From positions 62,001 through 126,000 of the forward strand of contig NZ_VTPU01000007.1 of assembly GCF_008274785.1 (NCBI RefSeq): a stretch of 64,000 bases of DNA, read 5' to 3'. The notes under the pieces are model-generated. The model was not told the DNA's origin, did not search any database, and saw only the letters and a list, made by a program, of their open reading frames with translations. The first letter of the stretch is position 1; each line of letters opens with the position of its first letter. Origin of the DNA: Halomonas eurihalina. Lineage in GTDB: Bacteria > Pseudomonadota > Gammaproteobacteria > Pseudomonadales > Halomonadaceae. Positions 1-64,000 of this stretch are shown here, piece after piece. The position numbers and the translations under genes are program-made.

Positions 1-682
1 AGAAGATCAGGATCGGCAGTGGCCAGACTTCCAGCAGGCCTCGGCCCACGGCGCCCCAGTCCATCTCCTCCTCCCGCGGCGGTGCGACCGACGAACCGAA
101 GCTCGAGCGCACCATGATCCAACCGAAGAACGCCATGGCGATCATCAGGCCGGGCAGCATGCCCGCCAGGAACAACTTGCCGATCGAGACATTCTGGGTC
201 GCCCCGTAGATAAGCAGCGCCAAACTGGGTGGAATCAACAGCCCGAGCGTGCCGCCCGCCGCCAGCGTACCCACGATCATGCGCGGCGAATAGCCACGCT
301 GGCTCAGCTCGGGATAGCCGACTGAACCGATCGCCGCCGCGGTGGAGGTGCTCGACCCACTCACCGCCCCGAACAATGTGCAGACCGCGATATTGGTATG
401 CAGCAACTGACCGGGAACCCGTCGGAACAGCGGCGTCAGGCCGTTGTAGACCCGAGTGGAGACGCCGCTGGCCAGCAGGATATCGCCCAGGAAGATGAAC
501 AGCGGCACGGCACTGAGCGTGAACTCGGTCAGCAGGTTCCACGCCGAATTGATCGCCAGTGCCGATGCTCCGCCAGCCTGGAAATGCAGCAGGATGAAGC
601 CGGTCAGCCCCAGGGCCGCTCCCAGTACGGCGCCGCTGCCCAGGAAGACCAGCAGGCCGGCGCTTAGAATCGCCCAACTCAT
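1..682 (-). CDS. TRAP transporter large permease (DctM/SiaM type), partial
   Basis: This is the N-terminal 227 residues of a TRAP large membrane subunit; the C-terminus lies beyond the left window edge. Reading from the ATG at 682, hydrophobic helices alternate with family motifs: a loop near residues 102-110 rich in Ser (VSGSSTSTAAAIG), then GTLAAGGTLGLLIPPS, which is the typical DctM pore-region signature. The start codon overlaps the stop of the small permease by four bases (ATGA), so translation is coupled. With the two genes upstream it forms a complete Na+-driven binding-protein-dependent importer in the inner membrane. Substrate cannot be read from the sequence; organic acids are usual for the family. 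Confidence 0.93.
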   Translation of the reverse strand, partial: MSWAILSAGLLVFLGSGAVLGAALGLTGFILLHFQAGGASALAINSAWNLLTEFTLSAVPLFIFLGDILLASGVSTRVYNGLTPLFRRVPGQLLHTNIAVCTLFGAVSGSSTSTAAAIGSVGYPELSQRGYSPRMIVGTLAAGGTLGLLIPPSLALLIYGATQNVSIGKLFLAGMLPGLMIAMAFFGWIMVRSSFGSSVAPPREEEMDWGAVGRGLLEVWPLPILIF

Positions 683-1188
683 GACAGCCCCCCCTCGGAT
701 GATGACGCATTTCGGCCAAACAGCCCCCGCAGCCCGTTTCTCACGATGATCAGCAGGCACAGCAGCATCGACAGCGGCATCAGCGCCATCCAGGGCCACA
801 GCAGCACTCCGCTGATTTCGGAACGCGCGCCGATCTGCAGCGAGAACACCATGAAGTCCCAGGCCTCGTAGGCGAAGATCCCAGCGAAGGCGACGAAGAT
901 CGCATTGGCGAAGATGTCGGCCACTACGGCCAGACGATGGGAAAAGGTACGCACCAGCAGATCAATGCGAATGTGCTGACTGGTATTCAGTACGTGAGGG
1001 AGCGACAGGAACGAGAGGGAGAGAAACAGCAGGCCGGAGAGTTCATCGGAAAATCCGATGGGACTCCCGGCCAGATATCTCATCAGGGTACTGACCAGCA
1101 CGAGGCCGGTCATGAACACCCCTCCACACACGCCTATCAGGAATACCCCGTATACCAGTCTGTCCAACCAGGTAGACAAGACTCTCAT
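679..1188 (-). CDS. TRAP transporter small permease (DctQ type)
   Basis: A 169-residue membrane protein with four predicted helices, the usual size and topology of DctQ subunits. The motif around residues 46-60 (GFSDELSGLLFLSLSFLS) matches the conserved WxxExxRYLF-like region of the family, which contacts the large subunit. I start it at the ATG at 1188, which has a GAGAGG ribosome site upstream, rather than the TTG one codon earlier. It sits between the binding protein (23-base gap) and the large permease (4-base overlap) in one operon reading leftward. Confidence 0.9.
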   Translation of the reverse strand: MRVLSTWLDRLVYGVFLIGVCGGVFMTGLVLVSTLMRYLAGSPIGFSDELSGLLFLSLSFLSLPHVLNTSQHIRIDLLVRTFSHRLAVVADIFANAIFVAFAGIFAYEAWDFMVFSLQIGARSEISGVLLWPWMALMPLSMLLCLLIIVRNGLRGLFGRNASSSEGGLS

Positions 1189-1211
1189 CAAAGGCCTCTC
1201 TCGACGACGGC

Positions 1212-2231
1212 TTACTGGGAATTGCTCTGGAGTTCACCGGTCACGGTGTCGTAGTAGCGAATGCCCTCGTCGCCGGCTTTACTGGCCATCTCATGCCAGG
1301 CCTCCCAGGCCGCATCCACGAAGGTCTGTACGTCCTCGTCCGAGAACGCCGGCAGCATAGTGATGCCCATCGCCTCGCGCTCTTTACGCGCCTCGGCCTC
1401 ACGCTCGGGGTCCACCGCCTGGTCGCGAGTCTCCTGCCAGATCTCCTCGCCAGCGCGCGTCAGGATCTCCTGCTGCTGCTCATCCAGGCTGTTCCAGGTG
1501 CGATCGCTGACCCCGAACATCCAGGGAGAGGCTGCCCAGGGATGCAGATAGGCCTCGTAGTCGGTCACTTCCTGCAGCGAGACCGTCTTGGCCACGGTCG
1601 AGAGGTAGTAGGCACAGTCCACGACACCGGTCTGCAGCGCCAGGTACATGTCGTTCTGGGGAATCACCTGGGCCGAGATGCCGAGGCGATCGAAGGTCTC
1701 GACGAGGTGGCCCGACCAGACGCGAACCTTCTTGTCGCGCAGGCCCTCGAGGGTGTTGACCGGCTCCTTGCAGTGCAAGCCCACGTCAAACACCGGCGCG
1801 ACAACGCCACCGATGGTGTGGATGCCCCAGTCGGCATAGCCCTCGCGATACAGCTCGCGCAGGGTCGGCAGGATGTCGAGATGCTGCTCCGCCTCGGTGA
1901 TCGCACCCTGAGCGTAGATCGACGCCATTTCCGGGGCATCGCGGTTGTAGTACTCCCCGTACATCAGCGCCATGTCGACCATGCCGCGCTGCATGATGCG
2001 CAGCATGTCGGCTTCCTTCAGGCCCAGCGACCCCGCATGGTAGACATCGACCTGCAGTTGGCCATCGGAATACTCGTCAACCAGCTCGGAGAAGCGCTCC
2101 AGCGACGCCGCCTCGGGGCGTGACTCCGCCAGCCCGCTGTGAAACTTCAGTGTCCGGGCATCCGACCAGGCTTGTGAAGCGGCTGTCATCAGCGCCAGAG
2201 AGATACTCGTTGCCAGAATTGTTTTTTTCAT
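1212..2231 (-). CDS. TRAP transporter substrate-binding protein (DctP family)
   Basis: A 339-residue periplasmic binding protein, first gene of the TRAP operon. Residues 1-24 form a Sec signal peptide (KK start, hydrophobic core, cleavage near QAWS-DA). The mature part has DctP features: the conserved Arg region near residues 170-176 (KKVRVWSG), which in this family binds a substrate carboxylate, and the VDCAYY segment near 208-213. A carboxylated ligand is therefore likely, but its identity is unknown. An AAGGGAA ribosome site precedes the ATG. A 213-base gap separates it from the cadmium-type regulator, whose terminator points toward it. Confidence 0.92.
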   Translation of the reverse strand: MKKTILATSISLALMTAASQAWSDARTLKFHSGLAESRPEAASLERFSELVDEYSDGQLQVDVYHAGSLGLKEADMLRIMQRGMVDMALMYGEYYNRDAPEMASIYAQGAITEAEQHLDILPTLRELYREGYADWGIHTIGGVVAPVFDVGLHCKEPVNTLEGLRDKKVRVWSGHLVETFDRLGISAQVIPQNDMYLALQTGVVDCAYYLSTVAKTVSLQEVTDYEAYLHPWAASPWMFGVSDRTWNSLDEQQQEILTRAGEEIWQETRDQAVDPEREAEARKEREAMGITMLPAFSDEDVQTFVDAAWEAWHEMASKAGDEGIRYYDTVTGELQSNSQ

Positions 2232-2372
2232 TTCTGATTCCCTTGGTTGGCAAATCCCTTAAGAACCTCTCACAAAGCCAGCACTGCTCTGGCACTGAAT
2301 ACGAACAAAAGGGGCCCACATGCGACAAACCGTGCACTTTAGTCTCTCGGCGGTGTCACATCCTGTCAGCCA

Positions 2373-2413
2373 AAACGCCAGCGGCCCCGATACTGTCGGG
2401 GCCGCTGGCGTTT
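2373..2413 (-). terminator. Rho-independent terminator downstream of the MerR-family regulator
   Basis: A perfect 18-bp stem (2373-2390 with 2396-2413) closes a 5-base loop. On the minus strand it is followed by a short T run, about 30 bases after the stop codon of the MerR gene at 2445. It would stop cadR-type transcription before it enters the TRAP operon. The remaining sequence between 2232 and 2372 shows no gene and presumably holds the TRAP operon promoter. Confidence 0.85.
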
Positions 2414-2444
2414 CTGGCGTCAAGTCTCGCTGCGTGGGCGTCGT

Positions 2445-2897
2445 TCACAACCTGGGATGCGTTCCGGGTACGTGTTCGGCGTCCTCATTCAATGGCTCGT
2501 CCCGCGGCGGTTGCGCCAGGGCATTGAGGATGCCGCACTCGGCGGCCGGGCGCTGCCCCTGACAACGCGCCCGCAGCGCCACCAGCGTGTCTTCCAGGGC
2601 CTGAAGCTGGGCGATACGCGCCTTCACATGCGTCAGGTGCTCGTCGATCAGGACATCAGCCCGGTGGCAGGTTCCCTCTGGGTCATCGTGGCACGCTAGC
2701 AGAGCGCGGATCTCGTCCAGGGTCATGTCCAGCGCCCGGCAGTGACGAATGAAGGCCAGGCGTTCGACGTGGGGCTCGCCGTAGAGACGATAATTGGCCT
2801 CGCTGCGTGCCGGCTCGGGCAGCAGCCCCTCCCGCTCGTAGTAGCGAATGGTCACGACCCGGCATCCCGTGCGAGTCGCCAGCTCACCGATCTTCAT
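2445..2897 (-). CDS. cadR: MerR-family Cd/Pb-responsive transcriptional regulator
   Basis: A 150-residue MerR-family activator that senses a soft divalent metal and controls the divergent P1B ATPase. The N-terminus holds the MerR winged helix (IGELATRTG, then IRYYEREGLL near 17-26); a dimerisation helix follows. With the start at 2897, cysteines 77, 112 and 121 are the metal-ligand set of the CadR/PbrR group; the 8-residue gap between the last two looks more like PbrR than CadR. The ATG at 2897 lies six bases from a GGAGG site; a second ATG one codon upstream is too close. CadR and PbrR cannot be separated with certainty, so the symbol names the group. Confidence 0.88.
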   Translation of the reverse strand: MKIGELATRTGCRVVTIRYYEREGLLPEPARSEANYRLYGEPHVERLAFIRHCRALDMTLDEIRALLACHDDPEGTCHRADVLIDEHLTHVKARIAQLQALEDTLVALRARCQGQRPAAECGILNALAQPPRDEPLNEDAEHVPGTHPRL

Positions 2898-2928
2898 CAT
2901 CGACCTCCACTCAATTCAGGGCCAGGGC

Positions 2929-2959
2929 TTGACCCTATACAGACTATAGGGTGTGTCAT
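2929..2959 (+). promoter_or_regulatory. MerR-type promoter/operator of the metal ATPase gene
   Basis: A -35 box TTGACC (2929-2934) and a -10-like TGTCAT (2954-2959) are separated by 19 bases, the overlong spacing typical of MerR-family promoters. The spacer holds a perfect dyad ACCCTATA (2932-2939) and TATAGGGT (2945-2952), the normal position for regulator binding. The site lies between the divergent regulator and ATPase genes and reads toward the ATPase. Confidence 0.9.
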
Positions 2960-2988
2960 TGCACAAAATATCACGAACGGAGTCCGAG

Positions 2989-5190
2989 ATGTCCGATGCC
3001 CATGAACATGGCTGCTGCGGTGGCCATCGCACTGAGCCCCGCGAGGCCGTGGCCGTCCCGGCGGACAGCGAGATGCTGCGCCTGCGCATCCAGGAGATGG
3101 ACTGCCCCACCGAGGAAGCCCTGCTGCGCAAGGCCCTGACCTCGGCGCCCGGCGTCGCTGCTCTGGAATTCGACCTGATGGCCAGGATACTCAGCATCCA
3201 CCATCACGACGCCGACACCGAGGCACTTCAGGCACGCATTCGCGATCTGGGCATGACGCCTCACCCTCTGGACACCGATGGCGCCCCGGACGATGAGCCG
3301 CCGGCAAGCGACGATACGCCCTGGGGGCGGCTGGTACTGGCGGCACTCCTGGCCCTGGCCGCCGAGATCGTCGGTTGGACGCCCTGGCCCTGGACCGACT
3401 GGCTGGCCCCGGCGCTCGCACTGCCGGCCATCGCCCTGGTGGGCTTGCCGACCTGGCGCAAGGGCTGGGTGGCGATCCGCCACCGCACCCTCAACATCAA
3501 CGCCCTGATGAGCGTGGCGGTGACCGGCGCCCTGCTGATCGGCCATTGGTCGGAAGCCGCCATGGTGATGGTGCTGTTCACCCTGGCGGAGCATATCGAG
3601 TCACGCTCCCTGGAACGTGCCCGCCGCGCCATCCGCGACCTGCTCGACAGCGCCCCTCGCCAGGCCCGGCGACGCGCAGCATCCGGAGAGTGGGAAAACG
3701 TCGCCGCCGCGGACGTGGCCATCGGCGATATCGTGCGGGTACTCCCCGGCGAGCGCCTGCCACTGGACGGCGAGGTCGTGCGTGGCCATCCCAGCCTGGA
3801 CGAGTCGCCGATCACCGGCGAAAGCCTCCCCGTCGACAAGGCGCCCGGCGACAGCGTCTTCGCCGGTGCCATCAACCACGACGGCGACTTCGACATCCGC
3901 ACCACCCGGGTAGCCAGCGACACCACCCTGGCCCGTATCATTCATGCCGTCGAGCAGGCGCAGGCCAGCCAGGCGCCCACCCAGCGATTCATCGACCGCT
4001 TCGCCGCCGTCTACACGCCCGTGGTTTTCGCCCTGGCAGTGCTCACGGCCCTGGCCTGGCCCTGGATCGCCGGCGGCGCCTGGCTGGATGGTATCTACCG
4101 CGCCCTGGTGCTGCTGGTGATCGCCTGCCCCTGTGCGTTGGTCATCTCCACGCCAGTCACCATCGTCAGTGGCCTGTCCGCCGCCGCTCGGGCTGGCATC
4201 CTGATCAAGGGTGGCCGCTTTCTGGAACAGGGCCGACGTCTGAGCTGGCTGGCGCTGGACAAGACCGGCACCCTGACCCGGGGCGAGCCGACACTGGAAC
4301 ACTGGGAGCCCCTCGACGAGCCATCGGATGCCAGCAGTCGCGAGGCCCTGGCGCAACAGGCCGCCCTGCTCGCCGGGCGCTCGACGCATCCCGTATCCGC
4401 CGCCATTCATCGAGCCCTCGTCGCACCGGATGCAGATGACGGCAGCGTGGATGATTTCCGCGAACGCCCCGGCCAGGGTGTCGAGGGTCGAGTCGACGGC
4501 CAAGCGCTATGGCTCGGCAACCGCCGGCTGGCCGATGCTCGAGGCCTGCTCGACGCGACGCTTGCCGAGCGCATCGAGGCACTGGAACGTCGCGGCGCCA
4601 GCGTCGTGGCACTGGGCGCCAACGAGCGGGTCCTGGCGCTGTTCGCCGTGCGCGACCCACTCAAGCCCACCAGCCTGGCGGCCATCGAGGCACTGCATGG
4701 CCTGGGCGTGAAGACCCTGATGCTCTCCGGCGACAACCGACACGCGGTGAGTGCCATCGCCACGGAAGCCGGCATCGACAGCGCCCGAGGCGAGCTGCTG
4801 CCCGAGGACAAGCTCGCCATCATCGAGGAACACGGCCATCGCGGGTTGATCGGCATGGTCGGCGACGGTATCAACGATGCACCAGCGCTGGCCCGTGCCG
4901 ATATCGGCTTCTCCATGGGCGCGGCCGGCAGTGACGTGGCCATCGAGACCGCCGATGTGGCGCTGATGGACGATGACCTCGGCAAGTTGCCGACCTTCCT
5001 GCGCCTGTCCCGTGCTACCTACGCCGTGCTGGTCCAGAACATCGTGCTGGCGCTTGGCATCAAGGCGGTCTTCATGGTGCTGGCCTTCACCGGTCAGGCC
5101 ACCCTGTGGATGGCGGTATTCGCCGATCTGGGGGCCAGCCTGCTGGTCATCGGCAATGGATTGCGCCTGCTGCGCAGCCGGCTTGCCTGA
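2989..5190 (+). CDS. cadA: P1B-type heavy-metal ATPase (Cd/Pb/Zn exporter)
   Basis: A 733-residue inner-membrane pump that uses ATP to export Cd2+, Pb2+ or Zn2+. A His/Cys-rich N-terminus (HEHGCCGGH, residues 5-13) precedes a single HMA domain whose site is MDCPTEE (37-43), the CxxEE variant seen in Cd/Pb pumps, instead of CxxC. Further on are the TGES actuator loop, the intramembrane CPC motif (380-382), DKTGT with phosphorylated Asp424, the STHP nucleotide-site motif, and GDGINDAP. I choose the ATG at 2989, preceded by GGAG. A GTG 12 codons upstream lies inside the promoter and is unlikely. Named as the Cd/Zn group; exact metal preference is not readable. Confidence 0.93.
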   Translation: MSDAHEHGCCGGHRTEPREAVAVPADSEMLRLRIQEMDCPTEEALLRKALTSAPGVAALEFDLMARILSIHHHDADTEALQARIRDLGMTPHPLDTDGAPDDEPPASDDTPWGRLVLAALLALAAEIVGWTPWPWTDWLAPALALPAIALVGLPTWRKGWVAIRHRTLNINALMSVAVTGALLIGHWSEAAMVMVLFTLAEHIESRSLERARRAIRDLLDSAPRQARRRAASGEWENVAAADVAIGDIVRVLPGERLPLDGEVVRGHPSLDESPITGESLPVDKAPGDSVFAGAINHDGDFDIRTTRVASDTTLARIIHAVEQAQASQAPTQRFIDRFAAVYTPVVFALAVLTALAWPWIAGGAWLDGIYRALVLLVIACPCALVISTPVTIVSGLSAAARAGILIKGGRFLEQGRRLSWLALDKTGTLTRGEPTLEHWEPLDEPSDASSREALAQQAALLAGRSTHPVSAAIHRALVAPDADDGSVDDFRERPGQGVEGRVDGQALWLGNRRLADARGLLDATLAERIEALERRGASVVALGANERVLALFAVRDPLKPTSLAAIEALHGLGVKTLMLSGDNRHAVSAIATEAGIDSARGELLPEDKLAIIEEHGHRGLIGMVGDGINDAPALARADIGFSMGAAGSDVAIETADVALMDDDLGKLPTFLRLSRATYAVLVQNIVLALGIKAVFMVLAFTGQATLWMAVFADLGASLLVIGNGLRLLRSRLA

Positions 5191-5301
5191 GCGCCCGCGA
5201 ACGGCGACATCCGGTGCAAGAAATCGACAGTCGCGCTGCATGCGGAACCCGCAGCCTCGTTATCGGTCAGTGATGGAGTCGTCATTTCAGATAGGGACAT
5301 C

Positions 5302-6099
5302 ATGATGCATCAAGCATCTACCGCCGCTGCCACGCGCCCATCGTCCACCTGGACGGGCTGGGGCCAATGGCTGGCCCTGGTCACCATGACGCTCGATCAC
5401 CTGGCTCGCTACGTGGTCCCGGACGCCTGGGGCCTAGGTTGGGTCGATTCATCGCTGGGGCGCATCGCCTTCCCGCTGTTCGCCGCCATGGTGGCCTGGC
5501 ACGGGCTCTTCAATACCCGCAACCCGCTGCGCTACGCACGACGCGTGCTGGTAATCGGGCTTATCGCCCAGTTGCCCTACATGCTGATGCCCCGCGCCGC
5601 CGATGGCCTGATTCTCAACATTTGCTTCACGCTGTCGCTTGGTCTGGCCGGTGGCACCTGGGCACGCGCCCTGCCTGAGCGCCTGGAGCGGGGCGTGCTG
5701 GGGCGCCGGCGCCTGGTCATCGAAGCCAGCGCCGCCCTGGCGATCTGGGCCGTCGCCGGCTACATCGTCGAATACAGCCACCTGGGGCTGTTGATGATTC
5801 CGTTCTACATGCTCGCCCTGGCGCATCTACATCGGGGCGGCGACAGCCTGTCCGAGCGCCTGACAAGCACCGCCATGGCACTGCCGATACTGGTCGTCGC
5901 CGGCCTGATGAACAGCTCCGACATGGCCAAGTCCTTCACCGTCGCCACCACCCTGGCAATACTCCTGCTGGCCGCCGGTGCCCACCGCCTCCCCGCCGAA
6001 GTGCCACTACGCATGCCGCGCCGCCTGTGGCTCGGCTGGTATCCCGGGCACTTCGCCGCCATCGCCCTGTGGCTGTGGGTCAGCGGTGGGTTGTCCTGA
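5302..6099 (+). CDS. TraX family membrane protein
   Basis: A 265-residue polytopic membrane protein with about eight hydrophobic helices. It matches the TraX family by its early WLALVTMTLDHLAR segment (about 27-40) followed by GRIAFPLFAAMVAWH. F-plasmid TraX N-acetylates pilin, but chromosomal members occur widely without conjugation genes and their role is not known. No tra genes are nearby, so pilin acetylation is not supported here. Its last 20 bases overlap the 3' end of the convergent glutamine amidotransferase gene. The 111-base gap to the metal ATPase upstream holds no clear signal. Confidence 0.8.
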   Translation: MMHQASTAAATRPSSTWTGWGQWLALVTMTLDHLARYVVPDAWGLGWVDSSLGRIAFPLFAAMVAWHGLFNTRNPLRYARRVLVIGLIAQLPYMLMPRAADGLILNICFTLSLGLAGGTWARALPERLERGVLGRRRLVIEASAALAIWAVAGYIVEYSHLGLLMIPFYMLALAHLHRGGDSLSERLTSTAMALPILVVAGLMNSSDMAKSFTVATTLAILLLAAGAHRLPAEVPLRMPRRLWLGWYPGHFAAIALWLWVSGGLS

Positions 6100-6796
6100 G
6101 GCGCATGAAATTGAGTATCCATCTCACCATCAGTTGATCGTCAACCGGCGCGTTGAGGCTGGCCAGACCTTCCCGCACCCGGGAGGCCCCGACCTGATCG
6201 CGTCGCAGCCGCATCAGGTCCGCCGAATAGTCCTTGGCGAACTCGGGGTGCCCCTGCACGCCGAGGAAACATTCACCGATCTGCATCAGATACAGCGGGC
6301 AGAAATCGCTGCCCGCCAGTATCCTGGCATTCGGCGGTAGCGTGTTCACCTGGTCCTGGTGACTGACCACCAGATCGAGCCCTTCCTGCCATGGATCCAT
6401 CCAGTCGGCCCGCTGTGCCACGTCATTGAACGACATGCCCACGCCCCAGCCTCTGGAGCTCTTGACGACCTCACCACCCAGCGCCTTGGCGATCAGCTGG
6501 TGACCGAAGCAGATACCGACCAGCGGCCTGTTGGCCTCCCACAGGCGTCGAACGAAGCCACACAGATCCTCGATCCAGGCCATGCCGTCATTGACGCCGA
6601 ACTTGGAGCCGGTCGTCAGCCAGGCGTCCGCCGCATCGACATCGTCCGGCAGCTCGCCATCCAGGCAGCGCCACACCTGGAAGGTCAGCGTCGGATCCAC
6701 CGACGCGAACAGTCGCTCGAACATCGCCGGATAGTTACCGTGCCGCTCCCGCAACTCCGGCGCCACGTCGTCACACTGCAAAAGTCCTATGCGCAT
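6080..6796 (-). CDS. Class I glutamine amidotransferase, probable gamma-glutamyl amide hydrolase
   Basis: A 238-residue stand-alone class I glutamine amidotransferase (GuaA-like fold). The nucleophile is Cys96 in GICFGHQ, and His183 and Glu185 in QGHPEF complete the triad. Stand-alone members hydrolyse gamma-glutamyl amides or have unknown substrates. Here it is the last gene of a five-gene operon with a glutamine-synthetase-like ligase, so I infer it removes the gamma-glutamyl group, for example from gamma-glutamylglycine, at the end of ethanolamine breakdown. It is not the PuuD (C26) type. A strong GGAGGAGGG site precedes the ATG. The 42-base gap to the alcohol dehydrogenase supports cotranscription. 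Confidence 0.82.
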   Translation of the reverse strand: MRIGLLQCDDVAPELRERHGNYPAMFERLFASVDPTLTFQVWRCLDGELPDDVDAADAWLTTGSKFGVNDGMAWIEDLCGFVRRLWEANRPLVGICFGHQLIAKALGGEVVKSSRGWGVGMSFNDVAQRADWMDPWQEGLDLVVSHQDQVNTLPPNARILAGSDFCPLYLMQIGECFLGVQGHPEFAKDYSADLMRLRRDQVGASRVREGLASLNAPVDDQLMVRWILNFMRLRTTHR

Positions 6797-6838
6797 CGCT
6801 CCCTCCTCCCGTTGCTCGCGTCGTGGTGCTTGTACCCA

Positions 6839-8026
6839 CTAGAGGCGACCCTCGACCGCATCGACGAAAATGTCGCGATACCGAACCGGCTCGAAGTCAA
6901 TGGGATTGGAAGCGGACGACGGATCGGCGACGGCCATGCGGCCCACCTTTTCCGCCTGTTCGGTGCCAATACCCAATTCTGCCAGTGTATGCGGGATGCC
7001 CAGGCGTTCGCGCAGGTCGAGCACCCAGTCGATCACCGCTCCGGTTCCCGGCTGGCGCAGGTCGAGATAGCGTCCCAGGCGCACCATGGGTTCACCAATG
7101 GCCTGCTCGTTGGCACGCAGCACATAAGGCATCAGCACGGCATTGAGGGTCCCGTGGTGCGCGTCGTACAGCGCCCCGAGCGGATGCGCCAGGGCATGCA
7201 TGGCGCCCAGGCCACGCTGGAAGGCGGTCGCTCCCATCATCGAGGCCACCAGCATGTGCTGGCGTGACTCGAGATCCCGGCCATCGGCATGCACGCGCGG
7301 CAAGTGGTCGCGAATTCGCCGCATGCCTTCGACGGCGATCCCCTCGGCCATGGGGTGATAGTTGGGCGAACACCAGGCCTCCAGACAATGGGAGAGCGCA
7401 TCCATTCCCGTGGCAGCGGTGATCGACGCCGGCAAGCCGACGGTCAGTTCGGGATCGAGGATCACCGTCGCCGGCACCATTTGCGGGTGAAAGATGATCC
7501 GCTTGACGTGTTCCTGCTCATTGGTGATGACCGAGGCGCGCCCTACCTCCGAGCCCGTACCGGCAGTCGTCGGCACGGCAACCACCGGCGCCACGGCGTC
7601 GCCATCGGCGCGCTTCCAGTAATCGCCGATATCCTCCAGCTCCCAGATCGACAGCTCATCGCGCTGACCGGCCATCAAGGCCACCGCCTTGGCGGCATCC
7701 AGGCCGGAGCCCCCGCCGAAGGCAATGACGCCATCGTGACCACCTTCGCGGAAGGCCGTCACGCCGGCTTCGACATTGGCTCCGGTCGGATTGCCCTTGA
7801 TCTCGCTGAACACGGCAACCTTCAGGCCCTCATCGGCACAGTGCTGCACCAGGTCGTTCACCATCGGCAACGCCGCCAGGCCGGGGTCGGTCACCAGCAA
7901 GGGCGCTCGCATACCCAGCGCTCGGCACGCTTCGGGCACTTCCCGTACCCGCCCTGCCCCGGCGAGAATCCGGGCAGGATAGTTCCAGGTGGCAGTCAGC
8001 TGACCCATGTCGTCTTTACTCTTCAT
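6839..8026 (-). CDS. Iron-containing alcohol dehydrogenase
   Basis: A 395-residue group III (Fe-ADH) enzyme oxidising an alcohol with NAD(P)+. The GGGSGLDAAKA segment is the nucleotide-binding signature, and metal ligands are visible in DALSHCLEAW and in MHALAHPLGALYDAHHG. I start it at the ATG at 8026, because the reading frame further upstream runs through a repeated non-coding stretch and lacks family similarity. A second ATG at 8008 is possible. In this operon it would oxidise the hydroxyl of a gamma-glutamylated amino alcohol to the aldehyde. That step is needed for an amino alcohol, not for a diamine such as putrescine. Confidence 0.88.
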   Translation of the reverse strand: MKSKDDMGQLTATWNYPARILAGAGRVREVPEACRALGMRAPLLVTDPGLAALPMVNDLVQHCADEGLKVAVFSEIKGNPTGANVEAGVTAFREGGHDGVIAFGGGSGLDAAKAVALMAGQRDELSIWELEDIGDYWKRADGDAVAPVVAVPTTAGTGSEVGRASVITNEQEHVKRIIFHPQMVPATVILDPELTVGLPASITAATGMDALSHCLEAWCSPNYHPMAEGIAVEGMRRIRDHLPRVHADGRDLESRQHMLVASMMGATAFQRGLGAMHALAHPLGALYDAHHGTLNAVLMPYVLRANEQAIGEPMVRLGRYLDLRQPGTGAVIDWVLDLRERLGIPHTLAELGIGTEQAEKVGRMAVADPSSASNPIDFEPVRYRDIFVDAVEGRL

Positions 8027-8061
8027 ATCCTCAGTCTCCAATATCAGAGCACAGCACCCGA

Positions 8062-8173
8062 CGCTCGAAACCCAAAGCATACGAGCAGCGAGATACGAGA
8101 TCCGAACCCCGACAACCGCCTCCAGAGCGGCAACTCCCTGCTCGAAGCTCGAAGCTCGAAACCCGAAGCTCCG
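8062..8173. repeat. Intergenic GCTCGAA-type short repeats
   Basis: The 160-base gap between the alcohol and aldehyde dehydrogenase genes contains repeated short units. GCTCGAAACCC occurs near 8063, and a run of three GCTCGAA units spaced by seven bases lies at 8140-8160, ending in ACCCGAAGCTC. Between them lie related CGAG/ACGAGA words. The stretch is non-coding in every frame that gives plausible protein. It may be a dispersed low-complexity repeat or fold into an mRNA hairpin inside the operon. Confidence 0.6.
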
Positions 8174-8187
8174 CTCTTCTTTCCTGT

Positions 8188-9570
8188 TCAATGCTTGAGA
8201 TGGAAGGACTTGGGCCGGGTCAGCGTCTCGTATCCCAAGCGCGACAGCGAACAGCCGCGCCCGGATTGCTTGACGCCGGTCCAGGCCAGTTCGGGATCCA
8301 GGTAGTCACAGCGATTGGTGAAGACAGTCCCCGCTTCCAGACGCCGGGCTAATTGTTCGCCGGTGGTGATGTCGCGGGTGAAGATCGCCGCGGTCAGGCC
8401 GAAGTCGCTATCGTTCATCAGACCGATGGCCATTTCATCGGAATCCACCGGCATGATGCCCACCACCGGGCCGAAGCTCTCTTCGTGCATCACGCGCATG
8501 GAATGGTCGACGCCCGTCAGCACCTGGGGCGCCAGGTAAGCGCTTCCCGGCTCGGATAGCGGATACTCGCCGGGGTCGATCCAGGCCGTCGCGCCGGCCG
8601 CCACGGCATCTTCGATCTGGCCACGCACGAAGTCGGCGGCAGCAGGCTTGACCAATGGCCCCAGGGTGGTCGACGGGTCAGTGGGGTTGCCAAGCTTGAG
8701 CTGCCGCACCCAGGCCACGGCCCGCTCGACGAAGGCATCATGAAGGTCGCGATGCACATAGATTCGCTCGATGCCGCAGCAACTCTGGCCGGCATTGAAG
8801 AAGGCACCATCCATCACGCCCGGCACGACCGCATCAAGATCGGCATCGGCACGCACATAGGCAGGATCCTTGCCCCCCAGCTCCAGCCCGGTGGCGATGA
8901 AACGGCCCGCAGCGTTACGCTCCACCATTTCACCGCCGCCGACAGAGCCGGTGAAAGACACATGATCGATGCGCGGATCGCGAATCACCGCCTCGGTCGC
9001 CGGATGGGACAGGTGAAGATACTGGAAGACGCCTTCGGGCAGCCCCGCCGCCTCGAAGGCTTGGTGGATTCGCTCGGCACACAGCGGCGTCTGGGCGGAA
9101 TGCTTGAGAATCACGGCATTGCCGGCCATGAGCGACGGTACGATGGCATTCACCGCCGTCATGAACGGGAAGTTCCAGGGCGCGACGATGAACGACACGC
9201 CCAGCGGCTCGCGGGTGATATAGCGGGTGAAACCCGGCTTGTCGGGCAGCGTGACCGGGGCCAGCGCTTCCTCGGCCAGGGCGATCATGCCGCGGGCCCG
9301 TTCCTCGAAACCGCCGATCTCCGCACCGCCGGCGGCAATCGGCCGACCCATCTGCCATGTCAGCTCCTCAGCCAACTCGTCGCGACGGGCGACGAAGGCA
9401 TCGACCATCGCCGAACAGAAAACGGCCCGCTCGGCGATCGACGTCGCACGCCAGGAACGCTGCGCCGCCACCGCCCGTTCCAGCGCCGCATCCACCTGCG
9501 CCGCATCGGCCAGCTCACGCTCGACATACACCGAACCATCCACCGGCGAAATCGTCTGTTGTATTGCCAT
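8188..9570 (-). CDS. NAD(P)-dependent aldehyde dehydrogenase
   Basis: A 460-residue ALDH superfamily enzyme. The N-terminal NAD fold includes APWNFP (130-135) and FTGSV (206-210). The general base is Glu230 in LELGGKD, and the nucleophile is Cys264 in GQSCC. The C-terminal oligomerisation part includes EESFGPVVG. It is slightly short for the family but has all catalytic elements. In the operon it follows the ligase and precedes the alcohol dehydrogenase, so I infer it oxidises a gamma-glutamyl-aminoaldehyde to the acid (gamma-glutamylglycine if ethanolamine is the substrate). A GAGGTG ribosome site supports the ATG at 9570. Confidence 0.9.
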   Translation of the reverse strand: MAIQQTISPVDGSVYVERELADAAQVDAALERAVAAQRSWRATSIAERAVFCSAMVDAFVARRDELAEELTWQMGRPIAAGGAEIGGFEERARGMIALAEEALAPVTLPDKPGFTRYITREPLGVSFIVAPWNFPFMTAVNAIVPSLMAGNAVILKHSAQTPLCAERIHQAFEAAGLPEGVFQYLHLSHPATEAVIRDPRIDHVSFTGSVGGGEMVERNAAGRFIATGLELGGKDPAYVRADADLDAVVPGVMDGAFFNAGQSCCGIERIYVHRDLHDAFVERAVAWVRQLKLGNPTDPSTTLGPLVKPAAADFVRGQIEDAVAAGATAWIDPGEYPLSEPGSAYLAPQVLTGVDHSMRVMHEESFGPVVGIMPVDSDEMAIGLMNDSDFGLTAAIFTRDITTGEQLARRLEAGTVFTNRCDYLDPELAWTGVKQSGRGCSLSRLGYETLTRPKSFHLKH

Positions 9571-9620
9571 CTGTCGTTTTCACCTCATGACGTGGTATCT
9601 AACGAATTCCCGTGGTCCAG

Positions 9621-9735
9621 GGCCGAGTGAACGGCACCAAGGCAAGGCGGAGCAACGAGAAATCGCGGAGTTGACTGTCGTCAATGAGCAGATTTCGAGG
9701 CGCTCCAACACAGCTTTGGTGTCGTGCAGCCGGCC
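9621..9735. repeat. Palindromic intergenic element with 23-bp imperfect inverted ends
   Basis: The ends 9621-9643 and 9713-9735 are inverted copies matching at 18 of 23 positions (GGCCG...CACCAA). The interior is itself partly self-complementary. The element starts six bases past the TAG stop of the ligase gene. It could be a MITE-like repeat or a hairpin controlling operon expression. It is unlike the other two repeat families in the window in sequence. Confidence 0.6.
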
Positions 9736-9741
9736 TTTCCA

Positions 9742-11124
9742 CTAAATAATTTCGAAGTAGCGATCCAGCTCCCAATCCGTAATATGCTTGCGGAACTCCC
9801 GCTCTTCCCATTCCCGGGTTGCCGCGAAGTGCTCGACGAAGGCATCGCCGAACAGCTCCCGGGCCGCCTCGGATGCCTTGAGGCGCTGGGCCGCCTCCCA
9901 CAGGGTGCTCGGCAACGCCTGATGTGCCGGGTGCTCGAGCTCATAGGCATTGCCCTTGACCTGCTCGTCGGGTTCCAGCCGGTGCTGGATGCCGTAGAGG
10001 CCGGCGCCGATGGCGGCCGCCAGCGCAAGATACGGATTGGCATCGGCACTGCCGAGTCGATACTCGACACGCTGTGACTTGGCGCTGCCCGGAATCACTC
10101 GCAGCGCCGTGGTGCGATTCTCCACGCCCCAGGTGGCCTCGGTTGGCGCCCAGAAGCCGGGAATCAGCCGGGTGTAGCTGTTGATGGTGGGCGCGAACAT
10201 GGCCAGGAACTCCGGCATCAGCTTCTGCTGTCCGGCCACGAAATGGCGCTGCACATCGCTCATGCAATGGGGCTTGTCGGCATCGAAGAATGCCGATTCA
10301 CCGCTCTCGCGGTCGTACAGCGAGAGATGAATATGGCCGCTCTGGCCCGGATAGTCCGGCGACCACTTGGCCATGAAGGTGGCCATCAGGCCACGACGCT
10401 GGGCCCAGACCTTGGTGAAGGTCTTGAACAGCGCGCCCTTGTCGCCGGCGGCCATGGCATCGTCCACCGCCAGGGCAGCCTCGAGCACGCCGGGGCCGGT
10501 CTCGGTATGCAGCCCCTCGATGGGAAAGTCCATCTCCTGCGACAACGCCAGCAGCTCATGATAGAGCTCGCTATGCACCGAGCTGCGCAGCATCGAGTAG
10601 CCCATCATGTCCGGCGTCAGCGGCTTGAGGTCACGAAAGCCTTTCTCGCGCACCGACTCCGGCGTCTCCTGGAACATGAAGAACTCGTACTCCAGGGAGC
10701 CACTGGCTTCGTAACCCATGCCTCGCCCCTGCTCCAGCACCCGGCCGAGCAGGCCGCGCGGACAGATATCGCCAGCGGGACCGGCAAACTCGGCCAGGAA
10801 CAGCAGCATGCCGTTGCCTTCGCTGGGCATCTCGCGACAACTGTCGATGACGATCCTCAGCGGCGCGTCGGGATAGCCGGTATGCCAGCCGGTGAAGCGC
10901 ACATTGTCGTAGAGCTCGTCCTTGCTGTCCCAGCCCAGCACCACGTCGCAGAAGGCAAAACCGTCCTCCAGGGCGGAGAAGAACTTGTCGCGCTGCATGT
11001 ACTTGCCGAGCATCACGCCGTCGATGTCGAACATGCCCACCTTGACGTGACTCAGGCCGCGCTCCTCGACGATGCGCCGAGCGTCCTCTGTCGTCTTGAT
11101 GTCTCTCGCCTGCATTCGGCTCAT
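9742..11124 (-). CDS. Glutamine synthetase family protein, probable gamma-glutamyl amine (ethanolamide) synthetase
   Basis: A 460-residue GS-type ATP-dependent ligase joining the gamma-carboxyl of glutamate to an amine. The N-terminal beta-grasp part (FDIDGVMLGKYM) is followed by the catalytic barrel with EYEFFMF and ETGPGVLEAAL (metal-binding Glu), GQSGHIHLS (ATP/metal site) and NRTTALRVIPG. It belongs to the PuuA/GlnA4-like branch rather than true GlnA, and I see no adenylylation-loop motif. Context with an Eat-type permease, Fe-ADH, ALDH and amidohydrolase points to gamma-glutamylation of ethanolamine; PuuA-like use of putrescine is the alternative. The gap to the permease upstream is 66 bases. 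Confidence 0.85.
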   Translation of the reverse strand: MSRMQARDIKTTEDARRIVEERGLSHVKVGMFDIDGVMLGKYMQRDKFFSALEDGFAFCDVVLGWDSKDELYDNVRFTGWHTGYPDAPLRIVIDSCREMPSEGNGMLLFLAEFAGPAGDICPRGLLGRVLEQGRGMGYEASGSLEYEFFMFQETPESVREKGFRDLKPLTPDMMGYSMLRSSVHSELYHELLALSQEMDFPIEGLHTETGPGVLEAALAVDDAMAAGDKGALFKTFTKVWAQRRGLMATFMAKWSPDYPGQSGHIHLSLYDRESGESAFFDADKPHCMSDVQRHFVAGQQKLMPEFLAMFAPTINSYTRLIPGFWAPTEATWGVENRTTALRVIPGSAKSQRVEYRLGSADANPYLALAAAIGAGLYGIQHRLEPDEQVKGNAYELEHPAHQALPSTLWEAAQRLKASEAARELFGDAFVEHFAATREWEEREFRKHITDWELDRYFEII

Positions 11125-11190
11125 CGTTCCATCCTCATCGGCTACATTGTTTTTGGCATCACCCTTGGCAACCCGCCGGTTGCATCGGAT

Positions 11191-12660
11191 TCAGACGCTA
11201 TCGGGTGTGCTCTCGGCCCGTGCATCGAGTTCTCGCTCGGCCAGGGCGATCGCCTCGAACTCCTCCTCCGGCGCCTGGGCCACCAGGTGATGGCGGCTAT
11301 AGAAGCCGAAGTAGGCCAGCATGATGGCGTAGAACACCGCCGACCACAGTGCCGCCTCGACGCTGACCACGAATGTCGAGAGGAAGGCGACGATGGCCAG
11401 CACGAAGGCCACGCCCGAGGTCAGGACGCCGCCCGGCGTGCGATAGGGACGTTCGAGTTCAGGCTCGCGGCGACGCAGCAGGATATGCGAGAGCGTCATC
11501 ATGGCGTAGGAGATGGTGGCACCGAAGACCGCCATGGTGATCATCAAGTCGCCCTTGCCGGTGAGCGAGAGCAGAAAGCCAATGACACCGGGCACGATCA
11601 GCGCCAGGAACGGCACCTTGCGACCACCGGTGACCGACAGCCAGCGAGGCAGATAACCGGCTCGGGACAACGCGAAGGTCTGGCGTGAATAGCCATAGAT
11701 GATCGAGAAGAAGGACGCTATCAGCCCGGCCAGGCCGACCAGGTTGACGAACCCCGCCGCCCAGGAGTCGGCGCCATACACCGCCTGAAGGGCCCCGACC
11801 AGCGGCGCGGCGTGCTCGCTCATCGCCGCGGCGCCGGCGCCGCCGGGTGCCAACAGCAGCACGCAGGCACCGAACACCAGCAGCACCAGCATGGCCGTGA
11901 TGATGCCGCGCGGCATGTCGCGTCCCGGGTCGCCGGCCTCCTCGGCGGCCAAGGGAACGCCCTCCACGGCCAGGAACAGCCAGATCGCGAACGGCAAGGC
12001 TCCCCAGATACCGATGAACCCTTCGGGCAGAAAGGTCGAGGCCCCCAGAGCGCCGGTATTGACCGAGATATCGAACAGATTGGCAGGATCGAAGTGCGGC
12101 AACATGCCGACCACAAAGACCAGGATGGCGATGACCGCCAGGGCGGTGATCCCCATCATGATCTTCAGTGCCTCACCGGCCCCCCACAGATGAATGCCGA
12201 CGAAGACGGCATAGAAGACGGCGTAGACCAGCGGACCATTGAGGCCGATCAATTCGTTGACGTAGCCGCCGATGAAGATCGCGATGGCCGCCGGCGCAAT
12301 GGCGTACTCGAGCAGTATCGCCGTGCCGGTGACATAACCTCCCCAGGGACCGAAGGCACGGCGGGCAAAACTGTAGCCGCCGCCGGCGGTGGGCAGGGAG
12401 GAGGAGAGTTCGGCGATCGACAACACCATGGCCGTGTACATGATCGCCATCAGGATGGTCGCCACCAGCATGCCGCCGAAGCCACCAGCCGCCAGGCCAA
12501 AGTTCCAGCCGGCATAGTCGCCGGAGATCACATAGGAAACACCGAGGCTGGCCAGCAGGATCCAGCCGGCCGCCCCCTTCTTCAACTTGCGCTTGTCGAG
12601 ATAGGCCTCGTCAACCGATTCATAGTCCACCGAGGCCGTGGACGTGCGGGAATGGCTCAT
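11191..12660 (-). CDS. APC-family permease, ethanolamine permease (Eat) type
   Basis: A 489-residue inner-membrane transporter with about twelve helices. The N-terminal region strongly resembles ethanolamine permeases (Eat, APC subfamily 2.A.3.5): VSYVISGDYAGWNFGLAAGG near residues 35-55, then AELSSSLPTAGGGYSFARR. I start at ATG 12660, with a GGGGGT ribosome site, rather than 17 codons upstream. As first gene of the operon it would import the amine that the ligase, two dehydrogenases and hydrolase then degrade. It is the best substrate clue in the cluster. A palindrome at 12695-12726 lies just upstream. Confidence 0.86.
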   Translation of the reverse strand: MSHSRTSTASVDYESVDEAYLDKRKLKKGAAGWILLASLGVSYVISGDYAGWNFGLAAGGFGGMLVATILMAIMYTAMVLSIAELSSSLPTAGGGYSFARRAFGPWGGYVTGTAILLEYAIAPAAIAIFIGGYVNELIGLNGPLVYAVFYAVFVGIHLWGAGEALKIMMGITALAVIAILVFVVGMLPHFDPANLFDISVNTGALGASTFLPEGFIGIWGALPFAIWLFLAVEGVPLAAEEAGDPGRDMPRGIITAMLVLLVFGACVLLLAPGGAGAAAMSEHAAPLVGALQAVYGADSWAAGFVNLVGLAGLIASFFSIIYGYSRQTFALSRAGYLPRWLSVTGGRKVPFLALIVPGVIGFLLSLTGKGDLMITMAVFGATISYAMMTLSHILLRRREPELERPYRTPGGVLTSGVAFVLAIVAFLSTFVVSVEAALWSAVFYAIMLAYFGFYSRHHLVAQAPEEEFEAIALAERELDARAESTPDSV

Positions 12661-12694
12661 TCTGAATACCCCCAACGCTTGTCTTGTCATTGTT

Positions 12695-12726
12695 ATTAAC
12701 CCGGCAAGCATTCATGTCGGGTTAAT
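12695..12726. promoter_or_regulatory. Inverted repeat upstream of the permease operon
   Basis: ATTAACCCGGC (12695-12705) and GTCGGGTTAAT (12716-12726) form an 11-bp inverted repeat with one mismatch and a 10-base spacer, 35 bases upstream of the permease start. It could be an operator for the operon, perhaps for the LysR protein encoded next door, or a leader hairpin. Confidence 0.5.
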
Positions 12727-12859
12727 CGCGGCACAGGGATGTGCCGCCGCCGGACGGCAGGCCGGCGCGAGCCCGCATCACGCCAGCAGATTCACACATC
12801 TGTGCCAGCGTGGGGTGGGCGAATATCAAAGCGATCAGGATGATCGTTTTGATTGCCAT
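12722..12859 (-). CDS. Possible small secreted peptide of 45 residues (doubtful)
   Basis: A short frame encodes a peptide starting MAIKTIILIALIF, followed by HPTLAQ, which looks like a signal peptide with cleavage after LAQ. About 25 mature residues with two cysteines follow. It has no visible ribosome site and I recognise no family. It lies on the same strand as, and 61 bases upstream of, the permease gene. The rest of the gap from 12860 to 13062 shows no gene; it is presumably promoter sequence. Confidence 0.25.
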   Translation of the reverse strand: MAIKTIILIALIFAHPTLAQMCESAGVMRARAGLPSGGGTSLCRD

Positions 12860-13062
12860 GTTAATAGCGCGGCGTTCCCGCCCACCGGGTCGTGGTTCGT
12901 CACGCGTCCTGGCAGTCTGGTGCGGGCTTGAGTCGGGGAGCAAGCAGCATCGGTGTGGCTGACCGATGAACTATAGGTAAAAGTGATAATGCACTCGTCG
13001 CAGGCACTCTGACGAGCGATACGCACCATGTCGGCGCATCGTGAAGGCACCGCACAGTGTGA

Positions 13063-14022
13063 CTAGTGTCCTGTCCTGACCTCGGACACCAGCCAGGGAA
13101 GATGTCGGCGCAACTCGCCCGTGAAACGCTGGTCGAGCAACTGGCGCCCGTCCCTGGCAAGCTGGGCGGGTAGATCTCCCAACTCGTCGCGACGCGACAC
13201 CAGCGTCAGGTCGCGTCGCAACGGCGGGGTCGGCAACGGCTCGACGCGCAGGGCGAGCCGGTCGAGGCCCGCCTGGAAGAGACAGAGCGGCGTGGTGATC
13301 GTCCAGCCGCTCCCCGCCCCGACAAGACTGAGCAGCGCGAAGGTGTTGTCGATATACAGCCGGGCCGGCAACTCCAGGCGATTGAGCCGCAGGTGGCGCT
13401 CGATGGTCTGCCCGATCAGCGACTGGGCGGTATAACGCACGAAATCCATCTGACGCGCCAGCCAGCGCAGATTGTCCACCGGCCCCGTCCAGTCGGCGGG
13501 CAGGACGAGGACGAAGGGTTCGCCGAGGATGGCATGGCGCTCCAGGCCATCGTAATTTTCGAGACGGTCGTCCGAGATGATGATGTCGACGTGCCGGGTC
13601 AGCAGCGAGTGGCCATGCATGTGCGACAGGCCGGTGGTCAGGCTGTAGTCGCTGGTATGGCGTCGAATTACCTCGATCAGCGGCTGGCCCACGGCAGTGG
13701 CCAGGGAATCCACCAGCGCCATGCGTACCTGGTGCAGGCGCCCGAAAGAACCGGACTGGAGTTCGCGCCGAGTATGGCGCGCCTCGTGCAGCAGCCGCTT
13801 GGCGCGATCATAGAAGAAGCGGCCGGCGCCGGTGGGCTCCAGCGGCCTGGAGTGTCGATCCAGCAGGATCATGCCCAAGCCTTCCTCGAGGTTGGCGAGA
13901 CTCTGTGACACCGAGGATTGCTTGAGTCCGAGGTACTCGGCAGCAGCGGTCTGGCTACCGCGTTCCAGCGTCTCGACGAAGATCTCCATGCTGCGCAGGT
14001 CGAACCCGAAGCCGCTTCGCAT
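13063..14022 (-). CDS. LysR-family transcriptional regulator
   Basis: A 319-residue LysR regulator. The N-terminal winged helix (residues about 9-68: MEIFVETLERGSQTAAAEYLGLKQ, then VSQSLANLEEGLG) is followed by a periplasmic-binding-protein-like effector domain. It is transcribed in the same direction as the ethanolamine-type operon, about 400 bases upstream, so it is a candidate regulator of that operon, but nothing in the sequence proves it. The downstream neighbour on the other side is the yeiE-like gene 60 bases away, also on the minus strand. An AGGGAGAG site precedes the ATG. Confidence 0.88.
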   Translation of the reverse strand: MRSGFGFDLRSMEIFVETLERGSQTAAAEYLGLKQSSVSQSLANLEEGLGMILLDRHSRPLEPTGAGRFFYDRAKRLLHEARHTRRELQSGSFGRLHQVRMALVDSLATAVGQPLIEVIRRHTSDYSLTTGLSHMHGHSLLTRHVDIIISDDRLENYDGLERHAILGEPFVLVLPADWTGPVDNLRWLARQMDFVRYTAQSLIGQTIERHLRLNRLELPARLYIDNTFALLSLVGAGSGWTITTPLCLFQAGLDRLALRVEPLPTPPLRRDLTLVSRRDELGDLPAQLARDGRQLLDQRFTGELRRHLPWLVSEVRTGH

Positions 14023-14082
14023 CCCGTCTCTCCCTTGTCCTGGTCGGCCAACAGCATGCCATAGCGACGCGCTGCGGGCGCG

Positions 14083-14979
14083 TCACGACGGCGTCGACTC
14101 GACGAGGAACACCTTGAAGGCCTGCCATAACGGGCTTCGATAGCGCTCGGGATGCCAGACCAGCGAGAAGGTCCGGCGCAGCGACAGTTCGCTGCCGAGT
14201 GCCACCAGTTCGCCCCGCTCGAGTTCGCCTGCCACGCTCAAGCGTGACAGGCAGCCAAGTCCCAGGCCGGCGCGCACGGCCTGCTTGATGGCCTCGTGCT
14301 GCCCCAGCTCCATGCGCCCCTTGGGAAGAAGGTTGCGGTCTCGCATCGCCCGCTCGAAGACCGAGCGGGTGCCAGACCCCGACTCACGCAGGATCCAATC
14401 CGCCTCGCCCAAAGCCTCGTCGTCGAGCCATTCTCGCTCCGCCAGGGGGTGATTCGGTGCGGCGACGATAACCAGCCGATCCTCGCACCAAGCCTCGCTG
14501 GCCAACCGAGGCTCGCGGCATTCCCCCTCGATCAGCCCCAGGTCCGCTTCCAGGCGCAGGACATCGGTGATGACCTCGAAGGTGTTGCGCAACTTGAGGC
14601 GCAGGTCCACCGCCGGATGACGTTCGCTGAAGCGACCGGCCAGGCCGGGCAGCAAGTAAGTGCCCACGGTGGCACTGGCCGAAACGCTCAGTGCCCCATG
14701 CAGCGCTCCCTCGGGCTCCCGGGCGGTCGCCACGAAATCCGCGACGCCCTCCAGCAGTTCCTCCGCCCGCGGCATCATTCGACGCCCCAACTCATTGAGC
14801 AACAGGCGGCGACCGGGACGCTCGAACAACGCCACCCCAAGCTGCCGCTCGAGATCGGACAACGCCTGGCTGGTCGCCGACTGCGACAAGCTCAGCGATT
14901 CCGCCGCCGCGCTCACCGTGCCCAACCGCGCCACCGTGACAAAGACTTGCAGTTGTCGAAAACTCACCGCGGGCGTCAT
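14083..14979 (-). CDS. yeiE: LysR-family regulator, YeiE-like
   Basis: A 298-residue LysR protein close to YeiE. The helix-turn-helix spans about residues 8-65 (FRQLQVFVTVARLGTVSAAA, then SLSQSATSQALSDLERQLG), followed by a CysB-like substrate domain. I start it at ATG 14979; the open frame continues 131 codons upstream but that part is antisense to the neighbouring yeiH and not real. It is divergent from yeiH with about 100 bases between starts, the arrangement seen in E. coli, so it probably regulates yeiH. YeiE has been linked to sulfite responses in enterobacteria; the same role here is inference. Confidence 0.85.
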   Translation of the reverse strand: MTPAVSFRQLQVFVTVARLGTVSAAAESLSLSQSATSQALSDLERQLGVALFERPGRRLLLNELGRRMMPRAEELLEGVADFVATAREPEGALHGALSVSASATVGTYLLPGLAGRFSERHPAVDLRLKLRNTFEVITDVLRLEADLGLIEGECREPRLASEAWCEDRLVIVAAPNHPLAEREWLDDEALGEADWILRESGSGTRSVFERAMRDRNLLPKGRMELGQHEAIKQAVRAGLGLGCLSRLSVAGELERGELVALGSELSLRRTFSLVWHPERYRSPLWQAFKVFLVESTPS

Positions 14980-15079
14980 ATCGGTTTTTCCGAAAAGAAG
15001 ATTCGTTATTAACTGATAACCAGATGAGCTATTAGCGCATAGGATGCTCGGCAGACACAACGTCGTCGAGGAATCCAGC

Positions 15080-16072
15080 ATGTGGCAAGGCCTGTTGATA
15101 TGCGCCGCCCTCACTACCGCCGGCTTCAGCCTGGTACGGCTACCCGGTCTCGCCGAGAGCGGGGTCAGCCCGCTGGTCGTGGCGCTGTTGCTCGGCATCC
15201 TGACGGGCAACCTGCCACTGGCGCGCCGACTCGAACACGCTGGCCCCGGTCTGGCCTTTGCCACCCGCTGGCTGCTGCGCGGCGGTATCGTGTTGTTCGG
15301 CCTGTCGCTGACCCTGCAGCAGATCGTCGCCCTGGGCCCCAAGGTTCTGCTGCTGGATGCGCTGGTGATCACCGGCGTGCTGACGGCGGGCTACGTGATC
15401 GGCACGCGCGTGCTGGGCATGGATCGCGAGACGACGCTGCTGACCAGCGCCGGTAGCGCCATCTGTGGTGCCGCCGCGGTACTGGCCACCGAATCGACCA
15501 TTCGCTCGCGTCCCGCCGCCACGGCCATGGCCGTAGCTACCGTGGTGCTGTTCGGCTCGCTGGCAATGCTGCTCTACCCGCTGCTCTATCCGCTGCTGGG
15601 CATGGACGAAGGCCTCTACGGCATCTATATCGGGGCCACCATTCACGAGGTCGCCCAGGTCGTGGCCGCCGGCGAGGCGGTGGGTCCCGAGGCCCTGGCC
15701 AATGCGGTGATCGTCAAGCTGGTGCGGGTCATGCTGCTGGTGCCTTTCCTGCTGATCGTCGGCCAATGGTGGCTACGCCGTCACACGCCCGCCGAAGGCA
15801 GAGCACAAGGCGGCCTGGTGATTCCCTGGTTCGCCTTCGGTTTCATGGCCATGGTGATGTTCAACAGCCTGGTCGACCTGCCCGCTCCGCTGCACGACGC
15901 TCTGGTGCTGGCCGGCCAGGTCGCGCTGACCATGGCCATGGCCGCCCTGGGTTTCGAAACGCGGCTGGAGAAGCTGCGCGCCCTGGGCATTCGCCCTTTC
16001 CTGCTGGCGCTGACCCTGTTCGTGCTGCTGATCGGTGGTGGCTGGATCGCCAGCAATCTGCTGATGGGGTGA
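15080..16072 (+). CDS. yeiH: YeiH family putative sulfate/sulfur-compound exporter
   Basis: A 330-residue inner-membrane protein of the YeiH family (UPF0324, conserved hypothetical 698) with about ten helices. Recognisable segments are LLLGILTGNLPL, LRGGIVLFGLSLTLQQI and GSAICGAAAVLATE. The ATG at 15080 has a GAGGA site and starts directly with the first membrane segment; an ATG twelve codons upstream is weaker. The family is annotated as sulfate exporter-like, without firm biochemical proof. Its divergent partner is yeiE. A strong bidirectional terminator follows. Confidence 0.85.
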   Translation: MWQGLLICAALTTAGFSLVRLPGLAESGVSPLVVALLLGILTGNLPLARRLEHAGPGLAFATRWLLRGGIVLFGLSLTLQQIVALGPKVLLLDALVITGVLTAGYVIGTRVLGMDRETTLLTSAGSAICGAAAVLATESTIRSRPAATAMAVATVVLFGSLAMLLYPLLYPLLGMDEGLYGIYIGATIHEVAQVVAAGEAVGPEALANAVIVKLVRVMLLVPFLLIVGQWWLRRHTPAEGRAQGGLVIPWFAFGFMAMVMFNSLVDLPAPLHDALVLAGQVALTMAMAALGFETRLEKLRALGIRPFLLALTLFVLLIGGGWIASNLLMG

Positions 16073-16113
16073 AGAGATAAGAAAGAAGAGCGAAGAGAAT
16101 GGGCGTGAGGAGG

Positions 16114-16152
16114 TACGACAAGGCCGCGTCCAGTGGACGCGGCCTTGTCGTA
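16114..16152. terminator. Bidirectional terminator between yeiH and purK
   Basis: A perfect 18-bp stem (16114-16131 with 16135-16152) with a 3-base loop lies between the convergent yeiH and purK genes, 42 and 21 bases from their stops. Perfect symmetry suggests it serves both strands. Confidence 0.85.
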
Positions 16153-16172
16153 TCGGCCGATGAGACCGGATG

Positions 16173-17285
16173 TCACTCGAAGCTGAAGCGCGGTGTCGGT
16201 GCGCCGGGCAACAGTTCGGCGCAACGACGAACTTTCTCGATCAGCTCGGCATGGGTCGGCGCCAGCAGGTTGACGTGGGCCAGCTTGCGGCCGGGGCGTT
16301 CGCTCTTGTCGTAGCGGTGCAGGTGAGCATCTTCAATCTCGAGCAAGCGCGCCGCTTCACCTTCCTGGCCGATGACATTGACCATGCATGACGGCATCCG
16401 GGCGGCAGTATCGCCGAGCGGCAGACCCTGAATGGCACGCAGATGGTTTTCGAACTGGCTGGTCACCGCGCCGTCCATGGTCCAGTGGCCGGAGTTGTGC
16501 ACCCTGGGCGCCATTTCGTTGGCCAGCAGCCCGCCGTCGGGCGTCTGGAAGAGTTCCAGGGTCAGCACGCCGACGTAATCGAGCTCGTCGAGCAGCGCCC
16601 GAATATAGCCGTCGGCGGTGTCCTGAATGGCAGCATCGAGATCCGGCATGGGCGCCAGCGAGTAGCGCAGGATGCCGTCCACGTGGAGGTTCTCGGCCAT
16701 CGGGTAGAAGACCACCTGACCGTCGCGCCCCCGTACGGCGATAATCGACACCTCGCGCACGAAATCGACGAAGGCCTCGACGATCAGCCGGGGATGATTG
16801 ATCGACCGCCAGGCCTCGGCAGCCTCGGACGGCGTCTTGATCACCGCCTGGCCCTTGCCGTCGTAGCCCTCGGTCACCGACTTGGCGACCACCGGCGTTC
16901 CCAACTCGCGTACCGCGTCTTCCAGCGCCTCGGCGCTGTCCACCAGGCGGTAGGCCGGCGTGGGGATCCCCAGGCGGTCGAACAGCGCCTTCTCCTCGGC
17001 ACGATTCTGGCAGATCCGAATCGCCTCGCTGGAGGGATGAACGGGCTTGTGTTCCTCGATGGCCTGGACCAGCGGCACCGGCAGGTGCTCGAACTCGTAG
17101 GTGACCAGGTCGACCTTGGCCAGGAAGTCGGCCAGATGCTTCTGGTCGGTATCCACCATGACATCGCCGATGCCGGCGCTGGGATGGCCGGTGGTATCGA
17201 GGAAGGTGAAGCGATTGGCCAGCGGGTAGCCCGCCAGGGCCAGCATCCGGCCCAGTTGGCCGGCTCCCAGTACACCGATATTCAT
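16173..17285 (-). CDS. purK: N5-carboxyaminoimidazole ribonucleotide synthase
   Basis: A 370-residue ATP-grasp enzyme that converts AIR, ATP and bicarbonate to N5-CAIR in purine synthesis. The N-terminus IGVLGAGQLGRMLALAG is the PurK dinucleotide-like motif; the middle has the ATP-grasp residues (AKSVTEGYDGKGQAV), and LLANEMAPRVHNSGHWT carries the active-site NEMAPRxHNSGH signature. The ATG at 17285 starts exactly at the conserved N-terminus. It follows purE by 22 bases in one operon, the standard purEK order. Confidence 0.97.
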   Translation of the reverse strand: MNIGVLGAGQLGRMLALAGYPLANRFTFLDTTGHPSAGIGDVMVDTDQKHLADFLAKVDLVTYEFEHLPVPLVQAIEEHKPVHPSSEAIRICQNRAEEKALFDRLGIPTPAYRLVDSAEALEDAVRELGTPVVAKSVTEGYDGKGQAVIKTPSEAAEAWRSINHPRLIVEAFVDFVREVSIIAVRGRDGQVVFYPMAENLHVDGILRYSLAPMPDLDAAIQDTADGYIRALLDELDYVGVLTLELFQTPDGGLLANEMAPRVHNSGHWTMDGAVTSQFENHLRAIQGLPLGDTAARMPSCMVNVIGQEGEAARLLEIEDAHLHRYDKSERPGRKLAHVNLLAPTHAELIEKVRRCAELLPGAPTPRFSFE

Positions 17286-17307
17286 TGCTTGGCTTACCTC
17301 GCTGCGA

Positions 17308-17817
17308 TCACTGTGAATCGGGACGCGGATCGGGATTGTCCAGTACCTTGCGGGTCTGCTCGGCGCGGAAGGTCTCCACCGCCTCGCGTACCGCCGCATC
17401 CTGCAGGCCAACGATCTGCGCGGCCAGCAGCCCCGCATTGGTGGCACCGGCTTTGCCGATCGCCAGAGTGCCCACGGACACCCCACCGGGCATCTGCACG
17501 ATCGACAACAGCGAATCCAGCCCCTTCAGCGACTTGGACTCGACCGGCACACCCAGTACCGGCAGCGCCGTCTGAGAGGCCACCATGCCCGGCAGGTGGG
17601 CCGCGCCTCCGGCGCCGGCGATGATCACCTGAAGGCCTCGCTCGGCGGCGGACTTGGCGTAATCAAACAGCAAATCGGGGGTACGATGGGCCGAAACCAC
17701 CCGGGTCTCGCAAGCCACGCCCAGGCGCTCGAGCATGTCGACGGCATACTCCATGACAGGCCAATCGGACTTCGATCCCATGATCACACCGACGCGCGGC
17801 GACTCGTTTGCTGGCAT
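17308..17817 (-). CDS. purE: N5-carboxyaminoimidazole ribonucleotide mutase
   Basis: A 169-residue class I PurE that rearranges N5-CAIR to CAIR. Motifs visible are [12 protein letters not shown] near the N-terminus, VVSAHRTPD with the active-site His, and [14 protein letters not shown]. The ATG at 17817 has a GAGGAG site six bases away and gives the normal family length; an ATG eight codons upstream is possible. It is the first gene of purEK. The divergent gap to the lipoprotein (17818-18120) holds the promoters and an inverted repeat CTTGAT/ATCAAG (18026-18044), but no clear purine-repressor box. Confidence 0.97.
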
Positions 17818-18120
17818 CCAGGACTCCTCGCAACAGGACATGGCAAAAAGCAGCATGCCCAAAAGACAATGACACCGCCGAATGGCAAGGCCATCAGGCG
17901 TGTGGAAAATTGGAAGTGGGCAATTCTAGCAGAGCCGCGCCGCGCCTACCTCTCCCCGTTTCGTCGGCCGCCAGCGCGGCAGATCGTCGCGACCACGCGA
18001 CAACGAATTTCACGCATCTTGCGAACTTGATTGGTAATATCAAGTCACACAGTCGGCGCCAGCAACCCAGCTTCTTATCACCTTTCTGCTTATCACCTTT
18101 TCCCGTTACGGAGCATGCCC

Positions 18121-18780
18121 ATGAAACGTCCCCTGCTATTGATCGCCGCCCTGACAGGGACCCTGATCCTGGCCGGTTGCGACGACGCCAAGGAGGCCGA
18201 GCAGGACAATGCCGAGAGCACCCAGGCCGAACAGACCGCTGCCCCGACTCAAGATGACCAGAACGAGGCAGCCGTCACCCGCAGCCTCGAGGGCGTGCTG
18301 GAGTTCTCCGCCACCGACGTACCGCTGCCCGACGGGGCCGACGTCACGGTCAGCCTGCGCGATATATCCCGGGCCGATGCCCCGGCGACCACCATCGCCG
18401 AGACCAGCGTGACGCCCGGCAACGAAGACCCGGTGGAGTTCCAACTCGACTACAACGCCGCCGACGTGAATCCCGAGCACACCCATGGCCTGCGCGCAGC
18501 ACTGCATGGTGCCGAAGGCGAGCTGCTCTGGACCACGACCTCCCGTCATACCGTCGAGGTCGGCCCTGACGCCAAGCAAGGCCCGATCACCCTGGTGCTC
18601 GAGCCGGTGAACACCACCCCGGATGGCGAAAGCCTGCAAAAGGCCCAGGAAGACATGTTGCAGGAAGAAGCGGAAAACGCCGATGCCCAGGGCGACACCG
18701 CCGATTCACTGGACGAAGTCAACGAACAGGCCGCCGACATGCAGGAACCGGCACCGGCAGGCGAAACCAGCACGCAATAA
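18121..18780 (+). CDS. YbaY/YscW-family lipoprotein
   Basis: A 219-residue predicted lipoprotein. The signal peptide ends in LILAGC with the lipidated Cys at residue 20. Residues 21-50 are an acidic, Ala/Gln-rich linker. The central part, about 55-155, resembles the YscW/YbaY domain (ASATDVPLPDGADVTVSLRD-type start, then a HTHGLRA segment). The C-terminal 60 residues are again acidic and repetitive. The role of YbaY is unknown; YscW members assist secretin assembly in type III secretion, for which nothing is present here. The ATG at 18121 has GGAG seven bases upstream. Confidence 0.72.
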   Translation: MKRPLLLIAALTGTLILAGCDDAKEAEQDNAESTQAEQTAAPTQDDQNEAAVTRSLEGVLEFSATDVPLPDGADVTVSLRDISRADAPATTIAETSVTPGNEDPVEFQLDYNAADVNPEHTHGLRAALHGAEGELLWTTTSRHTVEVGPDAKQGPITLVLEPVNTTPDGESLQKAQEDMLQEEAENADAQGDTADSLDEVNEQAADMQEPAPAGETSTQ

Positions 18781-18799
18781 CCCTGCAGGCTTCATCGAA

Positions 18800-18831
18800 G
18801 GGCCCCGTTCGAGTCGCCTCGAGCGGGGCCC
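18800..18831 (+). terminator. Rho-independent terminator after the lipoprotein gene
   Basis: A 14-bp stem with one mismatch (18800-18813 with 18818-18831) and a 4-base loop is followed by CTTTCGTT on the plus strand, 20 bases after the lipoprotein stop codon. Confidence 0.85.
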
Positions 18832-18862
18832 TTTCGTTACGCACCACGCCACGAACCGCTAG

Positions 18863-18917
18863 GTCTTGCATGAAAAGTCGACGAGCGAAGGTGATGCAGG
18901 CACTTTTCATACAGACC
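18863..18917. repeat. MITE-like element, family A, internally deleted copy
   Basis: A 55-bp element with near-perfect inverted ends (GTCTTGCATGAAAAGT and ACTTTTCATACAGACC) is bordered on both sides by CTAG (18859-18862 and 18918-18921), as expected for a 4-bp target duplication. It matches the two ends of the longer copies near 30.2 and 57.2 kb but lacks their interior. The right CTAG contains the TAG stop codon of the adjacent TRAP gene. Confidence 0.8.
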
Positions 18918-20924
18918 CTAGCCCGTGGCTAGCGCCTGGCGCCGGCTGGCCAGCCAGTTGCCACCGAGCGCCACGACCATCACCGCCACCCCGATGACCT
19001 CGGCCACCAGACTCGGGTAGAAAACGGCGACGATCGCCGGCAGCAGCACCAGACGCACCGGTACCGACATGCGGGTGAACAGATACCCCTCCAGGGCCGC
19101 GGCAAAAGCCCCCAGGGCCAGGAAGCCGGCCAGCGCCGTCCACACCAGCAACGGCCACGGGCCGCCCATGATGATCTCCGGGTTGTAGACCATGAACAGC
19201 GGGATCAGGTAGAGCCCCTTGGCGAACTTCCAGGCCTGGAAGCCCGTCTCCATCGGCTTGCTGCCCGCTATCGCCGCGCCGGCGAAGCCCGCCAGGGCAA
19301 TGGGCGGCGTGACGTTGGAATCCTGGGAGTACCAGAACACCACCAGGTGGGCGATCAGCAGCGGAACCCCGAACTCGCTGGTCAGCGCCGGCCCCACCAA
19401 CACGATCAGCACGATGTAGCTGGCGGTCACCGGCAGCCCCATGCCCAGCACCAGGCTGGCCAGCAGCACCATCACCAGCGCCAGCAGCAGGTGACCGTTG
19501 GAGAAGGCCATCATCATCGCCGAGAACTTCAAGCCCAGACCGGTGAGCCCCACAACGCCAACGATGATCCCGGCCACGGCACAGGCCATGGACACCGCCA
19601 CGGCATTGCGGGCACCGAGCTCGAGCCCTTCGAGCAGCTTGAGCCCCCCGTTACGCACGGCAAGCTTCAGGGCGCTCGCCGTGACCGGCTGCCCTTGCTT
19701 GGGCGCCACGAAGACCATCCAGATGACAAAGCGCAGGACCACCACCGCCAGCATGGTCAGAATGGCGTAATAACCGACCCGCATCGGCGACAGGTTCTGC
19801 ACCAGCAGCCACACCAGCACCGCCAGCGGCAGCAGGAAGTGCCACCCGGCCCCCATCACGTCGCGCATCTGCGGGAGCTCGTCCTTGCTCATGCCCTTCA
19901 TGCCCTGTTTCAAGGCAATGATATGCACGAACAGATAGACGGTGGAGAAGTACATGACCGCCGGCAGGATGCTGACCTTGACCACCTCCAGATACGGCAT
20001 GCGCGTGTATTCGGCGATCAGGAAAGCCCCGGCCCCCATCAGCGGCGGCATGATCTGCCCACCGGTGGACGCCGCCGCCTCGATGCCACCGGCCTGGTGC
20101 GGCCGATAGCCCAGGCGCTTCATCAGCGGAATGGTGAAGGCGCCGGTGGTCACCACGTTGGCGATGGCACTGCCCGAGATCGAGCCCATGCCAGCCGAGG
20201 CGAGGACCGCCGCCTTGGCCGGGCCGCCGCGCTGCCGACCAGTGGCCGCATAGGCCAGGTCAATGAAGAACTTGCCGGCGCCGGTGATCTCGAGAAAGGC
20301 GCCGAACAACACGAAGATGAAGATGTAGGTGGCCGCCACCCCCATGGGCAGGCCGAAGATGCCTTCCTGCCCCAGATAGAGCTGCCCGACCAGGCGATCC
20401 AGACTGTAACCGCGGTGTTCGAGGATGCCGGGCAGCCACTCGCCGAGCCAGGGCAGCTCGCCACGCGACCCGGCGAAGGCATAGAGAATGGCGAGTACGC
20501 CGATCACCGTCATGCCGAGCCCCACCGCGCGACGGCTCGCCTCGAGCACGGTGATGGTGGCGATGCAGCCGATCACGATGTCGGTCTGGCTCCAGAACCC
20601 GGCGCGATTGATGATCTCGTCAAGATACAGCACCAGGTAGCCCCCGGTGATCACCGCCCCGGCGAAGAACACCAGGTCGATCAGCCCGCCGACCACGCCT
20701 CTGGGCCGGGCGGGGCCGAACACAGGGAACATCAAAAAGGCCAGCATCATGATCAGCGCCAGGTGAATGCTGCGCTGATAGAAGAGCCCCAGGGGCTCGA
20801 TACCGGCGGAGTAGAGCTGGAACAGCGACAGTACCACGGCCACCAGGCTGATCAGCCAGAGCACGGGCCGGGAGTGCTTGGCCTGGCTGCCGGGAATGAT
20901 GGGGGAATTACCCGAATCGCTCAT
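18918..20924 (-). CDS. TRAP transporter fused permease (TAXI type, 4TM/12TM)
   Basis: A 668-residue membrane protein in which the small and large TRAP permease subunits are fused, typical of TAXI-TRAP systems. The N-terminal 200 residues hold the DctQ-like helices; the remainder is the DctM-like domain with MGSISGSAIANVVTTG, GGIEAAASTGGQIMPPLMG and NVTPPIALAGFAGAAIAGS. The transport partner is the TAXI binding protein encoded upstream. The stop codon TAG lies in the border of a MITE-like repeat. The last gene of a three-gene operon with the TAXI receptor and a DUF1850 protein; the 58-base gap before it has no notable signal. Confidence 0.94.
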   Translation of the reverse strand: MSDSGNSPIIPGSQAKHSRPVLWLISLVAVVLSLFQLYSAGIEPLGLFYQRSIHLALIMMLAFLMFPVFGPARPRGVVGGLIDLVFFAGAVITGGYLVLYLDEIINRAGFWSQTDIVIGCIATITVLEASRRAVGLGMTVIGVLAILYAFAGSRGELPWLGEWLPGILEHRGYSLDRLVGQLYLGQEGIFGLPMGVAATYIFIFVLFGAFLEITGAGKFFIDLAYAATGRQRGGPAKAAVLASAGMGSISGSAIANVVTTGAFTIPLMKRLGYRPHQAGGIEAAASTGGQIMPPLMGAGAFLIAEYTRMPYLEVVKVSILPAVMYFSTVYLFVHIIALKQGMKGMSKDELPQMRDVMGAGWHFLLPLAVLVWLLVQNLSPMRVGYYAILTMLAVVVLRFVIWMVFVAPKQGQPVTASALKLAVRNGGLKLLEGLELGARNAVAVSMACAVAGIIVGVVGLTGLGLKFSAMMMAFSNGHLLLALVMVLLASLVLGMGLPVTASYIVLIVLVGPALTSEFGVPLLIAHLVVFWYSQDSNVTPPIALAGFAGAAIAGSKPMETGFQAWKFAKGLYLIPLFMVYNPEIIMGGPWPLLVWTALAGFLALGAFAAALEGYLFTRMSVPVRLVLLPAIVAVFYPSLVAEVIGVAVMVVALGGNWLASRRQALATG

Positions 20925-20982
20925 GAAGAGTCTCTCGCTACGGGATGAGACGTCGCCCGATTCTTCGGCCGAGGCGACGATG

Positions 20983-21576
20983 TCAGTGTTTGGAATAAAG
21001 GCCGATGGTCACGCCTTCGTTGGCGGCCAGTTCGCTGAGGCTGATCACGACAGGGCCATCGGTGGCGGGCGTATCGCCAACGATGTCGCAGCCCTGTTCT
21101 CGCGAGTGCTCGAGGAGGGTCCGAAGGCTCGGGTCACCATGGCGCACCAGCCGATGATCGACGCGCATGGCACCGACGCGCAGGCGGTAGCGATCCCCGG
21201 GAACCGGCTCGTCGATATCCTCGATCCAGTAGCCGCCCTGGCCATCGGAGACCTGGCGCCCGCGCCCGAGAACGTGATCGAGCCCGGCGGCGAAATCCGG
21301 CAGATGGCTGCGCTCCAGCACCATATGCCCACCGACATTGCGGTAGCAATCGTGCACGGCGAAACCTTCCACCGAGTGATTCCAGGCCAGGCACCAACCG
21401 GCGCCTTCCGGCACCGGCAGGCTCACCAGCGGCTGCCCCTCGGCGTCGCTCACCCTCAGTTCATGCTCCGGGCAAGCGGCCTGCGCCGGCAGCGACACCA
21501 GCGCCCATGCCAGCCACAGCAGCAGGGCGGACCCTCGAGCCCGCCCCGCTATCAGTTGGATTCGTCGCCCCCTCAC
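20983..21576 (-). CDS. DUF1850 domain protein of TAXI-TRAP operon
   Basis: A 197-residue protein with an N-terminal hydrophobic segment, probably a signal peptide or membrane anchor (LLLWLAWALVSLPAQA, about 18-33), so it acts in the envelope. DUF1850 proteins are repeatedly encoded between the TAXI receptor and fused permease of TRAP systems; their function is unknown. The match rests on the segment WNHSVEGFAVHDCYRN and on location. It starts at a GTG overlapping the TGA of the TAXI gene by four bases (GTGA), so translation is coupled. Confidence 0.78.
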   Translation of the reverse strand: MRGRRIQLIAGRARGSALLLWLAWALVSLPAQAACPEHELRVSDAEGQPLVSLPVPEGAGWCLAWNHSVEGFAVHDCYRNVGGHMVLERSHLPDFAAGLDHVLGRGRQVSDGQGGYWIEDIDEPVPGDRYRLRVGAMRVDHRLVRHGDPSLRTLLEHSREQGCDIVGDTPATDGPVVISLSELAANEGVTIGLYSKH

Positions 21577-22535
21577 GGACGTTGACGATCCTCGATCTCG
21601 ACCCCTTGTTCCTCGTAGTAGCGCAGCGCGCCCGGATGGAAGGCAATGGGCGTGGAGTCGACACTGAACTTCACGGTGGTGTCATTGGCCGCCGGATGGA
21701 TGGCGATCAACTGATCGGTGTGCTCGAACAGTGTCTTGGTAATCTGATAGGCCACTTCCTCGTCCATCTCGGCGTTGGTGGCCAGGATGTTGGGAATGCC
21801 GATGGTCTGTACCGGCTCCTCCATGCCCTCGTAGAGCCCGGCACGCAGCTCATAGGGTGCGAATACCGGTACTTCCTCGCGAGCATTGGCGACTTCCTCG
21901 TCACTCAGGCCGATCAGTCGAATGTCGCGGGTGGTGGCCAGGTTCAGGATCGAACTGGTGGGCGGCCCCACGCTCCAGAAGCCGGCATCGATGTCGCCGT
22001 CGCGGATAGCATCGGCGGTCTCGTTGAAGTTGAGGCGGCGCGCCTCGAAATCGTCGTAGCTGATGCCATTGGTTTCCAGCACGGCCCGGGCATTGAGTTC
22101 GGTGCCGCTCCCCGGCGCCCCCACCGAAACAATCTTGCCCTCGAGATCCTGCAGGGACTCGATCCCGGAATCCGCCATGGTCACGATCTGCACAGCGTTG
22201 GGATAAACGGAGGCCAGGGCCCGGATGTTCTCGAGCTGGCGGCCCTCGAAGTCGCCGGTGCCGTTATAGGCCTGATAGACCGTATCGGCCAGCGCCAGCG
22301 CCATGTCGGAGTCGCCACGCCAGACCAGCCCCATGTTCTCCACCGAGGCACCGGTCACCTCGGCCACGGCGTCATAGCCGTCGATGTGTTCCTTGATCAG
22401 CTCGGCCAGGCCACCGCCGTAAGGATAATAGGTGCCGCCGGTACCGCCGGTGGCGATGGAAAGCTGCTGCTGGGCCACTGCGGCGGGCGCAGCCACCAGT
22501 AGCGAAGCCGCCAGAGCATACTTGAGAGCGCGCAT
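21573..22535 (-). CDS. TAXI family TRAP transporter solute-binding protein
   Basis: A 320-residue periplasmic receptor. A signal peptide covers about residues 1-22 (ending PAAVAQ). The mature start LSIATGGTGGTYYPYGGG is the TAXI hallmark, followed by VTGASVENMGLVWRGDSDMAL. The ATG at 22535 has a clear GGAGG site; an in-frame ATG ten codons earlier lacks one. It is first in the operon with DUF1850 and the fused permease. TAXI ligands include glutamate and other acids; here the substrate is unknown. Confidence 0.94.
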   Translation of the reverse strand: MRALKYALAASLLVAAPAAVAQQQLSIATGGTGGTYYPYGGGLAELIKEHIDGYDAVAEVTGASVENMGLVWRGDSDMALALADTVYQAYNGTGDFEGRQLENIRALASVYPNAVQIVTMADSGIESLQDLEGKIVSVGAPGSGTELNARAVLETNGISYDDFEARRLNFNETADAIRDGDIDAGFWSVGPPTSSILNLATTRDIRLIGLSDEEVANAREEVPVFAPYELRAGLYEGMEEPVQTIGIPNILATNAEMDEEVAYQITKTLFEHTDQLIAIHPAANDTTVKFSVDSTPIAFHPGALRYYEEQGVEIEDRQRP

Positions 22536-22687
22536 GAATAACCTCCGTTGCCATTCAACTGTCATTATCGTTAGTGACGACGGCTTCGGCCGCCTCGAAA
22601 GACCCTAGCAGCCCCCTGCGGGAGGGGCCAGCCATCATTTCCACGCTTGCGGGGCTGGCAGGCAAGTCTCCCAAGGTCGTATGCCGT

Positions 22688-23884
22688 TCAGTCCGCCACC
22701 TGCTTCTTGAGTTTCTCGACGATATGGGCGCCGATGGGCAACGCCGATGTGGCCGCCGGCGACGGCGCATTGCCCACGTTGAGCGTGCGCGGCGTGCTGA
22801 CGAACAGGAAGTCGTCGACCAGCTTGCCGTCCCGGGACACCGCCTGGGCCCTCACGCCAGCCGGATAAGGCTCGAGGTCGTCCAGGGCCAGGCTCGGGCA
22901 ATACTTGCGCACGAGCTCCAGGTAGCCCCGCTTGTGCAGGGAGTTCTTCAGTTCGGCGAGTCCCGGCCGCAAGTTGCTGCCCAGCACCTTGAGGAGACCG
23001 GGGTTGGCAGCCATCCCAGCGAGGTCGCGCAGCGAGACATCCCGCCGGCGATACCCCTCGCGCTTGAAGGCCAGGACGGCGTTGGGCCCCACGGTGACCG
23101 AGCCGTCGATCATGCGGGTCAGGTGCACGCCGAGAAACGGCATGGAAGGGTCGGGAATCGGATAGATCAGATGGTTGACGATGTCGTTGTGGCGTTCGGG
23201 CAGCACATAGTATTCCCCGCGAAAGGGACAGATAGTGAACCCCGGGTTCTGTCCCAGCATGCGGATCACGCGGTCGGCCATCAGCCCGGAGCAGGTCACC
23301 AGATAGCGCCCGGTGCACTCGCCCTGCGAGGTCGTCACCACCACCTCCCGGCGACGCTCTTCCAGGCCGGAGACTTCAGCGCCATAGCGAATCTCGCCGC
23401 CCAGCCGCTCGAACTCGGCGGCCATGGCACGCGTCACCGCGGCATAGTCGGCGATGCCGCTGGACGGCACGAAGATCCCGCCGATGCCGGTGATATTGGG
23501 CTCGCGCTCGCGCAACGCCTCGCCGCTCAGCCACTCGCGCTCCAGCCCATTGGCGGCAGTGCGCTCCCAGAGCGCTTCCATGCGCTGCTGTTCCAGCTCG
23601 CTGGTGGCCACCAGCAGCTTGCCGCAGATCTCGTACGCGACGCCGTGAGCCTCGCAGAACTCGCGCGTGGCACGATTGCCCGCCAGGCAGAAGCGCGCCT
23701 TGAGACTGCCCGGCGTATAATAGACACCGGCATGGATCACGCCGCTGTTGTGCCCGGACTGGTGGCACGCCGGCGCCTGCTCCTTCTCCACGAGCAGCAT
23801 GCGCCGGTCCGGATAGGCCTGCTTGAGCTGCATGGCGGTCGACATGCCGAGGATGCCCCCGCCGATGATGATGAAATCGTGCAT
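22688..23884 (-). CDS. lhgO: L-2-hydroxyglutarate oxidase/dehydrogenase (LhgO family)
   Basis: A 398-residue FAD-dependent DAO-superfamily enzyme that oxidises L-2-hydroxyglutarate to 2-oxoglutarate. The N-terminal FIIIGGGILG is the FAD-binding dinucleotide fold; SGHNSGVIHAGVYYTPGSLKA and FRGEYY are LhgO family segments, and the C-terminal APSPAATSALPIG closes the FAD site. ATG 23884 begins directly at the FAD fold. It is second gene after an APC permease (40-base gap). Neither csiD nor gab genes are nearby, so the usual lysine/glutarate context is missing. Confidence 0.9.
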   Translation of the reverse strand: MHDFIIIGGGILGMSTAMQLKQAYPDRRMLLVEKEQAPACHQSGHNSGVIHAGVYYTPGSLKARFCLAGNRATREFCEAHGVAYEICGKLLVATSELEQQRMEALWERTAANGLEREWLSGEALREREPNITGIGGIFVPSSGIADYAAVTRAMAAEFERLGGEIRYGAEVSGLEERRREVVVTTSQGECTGRYLVTCSGLMADRVIRMLGQNPGFTICPFRGEYYVLPERHNDIVNHLIYPIPDPSMPFLGVHLTRMIDGSVTVGPNAVLAFKREGYRRRDVSLRDLAGMAANPGLLKVLGSNLRPGLAELKNSLHKRGYLELVRKYCPSLALDDLEPYPAGVRAQAVSRDGKLVDDFLFVSTPRTLNVGNAPSPAATSALPIGAHIVEKLKKQVAD

Positions 23885-23924
23885 CGCCTGCCTCATCGTT
23901 GAATGAACGGTTGTCAGGCGGGCA

Positions 23925-25349
23925 TCAGTCCGGCGATGACTCGCCCTCCAGTTCACGCCGCATCATGGTATCGCTGTAGCCTACGCCATAACGACACCGC
24001 GACCACCCATACAAGGCCAGCCCGAGCAGCATCCAGACGGCAAAGATGCCCCACTCCGCCATCGACAGTGCCGATGGGCTGCCGGGCAGGTAGAGCCCGA
24101 TCAGCGCGATGGAGAGCAGCACCGAGAGCGCCCCGACGGTCTTGCCGTGGCGTACGCGGAATGGGCGATGCAATTCGGGCTCACGGCGGCGCAGCACGAC
24201 GAAGGACAGGGCGACGAACAGATAGGCGATGACGATGCCCAGGCCGCCGGCCACCACCAGCCAGACCAGCGCCGGCCGACCGAAGAAGGGCGCGATGGCC
24301 GACAACAGCCCCATGACCAGAATGGCATTGGTCGGCGTGCGATGCTTGGGATGCAGCCTGGCGAGGAAAGCCGGCAGCATGCCGGCGTGCGCCAGGGCGT
24401 AGATGGCACGCGAGCCGCCGATATAGAAGGCATTCCAACTGGTGATGATGCCGGCGATACCCGCCAGAATCATCAGGTTGCCGGCCCAGGGCGCCTGGAA
24501 GACCGCCTGCATGGCATCGGGCACCGCCAGCGAGCTCTCGGCCAGCGCTGAGGGTTCAAGCATCAGGGCGGTGCCGAGGATGATGAGGGCATACCAGAAG
24601 ACCGCCAGGACCACCGAGATCATCAGCACCCGACCAATCTCCCGGAATGGCAGATCGATCTCCTCGGCGGCCTGCGGGATCACATCGAAGCCGACGAACA
24701 TGAACGGCACCATGATGATCACCGCCATGATGCCGCCAATCACACCCTCCTTCACGTTGAACAACGGATCCAGAGTCGTGGTGTTGCCCTCGAACAGGGC
24801 GCCGGTGATGAACATGATACCTACGACCAGGATCAGCAACGTCACGACTTTCTGCACCAGGGCCGCCGTACGTACACCGAGATAGTTGATCCATGTCATC
24901 GCCACCGAGCCGGCTACACCAACCGCCACCCAGGTCGCGTTGACGTCCCAACCGGCGATGGTCCACATCCGCCCCACTGCATAATTCGGGAAGAGATGCT
25001 CCACCACGGTCGGCAAGGCCACGGCCTCGAAGGAAACGACACTGACATAGCCAAGCGTGATCGCCCAGGTACACAGAAAGGAGGCGAAGTGGCCCAGGGC
25101 CCGATAGCTGTAGACATGCTCGCCGCCCACCTGCGGCATGGCCGAAGCCAGTTCGGCATAGGTCAGTCCCACCAGGACGATCACGGCACCGCCCAGCAGG
25201 AAGGCGACGATGGCGCCCAGACTACCGGCCGACTGTATCCAATTGCCGGTCATCACGATCCAGCCCCAGCCAATCATCGCGCCGAACGCCAGGGCCAGCA
25301 CATCCTTGCGCGCCAATACCCGTGTCAGTCGTGTCGTATCGTCATGCAT
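23925..25349 (-). CDS. APC-family amino acid/amine permease
   Basis: A 474-residue polytopic transporter with about twelve helices. The first helix region has the APC motif GAMIGWGWIVMTGNWI, and AELASAMPQVGGEHVYSYRALG is the conserved loop after helix 2. The chosen ATG at 25349 starts just before the first helix; upstream sequence in the same frame reads through an AT-rich promoter and is not coding. It is likely cotranscribed with lhgO, so it might import an amino acid whose breakdown yields 2-hydroxyglutarate, but that is inference. The ribosome site is weak. Confidence 0.87.
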   Translation of the reverse strand: MHDDTTRLTRVLARKDVLALAFGAMIGWGWIVMTGNWIQSAGSLGAIVAFLLGGAVIVLVGLTYAELASAMPQVGGEHVYSYRALGHFASFLCTWAITLGYVSVVSFEAVALPTVVEHLFPNYAVGRMWTIAGWDVNATWVAVGVAGSVAMTWINYLGVRTAALVQKVVTLLILVVGIMFITGALFEGNTTTLDPLFNVKEGVIGGIMAVIIMVPFMFVGFDVIPQAAEEIDLPFREIGRVLMISVVLAVFWYALIILGTALMLEPSALAESSLAVPDAMQAVFQAPWAGNLMILAGIAGIITSWNAFYIGGSRAIYALAHAGMLPAFLARLHPKHRTPTNAILVMGLLSAIAPFFGRPALVWLVVAGGLGIVIAYLFVALSFVVLRRREPELHRPFRVRHGKTVGALSVLLSIALIGLYLPGSPSALSMAEWGIFAVWMLLGLALYGWSRCRYGVGYSDTMMRRELEGESSPD

Positions 25350-25416
25350 AGGTCGGTTATCCACTCGGTTGTCGATCGGTTGTTGTCGAGGATGGTCGTC
25401 ACGGGATCGTGGCATT

Positions 25417-25430
25417 CGATTTATAAATCG
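25417..25430. promoter_or_regulatory. Palindrome in the permease/lhgO promoter region
   Basis: CGATTTATAAATCG is a perfect 14-bp palindrome, 68 bases upstream of the permease start in an AT-rich stretch of otherwise GC-rich DNA. It is a plausible operator for an unknown dimeric regulator. The rest of the divergent gap 25431-25643 shows no gene. Confidence 0.45.
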
Positions 25431-25643
25431 TCGAAAAAAACAAATAACATCGACACCTATTGAATGACAACGCGAGCCTGCACGTCTTCTCCCTCTTTTG
25501 TCGTAGATTTTCCCCTCGGTTTCGCGCTCTCGCCCTCCCCGCCGACTTCCCCTCGGAAACCTGTCGAATCGGGCTTGCGAGACACTGGCGAAAGTGGGAA
25601 AAAGATAGCATCCTGTATCGGTCGCCCATTCCTCTGGAGCATC

Positions 25644-25925
25644 ATGAGCACGGCAAGCCATACCTGTCACACGGATCCCAGCGATCCTCCTCCACGAAGA
25701 TGCCCTGACCTCGATGTCAGGGACCTGGAACAACGCACGCGCCTCATGCGCATCATCACCCGACTGATCGCCCTATCCGATCTCGGCAACCGCGACATCG
25801 CACGCCGCGCCGGCCTGCCGATGCAGAAGGTCAGCGACCTGCTCGCCGGACGCCTGGAACAGCTCACCATCGACGAGCTGCGGACCCTTCGCCGAACCAT
25901 CGACCCCGAGCTCACCTCTTCCTGA
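25644..25925 (+). CDS. Small helix-turn-helix (XRE-like) protein
   Basis: A 93-residue protein whose C-terminal two-thirds holds a helix-turn-helix: residues about 38-75 (IALSDLGNRDIARRAGLPMQ, then KVSDLLAGRL) resemble the XRE-type domain of small HigA-like antitoxins and phage-type regulators. The N-terminal 25 residues are polar and Cys/Pro-containing. No toxin gene of matching size sits beside it, so a complete toxin-antitoxin pair is not supported. The ATG at 25644 has GGAG five bases upstream; the open frame extends 60 codons further but without a ribosome site. Confidence 0.65.
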   Translation: MSTASHTCHTDPSDPPPRRCPDLDVRDLEQRTRLMRIITRLIALSDLGNRDIARRAGLPMQKVSDLLAGRLEQLTIDELRTLRRTIDPELTSS

Positions 25926-25989
25926 GCGGTGATCGTCGAGCGTAGAAAGCCAGCCACACGGCAAACATCAGTGACATGGAGGAATTCCC

Positions 25990-26676
25990 ATGCGACACCT
26001 CGCCACCGGCCTGCTGGCCACCGGACTCGTCATGGCCGCTGCGTCCCCCGCAATGGCCGATGGCCAGGCCACCCTCGAGGCTCAATCGGACCAGGGCAAC
26101 GTCACCATGAACGTGCGCTGGGCAGGCGAAAACCTTCTGCGGATGGACTTCCCCGACCAGTCACAGACCGGTTTCATGCTACTGCGCGACGGCAAGGGCT
26201 ACCTGGTCAGCCAGGTTCAGGGCCAGACCATGGTCATGGATATGGCCAAGCTCAAGGGAATGGCCGAAAACATGGGGGGAGGTGAAATCGAAACCCTCGC
26301 CGGCCAGCAGGCCAGCCAGGTGGATGCCCTCGAGGCGACAGGCGACAGCGAATCCATCGCCGGCCTCGAAGGCGATGTCTACCGGCTTCAATGGACCGAC
26401 AAGAACGGCACCGCGCACGATGACGAGCTCGTGCTCAGCGACGACCCTCAAGTGCTCGAGCTGATGTCCGCCTTCCACGACTATCAGCGCAGCATGACCG
26501 GCGAGTCAGACCCCATCGCCACGACGCTGGAAGAACGCGGCCTGGGCATGCTGCGCTTCGGCGATCGCTTCCGACTGGCCGAGCTGAACGACGCCTCGCC
26601 GGCGCCGGAAATCTTCGAACTCCCCGAGGATGCCAAGACCTTCGAGGACATGATGCGCTCGGCCATTTCGGAGTGA
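25990..26676 (+). CDS. Predicted periplasmic protein, DUF4412-like
   Basis: A 228-residue protein with a clear signal peptide (residues 1-23, cleavage after PAMA). The mature part is an acidic beta-rich sequence containing a central DGKGYLVSQVQGQTMVMDM segment, like small periplasmic proteins of the DUF4412 type. I do not recognise a specific function. A GGAGG site precedes the ATG by six bases. It ends only seven bases before the stop of the convergent ilvD gene, leaving no room for a terminator between them. Confidence 0.7.
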   Translation: MRHLATGLLATGLVMAAASPAMADGQATLEAQSDQGNVTMNVRWAGENLLRMDFPDQSQTGFMLLRDGKGYLVSQVQGQTMVMDMAKLKGMAENMGGGEIETLAGQQASQVDALEATGDSESIAGLEGDVYRLQWTDKNGTAHDDELVLSDDPQVLELMSAFHDYQRSMTGESDPIATTLEERGLGMLRFGDRFRLAELNDASPAPEIFELPEDAKTFEDMMRSAISE

Positions 26677-26682
26677 CTCCGG

Positions 26683-28371
26683 TCACTCCAGTCGATCGGT
26701 CACCGCGCCCATCGAGGCCGAGCTGACGACCCGCGCGTACTTGGCCAGGGCGCCCCGGGTATAGCGAGGCTCGGGGCGCTGCCAGGCGGCGCGGCGACGC
26801 GCCAGTTCGGCATCGTCCAACGCCACCTCGATGGTATTGGCCTCGGCATCGATGGTGATGCTGTCGCCATCCTCCACCAGCGCCAGCGGGCCGCCATCGA
26901 AGGCCTCGGGCGTGACGTGACCGACCACGAAGCCGTGGCTGCCCCCGGAGAAGCGCCCGTCGGTGATCAAGGCCACCTGATCGCCGAGGCCCCGCCCCAT
27001 GATCGCCGAGGTTGGCGTCAGCATCTCACGCATGCCGGGCCCGCCGCGCGGTCCCTCGTAACGAATGACCACCACATCGCCGGCCACCACGCCGCCGTCG
27101 TTGATACTCGCCTGGGCCTGCTCTTCGGAACCGAACACCCGTGCCGTGCCGGTAAAGCGGGTGCCTTCCTTGCCGGTGATCTTGGCCACCGCGCCTTCCG
27201 GCGCCAGATTGCCGTAGAGGATGCGCAGGTGGCTCTCGTTCTTGAGCGGCGCCTCGAGAGGCGCGATGATCGACTGGCCTTCGGGATAGGGGGCAACATC
27301 CGCCAGGTTTTCCGCCAGGGTCCGCCCCGTCACCGTCAGGCAATCGCCATGCAGCAGGCCCGCGTCGAGCAGGGTCTTCATCAATGGCAGGATGCCGCCG
27401 ATGGCGACCAGCTCGCTCATCATGTAGTGCCCGCTGGGGCGCAGGTCGGCGAGCACCGGCACGCGGCGGCCGATGGCGGTGAAATCCTCGAGGCTCAGCG
27501 ACACGCCGATGGTGTCGGCCATGGCGATCAGGTGCAGCACGGCATTGGTCGAGCCGCCCAGCGCGATCACCACCGTGATGGCATTCTCGAAGGCCTCCCG
27601 GGTCATGATGTCCGAGGGCTTGATGTCATGATCGAGCAGGTTCAGCACCGCCTCCCCTGCCGCATGACTGTCGGCTCGCTTCTCGTCCGACACGGCATTC
27701 TGGGCAGAACTGCCCGGCAGGCTCATGCCCAGCGCCTCGATGGCCGAGGCCATGGTGTTGGCGGTGTACATGCCGCCGCAGGCACCGGGGCCGGGAATCG
27801 CCGTTTCCTCGATACGCTTCACGTCGATGAGGTCGAGATCGCCGCGACTGTGGGCGCCCATGGCCTCGAATACCGAAACCAGGTCGGTATGATCGGCACC
27901 GGGCATGATGGTACCGCCATAGACGAAGACACTGGGGCGATTCAGCCTGGCCAGTCCCATCAGGCACCCCGGCATGTTCTTGTCGCAGCCGCCCAGCGCC
28001 ACCAGGCCGTCGAAGCCCTCGCAACCGGCTACCGTCTCGATGGAGTCGGCAATCACCTCCCGCGACACCAGCGAGTACTTCATGCCCTCGGTGCCGTTGG
28101 CGATGCCATCGGAAATGGTGATGGTGTTGAAGATTACGCCCTTGCCACCGGCCGCATCGGCACCGGCACTGGCCCGATCAGCCAGCTCGCCGAGATGGCT
28201 GTTGCAGGGCGTGACCTGACTCCAGGTCGAGGCGATACCCACCTGCGGCTTGCTGAAGTCGTCATCGGAAAAGCCCACCGCGCGCAGCATGGCGCGGCTG
28301 GCCGACTTGCCGACGCCATCCACCACCGGGGCGGAATAGCGACGACGTGCATCACTTGGCATATCGCTCAT
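26683..28371 (-). CDS. ilvD: Dihydroxy-acid dehydratase
   Basis: A 562-residue IlvD/Edd-family enzyme, converting 2,3-dihydroxy-3-methylbutanoate and its homologue to the 2-oxo acids of branched-chain amino acid synthesis. Iron-sulfur cluster ligands are Cys56 (TPCN), Cys129 ([10 protein letters not shown]) and Cys198 (PGACGG). The substrate/Mg site follows in [17 protein letters not shown]. This length and the Cys spacing fit the [2Fe-2S] class. GAGGAG precedes the ATG. It stands apart from other ilv genes and is transcribed alone or after the symporter gene (102-base gap upstream). Confidence 0.96.
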
Positions 28372-28473
28372 GCGGGTTCTCCTCGGGTCTCGGCTCGCTA
28401 GTCAGGCCTTAGAGGGTGGCTGGCCACACCCGCGCTGGCAACCCGAAAAGGTTTGCCCACTGGCACTCGCGAT

Positions 28474-29880
28474 TCAGGAGACACCCTCGGAGGCGACCGA
28501 CCGAGAACGTCGGGCGGGCCGACACCAGGCAATCAACAGACTGACCAGCGTCGAGGCGACCAGGGCGCAGAGAAACGGCGACAAGGTGGGAATGCCACCC
28601 GGGAAGCTGGCCGCCTGCACGCCCTCCATCAGGCTGCCCTGGGCCACCCAGCCCGGCACGACCGCGCCCACCAGACCTGCCGCACCGCCGGCCATCGCCG
28701 CCAGGGAACTCATCCGCCGCCAGACGCCCAGCAATACCGGCACCACGGTGGCCGCGCACAGCAGATCGGCGATCAGAAACAGCCGCAACACGGAGAGCTC
28801 CTGCAGGGCGACCACCACCACCGGGATCATCAGGACCACGGTGACCAGCCGCGCGGTGCCGATGGACAGCCCACGACGCCCGGAGCCCGCCACCACCAGG
28901 GAGGCGATGGCGTTCTGCAGGGTATCCACGCTCGACGCCACCAGGGTGACGGCCAGCACCAGTGCCGGCACGGCCAGCCAACCCGGCGCCTCGGCCAGCA
29001 GCGCGAAGAAGGGAATCGGCGGCTCGCCCAGCGGCAATCCATGCATGGCGGCCAGAATGCCGAGGCCACCGATCACCATGACCACCAGCAGCACGCCAAC
29101 CCCGCCCAGCAGGGCGCCGCGGCCCAGTGCGCCATTCGTCTCGGCGGCCCAGACGCGCTGCCAGTACCCCTGGTGGAACAGTTCCGCCGCCGTGACCGCG
29201 ATGATCAGGGTCAAGGCCACCGAGAGGGCATTCACCGAAGGCGTGGTCGGCATTGCCGCGTTTTCCGGCAAGGGCGGCAGGACCCAGACCACCACGCCGG
29301 CCACCAGCACCAGAAGCGCCAGCAGCAGCCAGCCCTGCCAGCGATCCGTGGCCAGGCTGGCCCGCAGTCCACCCACTGCCGTGTACACCAGGGTGACGAC
29401 CGCCACGCCCATCACCACCAGTCCCGCCGGCACCTCGGACAGCAAGGAAGCAATCGCCCCAATGGCCGTCAGCTCGGCGGCCAGGAAACACGCCATGTAG
29501 AGGATCGAAACGAGCGTGACCCAGCGCCGCACGCCCTGCCCATAGCAGGCCTCGGCGAACTCGCCGATGCTGCGCCCCTCGGGCAGGTACCGACGAATCA
29601 CCGGCCCGTACAGGCTCAGCACGATGAAGGGCAAGGCGGAGCCGAGGGCATAGCCAGCCAGCGCCAACGGTCCCACCATGGCACCGATTTCCGGTGGCGC
29701 AAAGAGAATCCAGGCCCCCATGCCCGATGCCAGGAAGGAAACGCCAAGCGAGCGGGCGCTCTGGGAGTTGCGAGCGGTCACATAGTCGTCGAGGGGGCCA
29801 TCGGCCCGGCGGGCCCGCAGGCCCAGATAGGCAAAACACAGCAGCGCCGCGCCGAGCACGGCTGACGTCAAGTAAGGCAT
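28474..29880 (-). CDS. Sodium:solute symporter under TPP riboswitch control, predicted thiamine or thiamine-precursor transporter
   Basis: A 468-residue SSS-family transporter with about thirteen helices. Typical pieces are the DDYVTARNSQSARSLGVSFLASGMGAW N-terminal stretch (residues about 31-57) and VTLVASSVDTLQNAIAS in the core. A TPP riboswitch lies directly upstream, with the gene's ribosome site inside its 3' end. Riboswitch control is the main clue that it imports thiamine, or its pyrimidine moiety. It resembles the predicted ThiV type described from comparative genomics, but orthology is not proven. No thi biosynthesis genes are in the window. Confidence 0.85.
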   Translation of the reverse strand: MPYLTSAVLGAALLCFAYLGLRARRADGPLDDYVTARNSQSARSLGVSFLASGMGAWILFAPPEIGAMVGPLALAGYALGSALPFIVLSLYGPVIRRYLPEGRSIGEFAEACYGQGVRRWVTLVSILYMACFLAAELTAIGAIASLLSEVPAGLVVMGVAVVTLVYTAVGGLRASLATDRWQGWLLLALLVLVAGVVVWVLPPLPENAAMPTTPSVNALSVALTLIIAVTAAELFHQGYWQRVWAAETNGALGRGALLGGVGVLLVVMVIGGLGILAAMHGLPLGEPPIPFFALLAEAPGWLAVPALVLAVTLVASSVDTLQNAIASLVVAGSGRRGLSIGTARLVTVVLMIPVVVVALQELSVLRLFLIADLLCAATVVPVLLGVWRRMSSLAAMAGGAAGLVGAVVPGWVAQGSLMEGVQAASFPGGIPTLSPFLCALVASTLVSLLIAWCRPARRSRSVASEGVS

Positions 29881-29888
29881 GTCGCACT

Positions 29889-29975
29889 TCCTCCGCCGGC
29901 GTGAACCGGATCAGGTTCCAGGGTCAGCGTCACGCGCTTTCTCAGCCCCGTCGGTACGAGACTCCCCTGGCGACA
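29889..29975 (-). ncRNA. TPP riboswitch (THI element)
   Basis: On the minus strand the conserved THI-box elements are present in order: GGGGAGTC near 29968, GGGGCTGAGA (29949-29940), then ACCTGATCCGGTT ending near 29903, then the GCCGGCGGAGGAAG tail. These match the pyrimidine-sensing and pyrophosphate-sensing helices of TPP riboswitches. The tail includes the GGAGG ribosome site of the symporter gene, whose ATG follows nine bases later, so translational control is likely. The stretch from 29976 to 30136 upstream has no gene and should hold the promoter. Confidence 0.94.
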
Positions 29976-30140
29976 GTGAATGAATTTTGGGGCACAGGGC
30001 ACGAAAATCGCCGTGTGCATGACGGCCCGAAAGGGCCGCCCGACAGCATGCCACACTCGTCGCCGGAAGACGAATGCCCCGGGACGCTTGGAGGTCTTCC
30101 TGGAAGTCGTCGAGCGCAGACGCTTTATGATAATACCCAG

Positions 30141-30281
30141 GTCTTGTACGAAAAGTCGGCGAGCGATGGGGTAGACAAGGCAAAAATCAGCGAAAGGACG
30201 GAGTTTACAGACGAGTAAATGAGTACTTTGAGCTGATTTTTAACGCCGTATAACCGAGCGCAGGCACTTTTCGTACAGACC
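30141..30281. repeat. MITE-like element, family A, full-length copy
   Basis: A 141-bp element with inverted ends GTCTTGTACGAAAAGT and ACTTTTCGTACAGACC. Its sequence aligns over its whole length with the copy at 57186-57324, including an interior TACGGCGTTAAAAATC and AGTACTCATTTAC on the minus strand. Its borders are CCAG on the left and CTAA on the right; the latter contains the reversed TAG stop codon of the deaminase gene. No protein is encoded. Confidence 0.85.
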
Positions 30282-31493
30282 CTAAAATGCCGTCTCGAGC
30301 ATCTCGGTCACCCTCAGCCGCTCATCGACCAGGCAGATCCGCCGCCACTTGTCGAAGGTCAGGCAAGGATGGGAAGCGCCGAAGGCCACCACATCGCCGA
30401 CCCGCACATCATCGGCGCCCTCGGGCAAGCGGATGAAGGCATGCTGGTCCATCAGCTTGGTGAGCTCCCAGCCCGCCACGCTCAATACCTCGTCCGCCGA
30501 GCCACCCTCGCGATAGCGGCGCAGTAGCTCGGGCAAGTGATCGAAGCCGATGTCGCGCTTGCCGATCGCCACGATCGTCAGTCCCGGCTCGGGCAACGAC
30601 TGCACCTGGGCGAAGACCTCAAGTGCTGGCCGCAGCCCTTCGTGCAGATCGGGACGCCGCGACAGCACGCCGCGCTGGGCCTGGCGGTAGATGCCGTGAT
30701 CGTGCACCACATAACAGCCCGGGCGAATCACCGGCGTAAAGCGTGAACGCAGCTCAGCGACATCGAAGGTCTCGGCGATCAGGTCATACCAGGCCGACCC
30801 CGAGGCGGTGATGATCGGGGCATCCACAGTGAACCGGCCCTCGTCATCCAGGCGACGGGCGGCCTCGACCAGCCGTGCGGCGTATTCGCGAATCGCCGGC
30901 ACCGGGTCCTCGGCATGCACCACCCCCTCGTAGCCTTCCATGCCAGCCAGCGCCAGGCCCGGCTCGGCATCGACGATCCGCGCCAGCTCGCTCACTGCCT
31001 CGACGGAACGGCAACCGGTGCGCCCGCCCTCGACGCCCAGTTCGATCAGCACCTTGAGGGTCAGGCCGCGTTCGGAGAAGAAGCGCCCCAGGGCCCGCGC
31101 ATTGTCCTCGCCATCGACCACGCAGTGGTAATCGGCGCCGGCTTCGAGCAGATCGGCAATGATCGCCATGTTGGCACGCCCCACCAGTTGGTTGGCCATC
31201 AACAACCGCTCGACCCCGCTGACGAAGGCCGCGCGGCACTGCGGCGCGGTGGCCAGAGTGATACCCCAGGCGCCGGCCTCGAGCTGACGGCGAAACAGTT
31301 CGGGCGTCATGGTGGTCTTGCCGTGCGGCGCCAGCTCTGCGCCATGCGACTCGGCGAAACGCTGCATCCACGCCAGGTTGTGCGCCAACGGCGCCGCCTG
31401 TATAGCGGCTGCCGGCAGGCTCACGCCCTCCAGCAGCGAAGCCCCGGATTCCGGGGTCCCCTTGTTGCCCATCTTCGGCGCCGTCTCGTGCAT
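30282..31493 (-). CDS. PLP-dependent D-amino acid deaminase (D-serine dehydratase / D-threonine aldolase family, DSD1-like)
   Basis: A 403-residue fold-type III PLP enzyme. Residues about 28-260 form the alanine-racemase-like barrel with the PLP Lys59 in APHGKTTMTPELF. The C-terminal domain ends with FGASHPCLTFDKW, whose His and Cys are the Zn ligands typical of DSD1-type D-serine dehydratases. It should dehydrate or deaminate D-serine or D-threonine-like substrates in the cytoplasm. It is divergent from an RpiR regulator and a D-aminoacylase/RidA operon, which supports D-amino acid catabolism. The start at 31493 has a GAGGAG site. Its TAG stop is part of a MITE border. Confidence 0.86.
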   Translation of the reverse strand: MHETAPKMGNKGTPESGASLLEGVSLPAAAIQAAPLAHNLAWMQRFAESHGAELAPHGKTTMTPELFRRQLEAGAWGITLATAPQCRAAFVSGVERLLMANQLVGRANMAIIADLLEAGADYHCVVDGEDNARALGRFFSERGLTLKVLIELGVEGGRTGCRSVEAVSELARIVDAEPGLALAGMEGYEGVVHAEDPVPAIREYAARLVEAARRLDDEGRFTVDAPIITASGSAWYDLIAETFDVAELRSRFTPVIRPGCYVVHDHGIYRQAQRGVLSRRPDLHEGLRPALEVFAQVQSLPEPGLTIVAIGKRDIGFDHLPELLRRYREGGSADEVLSVAGWELTKLMDQHAFIRLPEGADDVRVGDVVAFGASHPCLTFDKWRRICLVDERLRVTEMLETAF

Positions 31494-31582
31494 CTTATCA
31501 CTCCTCGTTTGCGGGCCTCGGCCTTGCGACATCGTCTGTCCGACGGCCTGCCTGATAAAAACTTTCATAGATATTGATTTAT

Positions 31583-31597
31583 TGTTAAAAAATAACA
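31583..31597. promoter_or_regulatory. Inverted repeat in the divergent deaminase/rpiR promoter
   Basis: TGTTA and TAACA flank five adenines in an AT-rich stretch between the divergent deaminase and rpiR-type genes. The position, 90 bases upstream of the deaminase start and about 80 upstream of the regulator, fits an operator or overlapping promoters. No more specific RpiR consensus can be asserted. Confidence 0.4.
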
Positions 31598-31675
31598 TAC
31601 CTTGATCGACAGGCAACTACTGGCCCTTCTCTAAGGAATTTCCCTAGGCCTTTCACCACACGCCAGGAGCCAACG

Positions 31676-32539
31676 GTGACTCAGGACATCGACATCCTGT
31701 CACGCATCACCAGCGATTTCGCCGGCTTGCGTGACGCCGAAAAGAAGGTCGCCGAGTTGATCTTCGCCGATATCGACTTCGTCAGCGAGGCCAGCATCGG
31801 TGCCATCGCCGAGCGGGCCGACGTCAGCGACGCCAGCGTGACCCGCTTCGCCCGTGCCGTGGGGTGTCAGAATGTACGCGACCTCAAGCTGCGCCTGGCC
31901 CGCGCCCTGGCGGCCGGGCGACGCTTCATCCAGGACGCCGGCGATACCGATGGGCTCGGCGCCGTCTACGACATCGCCACCCAGACGCTCGGTGTCAATC
32001 GCGAACTGATGGAACAGGCCGACGTCGCCGGAGCCATCGAACTGCTCGACGGCGCCCGCCAGATCCTGGTATTCGGCGCCGGTGGCGGCTCCACCATGCT
32101 GGCCCAGGAACTGCAGTTTCGGCTGGTCCGGCTGGGATACGCGATCAGTGCCTATCCGCAATCGCTGTTGCCACGCATGGTGGCCTCGACCCTGGAGCCC
32201 GACGATGTGGTGGTCACCCTCTCGGTGAGCGGCTACACGCCCGAAATCGTCGAGTCGGCACAGATCGCCCGCCAGTACGGTGCCAAGGTCGTGGCCATCA
32301 CCGCCAACGGCTCGCCCCTGGCCGAGACTGCCGATGTCGTGCTGCCGGTAGCCGCCCGCGAGACCGACTTCATCTATCACCCCTCGGCATCGCGCTATGC
32401 CGTGCTCGCCGCCATCGATGTGCTGGCCCTCGAACTGGCCCTGCGTCATCAGGATCGAAGCCGCGACAAGCTGCGCCGGCTCAAGATCACCCTGGACGCC
32501 CATCGCGGCGGCGACAACCGCCAGCCTCTGGGGGACTGA
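31676..32539 (+). CDS. MurR/RpiR-family transcriptional regulator
   Basis: A 287-residue regulator with an N-terminal RpiR helix-turn-helix (about residues 1-77: SDFAGLRDAEKKVAELIF, then ADVSDASVTRFARAVG) and a C-terminal SIS sugar-phosphate-like binding domain (about 125-255, with LVFGAGGGSTMLAQEL and VVTLSVSGYTPEIVESA). It starts at GTG 31676 after an AGGAG site. SIS-domain regulators usually bind phosphosugars, but RpiR members also control D-amino acid genes in such clusters. It is one base upstream of the D-aminoacylase start, so it is cotranscribed with that operon and likely autoregulates. Confidence 0.9.
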   Translation: MTQDIDILSRITSDFAGLRDAEKKVAELIFADIDFVSEASIGAIAERADVSDASVTRFARAVGCQNVRDLKLRLARALAAGRRFIQDAGDTDGLGAVYDIATQTLGVNRELMEQADVAGAIELLDGARQILVFGAGGGSTMLAQELQFRLVRLGYAISAYPQSLLPRMVASTLEPDDVVVTLSVSGYTPEIVESAQIARQYGAKVVAITANGSPLAETADVVLPVAARETDFIYHPSASRYAVLAAIDVLALELALRHQDRSRDKLRRLKITLDAHRGGDNRQPLGD

Positions 32540-32540
32540 C

Positions 32541-34022
32541 ATGCATCACGACCTGTTGATTCGCGGTGCCATGGTGCTCGACGGCACCGGCGCCGAGCCC
32601 TTTCCGGCTGACATCGCCGTGAGCGGCGAGCGCATCGTCGCCGTGGGAAGGCTCGGTGCGGACGACGCCACGACCGTCATCGAGGCACACGGGCGCTACC
32701 TGGCGCCGGGTTTCATCGATGTCCACACCCACGACGACACCAACGTCATCCGCACCCCCGAGATGCAGCCCAAGATCTCCCAGGGTGTGACCACGGTGGT
32801 GGTGGGCAATTGCGGTATCAGCGCTTCGCCCGTGACGCTGCGCGACAAGGTGCCGGATCCGATGAACCTGCTGGGCGGCGTCGAAGACTTCCGCTACCCG
32901 AGCTTCGCTGACTATGCCCGGGCGGTGGACGACGCCGTGCCCTCGGTCAACGTCGCCGCATTGATCGGCCATACCAGCCTGCGCAGCCAGGTGATGGACG
33001 ACTTCGCCCGCCCCGCCGAGGCGGTGGAGATCGAGGCCATGCGACGCTCATTGCGCGACGCCCTGGATGATGGCGCCCTGGGCATGAGCTCGGGACTGGC
33101 CTACCGCAACGCCTTTCACGCCCCCGACACCGAGATGCGCGCCCTGGTCGACGAGGTCGGCGCCGCCGGCGGCCTCTACACCACGCACCTGCGCGATGAA
33201 TTCGCCGGCCTGCTCGACGCCATGGACGAGGCCTACGCCACCGCCCAACACGGCCAGGCACCGCTGGTCATCTCGCACCTCAAGTGCGCCGGCGCCGGCA
33301 ACTGGGGCAATGCTCCCCTGGCTCTGTCCAGCCTCGAGAGGGCCGCGCGGGGACATCGCGTGCACTGCGACTGCTATCCCTACACGGCGGGTTCCTCGAC
33401 CCTCGACCTGGGGCAGGTCACCGATGAGATCGAGATTTTCATCACCTGGTCGGATCCGCACCCCGAGCAGGCGCGCCGGCCACTGGCCGACATCGCCGCC
33501 GACTGGAACCTCTCGCTGATGGACGCCGCGCGACGCCTGCAACCGGCCGGCGCCGTCTATCACAACATGAGCGAGGACGACATGCGCCGGGTGCTGGCCC
33601 ACCCGCTGTCGATGATCGGCTCCGACGGACTGCCCAACGACCCGCATCCGCATCCGCGCCTGTGGGGGGCCTTCCCCCGGGTACTGGCCCACTACAGTCG
33701 CGACCTGGGCCTGATGCCGTTGGCCGAGGCGGTACGCAAGATGACCGGCCTCTCGGCGACACAGTTCGGCCTGACCGACCGGGGCGTCATCCGTGAGGGC
33801 GCCTATGCCGACCTGACCCTGTTCGACCTGACGACGCTCGAGGACACCGCCGACTACGCCCGCCCCATCGCCGCGGCTCGCGGCATCGATCTGGTGATCG
33901 TCAACGGGACGATCGCCTATCGCGACGGGCACGTCACTGCACAACGCCGCGGACGCCTGCTGCGTCGCCAGCAACGCCTTTCTCCCACTCCCATTCATGC
34001 CATGACGGAGGACTCTCCATGA
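32541..34022 (+). CDS. N-acyl-D-amino-acid deacylase (D-aminoacylase)
   Basis: A 493-residue amidohydrolase-superfamily enzyme that removes the acyl group from N-acyl-D-amino acids. The metal site begins with HTH (His62, His64 in GFIDVHTHDD), and GNCGIS carries the Cys91 ligand characteristic of D-aminoacylases. Further on, ISHLKCAG and the late HPLSMIGSDGLPN hold the other ligands and the catalytic Asp. The ATG at 32541 follows the rpiR stop by one base; an earlier in-frame start is antisense-like and inside rpiR. The product D-amino acid would be passed to the divergent DSD1-like deaminase. Confidence 0.92.
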   Translation: MHHDLLIRGAMVLDGTGAEPFPADIAVSGERIVAVGRLGADDATTVIEAHGRYLAPGFIDVHTHDDTNVIRTPEMQPKISQGVTTVVVGNCGISASPVTLRDKVPDPMNLLGGVEDFRYPSFADYARAVDDAVPSVNVAALIGHTSLRSQVMDDFARPAEAVEIEAMRRSLRDALDDGALGMSSGLAYRNAFHAPDTEMRALVDEVGAAGGLYTTHLRDEFAGLLDAMDEAYATAQHGQAPLVISHLKCAGAGNWGNAPLALSSLERAARGHRVHCDCYPYTAGSSTLDLGQVTDEIEIFITWSDPHPEQARRPLADIAADWNLSLMDAARRLQPAGAVYHNMSEDDMRRVLAHPLSMIGSDGLPNDPHPHPRLWGAFPRVLAHYSRDLGLMPLAEAVRKMTGLSATQFGLTDRGVIREGAYADLTLFDLTTLEDTADYARPIAAARGIDLVIVNGTIAYRDGHVTAQRRGRLLRRQQRLSPTPIHAMTEDSP

Positions 34023-34411
34023 CCATCAAACGCTACGGCGCCGAAGGCGGCACCGGCACCGGCGGCCAGAAGCTGCCTTTCTCCCGCGCCGTCGAGGCCG
34101 GCGGTTGGCTGCGCGTCTCCGGCCAGACGCCCATGACCGACGGCGAAGTCGTCGAAGGCGGCATCGTCGAGCAGACCCGCCTGGCCTTCGACAACTGCCT
34201 GGCCATCATGCACGAGGCCGGCTACGGCGTAGAGGACGTGGTGCACGTCACCGCCGTGCTCACCGACGCGCGCTATTTCTCGTCGTTCAACAAGGTGTTC
34301 GCCGAGATCTTCAGTGGCCATCCGCCGGCGCGGATCTGCAGCGTCCAGGATCTGGTGGTCGACTGCAAGGTCGAGGTCGACGTCTCCTGCTACCGCGCCG
34401 ATCGCGCCTGA
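34019..34411 (+). CDS. RidA-family enamine/imine deaminase
   Basis: A 130-residue RidA/YjgF protein. The active-site Arg105 lies in PPARICSV, and VDCKVEVDVSC is the conserved C-terminal strand. RidA hydrolyses reactive enamines and imines made by PLP enzymes such as serine/threonine dehydratases, which fits the neighbouring DSD1-like deaminase. The start overlaps the D-aminoacylase stop by four bases (ATGA). The 201-base stretch after it, before the symporter, contains no gene and no strong terminator, so the symporter may be cotranscribed. Confidence 0.93.
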   Translation: MTIKRYGAEGGTGTGGQKLPFSRAVEAGGWLRVSGQTPMTDGEVVEGGIVEQTRLAFDNCLAIMHEAGYGVEDVVHVTAVLTDARYFSSFNKVFAEIFSGHPPARICSVQDLVVDCKVEVDVSCYRADRA

Positions 34412-34612
34412 CCACGACGGCCCGAAGCCGAAGAGAAGACACGGCTGAAAACAAGAAGAGCAAGGAGGGAACGACCGCGACACCCAGCGACCGTGCGAAT
34501 GAAAAGGCGCCGCGCCCCGGCAAGGACACGGCGCCACACAGCGATAAACACAGCATCCTTACCACTGCCTCGGTCGCGGCAACGACCGAGCCAACAAGTA
34601 TAAGAGGCATGT

Positions 34613-36103
34613 ATGAATAGTCATATCTTCCTCGGCACCTTTTTCGTCTACATCGTCCTGATGATCGGCTTCGGCTGGTGGGTCTCGCGGCACAGCCGCG
34701 GTAGCGGCGACGACTTCCTGCTCGGCGGACGCACCGTGCCGCTGTTCCTGACCGTCGGCACCACGGTGGCCACCATGGTCGGCACCGGCTCGAGCATGGG
34801 TGCGGTGGGTTTCGGCTACACCAACGGCTGGGCCGGCGCCCTGTATGGCATCGGCGGCGCGGTCGGCGTGCTGCTGCTGGCCCTGCTGTTCGCCCCGGTG
34901 CGCAAGCTGCGCTTCATGACCATGAGCGAGGAGCTGTCGTACTACGTCGGTGCCAATCGTCTGGTGCGCAACCTCGTCGCCCTGCTGATCTACATCGCCT
35001 GCATCGGCTGGCTGGGCGCCCATATCCTGGGCGGCGGCCTCTACCTGGCCTGGATGGCCGATATCGATCCCACTCTGGCCAAGGTCATCGTGGCGCTCGG
35101 TTTCGGCATCTACTGCGTAATCGGCGGGTACATGGCAGTGGTCTGGACCGACACCATCCAGGCCATCGTGCTGTTCATCGGCTTCTTTCTGATGGCGGCT
35201 CTGGCGCTGATCGAGGTCGGCGGCTTCTCGGGACTCACGGCGAGCATGGATGCCGGCGCCACCAGCCTGCTCGGCATCGACAAGATCGGCGGGCTTCCGG
35301 CGCTGTCGCTGGCTGCGGTGATCGCCGTCGGCGTGCTCGCCACGCCCTCGTTCCGCCAGCGCATCTACTCGGGCAAGTCGGTGGGCTCGGTGCGCCGCTC
35401 CTTCCTGGTGACCGGCGTGCTCTACCTGGCCTTCTCGATCGTCCCGGCGATCATCGGCATGGCCACCCACGCCCTGAACCCCTCACTGGACAACAGCAAC
35501 TTCGCCTTCCCCTTCCTGGCCACCGAGGTGCTGCCGTTGGGTCTCGGTCTGCTGCTGCTGGTTGCCGGTCTTTCGGCGACCATGTCCAGCGCCAGCTCCG
35601 ACGCCATCGCCGGGGTCTCGACGCTGATGCGCGACCTCTACGTGCTGTTCACCGGTAGAGCGCCCTCGGCCCGCCACGTGGTGCTCTACTCGCGCCTCGC
35701 GTTGGTGGTCACCATCGGCCTGGCCCTGACCTTCGCCCTGGCCTCGGACAACGTCATCGACTACATCACCACGATGATCTCGACGGTGCTGGCCGGACTC
35801 TTCGTGTGCGGGCTGCTGGGTCGCTTCTGGCCGCGTTACAACTGGCAGGGTGCGGTGGCCTCGCTGGTCACCGCCTCGGCCACGTCACTGGCGGTCACCG
35901 CCCATGCCGGCTGGAATGACTTCTGGGGCAACCCGAGCATTCCCTCGGTGCTGCTGGCGATCGGCGGCGGCGTGCTCGTCAGCCTGCTGACCCGGGCCCC
36001 GCGCACCACGCCCGAGCAGGCACTGGCCATCCTCGACCAAGAACGGCGCCGAATGGAAGAAGCGCCCGATGTCACTCTGACTGCCCCCTCCTCTCAGGGA
36101 TAA
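34613..36103 (+). CDS. Sodium:solute symporter (SSS family)
   Basis: A 496-residue Na+-coupled symporter with about thirteen helices. The N-terminus has SGDDFLLGGRTVPLFLTVGTT, and the core has GLSATMSSASSDAIAG, the Na+-site-like motif of the family. It lies downstream of D-aminoacylase and ridA on the same strand, and a terminator follows it, so I infer uptake of N-acyl amino acids or D-amino acids. The sequence itself does not show the substrate. Confidence 0.9.
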   Translation: MNSHIFLGTFFVYIVLMIGFGWWVSRHSRGSGDDFLLGGRTVPLFLTVGTTVATMVGTGSSMGAVGFGYTNGWAGALYGIGGAVGVLLLALLFAPVRKLRFMTMSEELSYYVGANRLVRNLVALLIYIACIGWLGAHILGGGLYLAWMADIDPTLAKVIVALGFGIYCVIGGYMAVVWTDTIQAIVLFIGFFLMAALALIEVGGFSGLTASMDAGATSLLGIDKIGGLPALSLAAVIAVGVLATPSFRQRIYSGKSVGSVRRSFLVTGVLYLAFSIVPAIIGMATHALNPSLDNSNFAFPFLATEVLPLGLGLLLLVAGLSATMSSASSDAIAGVSTLMRDLYVLFTGRAPSARHVVLYSRLALVVTIGLALTFALASDNVIDYITTMISTVLAGLFVCGLLGRFWPRYNWQGAVASLVTASATSLAVTAHAGWNDFWGNPSIPSVLLAIGGGVLVSLLTRAPRTTPEQALAILDQERRRMEEAPDVTLTAPSSQG

Positions 36104-36126
36104 CGGCACTTCGCCCCCACCAGGAC

Positions 36127-36158
36127 AACGGCCCCGCCTCTTGCGAGACGGGGCCGTT
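36127..36158. terminator. Terminator between the symporter and mmsA
   Basis: A 14-bp stem with one mismatch (36127-36140 with 36145-36158) and a TTGC loop lies between the convergent symporter and mmsA genes, 23 and 19 bases from their stops. It probably works on both strands. Confidence 0.82.
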
Positions 36159-36177
36159 CAGTATCGGCGCGGCCGGA

Positions 36178-37677
36178 TCAGCTCAGCGAGATCGTGCTAT
36201 TGATGCCGCTGGAGACGTTCTCCGGTTCGAACCAGCGGGCGGTCACGGTCTTGGTCTGGGTCCAGAAAGCGATCGCCTGCTTACCGTTGGGCCCCAGGTC
36301 GCCGAGCTTGGAAGCCCGGGAACCGGTGAAGCTGAAGTAGGCCACCGGCACCGGGATCGGCACGTTGATGCCCACCTGGCCAACATCGATGTCGGTCTCG
36401 AAACGACGCGCCACCCAGCCGGAGTTGGTGAAGATGGACGTGCCATTGCCGTTGGGGTTGGCGTTGATGAAATCGATGGCCTCGTCCAGGGTCTCGACGC
36501 CCACCACGCACAGCACAGGCCCGAAGATCTCCTCGCGGTAAATGGTCATCTCGGCGGTCACGTCGCTGAACAGGGTCGGGCCGACGAAATTGCCATCGGG
36601 GTAGCCTTCCACCTGATGGCCGCGCCCGTCGACCACCAGCCTGGCGCCTTCCCGCTCGCCTGTCGCGATCAGGTCCTCCACCCGTGCCTTGGCGGCCGGC
36701 GACACCAGTGGGCCGAGATCGGCATCGCGCTGGATGCCGGGGCCGACCGTCATGTTGCGTGCTCCTTCGGCGATGTCGTCCAGCCACGACCGTGCCTCGC
36801 CGACCAGCACCACCACGGAGTTGGCCATGCAGCGCTGACCGGCGGCACCGAAGGCCGACCCCAGCAGGTTGTTGATGGCCTGGCTGCGATTGGCATCGGG
36901 CATGACCACGCAGTGGTTCTTGGCCCCCATCATCGCCTGCATACGCTTGCCGGCGGCCGCGGCGCGGTTATAAAGCAGCGAGCCAACATGGGTCGAGCCG
37001 ATGAAGGACAACGCCTTGATATCGGGATGATCGGCAATCCGGTTGGCCACCTCCGGCCCGCCATGCACGACGTTGAGCACCCCGGCCGGCACACCGGCCT
37101 CATGGGCCAGTTCCACAAGCCGCATGGTCGAGCTGGGATCCTGCTCGGAGGGCTTGAGCACGAAGGTATTGCCGGTGGCGATGGCCAGAGGAAACATGAA
37201 GCAGGGCAGCATGATCGGGAAGTTGAAGGCGGTGATGCCGGCTCCCACGCCCAGTGGCTGGTTGAGAGTATAGACATCCACTTCGCTGGCGGCATTCTCG
37301 GCCAGCTCGCCGAGCTGCAACGAGGTGATCGAGCAGGCATGCTCCACGACTTCCAGGCCGCGCCCCACCTCGCCGGCGGCGTCCGGTAGGGTCTTGCCGT
37401 GTTCCTCGGTGATCAGCGCCGCCAGCTCCTCGGTGTGCTCGCGGATCAGCGCCTGCAGCTTGAGCATGATGCGCTGCCGCTTGGCCAACGGCACCTTGCG
37501 CCAGCTCTTGAAGGCCTCCTGGGCGCTGGCCACGGCCCGGTCGACCTCTTCGACGGTGCAGAAGGGCACGCGGGCGACCACCTCCTGGGTGGCGGGATTG
37601 ACGACGTCGCGCACCTCCTGGCTCCGGGAGGGAATGGCCTGGCCGTCGATGTACAGTGGAATCTCGCGGACGGACAT
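36178..37677 (-). CDS. mmsA: CoA-acylating methylmalonate-semialdehyde dehydrogenase
   Basis: A 499-residue ALDH-superfamily enzyme that converts methylmalonate or malonate semialdehyde to propionyl-CoA or acetyl-CoA in valine, inositol and beta-alanine breakdown. Recognisable are FNFPIMLPCFMFP (151-163), FIGSTHVG (225-232) and the nucleophile Cys283 in GQRCMA. The usual ALDH base Glu is replaced in the GAKNH segment (251-255), as in CoA-acylating members. ATG 37677 is eight bases from AGGAG; an ATG two codons upstream is too close. It is divergent from a LysR gene. No mmsB or valine genes are adjacent. Confidence 0.93.
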   Translation of the reverse strand: MSVREIPLYIDGQAIPSRSQEVRDVVNPATQEVVARVPFCTVEEVDRAVASAQEAFKSWRKVPLAKRQRIMLKLQALIREHTEELAALITEEHGKTLPDAAGEVGRGLEVVEHACSITSLQLGELAENAASEVDVYTLNQPLGVGAGITAFNFPIMLPCFMFPLAIATGNTFVLKPSEQDPSSTMRLVELAHEAGVPAGVLNVVHGGPEVANRIADHPDIKALSFIGSTHVGSLLYNRAAAAGKRMQAMMGAKNHCVVMPDANRSQAINNLLGSAFGAAGQRCMANSVVVLVGEARSWLDDIAEGARNMTVGPGIQRDADLGPLVSPAAKARVEDLIATGEREGARLVVDGRGHQVEGYPDGNFVGPTLFSDVTAEMTIYREEIFGPVLCVVGVETLDEAIDFINANPNGNGTSIFTNSGWVARRFETDIDVGQVGINVPIPVPVAYFSFTGSRASKLGDLGPNGKQAIAFWTQTKTVTARWFEPENVSSGINSTISLS

Positions 37678-37795
37678 GAGCATGCTCCTGTGACAATTGT
37701 GATTGTGGTGTCGTGTGCATATCGACAAGACGCCCGAATGATTCGAGTCTAGCCAGACGTCGGATAGCGAAACAACGGGCACACAGGCACATTGT

Positions 37796-37813
37796 TTGTG
37801 CGCTTCTGCACAA
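37796..37813. promoter_or_regulatory. Inverted repeat between mmsA and LysR gene
   Basis: TTGTGC (37796-37801) and GCACAA (37808-37813) form a perfect dyad with a 6-base spacer, of the T-N(11)-A-like kind bound by LysR proteins. It lies 24 bases before the LysR start and about 120 bases upstream of mmsA, fitting control of the divergent pair. Confidence 0.5.
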
Positions 37814-37836
37814 CCACCGATCCCTCGGAGATTCCC

Positions 37837-38784
37837 ATGCTCGACTGGCAGGACATCCAGATATTCCTGGAAGTGGCACGCAGCCAGCGCCTCGCCGACG
37901 CCGCTCGGCGGCTAGGGCTCGACCACTCCACTCTGTCGCGCCGCACCCGCCGATTCGAGCAGCGCCTCAATACCCAACTCTTTGAGCGTAGCACCCACGG
38001 CTACCACCTCACCGAGGCCGGTCACCAGTTGCTGGCCCACGCCGAGGAGATGGCACGTCATGCCTTCGAGGCCAGCGAAAGCCTCACCGATCAGGATCAC
38101 CGCATCAGCGGCCAGATCCGCCTCGGTGTCACCGAAGGTTTCGGTACCTGGGTGGTCGCACCACTGCTCGCCGCCTTCTGCGACCGCCATCCGGGCGTGA
38201 CCCTCGACCTGTTGGCCCTGCCCCGGGTGGTCAACCTGAGCCGCCACGAAGCCGACCTGGCGATCACCATCGAGCGTCCCTCGAGCCCGGGCCTGGTGAT
38301 CTCGCGACTCTGCGACTACCGCCTGCGCCTGTATGGCAGTCAGGACTACCTACACCGCCACGGCACTCCCCGGTGGCTCGCCGACCTGGGCCAGCACCGT
38401 TTGATCGGCTACATCGACGACCTGATCTTCAGCGAGCAGCTCAACTATCTCGATCCCTTGCTCGACCCGGCCGTGATCGGCCACCCCGGCCCGCACTTCG
38501 CCATGCGCAGCACCAGCGTCACCACCCAGCACAGCGCCTGCCTGCGCGGTGCCGGACTCGCCGTGCTACCCTGCTTCATGGGGACCACGACACCAACGCT
38601 TTCCAGCCTGCTGGTCGACGAGGTGGATATCGTGCGGCAGTTCTGGATCACCGCTCGCCAGGAACAACGCCGACTCGCCCGGGTACGGCTACTGTGGGAT
38701 TTCCTGCGAGACGCCCTGGAACTCAATCGCGGCTTCCTGATGGGTGAAAGCCGAGAGCTGACGATCCCGCCGTCACCCTCCTGA
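37837..38784 (+). CDS. LysR-family transcriptional regulator (divergent from mmsA)
   Basis: A 315-residue LysR regulator. The helix-turn-helix covers about residues 4-62 (WQDIQIFLEVARSQRLADAA, then GLDHSTLSRRTRRFEQRL); the effector domain follows from about 90. The ATG at 37837 has GGAG seven bases upstream. Divergent placement next to mmsA and the dyad between them make mmsA the likely target. The 257-base gap after it, up to katG, holds no gene. A TTGGCA box at 38886 could belong to the katG promoter; I see no convincing OxyR site. Confidence 0.88.
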   Translation: MLDWQDIQIFLEVARSQRLADAARRLGLDHSTLSRRTRRFEQRLNTQLFERSTHGYHLTEAGHQLLAHAEEMARHAFEASESLTDQDHRISGQIRLGVTEGFGTWVVAPLLAAFCDRHPGVTLDLLALPRVVNLSRHEADLAITIERPSSPGLVISRLCDYRLRLYGSQDYLHRHGTPRWLADLGQHRLIGYIDDLIFSEQLNYLDPLLDPAVIGHPGPHFAMRSTSVTTQHSACLRGAGLAVLPCFMGTTTPTLSSLLVDEVDIVRQFWITARQEQRRLARVRLLWDFLRDALELNRGFLMGESRELTIPPSPS

Positions 38785-39026
38785 GCCGAAAGCGCGATGC
38801 CGTCGTCAGTTGGCCGTGACCATGAGACGACGACCACGAAACTGTCACCATAAAATGATGCTATCACCATGGTTGGCAAAGGCACTTGGCAACCCCCGGG
38901 CAGCAGGGAGTAGCTTATAGATGAAAGGACACGCCCCGGATGCTCGCCACGCCGCGAAGCGATATCGGCATCTCCGCACGGGTTGTCCCGTACGTCACAA
39001 CTTCACCTAAGACAGTCTTTTATTGA

Positions 39027-41261
<2,235 letters not shown>

Positions 41262-41288
41262 TCCGCACCGGTTTCACGCCTGACAAAG

Positions 41289-41322
41289 ACGCCGTGTCGG
41301 CCCCGGGCCGGCGCGGCGTTTT
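41289..41322 (+). terminator. Rho-independent terminator after katG
   Basis: A 14-bp GC-rich stem with two non-Watson-Crick positions (41289-41302 with 41306-41319) is followed by TTTTC, 27 bases after the katG stop codon. Confidence 0.8.
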
Positions 41323-41336
41323 CATGTCCTCAAGGT

Positions 41337-42206
41337 TCAGAACGCGTTGATGGGCACCTTGAGGTAGACCTGACCGTTATCCTCGGCGGCAGGCATCTCG
41401 CCGGCGCGCATGTTGACCTGCACCGCAGGGATGATCAGCCGAGGCATGCCCAGAGTCGCGTCGCGCTCGGTGCGCAACTTGACGAACGTCTCTTCGCTGA
41501 CGCCCTCATGCACATGGATATTGTGGGCGCGCTGCTCGGCCACCGTGGTCTCATGCTGGTATTCCTCGCGCTCCGGCGCCTTGTAGTCGTGGCACATGAA
41601 CAGGCGCGTCTCGCCGGGCAGCGCCAGGACTTTCTGAATGGAGCGGTACAGCGTACGAGCATCGCCACCGGGGAAATCACAACGCGCGGTGCCATAATCG
41701 GGCATGAACAGGGTATCGCCGACGAAAGCGGCATTCCCGATCACGTAGGTCAGGCAGGCCGGTGTATGTCCCGGCGTATACAGCACGCGCCCTTCCAGAT
41801 TGCCGATGGCGAAGGTGTCGCCCTCCTCGAAGAGGTGGTCGAACTGGCTGCCGTCACGGGCAAACTCGCTCCCCGCATTGAAGGCCTTGCCGAAGACCTC
41901 CTGCACCACGGTGATGTTCGCGCCGATGCCGGTCCGGCCACCCAGTTTCTCATGCAGGTAAGGTGCTGCCGAAAGGTGGTCGGCATGGACGTGGGTCTCG
42001 AGGATCCACGTCACCTCCAGGGCGTTATCGTGAATGAAACCAATGATCTCGTCGGCGGAGCGCACATCGGTGCGCCCGGCCGCGTAGTCGAAATCGAGCA
42101 CCGAATCGAGAATGGCACACGCCTTGCTGTCCGGATCCTGCACCACGTAACTGAAGGTCTTGGTGGGCTCGTCGAAGAAGGCCTGGACGATGGGCTGCTG
42201 GGACAT
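41337..42206 (-). CDS. MBL-fold hydrolase, Blh/ETHE1-like persulfide dioxygenase
   Basis: A 289-residue metallo-beta-lactamase-fold protein. The metal motif is ETHVHADHLSAAPYL, with further ligands in YTPGHTPAC and GDTLFMPDYG. This THVHADH form and the later CHDYK segment are typical of ETHE1/Blh persulfide dioxygenases, which oxidise glutathione persulfide with one iron. A hydroxyacylglutathione hydrolase is less likely, because GloB has a second metal motif pattern and other spacing. The ATG at 42206 has a GGAGG site. No rhodanese or BigR regulator is adjacent; a palindrome lies about 90 bases upstream. Confidence 0.82.
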   Translation of the reverse strand: MSQQPIVQAFFDEPTKTFSYVVQDPDSKACAILDSVLDFDYAAGRTDVRSADEIIGFIHDNALEVTWILETHVHADHLSAAPYLHEKLGGRTGIGANITVVQEVFGKAFNAGSEFARDGSQFDHLFEEGDTFAIGNLEGRVLYTPGHTPACLTYVIGNAAFVGDTLFMPDYGTARCDFPGGDARTLYRSIQKVLALPGETRLFMCHDYKAPEREEYQHETTVAEQRAHNIHVHEGVSEETFVKLRTERDATLGMPRLIIPAVQVNMRAGEMPAAEDNGQVYLKVPINAF

Positions 42207-42296
42207 GGAATGCCTCCGTTTGCAGCGAAGAATGAGGGGCATCGCGCTCGATGCATGCCGGAGCGGCACATGCCCCATCATAAACAAACTTTCTTA

Positions 42297-42308
42297 TCTA
42301 TCGATAGA
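42297..42308. promoter_or_regulatory. Palindrome upstream of the Blh-like gene
   Basis: TCTATCGATAGA is a perfect 12-bp palindrome in the AT-rich gap between the Blh-like gene (minus) and the selO 3' end. It could be an operator for the Blh-like gene. It does not match the BigR consensus I know. Nothing else is visible in 42207-42421. Confidence 0.4.
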
Positions 42309-42421
42309 CCATTACCTCATACATGCCGAATGGCAGGCAGCCCTGCCCCTTTCCGCTGGGAGCCCGACGAACAAACCTCGGAAGGCTGCGCTTTGTCCCA
42401 CGGGCAGGCGCTCTTGAGGTC

Positions 42422-43900
42422 TCAGGTACCGCAGAACGTCCGCAGCACCTTCTCCTCGTCACGTGGCGGTCGCATGTAATCGACATCGCCATCCGGTGTC
42501 GTATAGGGATCGGTGATCACCGCCAGCAATGCCTCGAAGGGCCCGAAGTCGCCTTCCTCGGCGGCGGCGATAGCCTCGGCGACGCGATGGTTGCGGGGGA
42601 TCACGGCCGGATTGGCGGCATTCAGACGCGCCACGATGTCATCGGTCGCCACGCTCTCGCGGGCCAGGCGTTCGCGCCAACGCGGCAACCACGCCTCGAG
42701 TTCGTCCTGGCTTGCGAAGTTTTCCCTCAGCCGCGGCGCCTCGGCCGATGCTTCGACGCCATCGGCCAGATAGCGAAAGGTCAGGTGGAAATCGGCGCGC
42801 CCATCGCGCATGGCATCCAGCAGCGCCTGGGCGAGCTCCCCGTCGCCTTCCTCTTCGGTGACGAGACCCAGCTTGACGCGCATGACCTCGCGCCAACGTA
42901 CCTCGAAGCGCTCCGAGAAGTCCCGGATGATCGGCGTGGCGCGCTCGACGGCACGCTCGCCGTCGCTGTCGATCAGCGGCACCAGCGTCTCGGCGAAACG
43001 CGCCAGGTTCCACTGGATGATCACCGGCTGGTTGACGTAGGCATAGCGCCCTTGCTCGTCGATGGAGCTATACACCGTGCGCGGGTCGAAGGTGTCCATG
43101 AAGGCACAGGGGCCATAGTCGATGGTCTCGCCCGAGATGGCGGTATTGTCGGTGTTCATGACGCCATGGATGAAACCGACACCCATCCAGCCTGCCACCA
43201 ACTCGGCCTGGCGCTCCGCCACGGCATCGAGCAACGCCAGGTAACGCTCGCCGCCATCGGTGCGGTCGGCGAGATGCGGATAGTGACGGGCGATGGCCTC
43301 GTCGGCCAGCAGGCGCACCGCCTCGGTGTCTCCACGGGCGGCGAAGTATTGGAAGGTTCCCACCCGCACGTGGCTGGAGGCGACCCGCGTCAGCACCGCA
43401 CCGGGCTCGGGAATGCGGCGGAAGACGCGCTCGCCGGTGGTCACAGCGGCCAGCGCCCGGGTGGTCGGAATGCCCAGGGCATGCATGGCCTCGCTGACCA
43501 GGTATTCGCGCAATACCGGACCGAGCGGCGACCGACCGTCGCCTCCGCGGGAAAAGGGCGTGCGGCCACTGCCCTTGAGCTGAATATCGCGAATCCGGTC
43601 GTGGCGGTCGATCACTTCGCCCAGCAGCAGCGCTCGCCCATCGCCGAGCTGAGGCACGAAGTTGCCGAATTGATGGCCGGCGTAGGCCATGGCCACTGGT
43701 TCGGCCCCCTCGGGCAGGCGATTGCCCGCGAAGATCTCGGACGCTTCATCGGCCTCGAACGCCGCCAGCTCGAAGCCAAGCTCTTCGGCAAGCTCGCGAT
43801 TGAAGGCCACCAGTCGAGCCTCCTCGACTGGTGTCGGCTGACTCGCGGCACGCATCCGCTCGGGCAGGCGTGCATAGCGCAGGGAAAAGCTCGGGAACAT
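42422..43900 (-). CDS. selO: Protein adenylyltransferase SelO (YdiU family)
   Basis: A 492-residue pseudokinase-fold enzyme that transfers AMP to Ser, Thr or Tyr of target proteins. Family blocks are YAGHQFGNFVPQLGDGRALLLGE, IQLKGSGRTPFSRGGDGRSPLGPVLREY and GFIHGVMNTDNTAISGETIDYGPCAFMD, which carry the ATP and metal sites. The C-terminus ends FCGT: the selenocysteine position of eukaryotic SelO is an ordinary Cys (TGC). An AGGAGG site precedes the ATG. The gene stands alone, with a repeat element upstream. Confidence 0.95.
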   Translation of the reverse strand: MFPSFSLRYARLPERMRAASQPTPVEEARLVAFNRELAEELGFELAAFEADEASEIFAGNRLPEGAEPVAMAYAGHQFGNFVPQLGDGRALLLGEVIDRHDRIRDIQLKGSGRTPFSRGGDGRSPLGPVLREYLVSEAMHALGIPTTRALAAVTTGERVFRRIPEPGAVLTRVASSHVRVGTFQYFAARGDTEAVRLLADEAIARHYPHLADRTDGGERYLALLDAVAERQAELVAGWMGVGFIHGVMNTDNTAISGETIDYGPCAFMDTFDPRTVYSSIDEQGRYAYVNQPVIIQWNLARFAETLVPLIDSDGERAVERATPIIRDFSERFEVRWREVMRVKLGLVTEEEGDGELAQALLDAMRDGRADFHLTFRYLADGVEASAEAPRLRENFASQDELEAWLPRWRERLARESVATDDIVARLNAANPAVIPRNHRVAEAIAAAEEGDFGPFEALLAVITDPYTTPDGDVDYMRPPRDEEKVLRTFCGT

Positions 43901-43927
43901 GACGCCTCCTGTGCAGTGGGGCTCTCA

Positions 43928-44070
43928 GGAAATGCTGAATAAATTGCCGAGCATCGTGAAGCGCAAGGCGCCCGGAGCACAGAAAGCGAGACATAACGAA
44001 GGGTTAGGCGAGCTTTCGAGCACCGCGTAACGCAGCGATTTGCATGCGCAGGCATTTATGCAGAATTTCC
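43928..44070. mobile_element. MITE-like element, family B, with 4-bp direct repeat borders
   Basis: A 143-bp non-coding element with 17-bp inverted ends, GGAAATGCTGAATAAAT and the inverse of GGAAATTCTGCATAAAT (two mismatches). CTCA is present immediately on both sides (43924-43927 and 44071-44074), as expected for target-site duplication on insertion. It lies in the 230-base gap between the selO start and the DUF2252 stop. No transposase is present, so movement would need one in trans. Confidence 0.8.
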
Positions 44071-44130
44071 CTCACCCTACAGGGACAGGCGGAGCCGGCC
44101 AACATTCCCGAACGCGGTAACGATCATGCT

Positions 44131-45462
44131 TTATTCTGCTGACGCTTCCTCGGCCTGCTCGGCACGGCTGGCAACGAAGGTCCGGTAGTCCTGAGTGACG
44201 CACTCGGCATAGCTGACCGCCAGGGTGGCAACCATGTCGGTGAAGTGATCCAGCCGGCCTTCGAGCCTTGCGCAGACGCTTCGCGCGAAGCTTCCCGGAT
44301 CCTCGGGGTACAGGGCCCGGGCGCCACGCAGGTGCTCCCGGGCGAGGATGCGCCCCCAGCGCTTGACCAGCTTGCGATAGTCCTTGCCGCCATCCAGCTT
44401 GTGGGTCGGAAAATCATCCTTGAAGGGCGAGCGCTCGCGCACCGAGAACACGCTGTCGCCGACGTGCAGCCAGCCAAGATAGGGGTCGGGATGTTCGGCG
44501 ATGGCATGGAAGCCCGCAGCATGGCGCGCCCCCTCATGGGGAAAGGCACGACGCCAGGCCCGCTTCTCGGTGGCGTTCATCAATCGCCAGCCCTCCGGCG
44601 GCGTCTGCTGCTTGATGTCGAGGATCACATCGTCGTGCTCGTGATCGCGCCCTCCCTCGATCAGCACGTAGTAACGCTCGAGCCCCAGCGAGCCGGTGCC
44701 GGCATCCAGGCGGCGGACCATGTCCTTGACCCTGAAGTGATCTTCCTCGGCCTCGGCACGCTCGCTATACAGCGTCTCGCGGTATTCACCCTCGACAGCC
44801 TTGCGCAACTGGCTGGCCAAATGCGCCGGCAGCCGGGCAAGCTTGTCCGGGCGCTCGGCGAAGCAGCGTCCTTCATCGGTCAGGCGCGTCCACTTGTCGA
44901 GCATCCTGGCGCGGCTACGCTTGGCGGCGACCTTCTCGAGAAAGGGCGCCACGGGCCCCTTGGCGGTTTCCAGGGTCACGCCATCGGGCGCCTCACCATT
45001 CAGATGGCTAGCCAGCTCGTCGTGATAGCTCTCGGTCAGCGTCGCCAGCGCCTTGCTGGTCGCCTTGCGCGACAAGCCGACATTCTCACGGGCATCGAGC
45101 ACCAGGCTGATGGCCAGCCGCCAGAGATCGTATTGATAATCGCCGATCATGGCATCGTCGAAATCATCCATGCCGTAGCGCACGGTATCGTCGCGATGCC
45201 CATAAGCGCCGAAGTTGTAGGCGTGGGCGTCGCCCTGCAGCCAGGTCTGGGTCTCGGGCAGGCCGCCATAGAGCGCGAAGCGCCAATCGTGCCAGACATC
45301 GTCCCAGTAGAGATGGTTGGTGCCCCGGAAGAACCGATAGGGCGACTCGGCCAACTTGGCGTACTTGGCCTCGCGGTCCTGCTCGGAGAGCCCGGCATTG
45401 GCGGAAGTAATCGCGTCCAGCACCTGGCGGGGGCGATTGTGGCGGGTCAGGGGTTGCGACAT
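44131..45462 (-). CDS. DUF2252 domain-containing protein
   Basis: A 443-residue cytoplasmic protein of the DUF2252 family. Family segments visible are SPYRFFRGTNHLYWDD (about 41-56), WLQGDAHAYNFGAYG (about 72-86) and the Asp-rich YGMDDFDDAMIGDYQYDLWRL. The family has a kinase-like appearance, but no activity is established to my knowledge. No signal peptide. The start at 45462 has GGGAG upstream; an earlier in-frame ATG 36 codons upstream lacks a site. It is transcribed alone on the minus strand; the 131-base gap to the hydrolase gene upstream shows no signal. Confidence 0.85.
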   Translation of the reverse strand: MSQPLTRHNRPRQVLDAITSANAGLSEQDREAKYAKLAESPYRFFRGTNHLYWDDVWHDWRFALYGGLPETQTWLQGDAHAYNFGAYGHRDDTVRYGMDDFDDAMIGDYQYDLWRLAISLVLDARENVGLSRKATSKALATLTESYHDELASHLNGEAPDGVTLETAKGPVAPFLEKVAAKRSRARMLDKWTRLTDEGRCFAERPDKLARLPAHLASQLRKAVEGEYRETLYSERAEAEEDHFRVKDMVRRLDAGTGSLGLERYYVLIEGGRDHEHDDVILDIKQQTPPEGWRLMNATEKRAWRRAFPHEGARHAAGFHAIAEHPDPYLGWLHVGDSVFSVRERSPFKDDFPTHKLDGGKDYRKLVKRWGRILAREHLRGARALYPEDPGSFARSVCARLEGRLDHFTDMVATLAVSYAECVTQDYRTFVASRAEQAEEASAE

Positions 45463-45593
45463 GGGTTGTCTCCCAGTGATCGACGAAGGCCGCCATTGCG
45501 GCCTCGTATCAGTCAAGCAAGTCCGCTGCCCGCAAGCAAGCCCGGGGTAATCGGACGGAGTATGGATCATGCATCATTGCCGCCGCCAGGGTG

Positions 45594-46364
45594 TCACGTC
45601 ACGGCGTCCAGGTGCTCGAGAACATCGAAATGATCGCAGCCCGGCCGGTCAACGAATTCCGCCTGACCGCCGATGTCTCGAACAGCAGTCACGAAGTCGC
45701 GGCCCTGCCGCCGAAAAGTCGGTGGATCGTGTTCGGCGATCACCACCCGGATCGACGGCAATGAGGCCAGCTCACCATGGAGTGGACTGAGGGCGCGAGC
45801 CCGATCTCGGTCGAGTCCCAGGGGAGCGTTGACGTAGGTGTCGACCAACGGGGCCAGATCATAGACGCCACTGACCAACAGCAGCTCATCGATGCGTGTG
45901 CTCCCCTCGGCGGCCACCCGGCAGGCCAGCTGGGCGCCGGCGCTGTGTCCGCCGAGAGTTACGGCCCCGACGCTACTCCGTTCCGCCAGCCTATCGAGAG
46001 CCGCCGCCAGTCCACGCGCGCACTGCTCGCTCATGGTCTCGAGCGATGTCGCCGGCGCCAGCCCGTAGCCCAGGGAGGCGAAAGCCATGCCCTGGGCCAG
46101 ATAACGCTCGGCCAGGAAGTCGGTGGCAGTATGATCCAGTTCCTGCCAGTAACCTCCATGGATGAAGGCCATCAACGGCCAGGGGCCAGGTCCCGGAGGC
46201 ACAAACAGGTGCAGGCAGGCCAGCGGATCATCGCCATAGACTAGCCGGCAAGGTGCATGACGCTCGACGAGCCGCCGCCCCGCCGCTGCCTGCCGTGCCA
46301 GGGTATCCTCAACGTCCCGGGCGTAATAGCTCGGTGAATACTCGCGATCCGGGGCACCGGTCAT
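45594..46364 (-). CDS. Alpha/beta hydrolase, probable kynurenine formamidase
   Basis: A 256-residue alpha/beta hydrolase. The oxyanion-hole motif HGGYW, the nucleophile in GGHSAGAQ, and a late catalytic His in GCDHFDVLE fit the arylformamidase (AFMID-like) type that cleaves N-formylkynurenine. It starts 12 bases after the kynureninase stop, with a GAGGAGG site, so both are cotranscribed; this supports formamidase function. It is not the metal-dependent bacterial KynB fold, so I leave the symbol empty. Tryptophan dioxygenase, the preceding step, is not in the window. Confidence 0.8.
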   Translation of the reverse strand: MTGAPDREYSPSYYARDVEDTLARQAAAGRRLVERHAPCRLVYGDDPLACLHLFVPPGPGPWPLMAFIHGGYWQELDHTATDFLAERYLAQGMAFASLGYGLAPATSLETMSEQCARGLAAALDRLAERSSVGAVTLGGHSAGAQLACRVAAEGSTRIDELLLVSGVYDLAPLVDTYVNAPLGLDRDRARALSPLHGELASLPSIRVVIAEHDPPTFRRQGRDFVTAVRDIGGQAEFVDRPGCDHFDVLEHLDAVT

Positions 46365-46375
46365 GACGCGCCTCC

Positions 46376-47620
46376 TCAAGTCACGGCGCTGCGCACGTTA
46401 AAACGCGGTTGCCGGTACTCGCCGCTCTCCAGCACCTCGCGAAAATGCCGCGCTGCCTGCCAGACGTCTTCAAAGCTCAGGTAGAGCGGTGTGAAGCCGA
46501 AGCGCATCAGTCCGGGTTCACGGTAATCGCCGATCACACCCCGGGCGATCAGTGCCTGGACGATGGCGAAACCATGCTCGGTATCGATCAGCGACACCTG
46601 ACTGCCCCGTTCCCCGGCCGCCGGGGTGATATCGGTAATGCCGTAGGGATCGAACAAATCGGCCAGACAGTCGCGGAACAGCTCGCTCATCGCCAGACTC
46701 TTGGTCCGCAGGGCGTGCATGTCGACCTCGGCCCACATCGCCAGCGAGGCCTCCAGGGCGCTGTAGACCAGCGCCGAGTGCGTTCCGGTGCGAAAACGGG
46801 TGATATCGCCGGCCGGCTCATAGTCCTCGTCGAAGGCGAAGGGCACGGCGTGACCATGCCAGCCAGAAAGCGGCTGCCAACCGTGACGCTGGTTATCTCG
46901 CTGGACATAGATGAAGGCCGGTGCGCCTGGCCCACCGTTGAGATACTTGTAGGTGCAGCCTACCGCATAGCGTGCACCGCTGCCGTTAAGGTCCACCGGC
47001 AACGCGCCCGCCGAGTGGGCCAGGTCCCAGATCACTTCGGCGCCGTGTGCGTGCACTAGCCGGGTGGTGGCTGCCATGTCGCGCAGCGCCCCGGTGCGAT
47101 AATTGACCTGGCTCAGTACCACCACGTCGACGCCTGCGAGATTCGCCTCGAGCGACTCTCCCTCGAGCGACTCTCCCTCGGGCAGGAAGCGATGCTCGTG
47201 CCCGCCGAAGCGGCTGAACCCCTGGGCGATGTAGCCATCGGTGGGGAAATTGCCGCCCTCGCTCAGCACCACACCGCCTCCGTCGCCGCGCTGACCGATG
47301 ATATAGCCCAGCAACTTGAAGATATTGAGCGTGATGTTGTCGGTGACGACTACCTCGCCCTCGCCAGCACCGATCACGGGCGCCAGCAGGTTGCCAAGCC
47401 GCTCGGGAGCATCGAACCAGCCCTGGTTCCAGCCCTTGATCAGGTCGTCGCGCCACTGGTCCATGGTCTCGGCGACCGCCTTGCGGGCAGCGAGAGGTTG
47501 GGCGCCGAGGGAATTGCCATCGAGATAAAGCACATCCTCCGGCAAGGCGAAGCGTTCCTTGAAGGTCGCCAGAGGATCCTGACGGTCGAGTTCGCGAGCG
47601 CTATCGAGTGTCACGGCCAT
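46376..47620 (-). CDS. kynU: Kynureninase
   Basis: A 414-residue PLP enzyme that cleaves kynurenine to anthranilate and alanine. Family segments are YLDGNSLGAQPLAAR near the N-terminus, FPTDGYIAQG, WDLAHSAGALPVDLN with the PLP Asp, and YKYLNGGPGAPAF with the PLP-binding Lys. The start at 47620 is supported by GGAG nine bases upstream; the longer frame upstream is not similar to the family. A 15-bp tandem duplication near 47157-47186 gives the repeated five residues GESLE-GESLE in a surface region. First gene of a two-gene operon. Confidence 0.96.
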   Translation of the reverse strand: MAVTLDSARELDRQDPLATFKERFALPEDVLYLDGNSLGAQPLAARKAVAETMDQWRDDLIKGWNQGWFDAPERLGNLLAPVIGAGEGEVVVTDNITLNIFKLLGYIIGQRGDGGGVVLSEGGNFPTDGYIAQGFSRFGGHEHRFLPEGESLEGESLEANLAGVDVVVLSQVNYRTGALRDMAATTRLVHAHGAEVIWDLAHSAGALPVDLNGSGARYAVGCTYKYLNGGPGAPAFIYVQRDNQRHGWQPLSGWHGHAVPFAFDEDYEPAGDITRFRTGTHSALVYSALEASLAMWAEVDMHALRTKSLAMSELFRDCLADLFDPYGITDITPAAGERGSQVSLIDTEHGFAIVQALIARGVIGDYREPGLMRFGFTPLYLSFEDVWQAARHFREVLESGEYRQPRFNVRSAVT

Positions 47621-47815
47621 GTTCGATTCTCCAACGGGGATAGAGCGGCCAAGAATGCCTCGATGATCCGACAGGAACGTCCGCGATGCCAGGCCGACCG
47701 CCTGCGCGATGACGCGGCGCTCTGTCGACACTTCACTTCCGATTCCGGCTAGTCTCCGCGACGCACCGCGGTACACTGGCGACATCGACTCGGGATGCTG
47801 GAGAGGAACCCCACC

Positions 47816-49219
47816 ATGCTGGACCCATCTCAGTGCCGCCAGGCTCGTCTGGCTCGGGATGCCCGGTTCGATGGCCGCTTCTTCGTCGCGGTGACCAGCA
47901 CCGGCGTCTACTGCCGCCCGATCTGCCCGGCGACACCGCCCCACGAGCGCAACGTGCGTTACTACGAAAGCGCCCTGGCCGCCTCGCGGGACGGCTTCAG
48001 GCCCTGCCTGCGCTGCCGGCCAGACAGCGCACCGGATTCGCCCGCCTGGAGAGGTACGCACGTCACCTTCGAGCGTGCCCTGCGGCTGATCGACGAAGGC
48101 GCCCTTCGCGAGGCCCCATTGGGCGCGCTCTGCGAACGTCTGGGTATCGGAGAGCGTTACCTACGCCAGCTTTTCCAGCAGCGTCTCGGTGTCTCGCCCA
48201 AGAGCTATGCGCTGCATCGTCAGTGCCTGTTCGCCAAGCAATTGCTGCACCAGACTCGCCTGCCCGTCACCGAGGTCGCCTATGCCAGCGGCTTTCGCAG
48301 CCTGAGGCGCTTCAACGACGCCTTTCGCCGCCACATCGGCCTGGCGCCCCGGGAATTGCGCCGTCGTGGTGGCACCAGCGACGACGGCCTGACGCTGACG
48401 CTCGCTTACCGGCCGCCCTATGCCTGGCAGCCCTTGCACGATTTCCACCGGCAGCGCGCCATCGACGGCCTGGAATGGGTCGGCGAGCACCATTACGGCC
48501 GCCATGTCCGCTGGGGAAGCGCCCGGGGCTGGTTCACCGCCGAACACGATCCCGAGCACCACGCCTTCCGCGTGCGCCTGATGCTCGACGACCTTGCCGT
48601 CCTGGCGCCGGTGGTGCGGCGGATTCGTCGCGTGCTCGACCTGGATGCCGACACCACGGCCATCGAGGCCCACCTCGGTCGTGCCGTGCCGGGGCTGTCG
48701 CTGACCGAAGGGCTGCGCCTGCCCGGCGTCTGGTCGCCGTTCGAGGCCGGCGTGCGAGCGATCCTCGGCCAGCAAGTCTCCATCATCGCCGCCCGCCGGC
48801 TGGTCGGCAGCCTGGTCGAACGACTCGGCGAACCAACCGGCGACGGCTATCATTTCCCGACACCCGAATCCGTTGCCACCAACGACCTCGAGTTCCTGCG
48901 CATGCCCGGCGCGCGCAAGGCGACCCTGCAACGCTTCGCAAGCTGGTACGCTGGTGCCGGGTCGGGCGACGATCCGCTCCAGTGGACAGCCCTCAAGGGC
49001 ATCGGCCCCTGGACGGCGAACTACGCCGCCATGCGCGGCACCGGACATCCCGACATCTGGCTGGATGGCGACGCCGGGGTACGACGAGCCCTCGGCCACC
49101 TGGGCGGTATTGACCCGGCCGATGCCGCGCCCTGGCGCAGCTACCTGACTCTTCAGCTATGGTCTCAGGAGCCGGCACCCGACAACCCGGAACACAACGT
49201 CATGGAGGCGAGCCGATGA
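47816..49219 (+). CDS. Ada N-terminal domain / AraC HTH / AlkA glycosylase fusion
   Basis: A 467-residue alkylation-response protein with three parts. Residues 1-75 are the Ada zinc domain with ligands Cys33, Cys37, Cys64 and Cys67; Cys33 is the methyl-phosphotriester acceptor. Residues about 80-180 are the AraC-type DNA-binding domain. From about 190 an AlkA N-terminal domain and an HhH-GPD glycosylase follow, with GIGPWTANYAAMR as the hairpin and the catalytic Asp in LDGDAGVRRAL. It should sense methyl damage, activate transcription and excise 3-methyladenine. It overlaps ogt by four bases. The ATG at 47816 has GAGGAA eight bases upstream. Confidence 0.94.
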   Translation: MLDPSQCRQARLARDARFDGRFFVAVTSTGVYCRPICPATPPHERNVRYYESALAASRDGFRPCLRCRPDSAPDSPAWRGTHVTFERALRLIDEGALREAPLGALCERLGIGERYLRQLFQQRLGVSPKSYALHRQCLFAKQLLHQTRLPVTEVAYASGFRSLRRFNDAFRRHIGLAPRELRRRGGTSDDGLTLTLAYRPPYAWQPLHDFHRQRAIDGLEWVGEHHYGRHVRWGSARGWFTAEHDPEHHAFRVRLMLDDLAVLAPVVRRIRRVLDLDADTTAIEAHLGRAVPGLSLTEGLRLPGVWSPFEAGVRAILGQQVSIIAARRLVGSLVERLGEPTGDGYHFPTPESVATNDLEFLRMPGARKATLQRFASWYAGAGSGDDPLQWTALKGIGPWTANYAAMRGTGHPDIWLDGDAGVRRALGHLGGIDPADAAPWRSYLTLQLWSQEPAPDNPEHNVMEASR

Positions 49220-49704
49220 CCGATGCCCTCGACTACTACCAGCCCCCGCAAAGCGACGCCCTCGGCCTGCTGCGCATGAGCGCCACGGCCTCGGGTATCA
49301 CCGAGATCGCCTTCGTCATGGAAAAGGACGCTGCGCCACGCCCCAACGAGATCACCGAGCGTGCCCGGCAGCAACTCGACGAGTACTTCGCCGGTGAACG
49401 CCGCGACTTCGATCTGCCGCTCGCACCGCGAGGCACGGATTTCCAACAGCGGGTCTGGGAGGCATTGGCCACCATTCCCTTTGGCGAGACGCGCAACTAC
49501 GCCGAAATCGCCGAGCAACTCCGCTGCAAGGGCGGCCAGCGCGCGGTGGGAGCCGCCAACGGCAAGAACCCCATCGCCATCGTCGTGCCCTGCCACCGGG
49601 TGATCGGCAGCGACGGCCAACTCACCGGCTACGCTGGCGGCATCGGGCGCAAGCAATGGCTGCTGGCCCACGAAGCCGGCGAGATTCCCTTTCAACTGGC
49701 CTGA
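49216..49704 (+). CDS. ogt: Methylated-DNA--protein-cysteine methyltransferase
   Basis: A 162-residue suicide methyltransferase that takes the alkyl group from O6-alkylguanine. The acceptor Cys is in IVVPCHRVIG; the GKNPIAIV segment before it and the RAVGAANG helix are also family signatures, and FQQRVWEALATIPFGETRNYAEIA is the DNA-binding part. It starts inside the stop of the Ada-AlkA gene (ATGA), with GGAGG upstream. Its presence as a separate protein supplies the second half of Ada that the fusion lacks. Confidence 0.95.
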   Translation: MTDALDYYQPPQSDALGLLRMSATASGITEIAFVMEKDAAPRPNEITERARQQLDEYFAGERRDFDLPLAPRGTDFQQRVWEALATIPFGETRNYAEIAEQLRCKGGQRAVGAANGKNPIAIVVPCHRVIGSDGQLTGYAGGIGRKQWLLAHEAGEIPFQLA

Positions 49705-49714
49705 AGGGGCCCGC

Positions 49715-50389
49715 TCAGACGGCATCCCCCTGCAGGGTGCCGAGCCGGCGCACGCTGGCGACGAAGTCGCTGAAGCGCTCGCCCTGGATGAGCACGTGAT
49801 CGCGTAGTGCCCGCTCGGCCCGCTCGGCCTCTCCTGCCTCGATGGCAGCGACGATCTCGCGATGCTCCTCCAGCGAGCTGCCCATGCGCTGACGCACCTG
49901 AAGCTGCAGGCGTCGGTAGGGCTTGAGCCGCTGCTTCAACTGGCGCGCCTCGCTATCCAGAAAGCCGTTGTGGCTGGCCCGATAGATACAGTCGTGAAAG
50001 GCCGCGTTCTCGTAATAGTACTCGTCGGGATCGCCCGCCCGGGCCGCCGTCTCGCATCGCGCCAGGGTCTCGCGCAGTTCCGTCAGTTCCGCATCGCTGA
50101 TCCGCCGGGCGGCCAGCCGCCCGCACATGCCCTCCAGTTCGGCCATCACCTCGAACATCTCGATCAACTGGTCGATGCCCACCTTGGCCACGAAGGTTCC
50201 CTTCTTCGGCGAGACCGTGACCAGACCGCTGGCCACCAGCTGCTGGATCGCCTCGCGCACCGGCGTGCGCGAGACCTCGAACTCGCGGCCCAGGGCCTCC
50301 GGGTCCAGGCGCTCCCCCGGTGCGCGCCGCCCATTGATGATGTCGTCTTCCAGTGCATCCCGAAGTCGCTGCGTATTCGACCGTTTCAT
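49715..50389 (-). CDS. GntR-family (FadR/FCD) regulator, probable malonate regulator
   Basis: A 224-residue regulator with an N-terminal GntR winged helix (about 4-68: LRDALEDDIINGRRAPGERL, then FEVSRTPVREAIQQL) and a C-terminal FCD ligand domain (about 75-205; YENAAFHDCIYRASHN carries metal or ligand-binding residues). It is divergent from the matPQMAB operon, with 145 bases between starts and a dyad overlapping a promoter, so it is the likely malonate or malonyl-CoA-responsive regulator. A GGAGG site supports ATG 50389. It converges with ogt, with only ten bases between stops. Confidence 0.88.
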   Translation of the reverse strand: MKRSNTQRLRDALEDDIINGRRAPGERLDPEALGREFEVSRTPVREAIQQLVASGLVTVSPKKGTFVAKVGIDQLIEMFEVMAELEGMCGRLAARRISDAELTELRETLARCETAARAGDPDEYYYENAAFHDCIYRASHNGFLDSEARQLKQRLKPYRRLQLQVRQRMGSSLEEHREIVAAIEAGEAERAERALRDHVLIQGERFSDFVASVRRLGTLQGDAV

Positions 50390-50445
50390 GGCCTGGGTTC
50401 CTCCCTTCACGCGCTTGCCTCACCCCTTGGTCTAATATCCTGAAT

Positions 50446-50476
50446 TTGACACTGGTATTTCAATACGTCTATTGAA
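50446..50476 (+). promoter_or_regulatory. Promoter and operator dyad of the malonate operon
   Basis: A perfect -35 TTGACA (50446-50451) is followed after 16 bases by the -10-like TCTATT (50468-50473). A perfect dyad TTCAAT (50459-50464) and ATTGAA (50471-50476) overlaps the -10 region, where binding by the GntR-type protein would block transcription. The -10 match is modest. Confidence 0.6.
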
Positions 50477-50534
50477 GTATACATCAGCCTAGCTGATACA
50501 CACTTCATACAAGAACAATCTCCAAGGAGACGCC

Positions 50535-51539
50535 ATGAAACGCTCATACATGCCACCCCTGGTGGCCGGCCTGGCTCTCGCCACGCTCGCCGCCAGTTCT
50601 TCCGCGTCCGCCCAGACGGTACTGCGCGCCTCCCACCAGTTCCCCGGCGGGCAAGGCGACGTGCGCGATGAAATGGTCCAACTGATGGCCGAGAAGGTCG
50701 CCGACGCCGATGTGGGGCTCGAAGTCGAGGTCTATCCCGGTCAGTCGCTGTTCAAGGCACGCGAGCAGTGGGCCGCTCTGTCTCGGGGCCGGCTGGACAT
50801 CACCGCGCTGCCGCTCGACTACGCCAGCGGCCGCCACCCCGAGTTCTCCGCTACCCTGATGCCCGGCCTGGTGCGCAACCACGAGCACGCCCAGCGGCTG
50901 AACGACTCCGAGTTCATGGGCATGATCAAGGACGTCATCCAGGAAGGTGGCGCCCGAGTGCTGGCCGATGCCTGGCTGGCCGGCGGCTTCGCCTCCAGCG
51001 ATCGTTGCATCACCTCGCCGGACACCGTCGACGGCCAGAACTTCCGCGCCGCCGGCCCGGCCTTCGAGGAAATGCTGGAAGCCGCGGGCGCATCGATCAC
51101 CTCCATGCCCTCCTCGGACATCTACACCGCCATGCAGACCGGCGTACTGGATGCCGCCAATACCTCATCGATGTCCTTCGTCTCGTACCGCATCTACGAG
51201 CAGGTCGAGTGCCTTACCCAGCCCGGCGAGCATGCCCTGTGGTTCATGTACGAACCGATCCTGATCTCCGAGCAGAGCTGGCAGAAACTCGACGAGGCGA
51301 AGCAGCAGGCGCTCATGGAGGCCGGCCAGGACGCCGAGGAGTTCTTCGCCGAAAAAGCGGCCGGCCTGGACCAGCAGATGGTCGATGTCTTCGAGGAGAA
51401 CGGCGTCGAGGTCGTGAGCATGAGCGAAGAGGACTACAACGCCTGGCTGGAAATCGCCAAGCAGAGCGCCTACAAGAACTTCGCCGAGAACGTCCCCGAT
51501 GGGCAAGCCCTCATCGATGCCGCCCTGGCCGTCGATTGA
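50535..51539 (+). CDS. matP: TRAP transporter substrate-binding protein, malonate
   Basis: A 334-residue DctP-family periplasmic receptor. The signal peptide covers residues 1-26 (cleavage after SASA-Q), and the mature N-terminus LRASHQFPGGQGDVRDEM is the family's ligand-domain start. It is the first gene of an operon encoding malonyl-CoA decarboxylase and synthetase, with the same order as matPQMAB of Sinorhizobium meliloti, so malonate is the inferred ligand. An AAGGAG site precedes the ATG. Confidence 0.88.
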   Translation: MKRSYMPPLVAGLALATLAASSSASAQTVLRASHQFPGGQGDVRDEMVQLMAEKVADADVGLEVEVYPGQSLFKAREQWAALSRGRLDITALPLDYASGRHPEFSATLMPGLVRNHEHAQRLNDSEFMGMIKDVIQEGGARVLADAWLAGGFASSDRCITSPDTVDGQNFRAAGPAFEEMLEAAGASITSMPSSDIYTAMQTGVLDAANTSSMSFVSYRIYEQVECLTQPGEHALWFMYEPILISEQSWQKLDEAKQQALMEAGQDAEEFFAEKAAGLDQQMVDVFEENGVEVVSMSEEDYNAWLEIAKQSAYKNFAENVPDGQALIDAALAVD

Positions 51540-51602
51540 CCCACCGGCTCCGCCACCGACACCGGCCCACCACGCCGGTGTCCCTGACTTCGGGAGGACG
51601 AC

Positions 51603-52124
51603 ATGGCCATGGCCAATACTTCACCCTTTGCCGGACGCCTGCCACTCATCGATCTCTATATTCGCATGATGGACAGCGTCTCTCGCTACGCCGCCTACCT
51701 GGCTGCCGTGATGTTCATCGCCGGCGTGTTCGCGGTCTGCCACATGGTGTTCGTGCGCTACGTGCTGGGCATGAGCACCAGCTGGCAGACGGAATTCACC
51801 GTCTTCTCCGTCACCGGCGCCATGCTGATGGGCAGTGCCTACGTACTGCTGACCGGCGGCCATGTCGCCATCACCCTGCTACCCGACATGGTGGGCGGCG
51901 TGGCCCGCAAGATCATGCAGTGGACGGCCTCGCTGGTCGGGCTCGGCTTCTGCGCGGCCCTGAGCTACGGCGCCTGGATCTACCTGGCCGAGGCCTGGCA
52001 TGGGCAATGGACCACCGGCACGGTATGGAATCCGCCGCTCTGGCCGGCCCTGCTGCCGCTGGCCGTGGGCAGTAGCCTGCTGACCCTGCAGTACATCGCC
52101 GAACTGCTGCGCGGGGAGGACTGA
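51603..52124 (+). CDS. matQ: TRAP transporter small permease, malonate
   Basis: A 173-residue DctQ-family membrane protein with four helices. The segment GMSTSWQTEFTVFSVTGAMLMGSAYVLL (residues about 58-85) is the conserved family core. It lies between the receptor (63-base gap, GGGAGG site) and the large permease, whose ATG follows the stop by one base. Confidence 0.9.
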   Translation: MAMANTSPFAGRLPLIDLYIRMMDSVSRYAAYLAAVMFIAGVFAVCHMVFVRYVLGMSTSWQTEFTVFSVTGAMLMGSAYVLLTGGHVAITLLPDMVGGVARKIMQWTASLVGLGFCAALSYGAWIYLAEAWHGQWTTGTVWNPPLWPALLPLAVGSSLLTLQYIAELLRGED

Positions 52125-52125
52125 C

Positions 52126-53460
52126 ATGGATCCGATCACGCTCGGCATCATCGTGGCCCTCGCCCTCGTGGCACTGATGGCCATCGGCACTCCCATCGCC
52201 TTCGCCCTGGGCGGCGTCTCGCTGCTCGCCCTGCTGTATGACCGGGGCCTGCCGGAACTGACCTATTTCGGCGAGACCTTCTTCGAGCGCATCGCCGACT
52301 TCGGCTTCGTCGCCATTCCCATGTTCATCCTGATGGGCGCCGCCGTGGCCTCCTCACCCACCGGACGCGACCTCTATCGCTCGCTGGACCTATGGATGGG
52401 ACGGCTGCCGGCGGGCCTGGCGGTCTCCAACATCGGCGCCTGCTCGATCTTCGCCGCCCTCTCCGGCTCTTCCCCCGCCACCTGCGCGGCCATCGGCAAG
52501 ATGGGCATCCCCGAGATGCGCACCCGCGGCTATCCGGATGGCGTCGCCGCTGGCTGCATCGCCGCCGGCGGCACCCTGGGCATCCTGATCCCGCCCTCGG
52601 TGACCATGATCATCTACGGCATCGCCAGCGAGACCTCCATCGGCCGATTGTTCATCGCCGGGGTGGTTCCGGGCTTCATGCTGGCGGGGCTATTCATGGT
52701 CTGGACCATCATCGCCTGCAAGCTGGCCGGCGGCTATCAGGCACCAATAGCCCAGACAACCGAACGCCTAAAGGAGACCGTCAAGACCAACGTCGACTCC
52801 AACATCAAGGCCTTGATCCGGGTGCTGCCCTTCCTGGCCGTGGTGGCGGGCATTTTGTTCGCGCTCTACGGCGGAGTGGCCACACCTTCCGAGGCGGCCG
52901 GCGTCGGCGCCTTTCTGTGCCTGGCACTGGCCATTCTCATCTACCGCATGTGGCAGGTCGGTCCCATCAAGCTGATCATGCGCGACTCCCTGCGCGAGAG
53001 CGTGATGATCATGCTGGTGATCGCCTGTGCCGAGGTGTTCGCCTACGCCCTGTCGTCGCTGTTCATCACCCAGACCGTAGCCGGCGCCATCGCCGAGCTG
53101 GAGGTCAATCGCTGGGTGCTGATGGGCGTCATCAACGTTTTCTTGCTGGTAGCCGGCTTCTTCCTGCCGCCGGTGGCAGTGATCGTGATGACCGCCCCGA
53201 TCCTGCTGCCGATCATCCTGGCCGCCAACTTCGATCCTTACTGGTTCGCCGTGGTGCTGACCATCAACCTGGAGATCGGCCTGATCACGCCGCCGGTCGG
53301 CCTCAACCTCTTCATCATCAAGGGCATCGCACCGGATATCTCGTTGCGCGACATCCTGCTCGGCAGCCTGCCCTACGCGCTGTGCATGGTGCTGGGGATC
53401 GTCCTGTTGTGTTTCTTCCCGGGCCTTGCCCTGTGGCTACCCGACCTGCTCATGGGCTGA
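52126..53460 (+). CDS. matM: TRAP transporter large permease, malonate
   Basis: A 444-residue DctM-family permease of full length with about twelve helices. Recognisable are FVAIPMFILMGAAV, SIFAALSGSSPATCAAIGKMGIPEM, GTLGILIPPSVTMIIYGI and LITPPVGLNLFIIKG. With MatP and MatQ it forms the Na+-coupled importer in the inner membrane. It starts one base after the matQ stop with a GGGGAGG site, and the decarboxylase gene follows 13 bases after its stop. Confidence 0.93.
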   Translation: MDPITLGIIVALALVALMAIGTPIAFALGGVSLLALLYDRGLPELTYFGETFFERIADFGFVAIPMFILMGAAVASSPTGRDLYRSLDLWMGRLPAGLAVSNIGACSIFAALSGSSPATCAAIGKMGIPEMRTRGYPDGVAAGCIAAGGTLGILIPPSVTMIIYGIASETSIGRLFIAGVVPGFMLAGLFMVWTIIACKLAGGYQAPIAQTTERLKETVKTNVDSNIKALIRVLPFLAVVAGILFALYGGVATPSEAAGVGAFLCLALAILIYRMWQVGPIKLIMRDSLRESVMIMLVIACAEVFAYALSSLFITQTVAGAIAELEVNRWVLMGVINVFLLVAGFFLPPVAVIVMTAPILLPIILAANFDPYWFAVVLTINLEIGLITPPVGLNLFIIKGIAPDISLRDILLGSLPYALCMVLGIVLLCFFPGLALWLPDLLMG

Positions 53461-53473
53461 AGGAGTCAACGTC

Positions 53474-54829
53474 ATGAACATGACCTTCCTGCAGGAGATG
53501 TTCAACAACATTACCCAACGCGACGCCTTGCTGCGACGTCGCCACGGGTACAACGCCAATCCCGACCACGCCGACCTGGTGGGCGCCTGCCGAGCCCTGC
53601 TGGACAGCGATGGCGAGGCCTCGAGCATCGCCCTGGCCAGCCGCGCCCTGGCCATGTACGAGCGGCTGGATGGCAGCGAACGTCGGCGTTTCTTCGCCCG
53701 GCTCGCCGAGGAATTCGCCGCCGATCCGGCGCGGATCGACCAGGCCTACGCCGCCTATCGCGAGTCTCGCGACAACGCCACCCTGAACGGCCTGTTCGAA
53801 GCCTGCGAACCACGGCGCCAGGAGTTGTTCCGGCGGCTCAACCTCGCCAGCGATGGCACCTATCAACTGGTCCGCATGCGCGAGGACCTGCTCGCCCTGC
53901 GTCGCGAACACCCGGAGCTGGCGGGCATCGATGCCGACTTCGCCCACCTATTTTCCTCCTGGTTCAATCGCGGCTTCCTGATGCTCAAGCGCATCGACTG
54001 GAACACACCGGCCTCGCTGCTCGAGCGCATCATCCACTACGAGGCGGTGCACGAAATCCACGACTGGAACGACCTGCGTCGACGGCTCGATACCCGTGAC
54101 CGGCGCTGCTTCGCCTTCTTCCACCCCGCCATCGGCGATGAACCGCTGATCTTCGTCGAAGTGGCGCTGTGCAAGGGCTTGCCGGATCACATCCAGCCGA
54201 TCCTGGCGGGGGAAGACAGCGACGTGGAAGCACCCGAGGATGCCGACACCGCCGCCTTCTTCGGCATCAGCAACTGCCAGACCGGACTACGCGGCATTTC
54301 CTTCGGCAACTTCCTGATCAAGCAGGTGGTGCAGGAACTCAAGCAGGAACTGCCCCAGCTCAAGCACTTCGTCACCCTTTCGCCGGTGCCGGGCTTTGCC
54401 CAATGGCTGAAGGCACAGCGCGACGACGACAGCACGTCCGAGGCCCAGCGCGAGGCGCTCGCGGCCCTGGAAGAGCCGGGCTGGCACCAGGATCCCGAAC
54501 GTGCCGAGGCCCTCAAGGCCGTCGTGCGGCCGGTGGCCGCCCGCTATCTGACGCAGGAGAAGAACGACCGGGGGCTGCCGCTCAACCCGGTGGCCCGCTT
54601 TCACCTCGGCAACGGCGCCGAGTTGCATCGCATCAACTGGCTCGGCGACATCTCAAACAAGGGGCTCGAGCAGGCCGCCGGCCTGATGGTCAATTACCTC
54701 TACGTGCTCAACGACATCGAACGCAACCACGAGAACTACACCGCCAACGCCACCGTGGCCTGCTCTAGCGAGGTTCGCGACCTCGCCCGCAAGGCCAGGA
54801 AACAGCAGGCCAAGGGAGAGCTGAAATGA
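53474..54829 (+). CDS. matA: Malonyl-CoA decarboxylase
   Basis: A 451-residue malonyl-CoA decarboxylase converting malonyl-CoA to acetyl-CoA and CO2. The N-terminal helical domain covers about residues 1-160; the C-terminal acetyltransferase-like domain holds KHFVTLSPVPGF with the catalytic Ser and VARFHLGNGAEL with the catalytic His. The ATG at 53474 has an AGGAG site; the frame further upstream lies inside matM. It overlaps matB by four bases (ATGA). Product acetyl-CoA goes to central metabolism. Confidence 0.95.
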   Translation: MNMTFLQEMFNNITQRDALLRRRHGYNANPDHADLVGACRALLDSDGEASSIALASRALAMYERLDGSERRRFFARLAEEFAADPARIDQAYAAYRESRDNATLNGLFEACEPRRQELFRRLNLASDGTYQLVRMREDLLALRREHPELAGIDADFAHLFSSWFNRGFLMLKRIDWNTPASLLERIIHYEAVHEIHDWNDLRRRLDTRDRRCFAFFHPAIGDEPLIFVEVALCKGLPDHIQPILAGEDSDVEAPEDADTAAFFGISNCQTGLRGISFGNFLIKQVVQELKQELPQLKHFVTLSPVPGFAQWLKAQRDDDSTSEAQREALAALEEPGWHQDPERAEALKAVVRPVAARYLTQEKNDRGLPLNPVARFHLGNGAELHRINWLGDISNKGLEQAAGLMVNYLYVLNDIERNHENYTANATVACSSEVRDLARKARKQQAKGELK

Positions 54830-56343
54830 GCCACAACCTCTTCGAGACCTTCGCCAACCGCATGCAGCAGCGCGGCGACGCCGATTTCATCACCACCCGC
54901 GAGGGTCGACGCTACTCCTACGCCGACACGCTCGCCGAAAGCGCGCGCCTGGCCGGCGCCCTGACCGAGCTGGGCGTCTCGCCCGGCGACCGGGTTGCCG
55001 TCCAGGTCGACAAAAGCCCCGAAGTTATCCTGCTCTACCTGGCCTGCCTGCGGATCGGCGGCGTCTATCTGCCCCTCAACACCGGCTATACCTTTGATGA
55101 GATCCGCTACTTCCTCGGCGACGCCGAACCCGCCCTGTTCGTCTGCCGGCCCCAGATCCACGAGGATGCCCGCGCCATCGCCGCCGAGACCGGCTGCCCG
55201 GCGGTGGAAACCTTGGGAGCCGATGCCGACGGCAGTTTGCTGGACAAGGCCGCACACGCCACGCCGCGCGACGAGGTAGTGCCACGCGGGGCCGACGACC
55301 TGGCCGCCATTCTCTACACCTCCGGCACCACCGGTCGCTCCAAGGGCGCCATGCTGACCCACCGCAACCTCGCCTCCAACGCCGAGACCCTGGTGGATGC
55401 CTGGCGCTTCGAGGCGAAAGATCGACTGATCCATGCCCTGCCCATCTTCCACACCCACGGCCTGTTCGTGGCCTGCAACGTCAGCCTGATGGCTGGCTCG
55501 AGCATGCTCTTCCTGCCCAGGTTCGATGCCGAGGTCATCCTCGAGGAAATGCCCCGCGGCAGCGTGATGATGGGCGTGCCCACCTTCTATACCCGACTGG
55601 TGACCGACGAGCGCCTGACTGCCGAGCGCACCGCCAACATGCGGCTGTTCGTCTCTGGCTCCGCCCCTTTAACCGCCGAAACCCATGAAGCCTTCGAGGC
55701 CAGGACCGGACACGCCATCCTCGAGCGCTATGGGATGACCGAAACCAACATGAACATCTCCAACCCCTATGATGGCCCGCGCCGCGCCGGCACCGTCGGC
55801 AAGCCGCTGCCCGGCGTGGAGATCCGCATCACCAACCGCGAAACGGGCGAGGAAGTCGCCGAAGGCGAGATCGGCCTGCTGCAGGTGCGCGGCCCGAACG
55901 TCTTCATCGGCTACTGGCGCATGCCCGAGAAGACCCGCGAGGAACTGCTGGAAGATGGCTTCTTCATCACCGGAGACCTGGCCATGATCGACGATCACGG
56001 CTACGTGCAGATCGTTGGTCGCGACAAGGATCTGGTGATCTCCGGCGGCTACAACGTCTACCCCAAGGAAGTCGAACAGGTGATCGACGAGCTCGAGGGC
56101 GTACAGGAGTCGGCGGTGATCGGCCTGCCCCACCCGGACTTCGGCGAAGGCGTCACGGCGGCGGTGGTCTGCGAGCCGGGCGCCAGCCTCGACGAAGCGC
56201 AGGTGCTCGACCACCTCCAGGGCCGCCTGGCCAAGTTCAAGCAGCCCAAGCGCGTCTTCTTCATCGACGCCCTGCCCCGCAACACCATGGGCAAGGTGCA
56301 GAAGAACGAGCTGCGCCAGCGCTTCGACGCCACCTATCGCTGA
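54826..56343 (+). CDS. matB: Malonyl-CoA synthetase
   Basis: A 505-residue AMP-forming acyl-CoA ligase that activates malonate. The P-loop-like motif is LYTSGTTGRSKGAMLTHRN; YGMTETNMNISNPYDGPRRAG is the conserved A5 region, with the MNISNPYDG form typical of malonyl-CoA synthetases (Arg in the following GPRRAG region binds the second carboxylate in that family). The late Lys in NTMGKVQK completes the adenylation site. It starts inside the matA stop. With matPQM and matA the pathway from external malonate to acetyl-CoA is complete. Confidence 0.95.
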   Translation: MSHNLFETFANRMQQRGDADFITTREGRRYSYADTLAESARLAGALTELGVSPGDRVAVQVDKSPEVILLYLACLRIGGVYLPLNTGYTFDEIRYFLGDAEPALFVCRPQIHEDARAIAAETGCPAVETLGADADGSLLDKAAHATPRDEVVPRGADDLAAILYTSGTTGRSKGAMLTHRNLASNAETLVDAWRFEAKDRLIHALPIFHTHGLFVACNVSLMAGSSMLFLPRFDAEVILEEMPRGSVMMGVPTFYTRLVTDERLTAERTANMRLFVSGSAPLTAETHEAFEARTGHAILERYGMTETNMNISNPYDGPRRAGTVGKPLPGVEIRITNRETGEEVAEGEIGLLQVRGPNVFIGYWRMPEKTREELLEDGFFITGDLAMIDDHGYVQIVGRDKDLVISGGYNVYPKEVEQVIDELEGVQESAVIGLPHPDFGEGVTAAVVCEPGASLDEAQVLDHLQGRLAKFKQPKRVFFIDALPRNTMGKVQKNELRQRFDATYR

Positions 56344-56360
56344 GCCGCCCTGCCTCCCAT

Positions 56361-56411
56361 GACGGCACCCCGACGAGGGTGCCGTCGCCGCTCCGCATGA
56401 CGAGCGGCGAC
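56361..56411 (+). terminator. Possible terminator after matB (weak)
   Basis: A perfect 10-bp stem (56361-56370 with 56377-56386) lies 18 bases after the matB stop and overlaps a second 9-bp stem (56384-56392 with 56403-56411). Neither is followed by a T run, so termination could be Rho-dependent or the structure may only block exonucleases. Confidence 0.5.
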
Positions 56412-56441
56412 TTGCCAGGCGCCTGAGCCACGAACGTCAGC

Positions 56442-56451
56442 ATCAATTGAT
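56442..56451. promoter_or_regulatory. Palindrome upstream of arsR, possible ArsR operator
   Basis: ATCAATTGAT is a perfect 10-bp palindrome 31 bases before the arsR ATG, next to an AT-rich stretch that would hold the promoter. ArsR-family operators are imperfect palindromes in this position. No ribosome site better than AAG is seen before the start. Confidence 0.45.
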
Positions 56452-56481
56452 TCCCGCCTTTATTTCTGTAAGTCTCGACAT

Positions 56482-56868
56482 ATGGACAATGAAAAGATTC
56501 TCGACGCCTTCACGGCACTTTCCCAGGCGACCCGCCTGGAGACCTTCCGCGTATTGGTACGATTCGAACCGGAAGGCCTCCCGGCCGGCGAGATCGCCCG
56601 ACTGCTGGGCGTGCCGCACAACACCATGTCGACGCATCTGGGCGTGCTGTCGCGGGCAGGACTGGTGAGCTCGCGTCGGCAGAGCCGCTCGATCATCTAT
56701 CGAGCCAACCTGGATCACATGCGGGAGACGCTCAGCTTCCTGGTGCACGACTGCTGCGCCGGACGCGCCGAATTGTGCGAACCGCTCCTGCGGGAATTGC
56801 AACACCCCGCCGCCGACTGCAACCGAGAGGCTGGCGAGAACCTGTGCAACGGTGAGGACGTCTCATGA
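56482..56868 (+). CDS. arsR: ArsR-family arsenic-responsive repressor
   Basis: A 128-residue winged-helix repressor. The DNA-binding part is LGVPHNTMSTHLGVLSRAGL (about 42-61). Unlike E. coli ArsR it lacks the ELCVCDL site in the DNA-binding helix; instead a C-terminal cluster Cys91, Cys92 and Cys99 (HDCCAGRAELC) is present, resembling the C-terminal As(III) site of the Acidithiobacillus ArsR type. It is the first gene of the ars operon, overlapping the arsH remnant by four bases (ATGA). The extra Cys at 114 and 122 may not be ligands. Confidence 0.9.
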   Translation: MDNEKILDAFTALSQATRLETFRVLVRFEPEGLPAGEIARLLGVPHNTMSTHLGVLSRAGLVSSRRQSRSIIYRANLDHMRETLSFLVHDCCAGRAELCEPLLRELQHPAADCNREAGENLCNGEDVS

Positions 56869-57185
56869 GGCTGGATCAATTACCCAACATCGACCCCGAG
56901 TACTTGCATCCCATCGACATCGATGCCCTGGTCGGCCCGGACCAGCCTCGTCATCCCCCGCACCTCCTGGTGCTCCATCCCCAGCCCAAGGCCTTCAACG
57001 AGTTCGACGAGGCCGGTCGCATGCATCTTTCGCCTCTCTACTACCGGGTCGTCGATGTCTGCGAGGAACTGGTGAAATTTACCTGGATGACGCGCGGGCG
57101 CGCCGCCTACCTGACCGACCGCTACTCGGAACGGGTCGAGAGTGCCGAGGCCGTGTCCCGACGCGTCAATCAGGCCACGCACTAG
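56865..57185 (+). pseudogene. arsH: arsH with large in-frame internal deletion
   Basis: A 106-residue open frame whose two halves both match ArsH: the N-terminus LPNIDPEYLH to HPPHLLVL, and the C-terminus AFNEFDEAGRMHLSP to TDRYSERVESAEAVSRRVN. Full ArsH proteins have about 230-240 residues, so roughly 130 central residues are missing, including the flavodoxin-like core that binds FMN. The junction lies near 56975-56990 and keeps the frame. It should therefore lack the NADPH:FMN oxidoreductase and organoarsenical activity. It keeps its ATGA coupling to arsR. Its TAG stop sits at the border of a MITE-like element. Confidence 0.85.
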
Positions 57186-57324
57186 GTTCTGTACGAAAAC
57201 TGTCTGCACTCGCCCATACGGCGTTAAAAATCGGCTCAAAGTACTCATTTACACCACGTAAACTCCGTCTTTTCACCGATTCTTGCCTTGTCTGGCCATC
57301 GCTCGCCGACTTTTCGCACAAAAC
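57186..57324. repeat. MITE-like element, family A, full-length copy
   Basis: A 139-bp element with inverted ends GTTCTGTACGAAAA and TTTTCGCACAAAAC, flanked by CTAG (57182-57185) and CTAA (57325-57328). It aligns over its full length with the minus strand of the copy at 30141-30281, sharing ACGGCGTTAAAAATC, CTCAAAGTACTCATTTAC, GTAAACTCCGTC and TTGCCTTGTCT. The left border CTAG provides the TAG stop of the arsH remnant. It separates that gene from arsB, whose ribosome site lies just after it. Confidence 0.85.
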
Positions 57325-57355
57325 CTAAGCCAAACCACCGGGAAAGGAGTCCTTC

Positions 57356-58666
57356 ATGCTGGCTTTCGCCATCTTCGTGGCCACGCTGGTGCTGGTCATC
57401 TGGCAGCCGAAAGGGCTGGGTATCGGTTGGAGCGCCCTGGGCGGCGCGGCGGTGGCACTGGCCACCGGCGTGGTCGACTGGGGCGATGTGGATACCGTCT
57501 GGCACATCGTCTGGGACGCCACCTTCACCTTCGTCGCCCTGATCATCATCTCGCTGATCCTCGACGAGGCGGGCTTCTTCGCCTGGGCCGCCCTGCATAT
57601 CGCCCGCTGGGGCAACGGCCGCGGTCGCCTGCTGTTTCCACTGATCGTGATGCTCGGCGCGATGATCGCGGCGTTGTTCGCCAATGACGGCGCGGCCCTG
57701 TTGCTGACGCCTATCGTCATCGCCATCCTGGCACGGCTCGATTTCAGGCCGGGTGCCGCCCTGGCCTTCATCATCGCCACCGGCTTCGTCGCCGACTCCA
57801 CCAGCCTGCCGCTGATCATCTCGAACCTGGTCAACATCGTCAGCGCCAACTACTTCGACATCGGCTTCACGCGCTACGCACAGGTCATGGTGCCGGTCGA
57901 CCTGGTCTCGCTGATCGCCACCCTCGTCGTGCTGGGCTGGTACTTCCGCCGCGATATCCCCGCCCGCTACGATGTCGAACGACTCGAGGCACCGGCCTCA
58001 GCGATTCGCGATCACCAGGTCTTTCGCGCCGCCTTTCCGCTGCTGGGCGTGCTGCTGATCGCCCTGTTCCTGACGACCCGCTGGCCGATCCCGTTCGCTG
58101 CCATCATGGGCGTGGCCGCCATCGTGCTGATGGCCATCGCTGGTCGCTGGCTGACGCCAGGGCATGTGCATGTCATCTCGCTCAAACGCGTGATTCGCAA
58201 TGCCCCCTGGCAGATCGTACTGTTCTCGCTGGGCATGTACCTGGTGGTCTATGGCCTGGGCAATGCCTGGCTGACCGCCCGAGCAGCGGATGTGCTGGAG
58301 TGGCTGAGCCAGCAAGGCACGATCGTGGCGACCGTCGGCACCGGCTTCGCCTCCGCCATCCTCGCCTCGCTGATGAACAACATGCCCTCCACGCTGATCG
58401 GCGCGCTGGCCATCGACCAGGCGAATATCGCGCAGCAGACTCAGCAGTTGATGGTCTACGCCAACGTCATCGGCAACGACCTGGGCCCCAAATTCACGCC
58501 CATCGGCAGCCTCGCCACGCTGCTCTGGCTGCATGTGCTCGCCGGCAAGGGCTACCGCATCGGCTGGGGACAGTACATGAAAGTCGGGCTGGTCATCACC
58601 CCGCCGGTGCTGCTGGCCACCCTGCTCGCCCTGGCACTATGGCTGCCCATGTTGCCAGCCCACTAG
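57356..58666 (+). CDS. arsB: Arsenite efflux permease
   Basis: A 436-residue ArsB-type antiporter with about twelve helices that expels arsenite (and antimonite). Family segments include [34 protein letters not shown] and [16 protein letters not shown], with [22 protein letters not shown] near the end. The length fits E. coli ArsB. An AAAGGAG site precedes the ATG. No arsA or arsC is adjacent, so it probably works alone using the proton gradient. Confidence 0.95.
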
Positions 58667-58720
58667 ATCGTTCATGCTCGGAGCACCCAGACTCAGGAGC
58701 GCAGCGCCGCCGTGTCGCGC

Positions 58721-59209
58721 TCACACCGGCAGATGCAGGATGGCACCGCGCAGGGCCGCCTCGTCGGTCCACAGCCAGCCCAGGGTCAGCGGCAGCGAGA
58801 AGCGGCGACGGCCGGCGCCGCCGGGATTGAACAGCAGCCGGTCGTCACGCCACTCGTTGCGCGCCTTGTGGGAGTGGCCATGCAGCACGGCATCGCAGGG
58901 CGTATCGGGCACGAAGTCGGCGATATCGTGCACCAGGTGAAGTCGCCAGCCATTCACCACCAGATCGAGGTGCCAGGGTAGCCGCTCTGCCCACGGCGCC
59001 GTGTCGACATTGCCCCGCACCGTATGGATCGGCGCCAGCTCGGCCAACCGCTCGAGTATCACCGCATCCTGATCGCGGCTGCCCACATCGCCGAGATGCA
59101 GGATCACGCCACAGCCCTCGAGCATCGTCAGCGCCTCATCACGCAGCGTGCCGTGAGTATCGGCGATCACCCCGACCGGCGCGTCGCATTCGAAACGTTC
59201 GGTGTTCAT
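58721..59209 (-). CDS. YfcE/MJ0936-type metallophosphoesterase
   Basis: A 162-residue calcineurin-like phosphodiesterase. The metal motifs are in order: IADTHG, HLGDVG, VRGNVD and VLHGHSHKA, then LLFNPGG. This short form matches the YfcE/MJ0936 group that hydrolyses phosphodiesters in the cytoplasm; the physiological substrate is unknown. It is transcribed convergently with arsB and 66 bases after the exporter gene on the same strand. Confidence 0.9.
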   Translation of the reverse strand: MNTERFECDAPVGVIADTHGTLRDEALTMLEGCGVILHLGDVGSRDQDAVILERLAELAPIHTVRGNVDTAPWAERLPWHLDLVVNGWRLHLVHDIADFVPDTPCDAVLHGHSHKARNEWRDDRLLFNPGGAGRRRFSLPLTLGWLWTDEAALRGAILHLPV

Positions 59210-59275
59210 GCAGACAGGTTCCCTGTGATGCGAACGGCCCCATGGTGACGCTCAAGAGCCGAGAGGGCCAGGCTG

Positions 59276-60208
59276 CTAACGCGTCACCACCAGCAGGCCG
59301 ATCAGCAGCAAGAGGCCGCCCGCGAGGAAATTGATCGTCAGAGGTTCGCCGAGCAGCAGTGCGCCGAACAACACGCCGAACACTGGTGACAGAAACGAGA
59401 AAATCCCCAGTTGAGAGGCGAAATAGCGCCTCAGCAGCGCAAACCACAGCAGTAGCGCGGCCAGGGAGATGACCAGCGTCTGGAAGGTCAGGCTGGCCAC
59501 CACCGCCCCGGTCGCCTGGATGCGACCGAGATCGCCCAGCAGCGCTGTCACGGGCAGCAACAACAGACCGGCGATGGCGAGCTGGTAGAAAAGCGTCTGG
59601 ACCGGGGGCGCCTCGGACAACGAGGAACGACGTATCACCAGAGTCGTGGCGGCCCAGGCGAGACCGGCCAGCAGCCCCAGGAGGTCGCCCCGCAGGATGT
59701 CGCCGGCATTCTCGATGTCGGTCGCGGGTGCCATGGCGAGCACCATGCCGGCAAAAGCCAGCCCGACGCCCATCCACTGGCGCCGTGTCAGTTGCTCCCC
59801 CGGCACCAGCAGGTGCAGTCCCAGGGCCGCGAACACCGGAGCCGTGTAGAGGAACACCGACATGTGCGACGCCAGCGTGTAGTTCAGCCCCCAGGCCACG
59901 AACACGAATTCCGCGGCAAACCCCAGCCCTACCAGAATCCCTGGGCCGAGGTGCGCGCGAAGATCGCCGGCTCGAATGCCCTGCTGGTAAACCAGCGCCC
60001 CTACCAACAACGCCGCCAGGGATGAGCGCAACGCAATCTGTGCCAGTGGCGAGATATCTGTCGCGACCATCTTGATGGCCACCTGCTGAAATCCCAGCGC
60101 CAGGCAGAACAGTACCATCAGGGCACTGGCCTGCATGTCCAGGTGCCGGCGCACAGGGCCACCGCCTGCCGGCTCCATAGCATGACTCAACTGTTTGGCA
60201 TTTTGCAT
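59276..60208 (-). CDS. EamA/DMT-family transporter
   Basis: A 310-residue drug/metabolite exporter with two EamA repeats, about residues 30-160 and 170-305, ten helices in total. Typical segments are FQQVAIKMVATDISPLAQIALR in the first repeat and FLSPVFGVLFGALLLGEPLT in the second. The ATG at 60208 has a GGGGG site ten bases upstream. It is divergent from a GcvA-like LysR regulator, which probably controls it. Substrate unknown. Confidence 0.9.
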   Translation of the reverse strand: MQNAKQLSHAMEPAGGGPVRRHLDMQASALMVLFCLALGFQQVAIKMVATDISPLAQIALRSSLAALLVGALVYQQGIRAGDLRAHLGPGILVGLGFAAEFVFVAWGLNYTLASHMSVFLYTAPVFAALGLHLLVPGEQLTRRQWMGVGLAFAGMVLAMAPATDIENAGDILRGDLLGLLAGLAWAATTLVIRRSSLSEAPPVQTLFYQLAIAGLLLLPVTALLGDLGRIQATGAVVASLTFQTLVISLAALLLWFALLRRYFASQLGIFSFLSPVFGVLFGALLLGEPLTINFLAGGLLLLIGLLVVTR

Positions 60209-60305
60209 GTCGCCCCCTTGGTAGTGATAGATGCCAAGTGGAGCATTTGTCGGCATCGCCTCCAAACGATTAATCTGGAGGCCAAGGCTCAGGAAAATTC
60301 ATTCT

Positions 60306-61256
60306 ATGAAGATCGAACGCCTTCCCCTGAATGCGCTGCGGGCATTTGCCGAGGCGGCGCGCACGGAAAGCTTCAAGGGGGCCGCCAGCCGACTCGGCGT
60401 CACCCCCGGAGCGGTCAGCCGTCAGGTCAAGCAGCTCGAGGATCGGCTCGGGGTACCGCTCTTTGCCCGGCACGCCAACGGTGTGCACTTGAACGAGACC
60501 GGACGACAGCTGGCCAAGGACATCGACAGCGGCCTCGAACGCATTGCCACCGGTGTCATGGCTGCGCGCGAGCGTGCACGGCAGGTCCCCATGCTGACGC
60601 TCAGCGCCCCGCCGTCCTTCATGCAGCTGTGGCTACTTCCTCGCCTGGCTGATTTCGACGCCAAGGTAGGCGGTATCGACATCTCACTAGATGCCAGCCA
60701 GTCGTTGACCCTACCCGCCTGGCAAGGCGACGGCGCTCGCCTGGCGATTCGCTATGGCCGCGGCCCCTGGCCGGAGGCACAGAATCACCGGCTGTTCGGC
60801 GACGAACTGTTTCCCGTCTGCGCCCCCGCATTGCTGGAGCAAAGAAGCCAGCCCATGACACCGGCCGAACTGGCCCATCACACTCTGCTGGAAGTCAGTT
60901 GGGACTCTCCCCAGGGCGTCACCTTCCCGGGCTGGCAGGCATGGCTCGACGCCGCCGGTGTCGTCGACCGGGTAGCACCGCCGCAACGCCGGTACTCGCT
61001 GTACGGCCTTGCCATGGATCAGGCCATCGCCGGGCGAGGCATCATGCTGGCCAGCCATCCCGTCGCCATGGACCGGCTGGAAAGCGGAGTGCTCGTTCGC
61101 CCCTTCGGCGAGCGCCACGTCCTCGCCTCCCCCATGACCTACGACCTGCTGACGCCGCCGACCGGCGAAGCGCCACTCGCCGTTGCGCGCTTCATCGACT
61201 GGCTGCTTAGCGAAGCCGCTGCATTCGACCAGGGCACGCTCGGCAAGGCCCGCTGA
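60306..61256 (+). CDS. LysR-family transcriptional regulator (GcvA-like)
   Basis: A 316-residue LysR protein of the GcvA-like group: PLNALRAFAEAARTESFKGAA followed by LGVTPGAVSRQVKQLEDRLG as helix-turn-helix (about 7-66), then an effector domain with LWLLPRLADF. The start at 60306 has a weak AGGAAA site. It is divergent from the EamA exporter by 97 bases, and the best guess is that it regulates it. It ends 18 bases before the stop of the convergent TetR gene. Confidence 0.88.
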   Translation: MKIERLPLNALRAFAEAARTESFKGAASRLGVTPGAVSRQVKQLEDRLGVPLFARHANGVHLNETGRQLAKDIDSGLERIATGVMAARERARQVPMLTLSAPPSFMQLWLLPRLADFDAKVGGIDISLDASQSLTLPAWQGDGARLAIRYGRGPWPEAQNHRLFGDELFPVCAPALLEQRSQPMTPAELAHHTLLEVSWDSPQGVTFPGWQAWLDAAGVVDRVAPPQRRYSLYGLAMDQAIAGRGIMLASHPVAMDRLESGVLVRPFGERHVLASPMTYDLLTPPTGEAPLAVARFIDWLLSEAAAFDQGTLGKAR

Positions 61257-61273
61257 ACGGCCCGTGAGAGCGC

Positions 61274-61864
61274 TCAGGGTCGTGTCCAGTCCGCCGCGCC
61301 TTCGCGATCCAGTGGTCGGGCGTCCAGCGCCAATAACGGCGCCAGCGCTGCCCAGGCATCGTCCACGGCGTCCGGGCCGAACAGATAGGCATTGACGATC
61401 ATGCCATCCAGTGTCACTTGAACGAGGCGCGCCAGCCGCGGGGCAGACACGCCTTCCTGCGCGGCGATAATCTCCTCGACCAATGCCTTCACCTCAGCCT
61501 TGTGGCGCCGCGATAGGGCCAGCAGGGAAGCCGGCTCCCGGGCATATTCCTCGGTCGCCTTGAGAAACATGCAGCCATGGAAGTCCTCGGAGGCGAACCA
61601 GCGGGCATGCCAGTCGAAGACCGCGCGAAGCCGTGTCTCCCACGTGCTTGCCGACTCGACCGCGGCGTTCAGGGAGGCCATGAAGCGCTCGTGGCGCTGC
61701 TCCAACACTGCCTCCACCAACGCTTCCTTGCCGGGAAAGTGGTGGTAGAGCGTCATCTTCGAGACCTCGGCCTCGTCCCGGATACGATCCACACCAACCG
61801 CATGATAACCATGCTCCCCGAACAACCGGGTCGCCGTCGCCAGAATGTCGTCGCGCTTGGCCAT
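61274..61864 (-). CDS. TetR-family transcriptional regulator
   Basis: A 196-residue TetR repressor. The helix-turn-helix lies at about residues 8-52 (ILATATRLFGEHGYHAVGVD, then EVSKMTLYHHFPGKEALV), followed by the helical ligand domain. The ATG at 61864 has GAGGAGG seven bases upstream; a GTG two codons earlier lies closer. It is divergent from an HPP-family gene, and a perfect 20-bp dyad lies between them, the expected operator. Ligand unknown. Confidence 0.9.
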   Translation of the reverse strand: MAKRDDILATATRLFGEHGYHAVGVDRIRDEAEVSKMTLYHHFPGKEALVEAVLEQRHERFMASLNAAVESASTWETRLRAVFDWHARWFASEDFHGCMFLKATEEYAREPASLLALSRRHKAEVKALVEEIIAAQEGVSAPRLARLVQVTLDGMIVNAYLFGPDAVDDAWAALAPLLALDARPLDREGAADWTRP

Positions 61865-61917
61865 GAACACACCTCCTCTTCATCGGGAGTCTTGCATCGA
61901 TGCATGCATGCTACTAC

Positions 61918-61937
61918 TGTACAGACCTGTCTGTACA
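61918..61937. promoter_or_regulatory. TetR-type operator between the TetR and HPP genes
   Basis: TGTACAGAC and GTCTGTACA form a perfect 9-bp dyad with a 2-base centre, 54 bases upstream of the TetR start and 22 bases upstream of the HPP start. A second palindrome, TGCATCGATGCA, lies at 61893-61904. The first has the size and position of an operator controlling both genes. Confidence 0.75.
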
Positions 61938-61959
61938 TAACCTTGACGAGGCTACCTCT

Positions 61960-62463
61960 ATGCTCCACAAGATGAAGGGTGGCGGCACCCTGCCGGCGCG
62001 TCCCGATACCCTCCAGATACTCACCGGCTTGATGGGCGGCATAAGCGGCATCGGGCTGGTGGCCTGGCTGACCCGGTTCACCGAGGTGCCGCTGCTGATG
62101 GCACCCTTCGGCGCCACCTGTGTGCTACTGTTCGCCGCGCCGGGCGCGCCGCTGGCCCAGCCCCGCAATGTGATCGGCGGTCACCTGGTCTCGGCACTGG
62201 TCGGCCTGGTCGCCATGCAACTGCTGGGCACCGGACCGCTGGCCATGGCGATCGGCGTTGGCGTGGCCATCGCAGCCATGCAGGGACTGCGGGTGGTGCA
62301 TCCCCCGGCGGGCGCCAATCCGCTGGTGGTGATGATGTCCGGTGCAGTGGGCTATGACTTCCTGCTGATGCCGGTGTTGGCGGGCTCGGTGAGCCTGGTG
62401 CTGGTAGTGCTGCTGATCAACAACCTGGGAGAAGGGCGTCGCTGGCCGAACTATTGGCTCTAG
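61960..62463 (+). CDS. HPP family membrane protein
   Basis: A 167-residue membrane protein with four to five helices. It carries the family signature VVHPPAGANPLVVMM (about residues 110-124) and a PFGATCVLLFAAPGAPLAQPRNVIGGH segment near 45-70. Some HPP-domain proteins of plastids and cyanobacteria have been linked to nitrite transport; that function here is only a possibility. The ATG at 61960 has GAGG about eight bases upstream. A divergent TetR gene and operator suggest ligand-controlled expression. Its TAG stop falls inside the first unit of a 17-bp tandem repeat. Confidence 0.85.
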   Translation: MLHKMKGGGTLPARPDTLQILTGLMGGISGIGLVAWLTRFTEVPLLMAPFGATCVLLFAAPGAPLAQPRNVIGGHLVSALVGLVAMQLLGTGPLAMAIGVGVAIAAMQGLRVVHPPAGANPLVVMMSGAVGYDFLLMPVLAGSVSLVLVVLLINNLGEGRRWPNYWL

Positions 62464-62504
62464 AGAACCTTTGGCTCTAGAGAACCTTTGGCTCTAGAGC
62501 ACCT
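62454..62504. repeat. 17-bp triple tandem repeat spanning two convergent stop codons
   Basis: TTGGCTCTAGAGAACCT occurs at 62454-62470 and 62471-62487, and a third copy with one change (A to C) at 62488-62504. The first unit contains the stop of the HPP gene (plus strand) and the third contains the TAG stop of the LysR gene (minus strand). Each unit contains TCTAGA. The array may be a strand-slippage duplication of the junction between the two genes. Confidence 0.9.
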
Positions 62505-63408
62505 TATATTTCTCTTTACCCGAGGCGTGACAAACGAAGGATGCCGCTGAAGGAGAAAGATCACGATAAATGAAAGAGAGTTCGAACTCGGAGCCAGCAT
62601 CATTTATTGGTCGATAAGTGATTCGATCATCACGGAACCCACTCATGCTCTCGGGCACGACGGAAACTCCTAATCCGACAGCTACCAAGGATAGAACCGC
62701 ATGCATTCCATACGCTTCCTGTTCGACTCTCGGCACAAACCCTGCATTTGCACAGAGGCGGATCACTTGTAGATGAAACCCACGCCCTTCAAGCATGGGC
62801 CAGAGAACAAACGGTTCATCCGACAGATCAGAGAGTTTTACCCTACCTTGCTTTCCAAGAGGATGATCCTTCGGTAACGCCATGCATAGCCGGTCACTGT
62901 CGAAGCGATCCAGCTCAACATCCTCAGCATGATGAAGTGGAGGTATCACCACACCGACATCCATCGTTCCAGCGCGTATTGCGGCAATCTGCGCGGCGGT
63001 AGTCGCTTCACGAAGCTCAAGGCGCACCTTTGGATATTGCAGCCTGAATGCACGAATGGCATCGGGCAAACGACCATAAAGTGAACTTCCCACATAGCCA
63101 AGGCGCACCAAACCCGTTCGCCCTGCCGCCACGTCTTTTGTACCTGTTATGGCTTGCTCTGCTTGTCGGAGGGTCTCGCGCGCTTCCTCAAGAAACTTTT
63201 CTCCCGCTGGCGTCAATCCAAGCACTCGGTTTCCGCGCTCGATCAGCGTCACGTCGATATCCTCCTCCAGCTTGCGAATCGCACTGGTAAGGGGAGGCTG
63301 CGACATATTCAGTCTTTCCGCAGCTCGATGGAAATGCAGCTCTTCCGCTACAGCGACGAATTGTTCCATGGTGCGTAACGTAACCCGTGCCCTGACATCT
63401 ATCGCCAT
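62494..63408 (-). CDS. LysR-family transcriptional regulator, lower-GC
   Basis: A 304-residue LysR regulator with RTMEQFVAVAEELHFHRAA then LNMSQPPLTSAIRKLEEDI as helix-turn-helix (about 11-70) and an effector domain of the BenM/CatM-like type. Base composition is visibly more AT-rich than all genes upstream, with codons such as TTT, ATA and AAA frequent, suggesting acquisition from another source. It is divergent from the truncated short-chain dehydrogenase at the window end, its probable target. The 139-base gap between them is AT-rich and holds the promoters. Confidence 0.88.
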   Translation of the reverse strand: MAIDVRARVTLRTMEQFVAVAEELHFHRAAERLNMSQPPLTSAIRKLEEDIDVTLIERGNRVLGLTPAGEKFLEEARETLRQAEQAITGTKDVAAGRTGLVRLGYVGSSLYGRLPDAIRAFRLQYPKVRLELREATTAAQIAAIRAGTMDVGVVIPPLHHAEDVELDRFDSDRLCMALPKDHPLGKQGRVKLSDLSDEPFVLWPMLEGRGFHLQVIRLCANAGFVPRVEQEAYGMHAVLSLVAVGLGVSVVPESMSGFRDDRITYRPINDAGSEFELSFIYRDLSPSAASFVCHASGKEKYKVL

Positions 63409-63547
63409 GCCCCTCTCCCCCGAATGTGCCTGGGTGACTCAACGGCTCAATGATACAAAAAATATATCACGGATCATCATAGACAGTATTTTATATATCA
63501 AAACGACGACTCCATGCTCTTCCTGAATGTATCGACTGGAGTATGGA

Positions 63548-64000
63548 ATGATGGACTTCGAAGACCAGGCAGTACTCATCACCGGGGCTGGACGAGGGCT
63601 TGGTTTCTCGTATGCACGCTATATTGGACAACTCGGTGCCACGGTTCTCATCCACGATATCGGTGCAGATAGCGACGGCAACGGAGACTCACCAGAGGTG
63701 GCGAAAACTGCCGCCCGACGACTGCAGGAAGAAGGACTCGATGCACGAGCCATTATCGGAGACATTGGTTCCCGCGCAGGCTGCCATAGACTCATCGCTC
63801 AGGCATTGCGCATCGCAGGGAAACTCGACGCTCTCATCCATAATGCTGGCTGGGTTGCCTATGAAAGCATCGAGACAATAGAAGAAGCTTCCTTCGACCG
63901 AATGATGACGATTGCCGCCAAAGCGCCTCTCTGGCTCTCACAAGCGGCATGGCCCACGATGAAAGCGGCAGACTATGGCCGCATTGTCATGACGACATCC
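63548..64000 (+). CDS. Short-chain dehydrogenase/reductase, partial
   Basis: The first 151 residues of an SDR enzyme, cut by the right window edge and open to the last base. The cofactor motif TGAGRGLG lies at about residues 12-19, and HNAG near 98-101 is the family's NNAG motif with His in the first position. The catalytic Ser-Tyr-Lys part starts at the final TTS and is otherwise outside the window. A GGAG site lies six bases from the ATG at 63548. Composition is lower in GC, like the divergent LysR gene, so both may belong to one acquired segment. Substrate unknown. Confidence 0.88.
   Translation, partial: MMDFEDQAVLITGAGRGLGFSYARYIGQLGATVLIHDIGADSDGNGDSPEVAKTAARRLQEEGLDARAIIGDIGSRAGCHRLIAQALRIAGKLDALIHNAGWVAYESIETIEEASFDRMMTIAAKAPLWLSQAAWPTMKAADYGRIVMTTS

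Follow-up and report, generated by a model that had tools for sequence, protein, structure and literature searches.

An IS5-type MITE Family of Halomonas Uses CTAG Stop Codons as Safe Sites and Carries a Strand-polar Hairpin Core

Introduction

REP/BIME palindromes lie near the 3′ ends of genes, and the YPAL and ERIC sequences of enterobacteria are small palindromic mobile repeats that likewise occur near gene ends. The attC sites of integrons combine variable covarying stems, conserved unpaired features and one folded strand, with RYYYAAC and GTTRRRY boxes flanking the hairpin. For the R0 and R2 repeats of Pseudomonas fluorescens, which are MITE-like intergenic inverted repeats, Silby 2009 gives a tail-repeat-tail bias, interpreted there as the least-worst location for terminator-like hairpins (PMC2718517).

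The element described here resembles several of these systems in part. In common with IS5-family MITEs it is short, has imperfect inverted ends common with a 912-bp IS5, duplicates CTAG/YTAR, occurs in many copies and has element-free alleles, but it differs from them in its strong orientation at stops and in a strand-polar core that is also found under other ends and in other phyla. Its likeness to REP/BIME, as these are presented in PMC3733652, is that of high-copy intergenic hairpins, whereas the present element has transposon ends and a target duplication. For R0/R2, the text describes gene arrangement (PMC2718517), whereas exact stop adjacency, element orientation and hairpin strand polarity are seen here. 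YPAL and ERIC are alike by description, as small palindromic repeats near gene ends, and the present element is without a match in 5,426 Escherichia coli genomes at blastn sensitivity. The attC sites offer a possible working likeness, with covarying variable stems, conserved unpaired features and one folded strand; unlike them, the present core lies inside IS5-type ends in this genus, and the two attC boxes were not seen by eye in a 39-core consensus or in part of the flanks. A literature search by title and abstract opening, with partial coverage, found no paper on the present core or on oriented siting at stops. The analysis below leads us to conclude that the copies form an IS5-type MITE family for which CTAG stops serve as safe sites, and that a polar hairpin core is part of the element.

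Results

Three copies in the window

The window is the whole stretch of DNA that was analyzed, 64,000 nucleotides of a Halomonas eurihalina contig. An earlier note on this DNA had placed three copies of the element directly behind TAG stops, with the same end toward the gene each time. On re-reading, all three were found at the positions it gave and with the borders it gave (CTAG/CTAG, CCAG/CTAA and CTAG/CTAA for copies 1, 2 and 3), and one end, here termed A, abuts the TAG stop in every case, the opposite end being termed B.

18863..18917, minus strand: copy 1, 55 bp, a core-less internal-deletion derivative; ends A = 18917, B = 18863
18918-20924, minus strand: gene abutted by copy 1, DctM-type TRAP transporter; TAG stop 18918-18920
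18918..18921, no strand: A-end border CTAG of copy 1, holding the TAG stop; partner CTAG 18859-18862
30141..30281, minus strand: copy 2, full 141 bp with core; ends A = 30281, B = 30141; borders CCAG/CTAA
30282-31493, minus strand: gene abutted by copy 2, Ala_racemase_N and D-ser_dehydrat domains; TAG stop 30282-30284
30111..30136 (approximate limits), minus strand: degenerate A-end-like remnant past the B end of copy 2
57186..57324, plus strand: copy 3, full 139 bp with core; A end = 57186; borders CTAG 57182-57185 and CTAA 57325-57328
56865-57185, plus strand: frame abutted by copy 3, 106 codons; TAG stop 57183-57185

A search for the end motif with at most three mismatches gave seven matches in the window, compared with 0.31 expected from shuffles, and six of the seven are ends of the three copies. 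The genes abutted by the copies are each supported by a codon-usage caller, not by annotation. The 106-codon frame before copy 3, immediately preceded by an HTH_20-domain gene (56482-56868), had been taken for an arsH remnant, an identity that Pfam did not confirm, as the frame has no match at 0.001. An Rfam scan of the whole window returned a TPP riboswitch as the sole match (29870-29978, minus strand; 59.2 bits, gathering 54.3), ∼160 bases from copy 2, and none on the element.

Copy number and sampling

In the own genome, one BLAST search found 43 matches and a second found 51. A profile search of the fetched own-genome stretches gave 52 hits at 48 places, 35 of which hold a piece of at least 25 bits; among these 52 hits the A end is kept in 36 (21 at a stop) and the B end in 31 (1 at a stop). 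Genus-wide, matches were found in 53 of the 61 genomes searched, own included. Eighty congener loci from 36 genomes were fetched by taking the listed matches in order of E-value as far as 7.5e-30, with no more than four from any genome and two at contig edges skipped; the genus has further matches beyond these 80. The loci contain 82 copies, in which 34 of the 80 A ends and 10 of the 78 B ends are at a stop. The 92 distinct full-length sites used below, from the own genome and the 36 congeners, are what is left of 99 sites after seven pairs of similar sites were merged, and the genes here and below were called with a codon-usage caller, or as longest open reading frames where the GC content is ≤55%, rather than taken from annotation.

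Two relatives of the element (L181 and L182) are located on plasmids of Pseudomonas amygdali and P. tremae, with transposase genes nearby; both have 73% identity, in alignments that cover 97% and 87% of the query. Two own-genome copies carry an insert of the GACATCC...GTCACTCGCTCTTCGAGC type after the core (L034, ∼4600-4871, contig C11; L068, 4910-5176, contig C1), which is absent from the other copies examined and is followed in L068 by a B end. Elsewhere in the own genome, short tandem repeats adjoin element remnants, with gtagccc units in L048 after 4711 and ccctgagccatag units in L035 after 4760.

Four short copies are core-less: copy 1 of the window, L044 4926-4979, L047 ∼4767-4815 and L062 6546-6603. 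Two of them share a junction at a short CGCTCG repeat and the others differ, so the deletions look recurrent. In all four the A end faces a TAG stop, and the core is thus unnecessary for holding that position.

IS5-type ends and element-free alleles

Members of the family are ∼140 bp long, have inverted ends of the IS5 type and sit at CTAG/YTAR, a tetranucleotide that is duplicated on insertion. At 44 sites away from stops, the borders are of YTAR type, with C, T, A and G present at 32, 39, 38 and 38 sites, respectively, on the left and at 39, 37, 34 and 31 on the right. Twelve complete IS5 elements, 912–913 bp long, were found in the 30 congener loci examined; their ends are of the GTTYTGTNYGAAAAGT type, and 23 of the 24 are bordered by YTAR. 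These elements, which supply a parent type with matching ends, such as the earlier note had asked to be sought, and bear out its reading of the copies as a MITE with IS5-type ends and YTAR borders, belong to the IS5 family (NCBIfam IS5_3, NF033580), with a DUF4096 transposase in the first frame of L332, the one tested. We infer that the family may be moved, or may formerly have been moved, in trans by IS5-family transposases. The own genome gave only two weak IS5_3 matches, on contig C33 and below cut-off. In L337, a complete IS5 (1093-2004) lies directly against a MITE copy (984-1093), apparently inserted at its CTAG border. Transposases of the PF05598 type were rejected as a parent, since 30 loci gave no match to the element profile and only three isolated 12-base near-matches.

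Element-free alleles were sought with joined-flank queries for six sites against 90 genus genomes, own included, and junction-spanning matches were read. At site L057c, three relatives (L353, L386, and L388) carry a single intact CTAG at the same stop and a fourth has TGA; at site L054, one element-free relative (L385) has a single intact CTAG at the same stop. Precise insertion is thereby shown at two of the six queried sites, and the clean alleles there are of the kind whose absence the earlier note had named as grounds for abandoning its reading. For copy 3 of the window, 11 element-free congener alleles were read, in which the same codon is TAA in one and TGA in ten, indicating that the position of the stop is old and its TAG is not; the ancestral target was probably CTAA, since the B-side border CTAA matches the TAA allele. 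Site L055 has element-free relatives with TAA (one) and TGA (one). At the place of copy 2, two relatives have no full element but a short remnant of the A end, and copy 1 gave no junction-spanning match among the 90 genus genomes queried.

Siting and orientation at stop codons

Over the 92 distinct sites, the A end is at a stop in 43, the B end in 9 and both ends in 4, leaving 39 sites with only A and 5 with only B at a stop (p = 1.4e-7); A thus meets a stop about five times as often as B does. The repeated orientation noticed in the window is therefore real, and the copies of the genome and genus are not random relative to stops or orientation, randomness having been the other outcome that would have counted against the earlier reading. 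At these A-end stops TAG is not absolute, the 43 being TAG in 39, TGA in 2 and TAA in 2.

Among ends that face a gene 3′ end, A is at the stop in 43 of 66 and B in 9 of 48 (p = 1.2e-6). Of the 35 sites between tail-to-tail gene pairs, where a stop is present on both sides, 22 have the A end at a stop and 7 the B end. Between tandem genes, 31 sites have the A-facing order and 14 the other order (p = 0.016), with A at the stop in 21 of the 31 and B in 2 of the 14. At the 44 non-stop sites the target flanks are without clear asymmetry by eye. Given the 39 to 5 split, the palindromic target does not account for the preferred direction.

The tetranucleotide CTAG is indeed rare, as had been supposed: in 468 kb it was seen 208 times, compared with 1561 expected from base composition and 478 from trinucleotides. 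Of the free non-coding CTAGs, 26 of 97 in the own genome and 16 of 72 in congeners are TAG stops (42 of 169, 25%), and stop codons thus make up a large share of the harmless landing sites. Random orientation predicts stop contact at ∼12% per end, a prediction that the B end meets (9 of 92, p = 0.53) and the A end exceeds (43 of 92, p = 7e-16). With B at the expected rate and A above it, siting is partly a matter of availability and orientation is a separate effect. The proposal that CTAG surviving at TAG stops causes the siting therefore accounts for the 25% refuge and the B-end rate, but leaves the A-end excess over.

Spread and structure of the hairpin core

In a sample of the class, 32 of 274 genomes match the element, own included, and the distant matches, among those listed, mostly cover the centre alone (query ∼39-115). 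A 28-base core pattern, which fixes 22 bases and one two-way position and so makes them invariant by construction, was found in 30 of the 369 class genomes searched, the own genome being one of them, and the listed results contain none for the reversed control. In named genomes it occurs in at least 118 stretches, many of the Bacteroidota ones being MAGs; organism names are available for 80 of these loci. The hosts among the matches listed include Pseudomonas, Halomonas, Salinicola, Nitrosomonadales, Desulfobacterales, Alistipes, Rikenellaceae, and other Bacteroidota. One class member with a genome of ∼3.5 Mb (G233) has 65 exact core matches, 28 forward and 37 reverse. The ends around the core differ from group to group. 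Two places in the own genome (L043 14458-14574 and L046 5290-5389) have an inside that matches the profile and ends of the GAGGGTGTTTACAAA type, from which the inside seems common to different transposon ends.

The proteobacterial consensus, read on the B-to-A strand, is CAAGGC - stem III - GA - AAAA - GCGGAG - TTTAC N5 GTAAA - TGAGCA - TTTT - GA - stem III′ - AACGC. Merging of identical cores left 113 of 117. For the alignment, 49 cores were kept with at least 5 of 10 stem III pairs and with none >85% identical to an earlier one; 39 of the 49 aligned (the unaligned ten are L199, L201, L214, L226, L229, L231, L241, L243, L269, and L290). In these 39 cores, preselected for at least half-paired stem III, stems II and III covary, with double changes in 13 of the 14 variable-helix pairs and 134 double-change cells, compared with 38.4 in shuffles. 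Pairing in the variable helix is 91.6% in register and at most 48.7% when slid. The search pattern leaves the 2×2 loop free; in 106 of 147 cases the loop reads TC/TC on the A-to-B strand, equivalent to tandem G·A on the other strand.

In the 12 Bacteroidota loci checked, the TC/TC loop is present in 10 and at least three of four stem II pairs form in all, stem III is short (2 to 5 of 10 positions paired), and the outer stem is different. With stem III poorly paired there, nearly all the cores that entered the covariation and strand tests are of the Pseudomonadota type. A further locus, set apart from the 12, is a MAG labelled Pedobacter (L211) that has the proteobacterial core form and may be mis-binned. 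A known Rfam RNA family was ruled out by the window scan and by seven core loci, which at E ≤ 0.1 gave only one sub-threshold mir-154 match, away from the core. These observations suggest a structured element of unrecognized kind, common to different transposon ends.

The constrained strand

Where the A end abuts a stop, the A-to-B strand is the one present in the mRNA of that gene, and the B-to-A strand is antisense to it. In stems passing a pairing filter (at least 7 of 10 stem III pairs and at least 3 of 4 stem II pairs), mismatches on the A-to-B strand are A·C rather than G·T by 60:6 in 78 genus copies and by 45:12 in 102 copies outside the genus; counting each kind once per cluster, the ratios are 28:6 and 37:11, respectively. 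Since A·C on one strand corresponds to G·T or G·U on the other, it is the B-to-A strand that is constrained. Outside the genus the excess emerges after poorly paired or misregistered stems are dropped, a slightly different count without the pairing filter giving 61 G·T and 78 A·C (p = 0.17). Some of the A·C excess could also be imitated by mutation that acts unequally on the two strands.

Folding energies showed the same polarity. The raw energy favoured the B-to-A strand in 91 of 92 and 144 of 147 cases, partly through base composition, and the composition-corrected z was lower on that strand in 67 of 92 (p = 6e-9) and 104 of 147 (p = 2e-8). The mRNA strand also folds well, with a mean z of −4.3 over the 92 elements. 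In the window, z is −6.2 on the B-to-A strand and −2.9 on the mRNA strand for copy 3, differs little for copy 2 (−7.0 and −6.2), and is reversed for the core-less copy 1 (−1.0 and −2.4). With the filters applied here, pairing is protected on the B-to-A strand, which makes the element a hairpin with strand polarity.

Stop adjacency outside the genus

Of 121 core sites kept outside the genus, 118 were used, the other 3 lying inside a called gene. A stop lies within 80 nucleotides of the core centre in the sense orientation at 50 sites and in the antisense orientation at 22 (p = 0.0013), from 69 cores facing a gene 3′ end in each orientation. The bias is weaker at a limit of 120 nucleotides (60 versus 44, p = 0.14). 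No overall orientation bias of the flanking genes was found (25 versus 22 tandem); only stop adjacency is biased.

Discussion

Selection against the tight strand in transcripts is the explanation that we favour for the orientation, and as a whole we give it an even chance of being correct. The element would land at CTAG/YTAR, moved in trans by IS5-family transposases. Copies whose tightly folding strand came to lie in a 3′ untranslated region would then be lost to selection; in that place the strand might act as a block, a processing site or a polar terminator. Copies putting the looser complement into the transcript would be spared, and the B-to-A strand would be kept for the element's own spread, either as single-stranded DNA or as RNA. 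Counting against this account, the element-free alleles at two of the six queried sites (copy 3 of the window and L055) end in TAA or TGA, not TAG. Also against it are the good folding of the mRNA strand, the near balance of the unfiltered mismatch count outside the genus, the possible share of strand-asymmetric mutation in the A·C excess, and the four core-less copies that face stops with A.

A serious rival, which we nonetheless consider rather unlikely, is oriented insertion, in which the bias would be set on entry just behind stops, either by the transposition complex or by a hairpin that is extruded from a single strand, and not by selection. By a crude measure of age, the A-facing stop copies look as recent as the rest (median best identity 95.9 and 95.6, p = 0.63), and as they are no older in appearance, oriented insertion fits equally well; moreover, the bias toward stops recurs outside the genus with other ends and other stop codons. 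It is less readily reconciled with a palindromic target, with flanks that look symmetric at the 44 non-stop sites, and with the complete parent-type IS5 elements, which have an end at a stop in just 2 of 12 cases, compared with 48 of 92 MITEs (p = 0.03).

The earlier note had raised a mobile 3′-end hairpin that stabilizes or terminates mRNA. A beneficial role of this kind would suit an element directly behind stops whose mRNA strand is able to fold, but it is improbable, as the protected pairing and, after composition control, the better folding belong to the strand opposite to the one in the mRNA of the abutted gene, and congeners at the sites read do without the element at the same stops. 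Availability alone, with insertion at rare CTAGs that happen to be stops and indifferent orientation, is very improbable: it fits the quarter of free non-coding CTAGs that are stops and the B-end rate, but fails at the A end and at the 39:5 split, and remains a component of the siting. Least credible of all is that the element lands inside genes and creates the stop through its border TAG, for although the element-free congeners read at copy 3 and L055 lack TAG, their frames stop at that very codon with TAA or TGA, and at L054 and L057c TAG is already present; at four sites, then, the end of the frame does not depend on the element, and truncation would show no preference for end A.

The core itself, ∼70 nucleotides long and spread over at least two phyla and several types of transposon end, may be a structured nucleic acid of unrecognized kind, either single-stranded DNA or RNA, that is mobile and strand-specific and whose folded strand is excluded from transcripts of the gene it sits behind, a reading that we hold tentatively, at a little under an even chance. 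The function of the hairpin core is probably old.

What had been a loose impression of repeats close to the ends of genes becomes, with the present data, a sharp pattern that can be counted, namely exact placement at stops with a preferred orientation, and the CTAG control lets orientation be separated from the availability of sites. The role of the core, and whether it acts as DNA or as RNA, are open to direct testing. Different ends enclose a polar core whose stems covary and whose loops hold tandem G·A, and its inner part is common to Pseudomonadota and Bacteroidota, which suggests that many intergenic repeats filed as distinct families may have one functional part in common.
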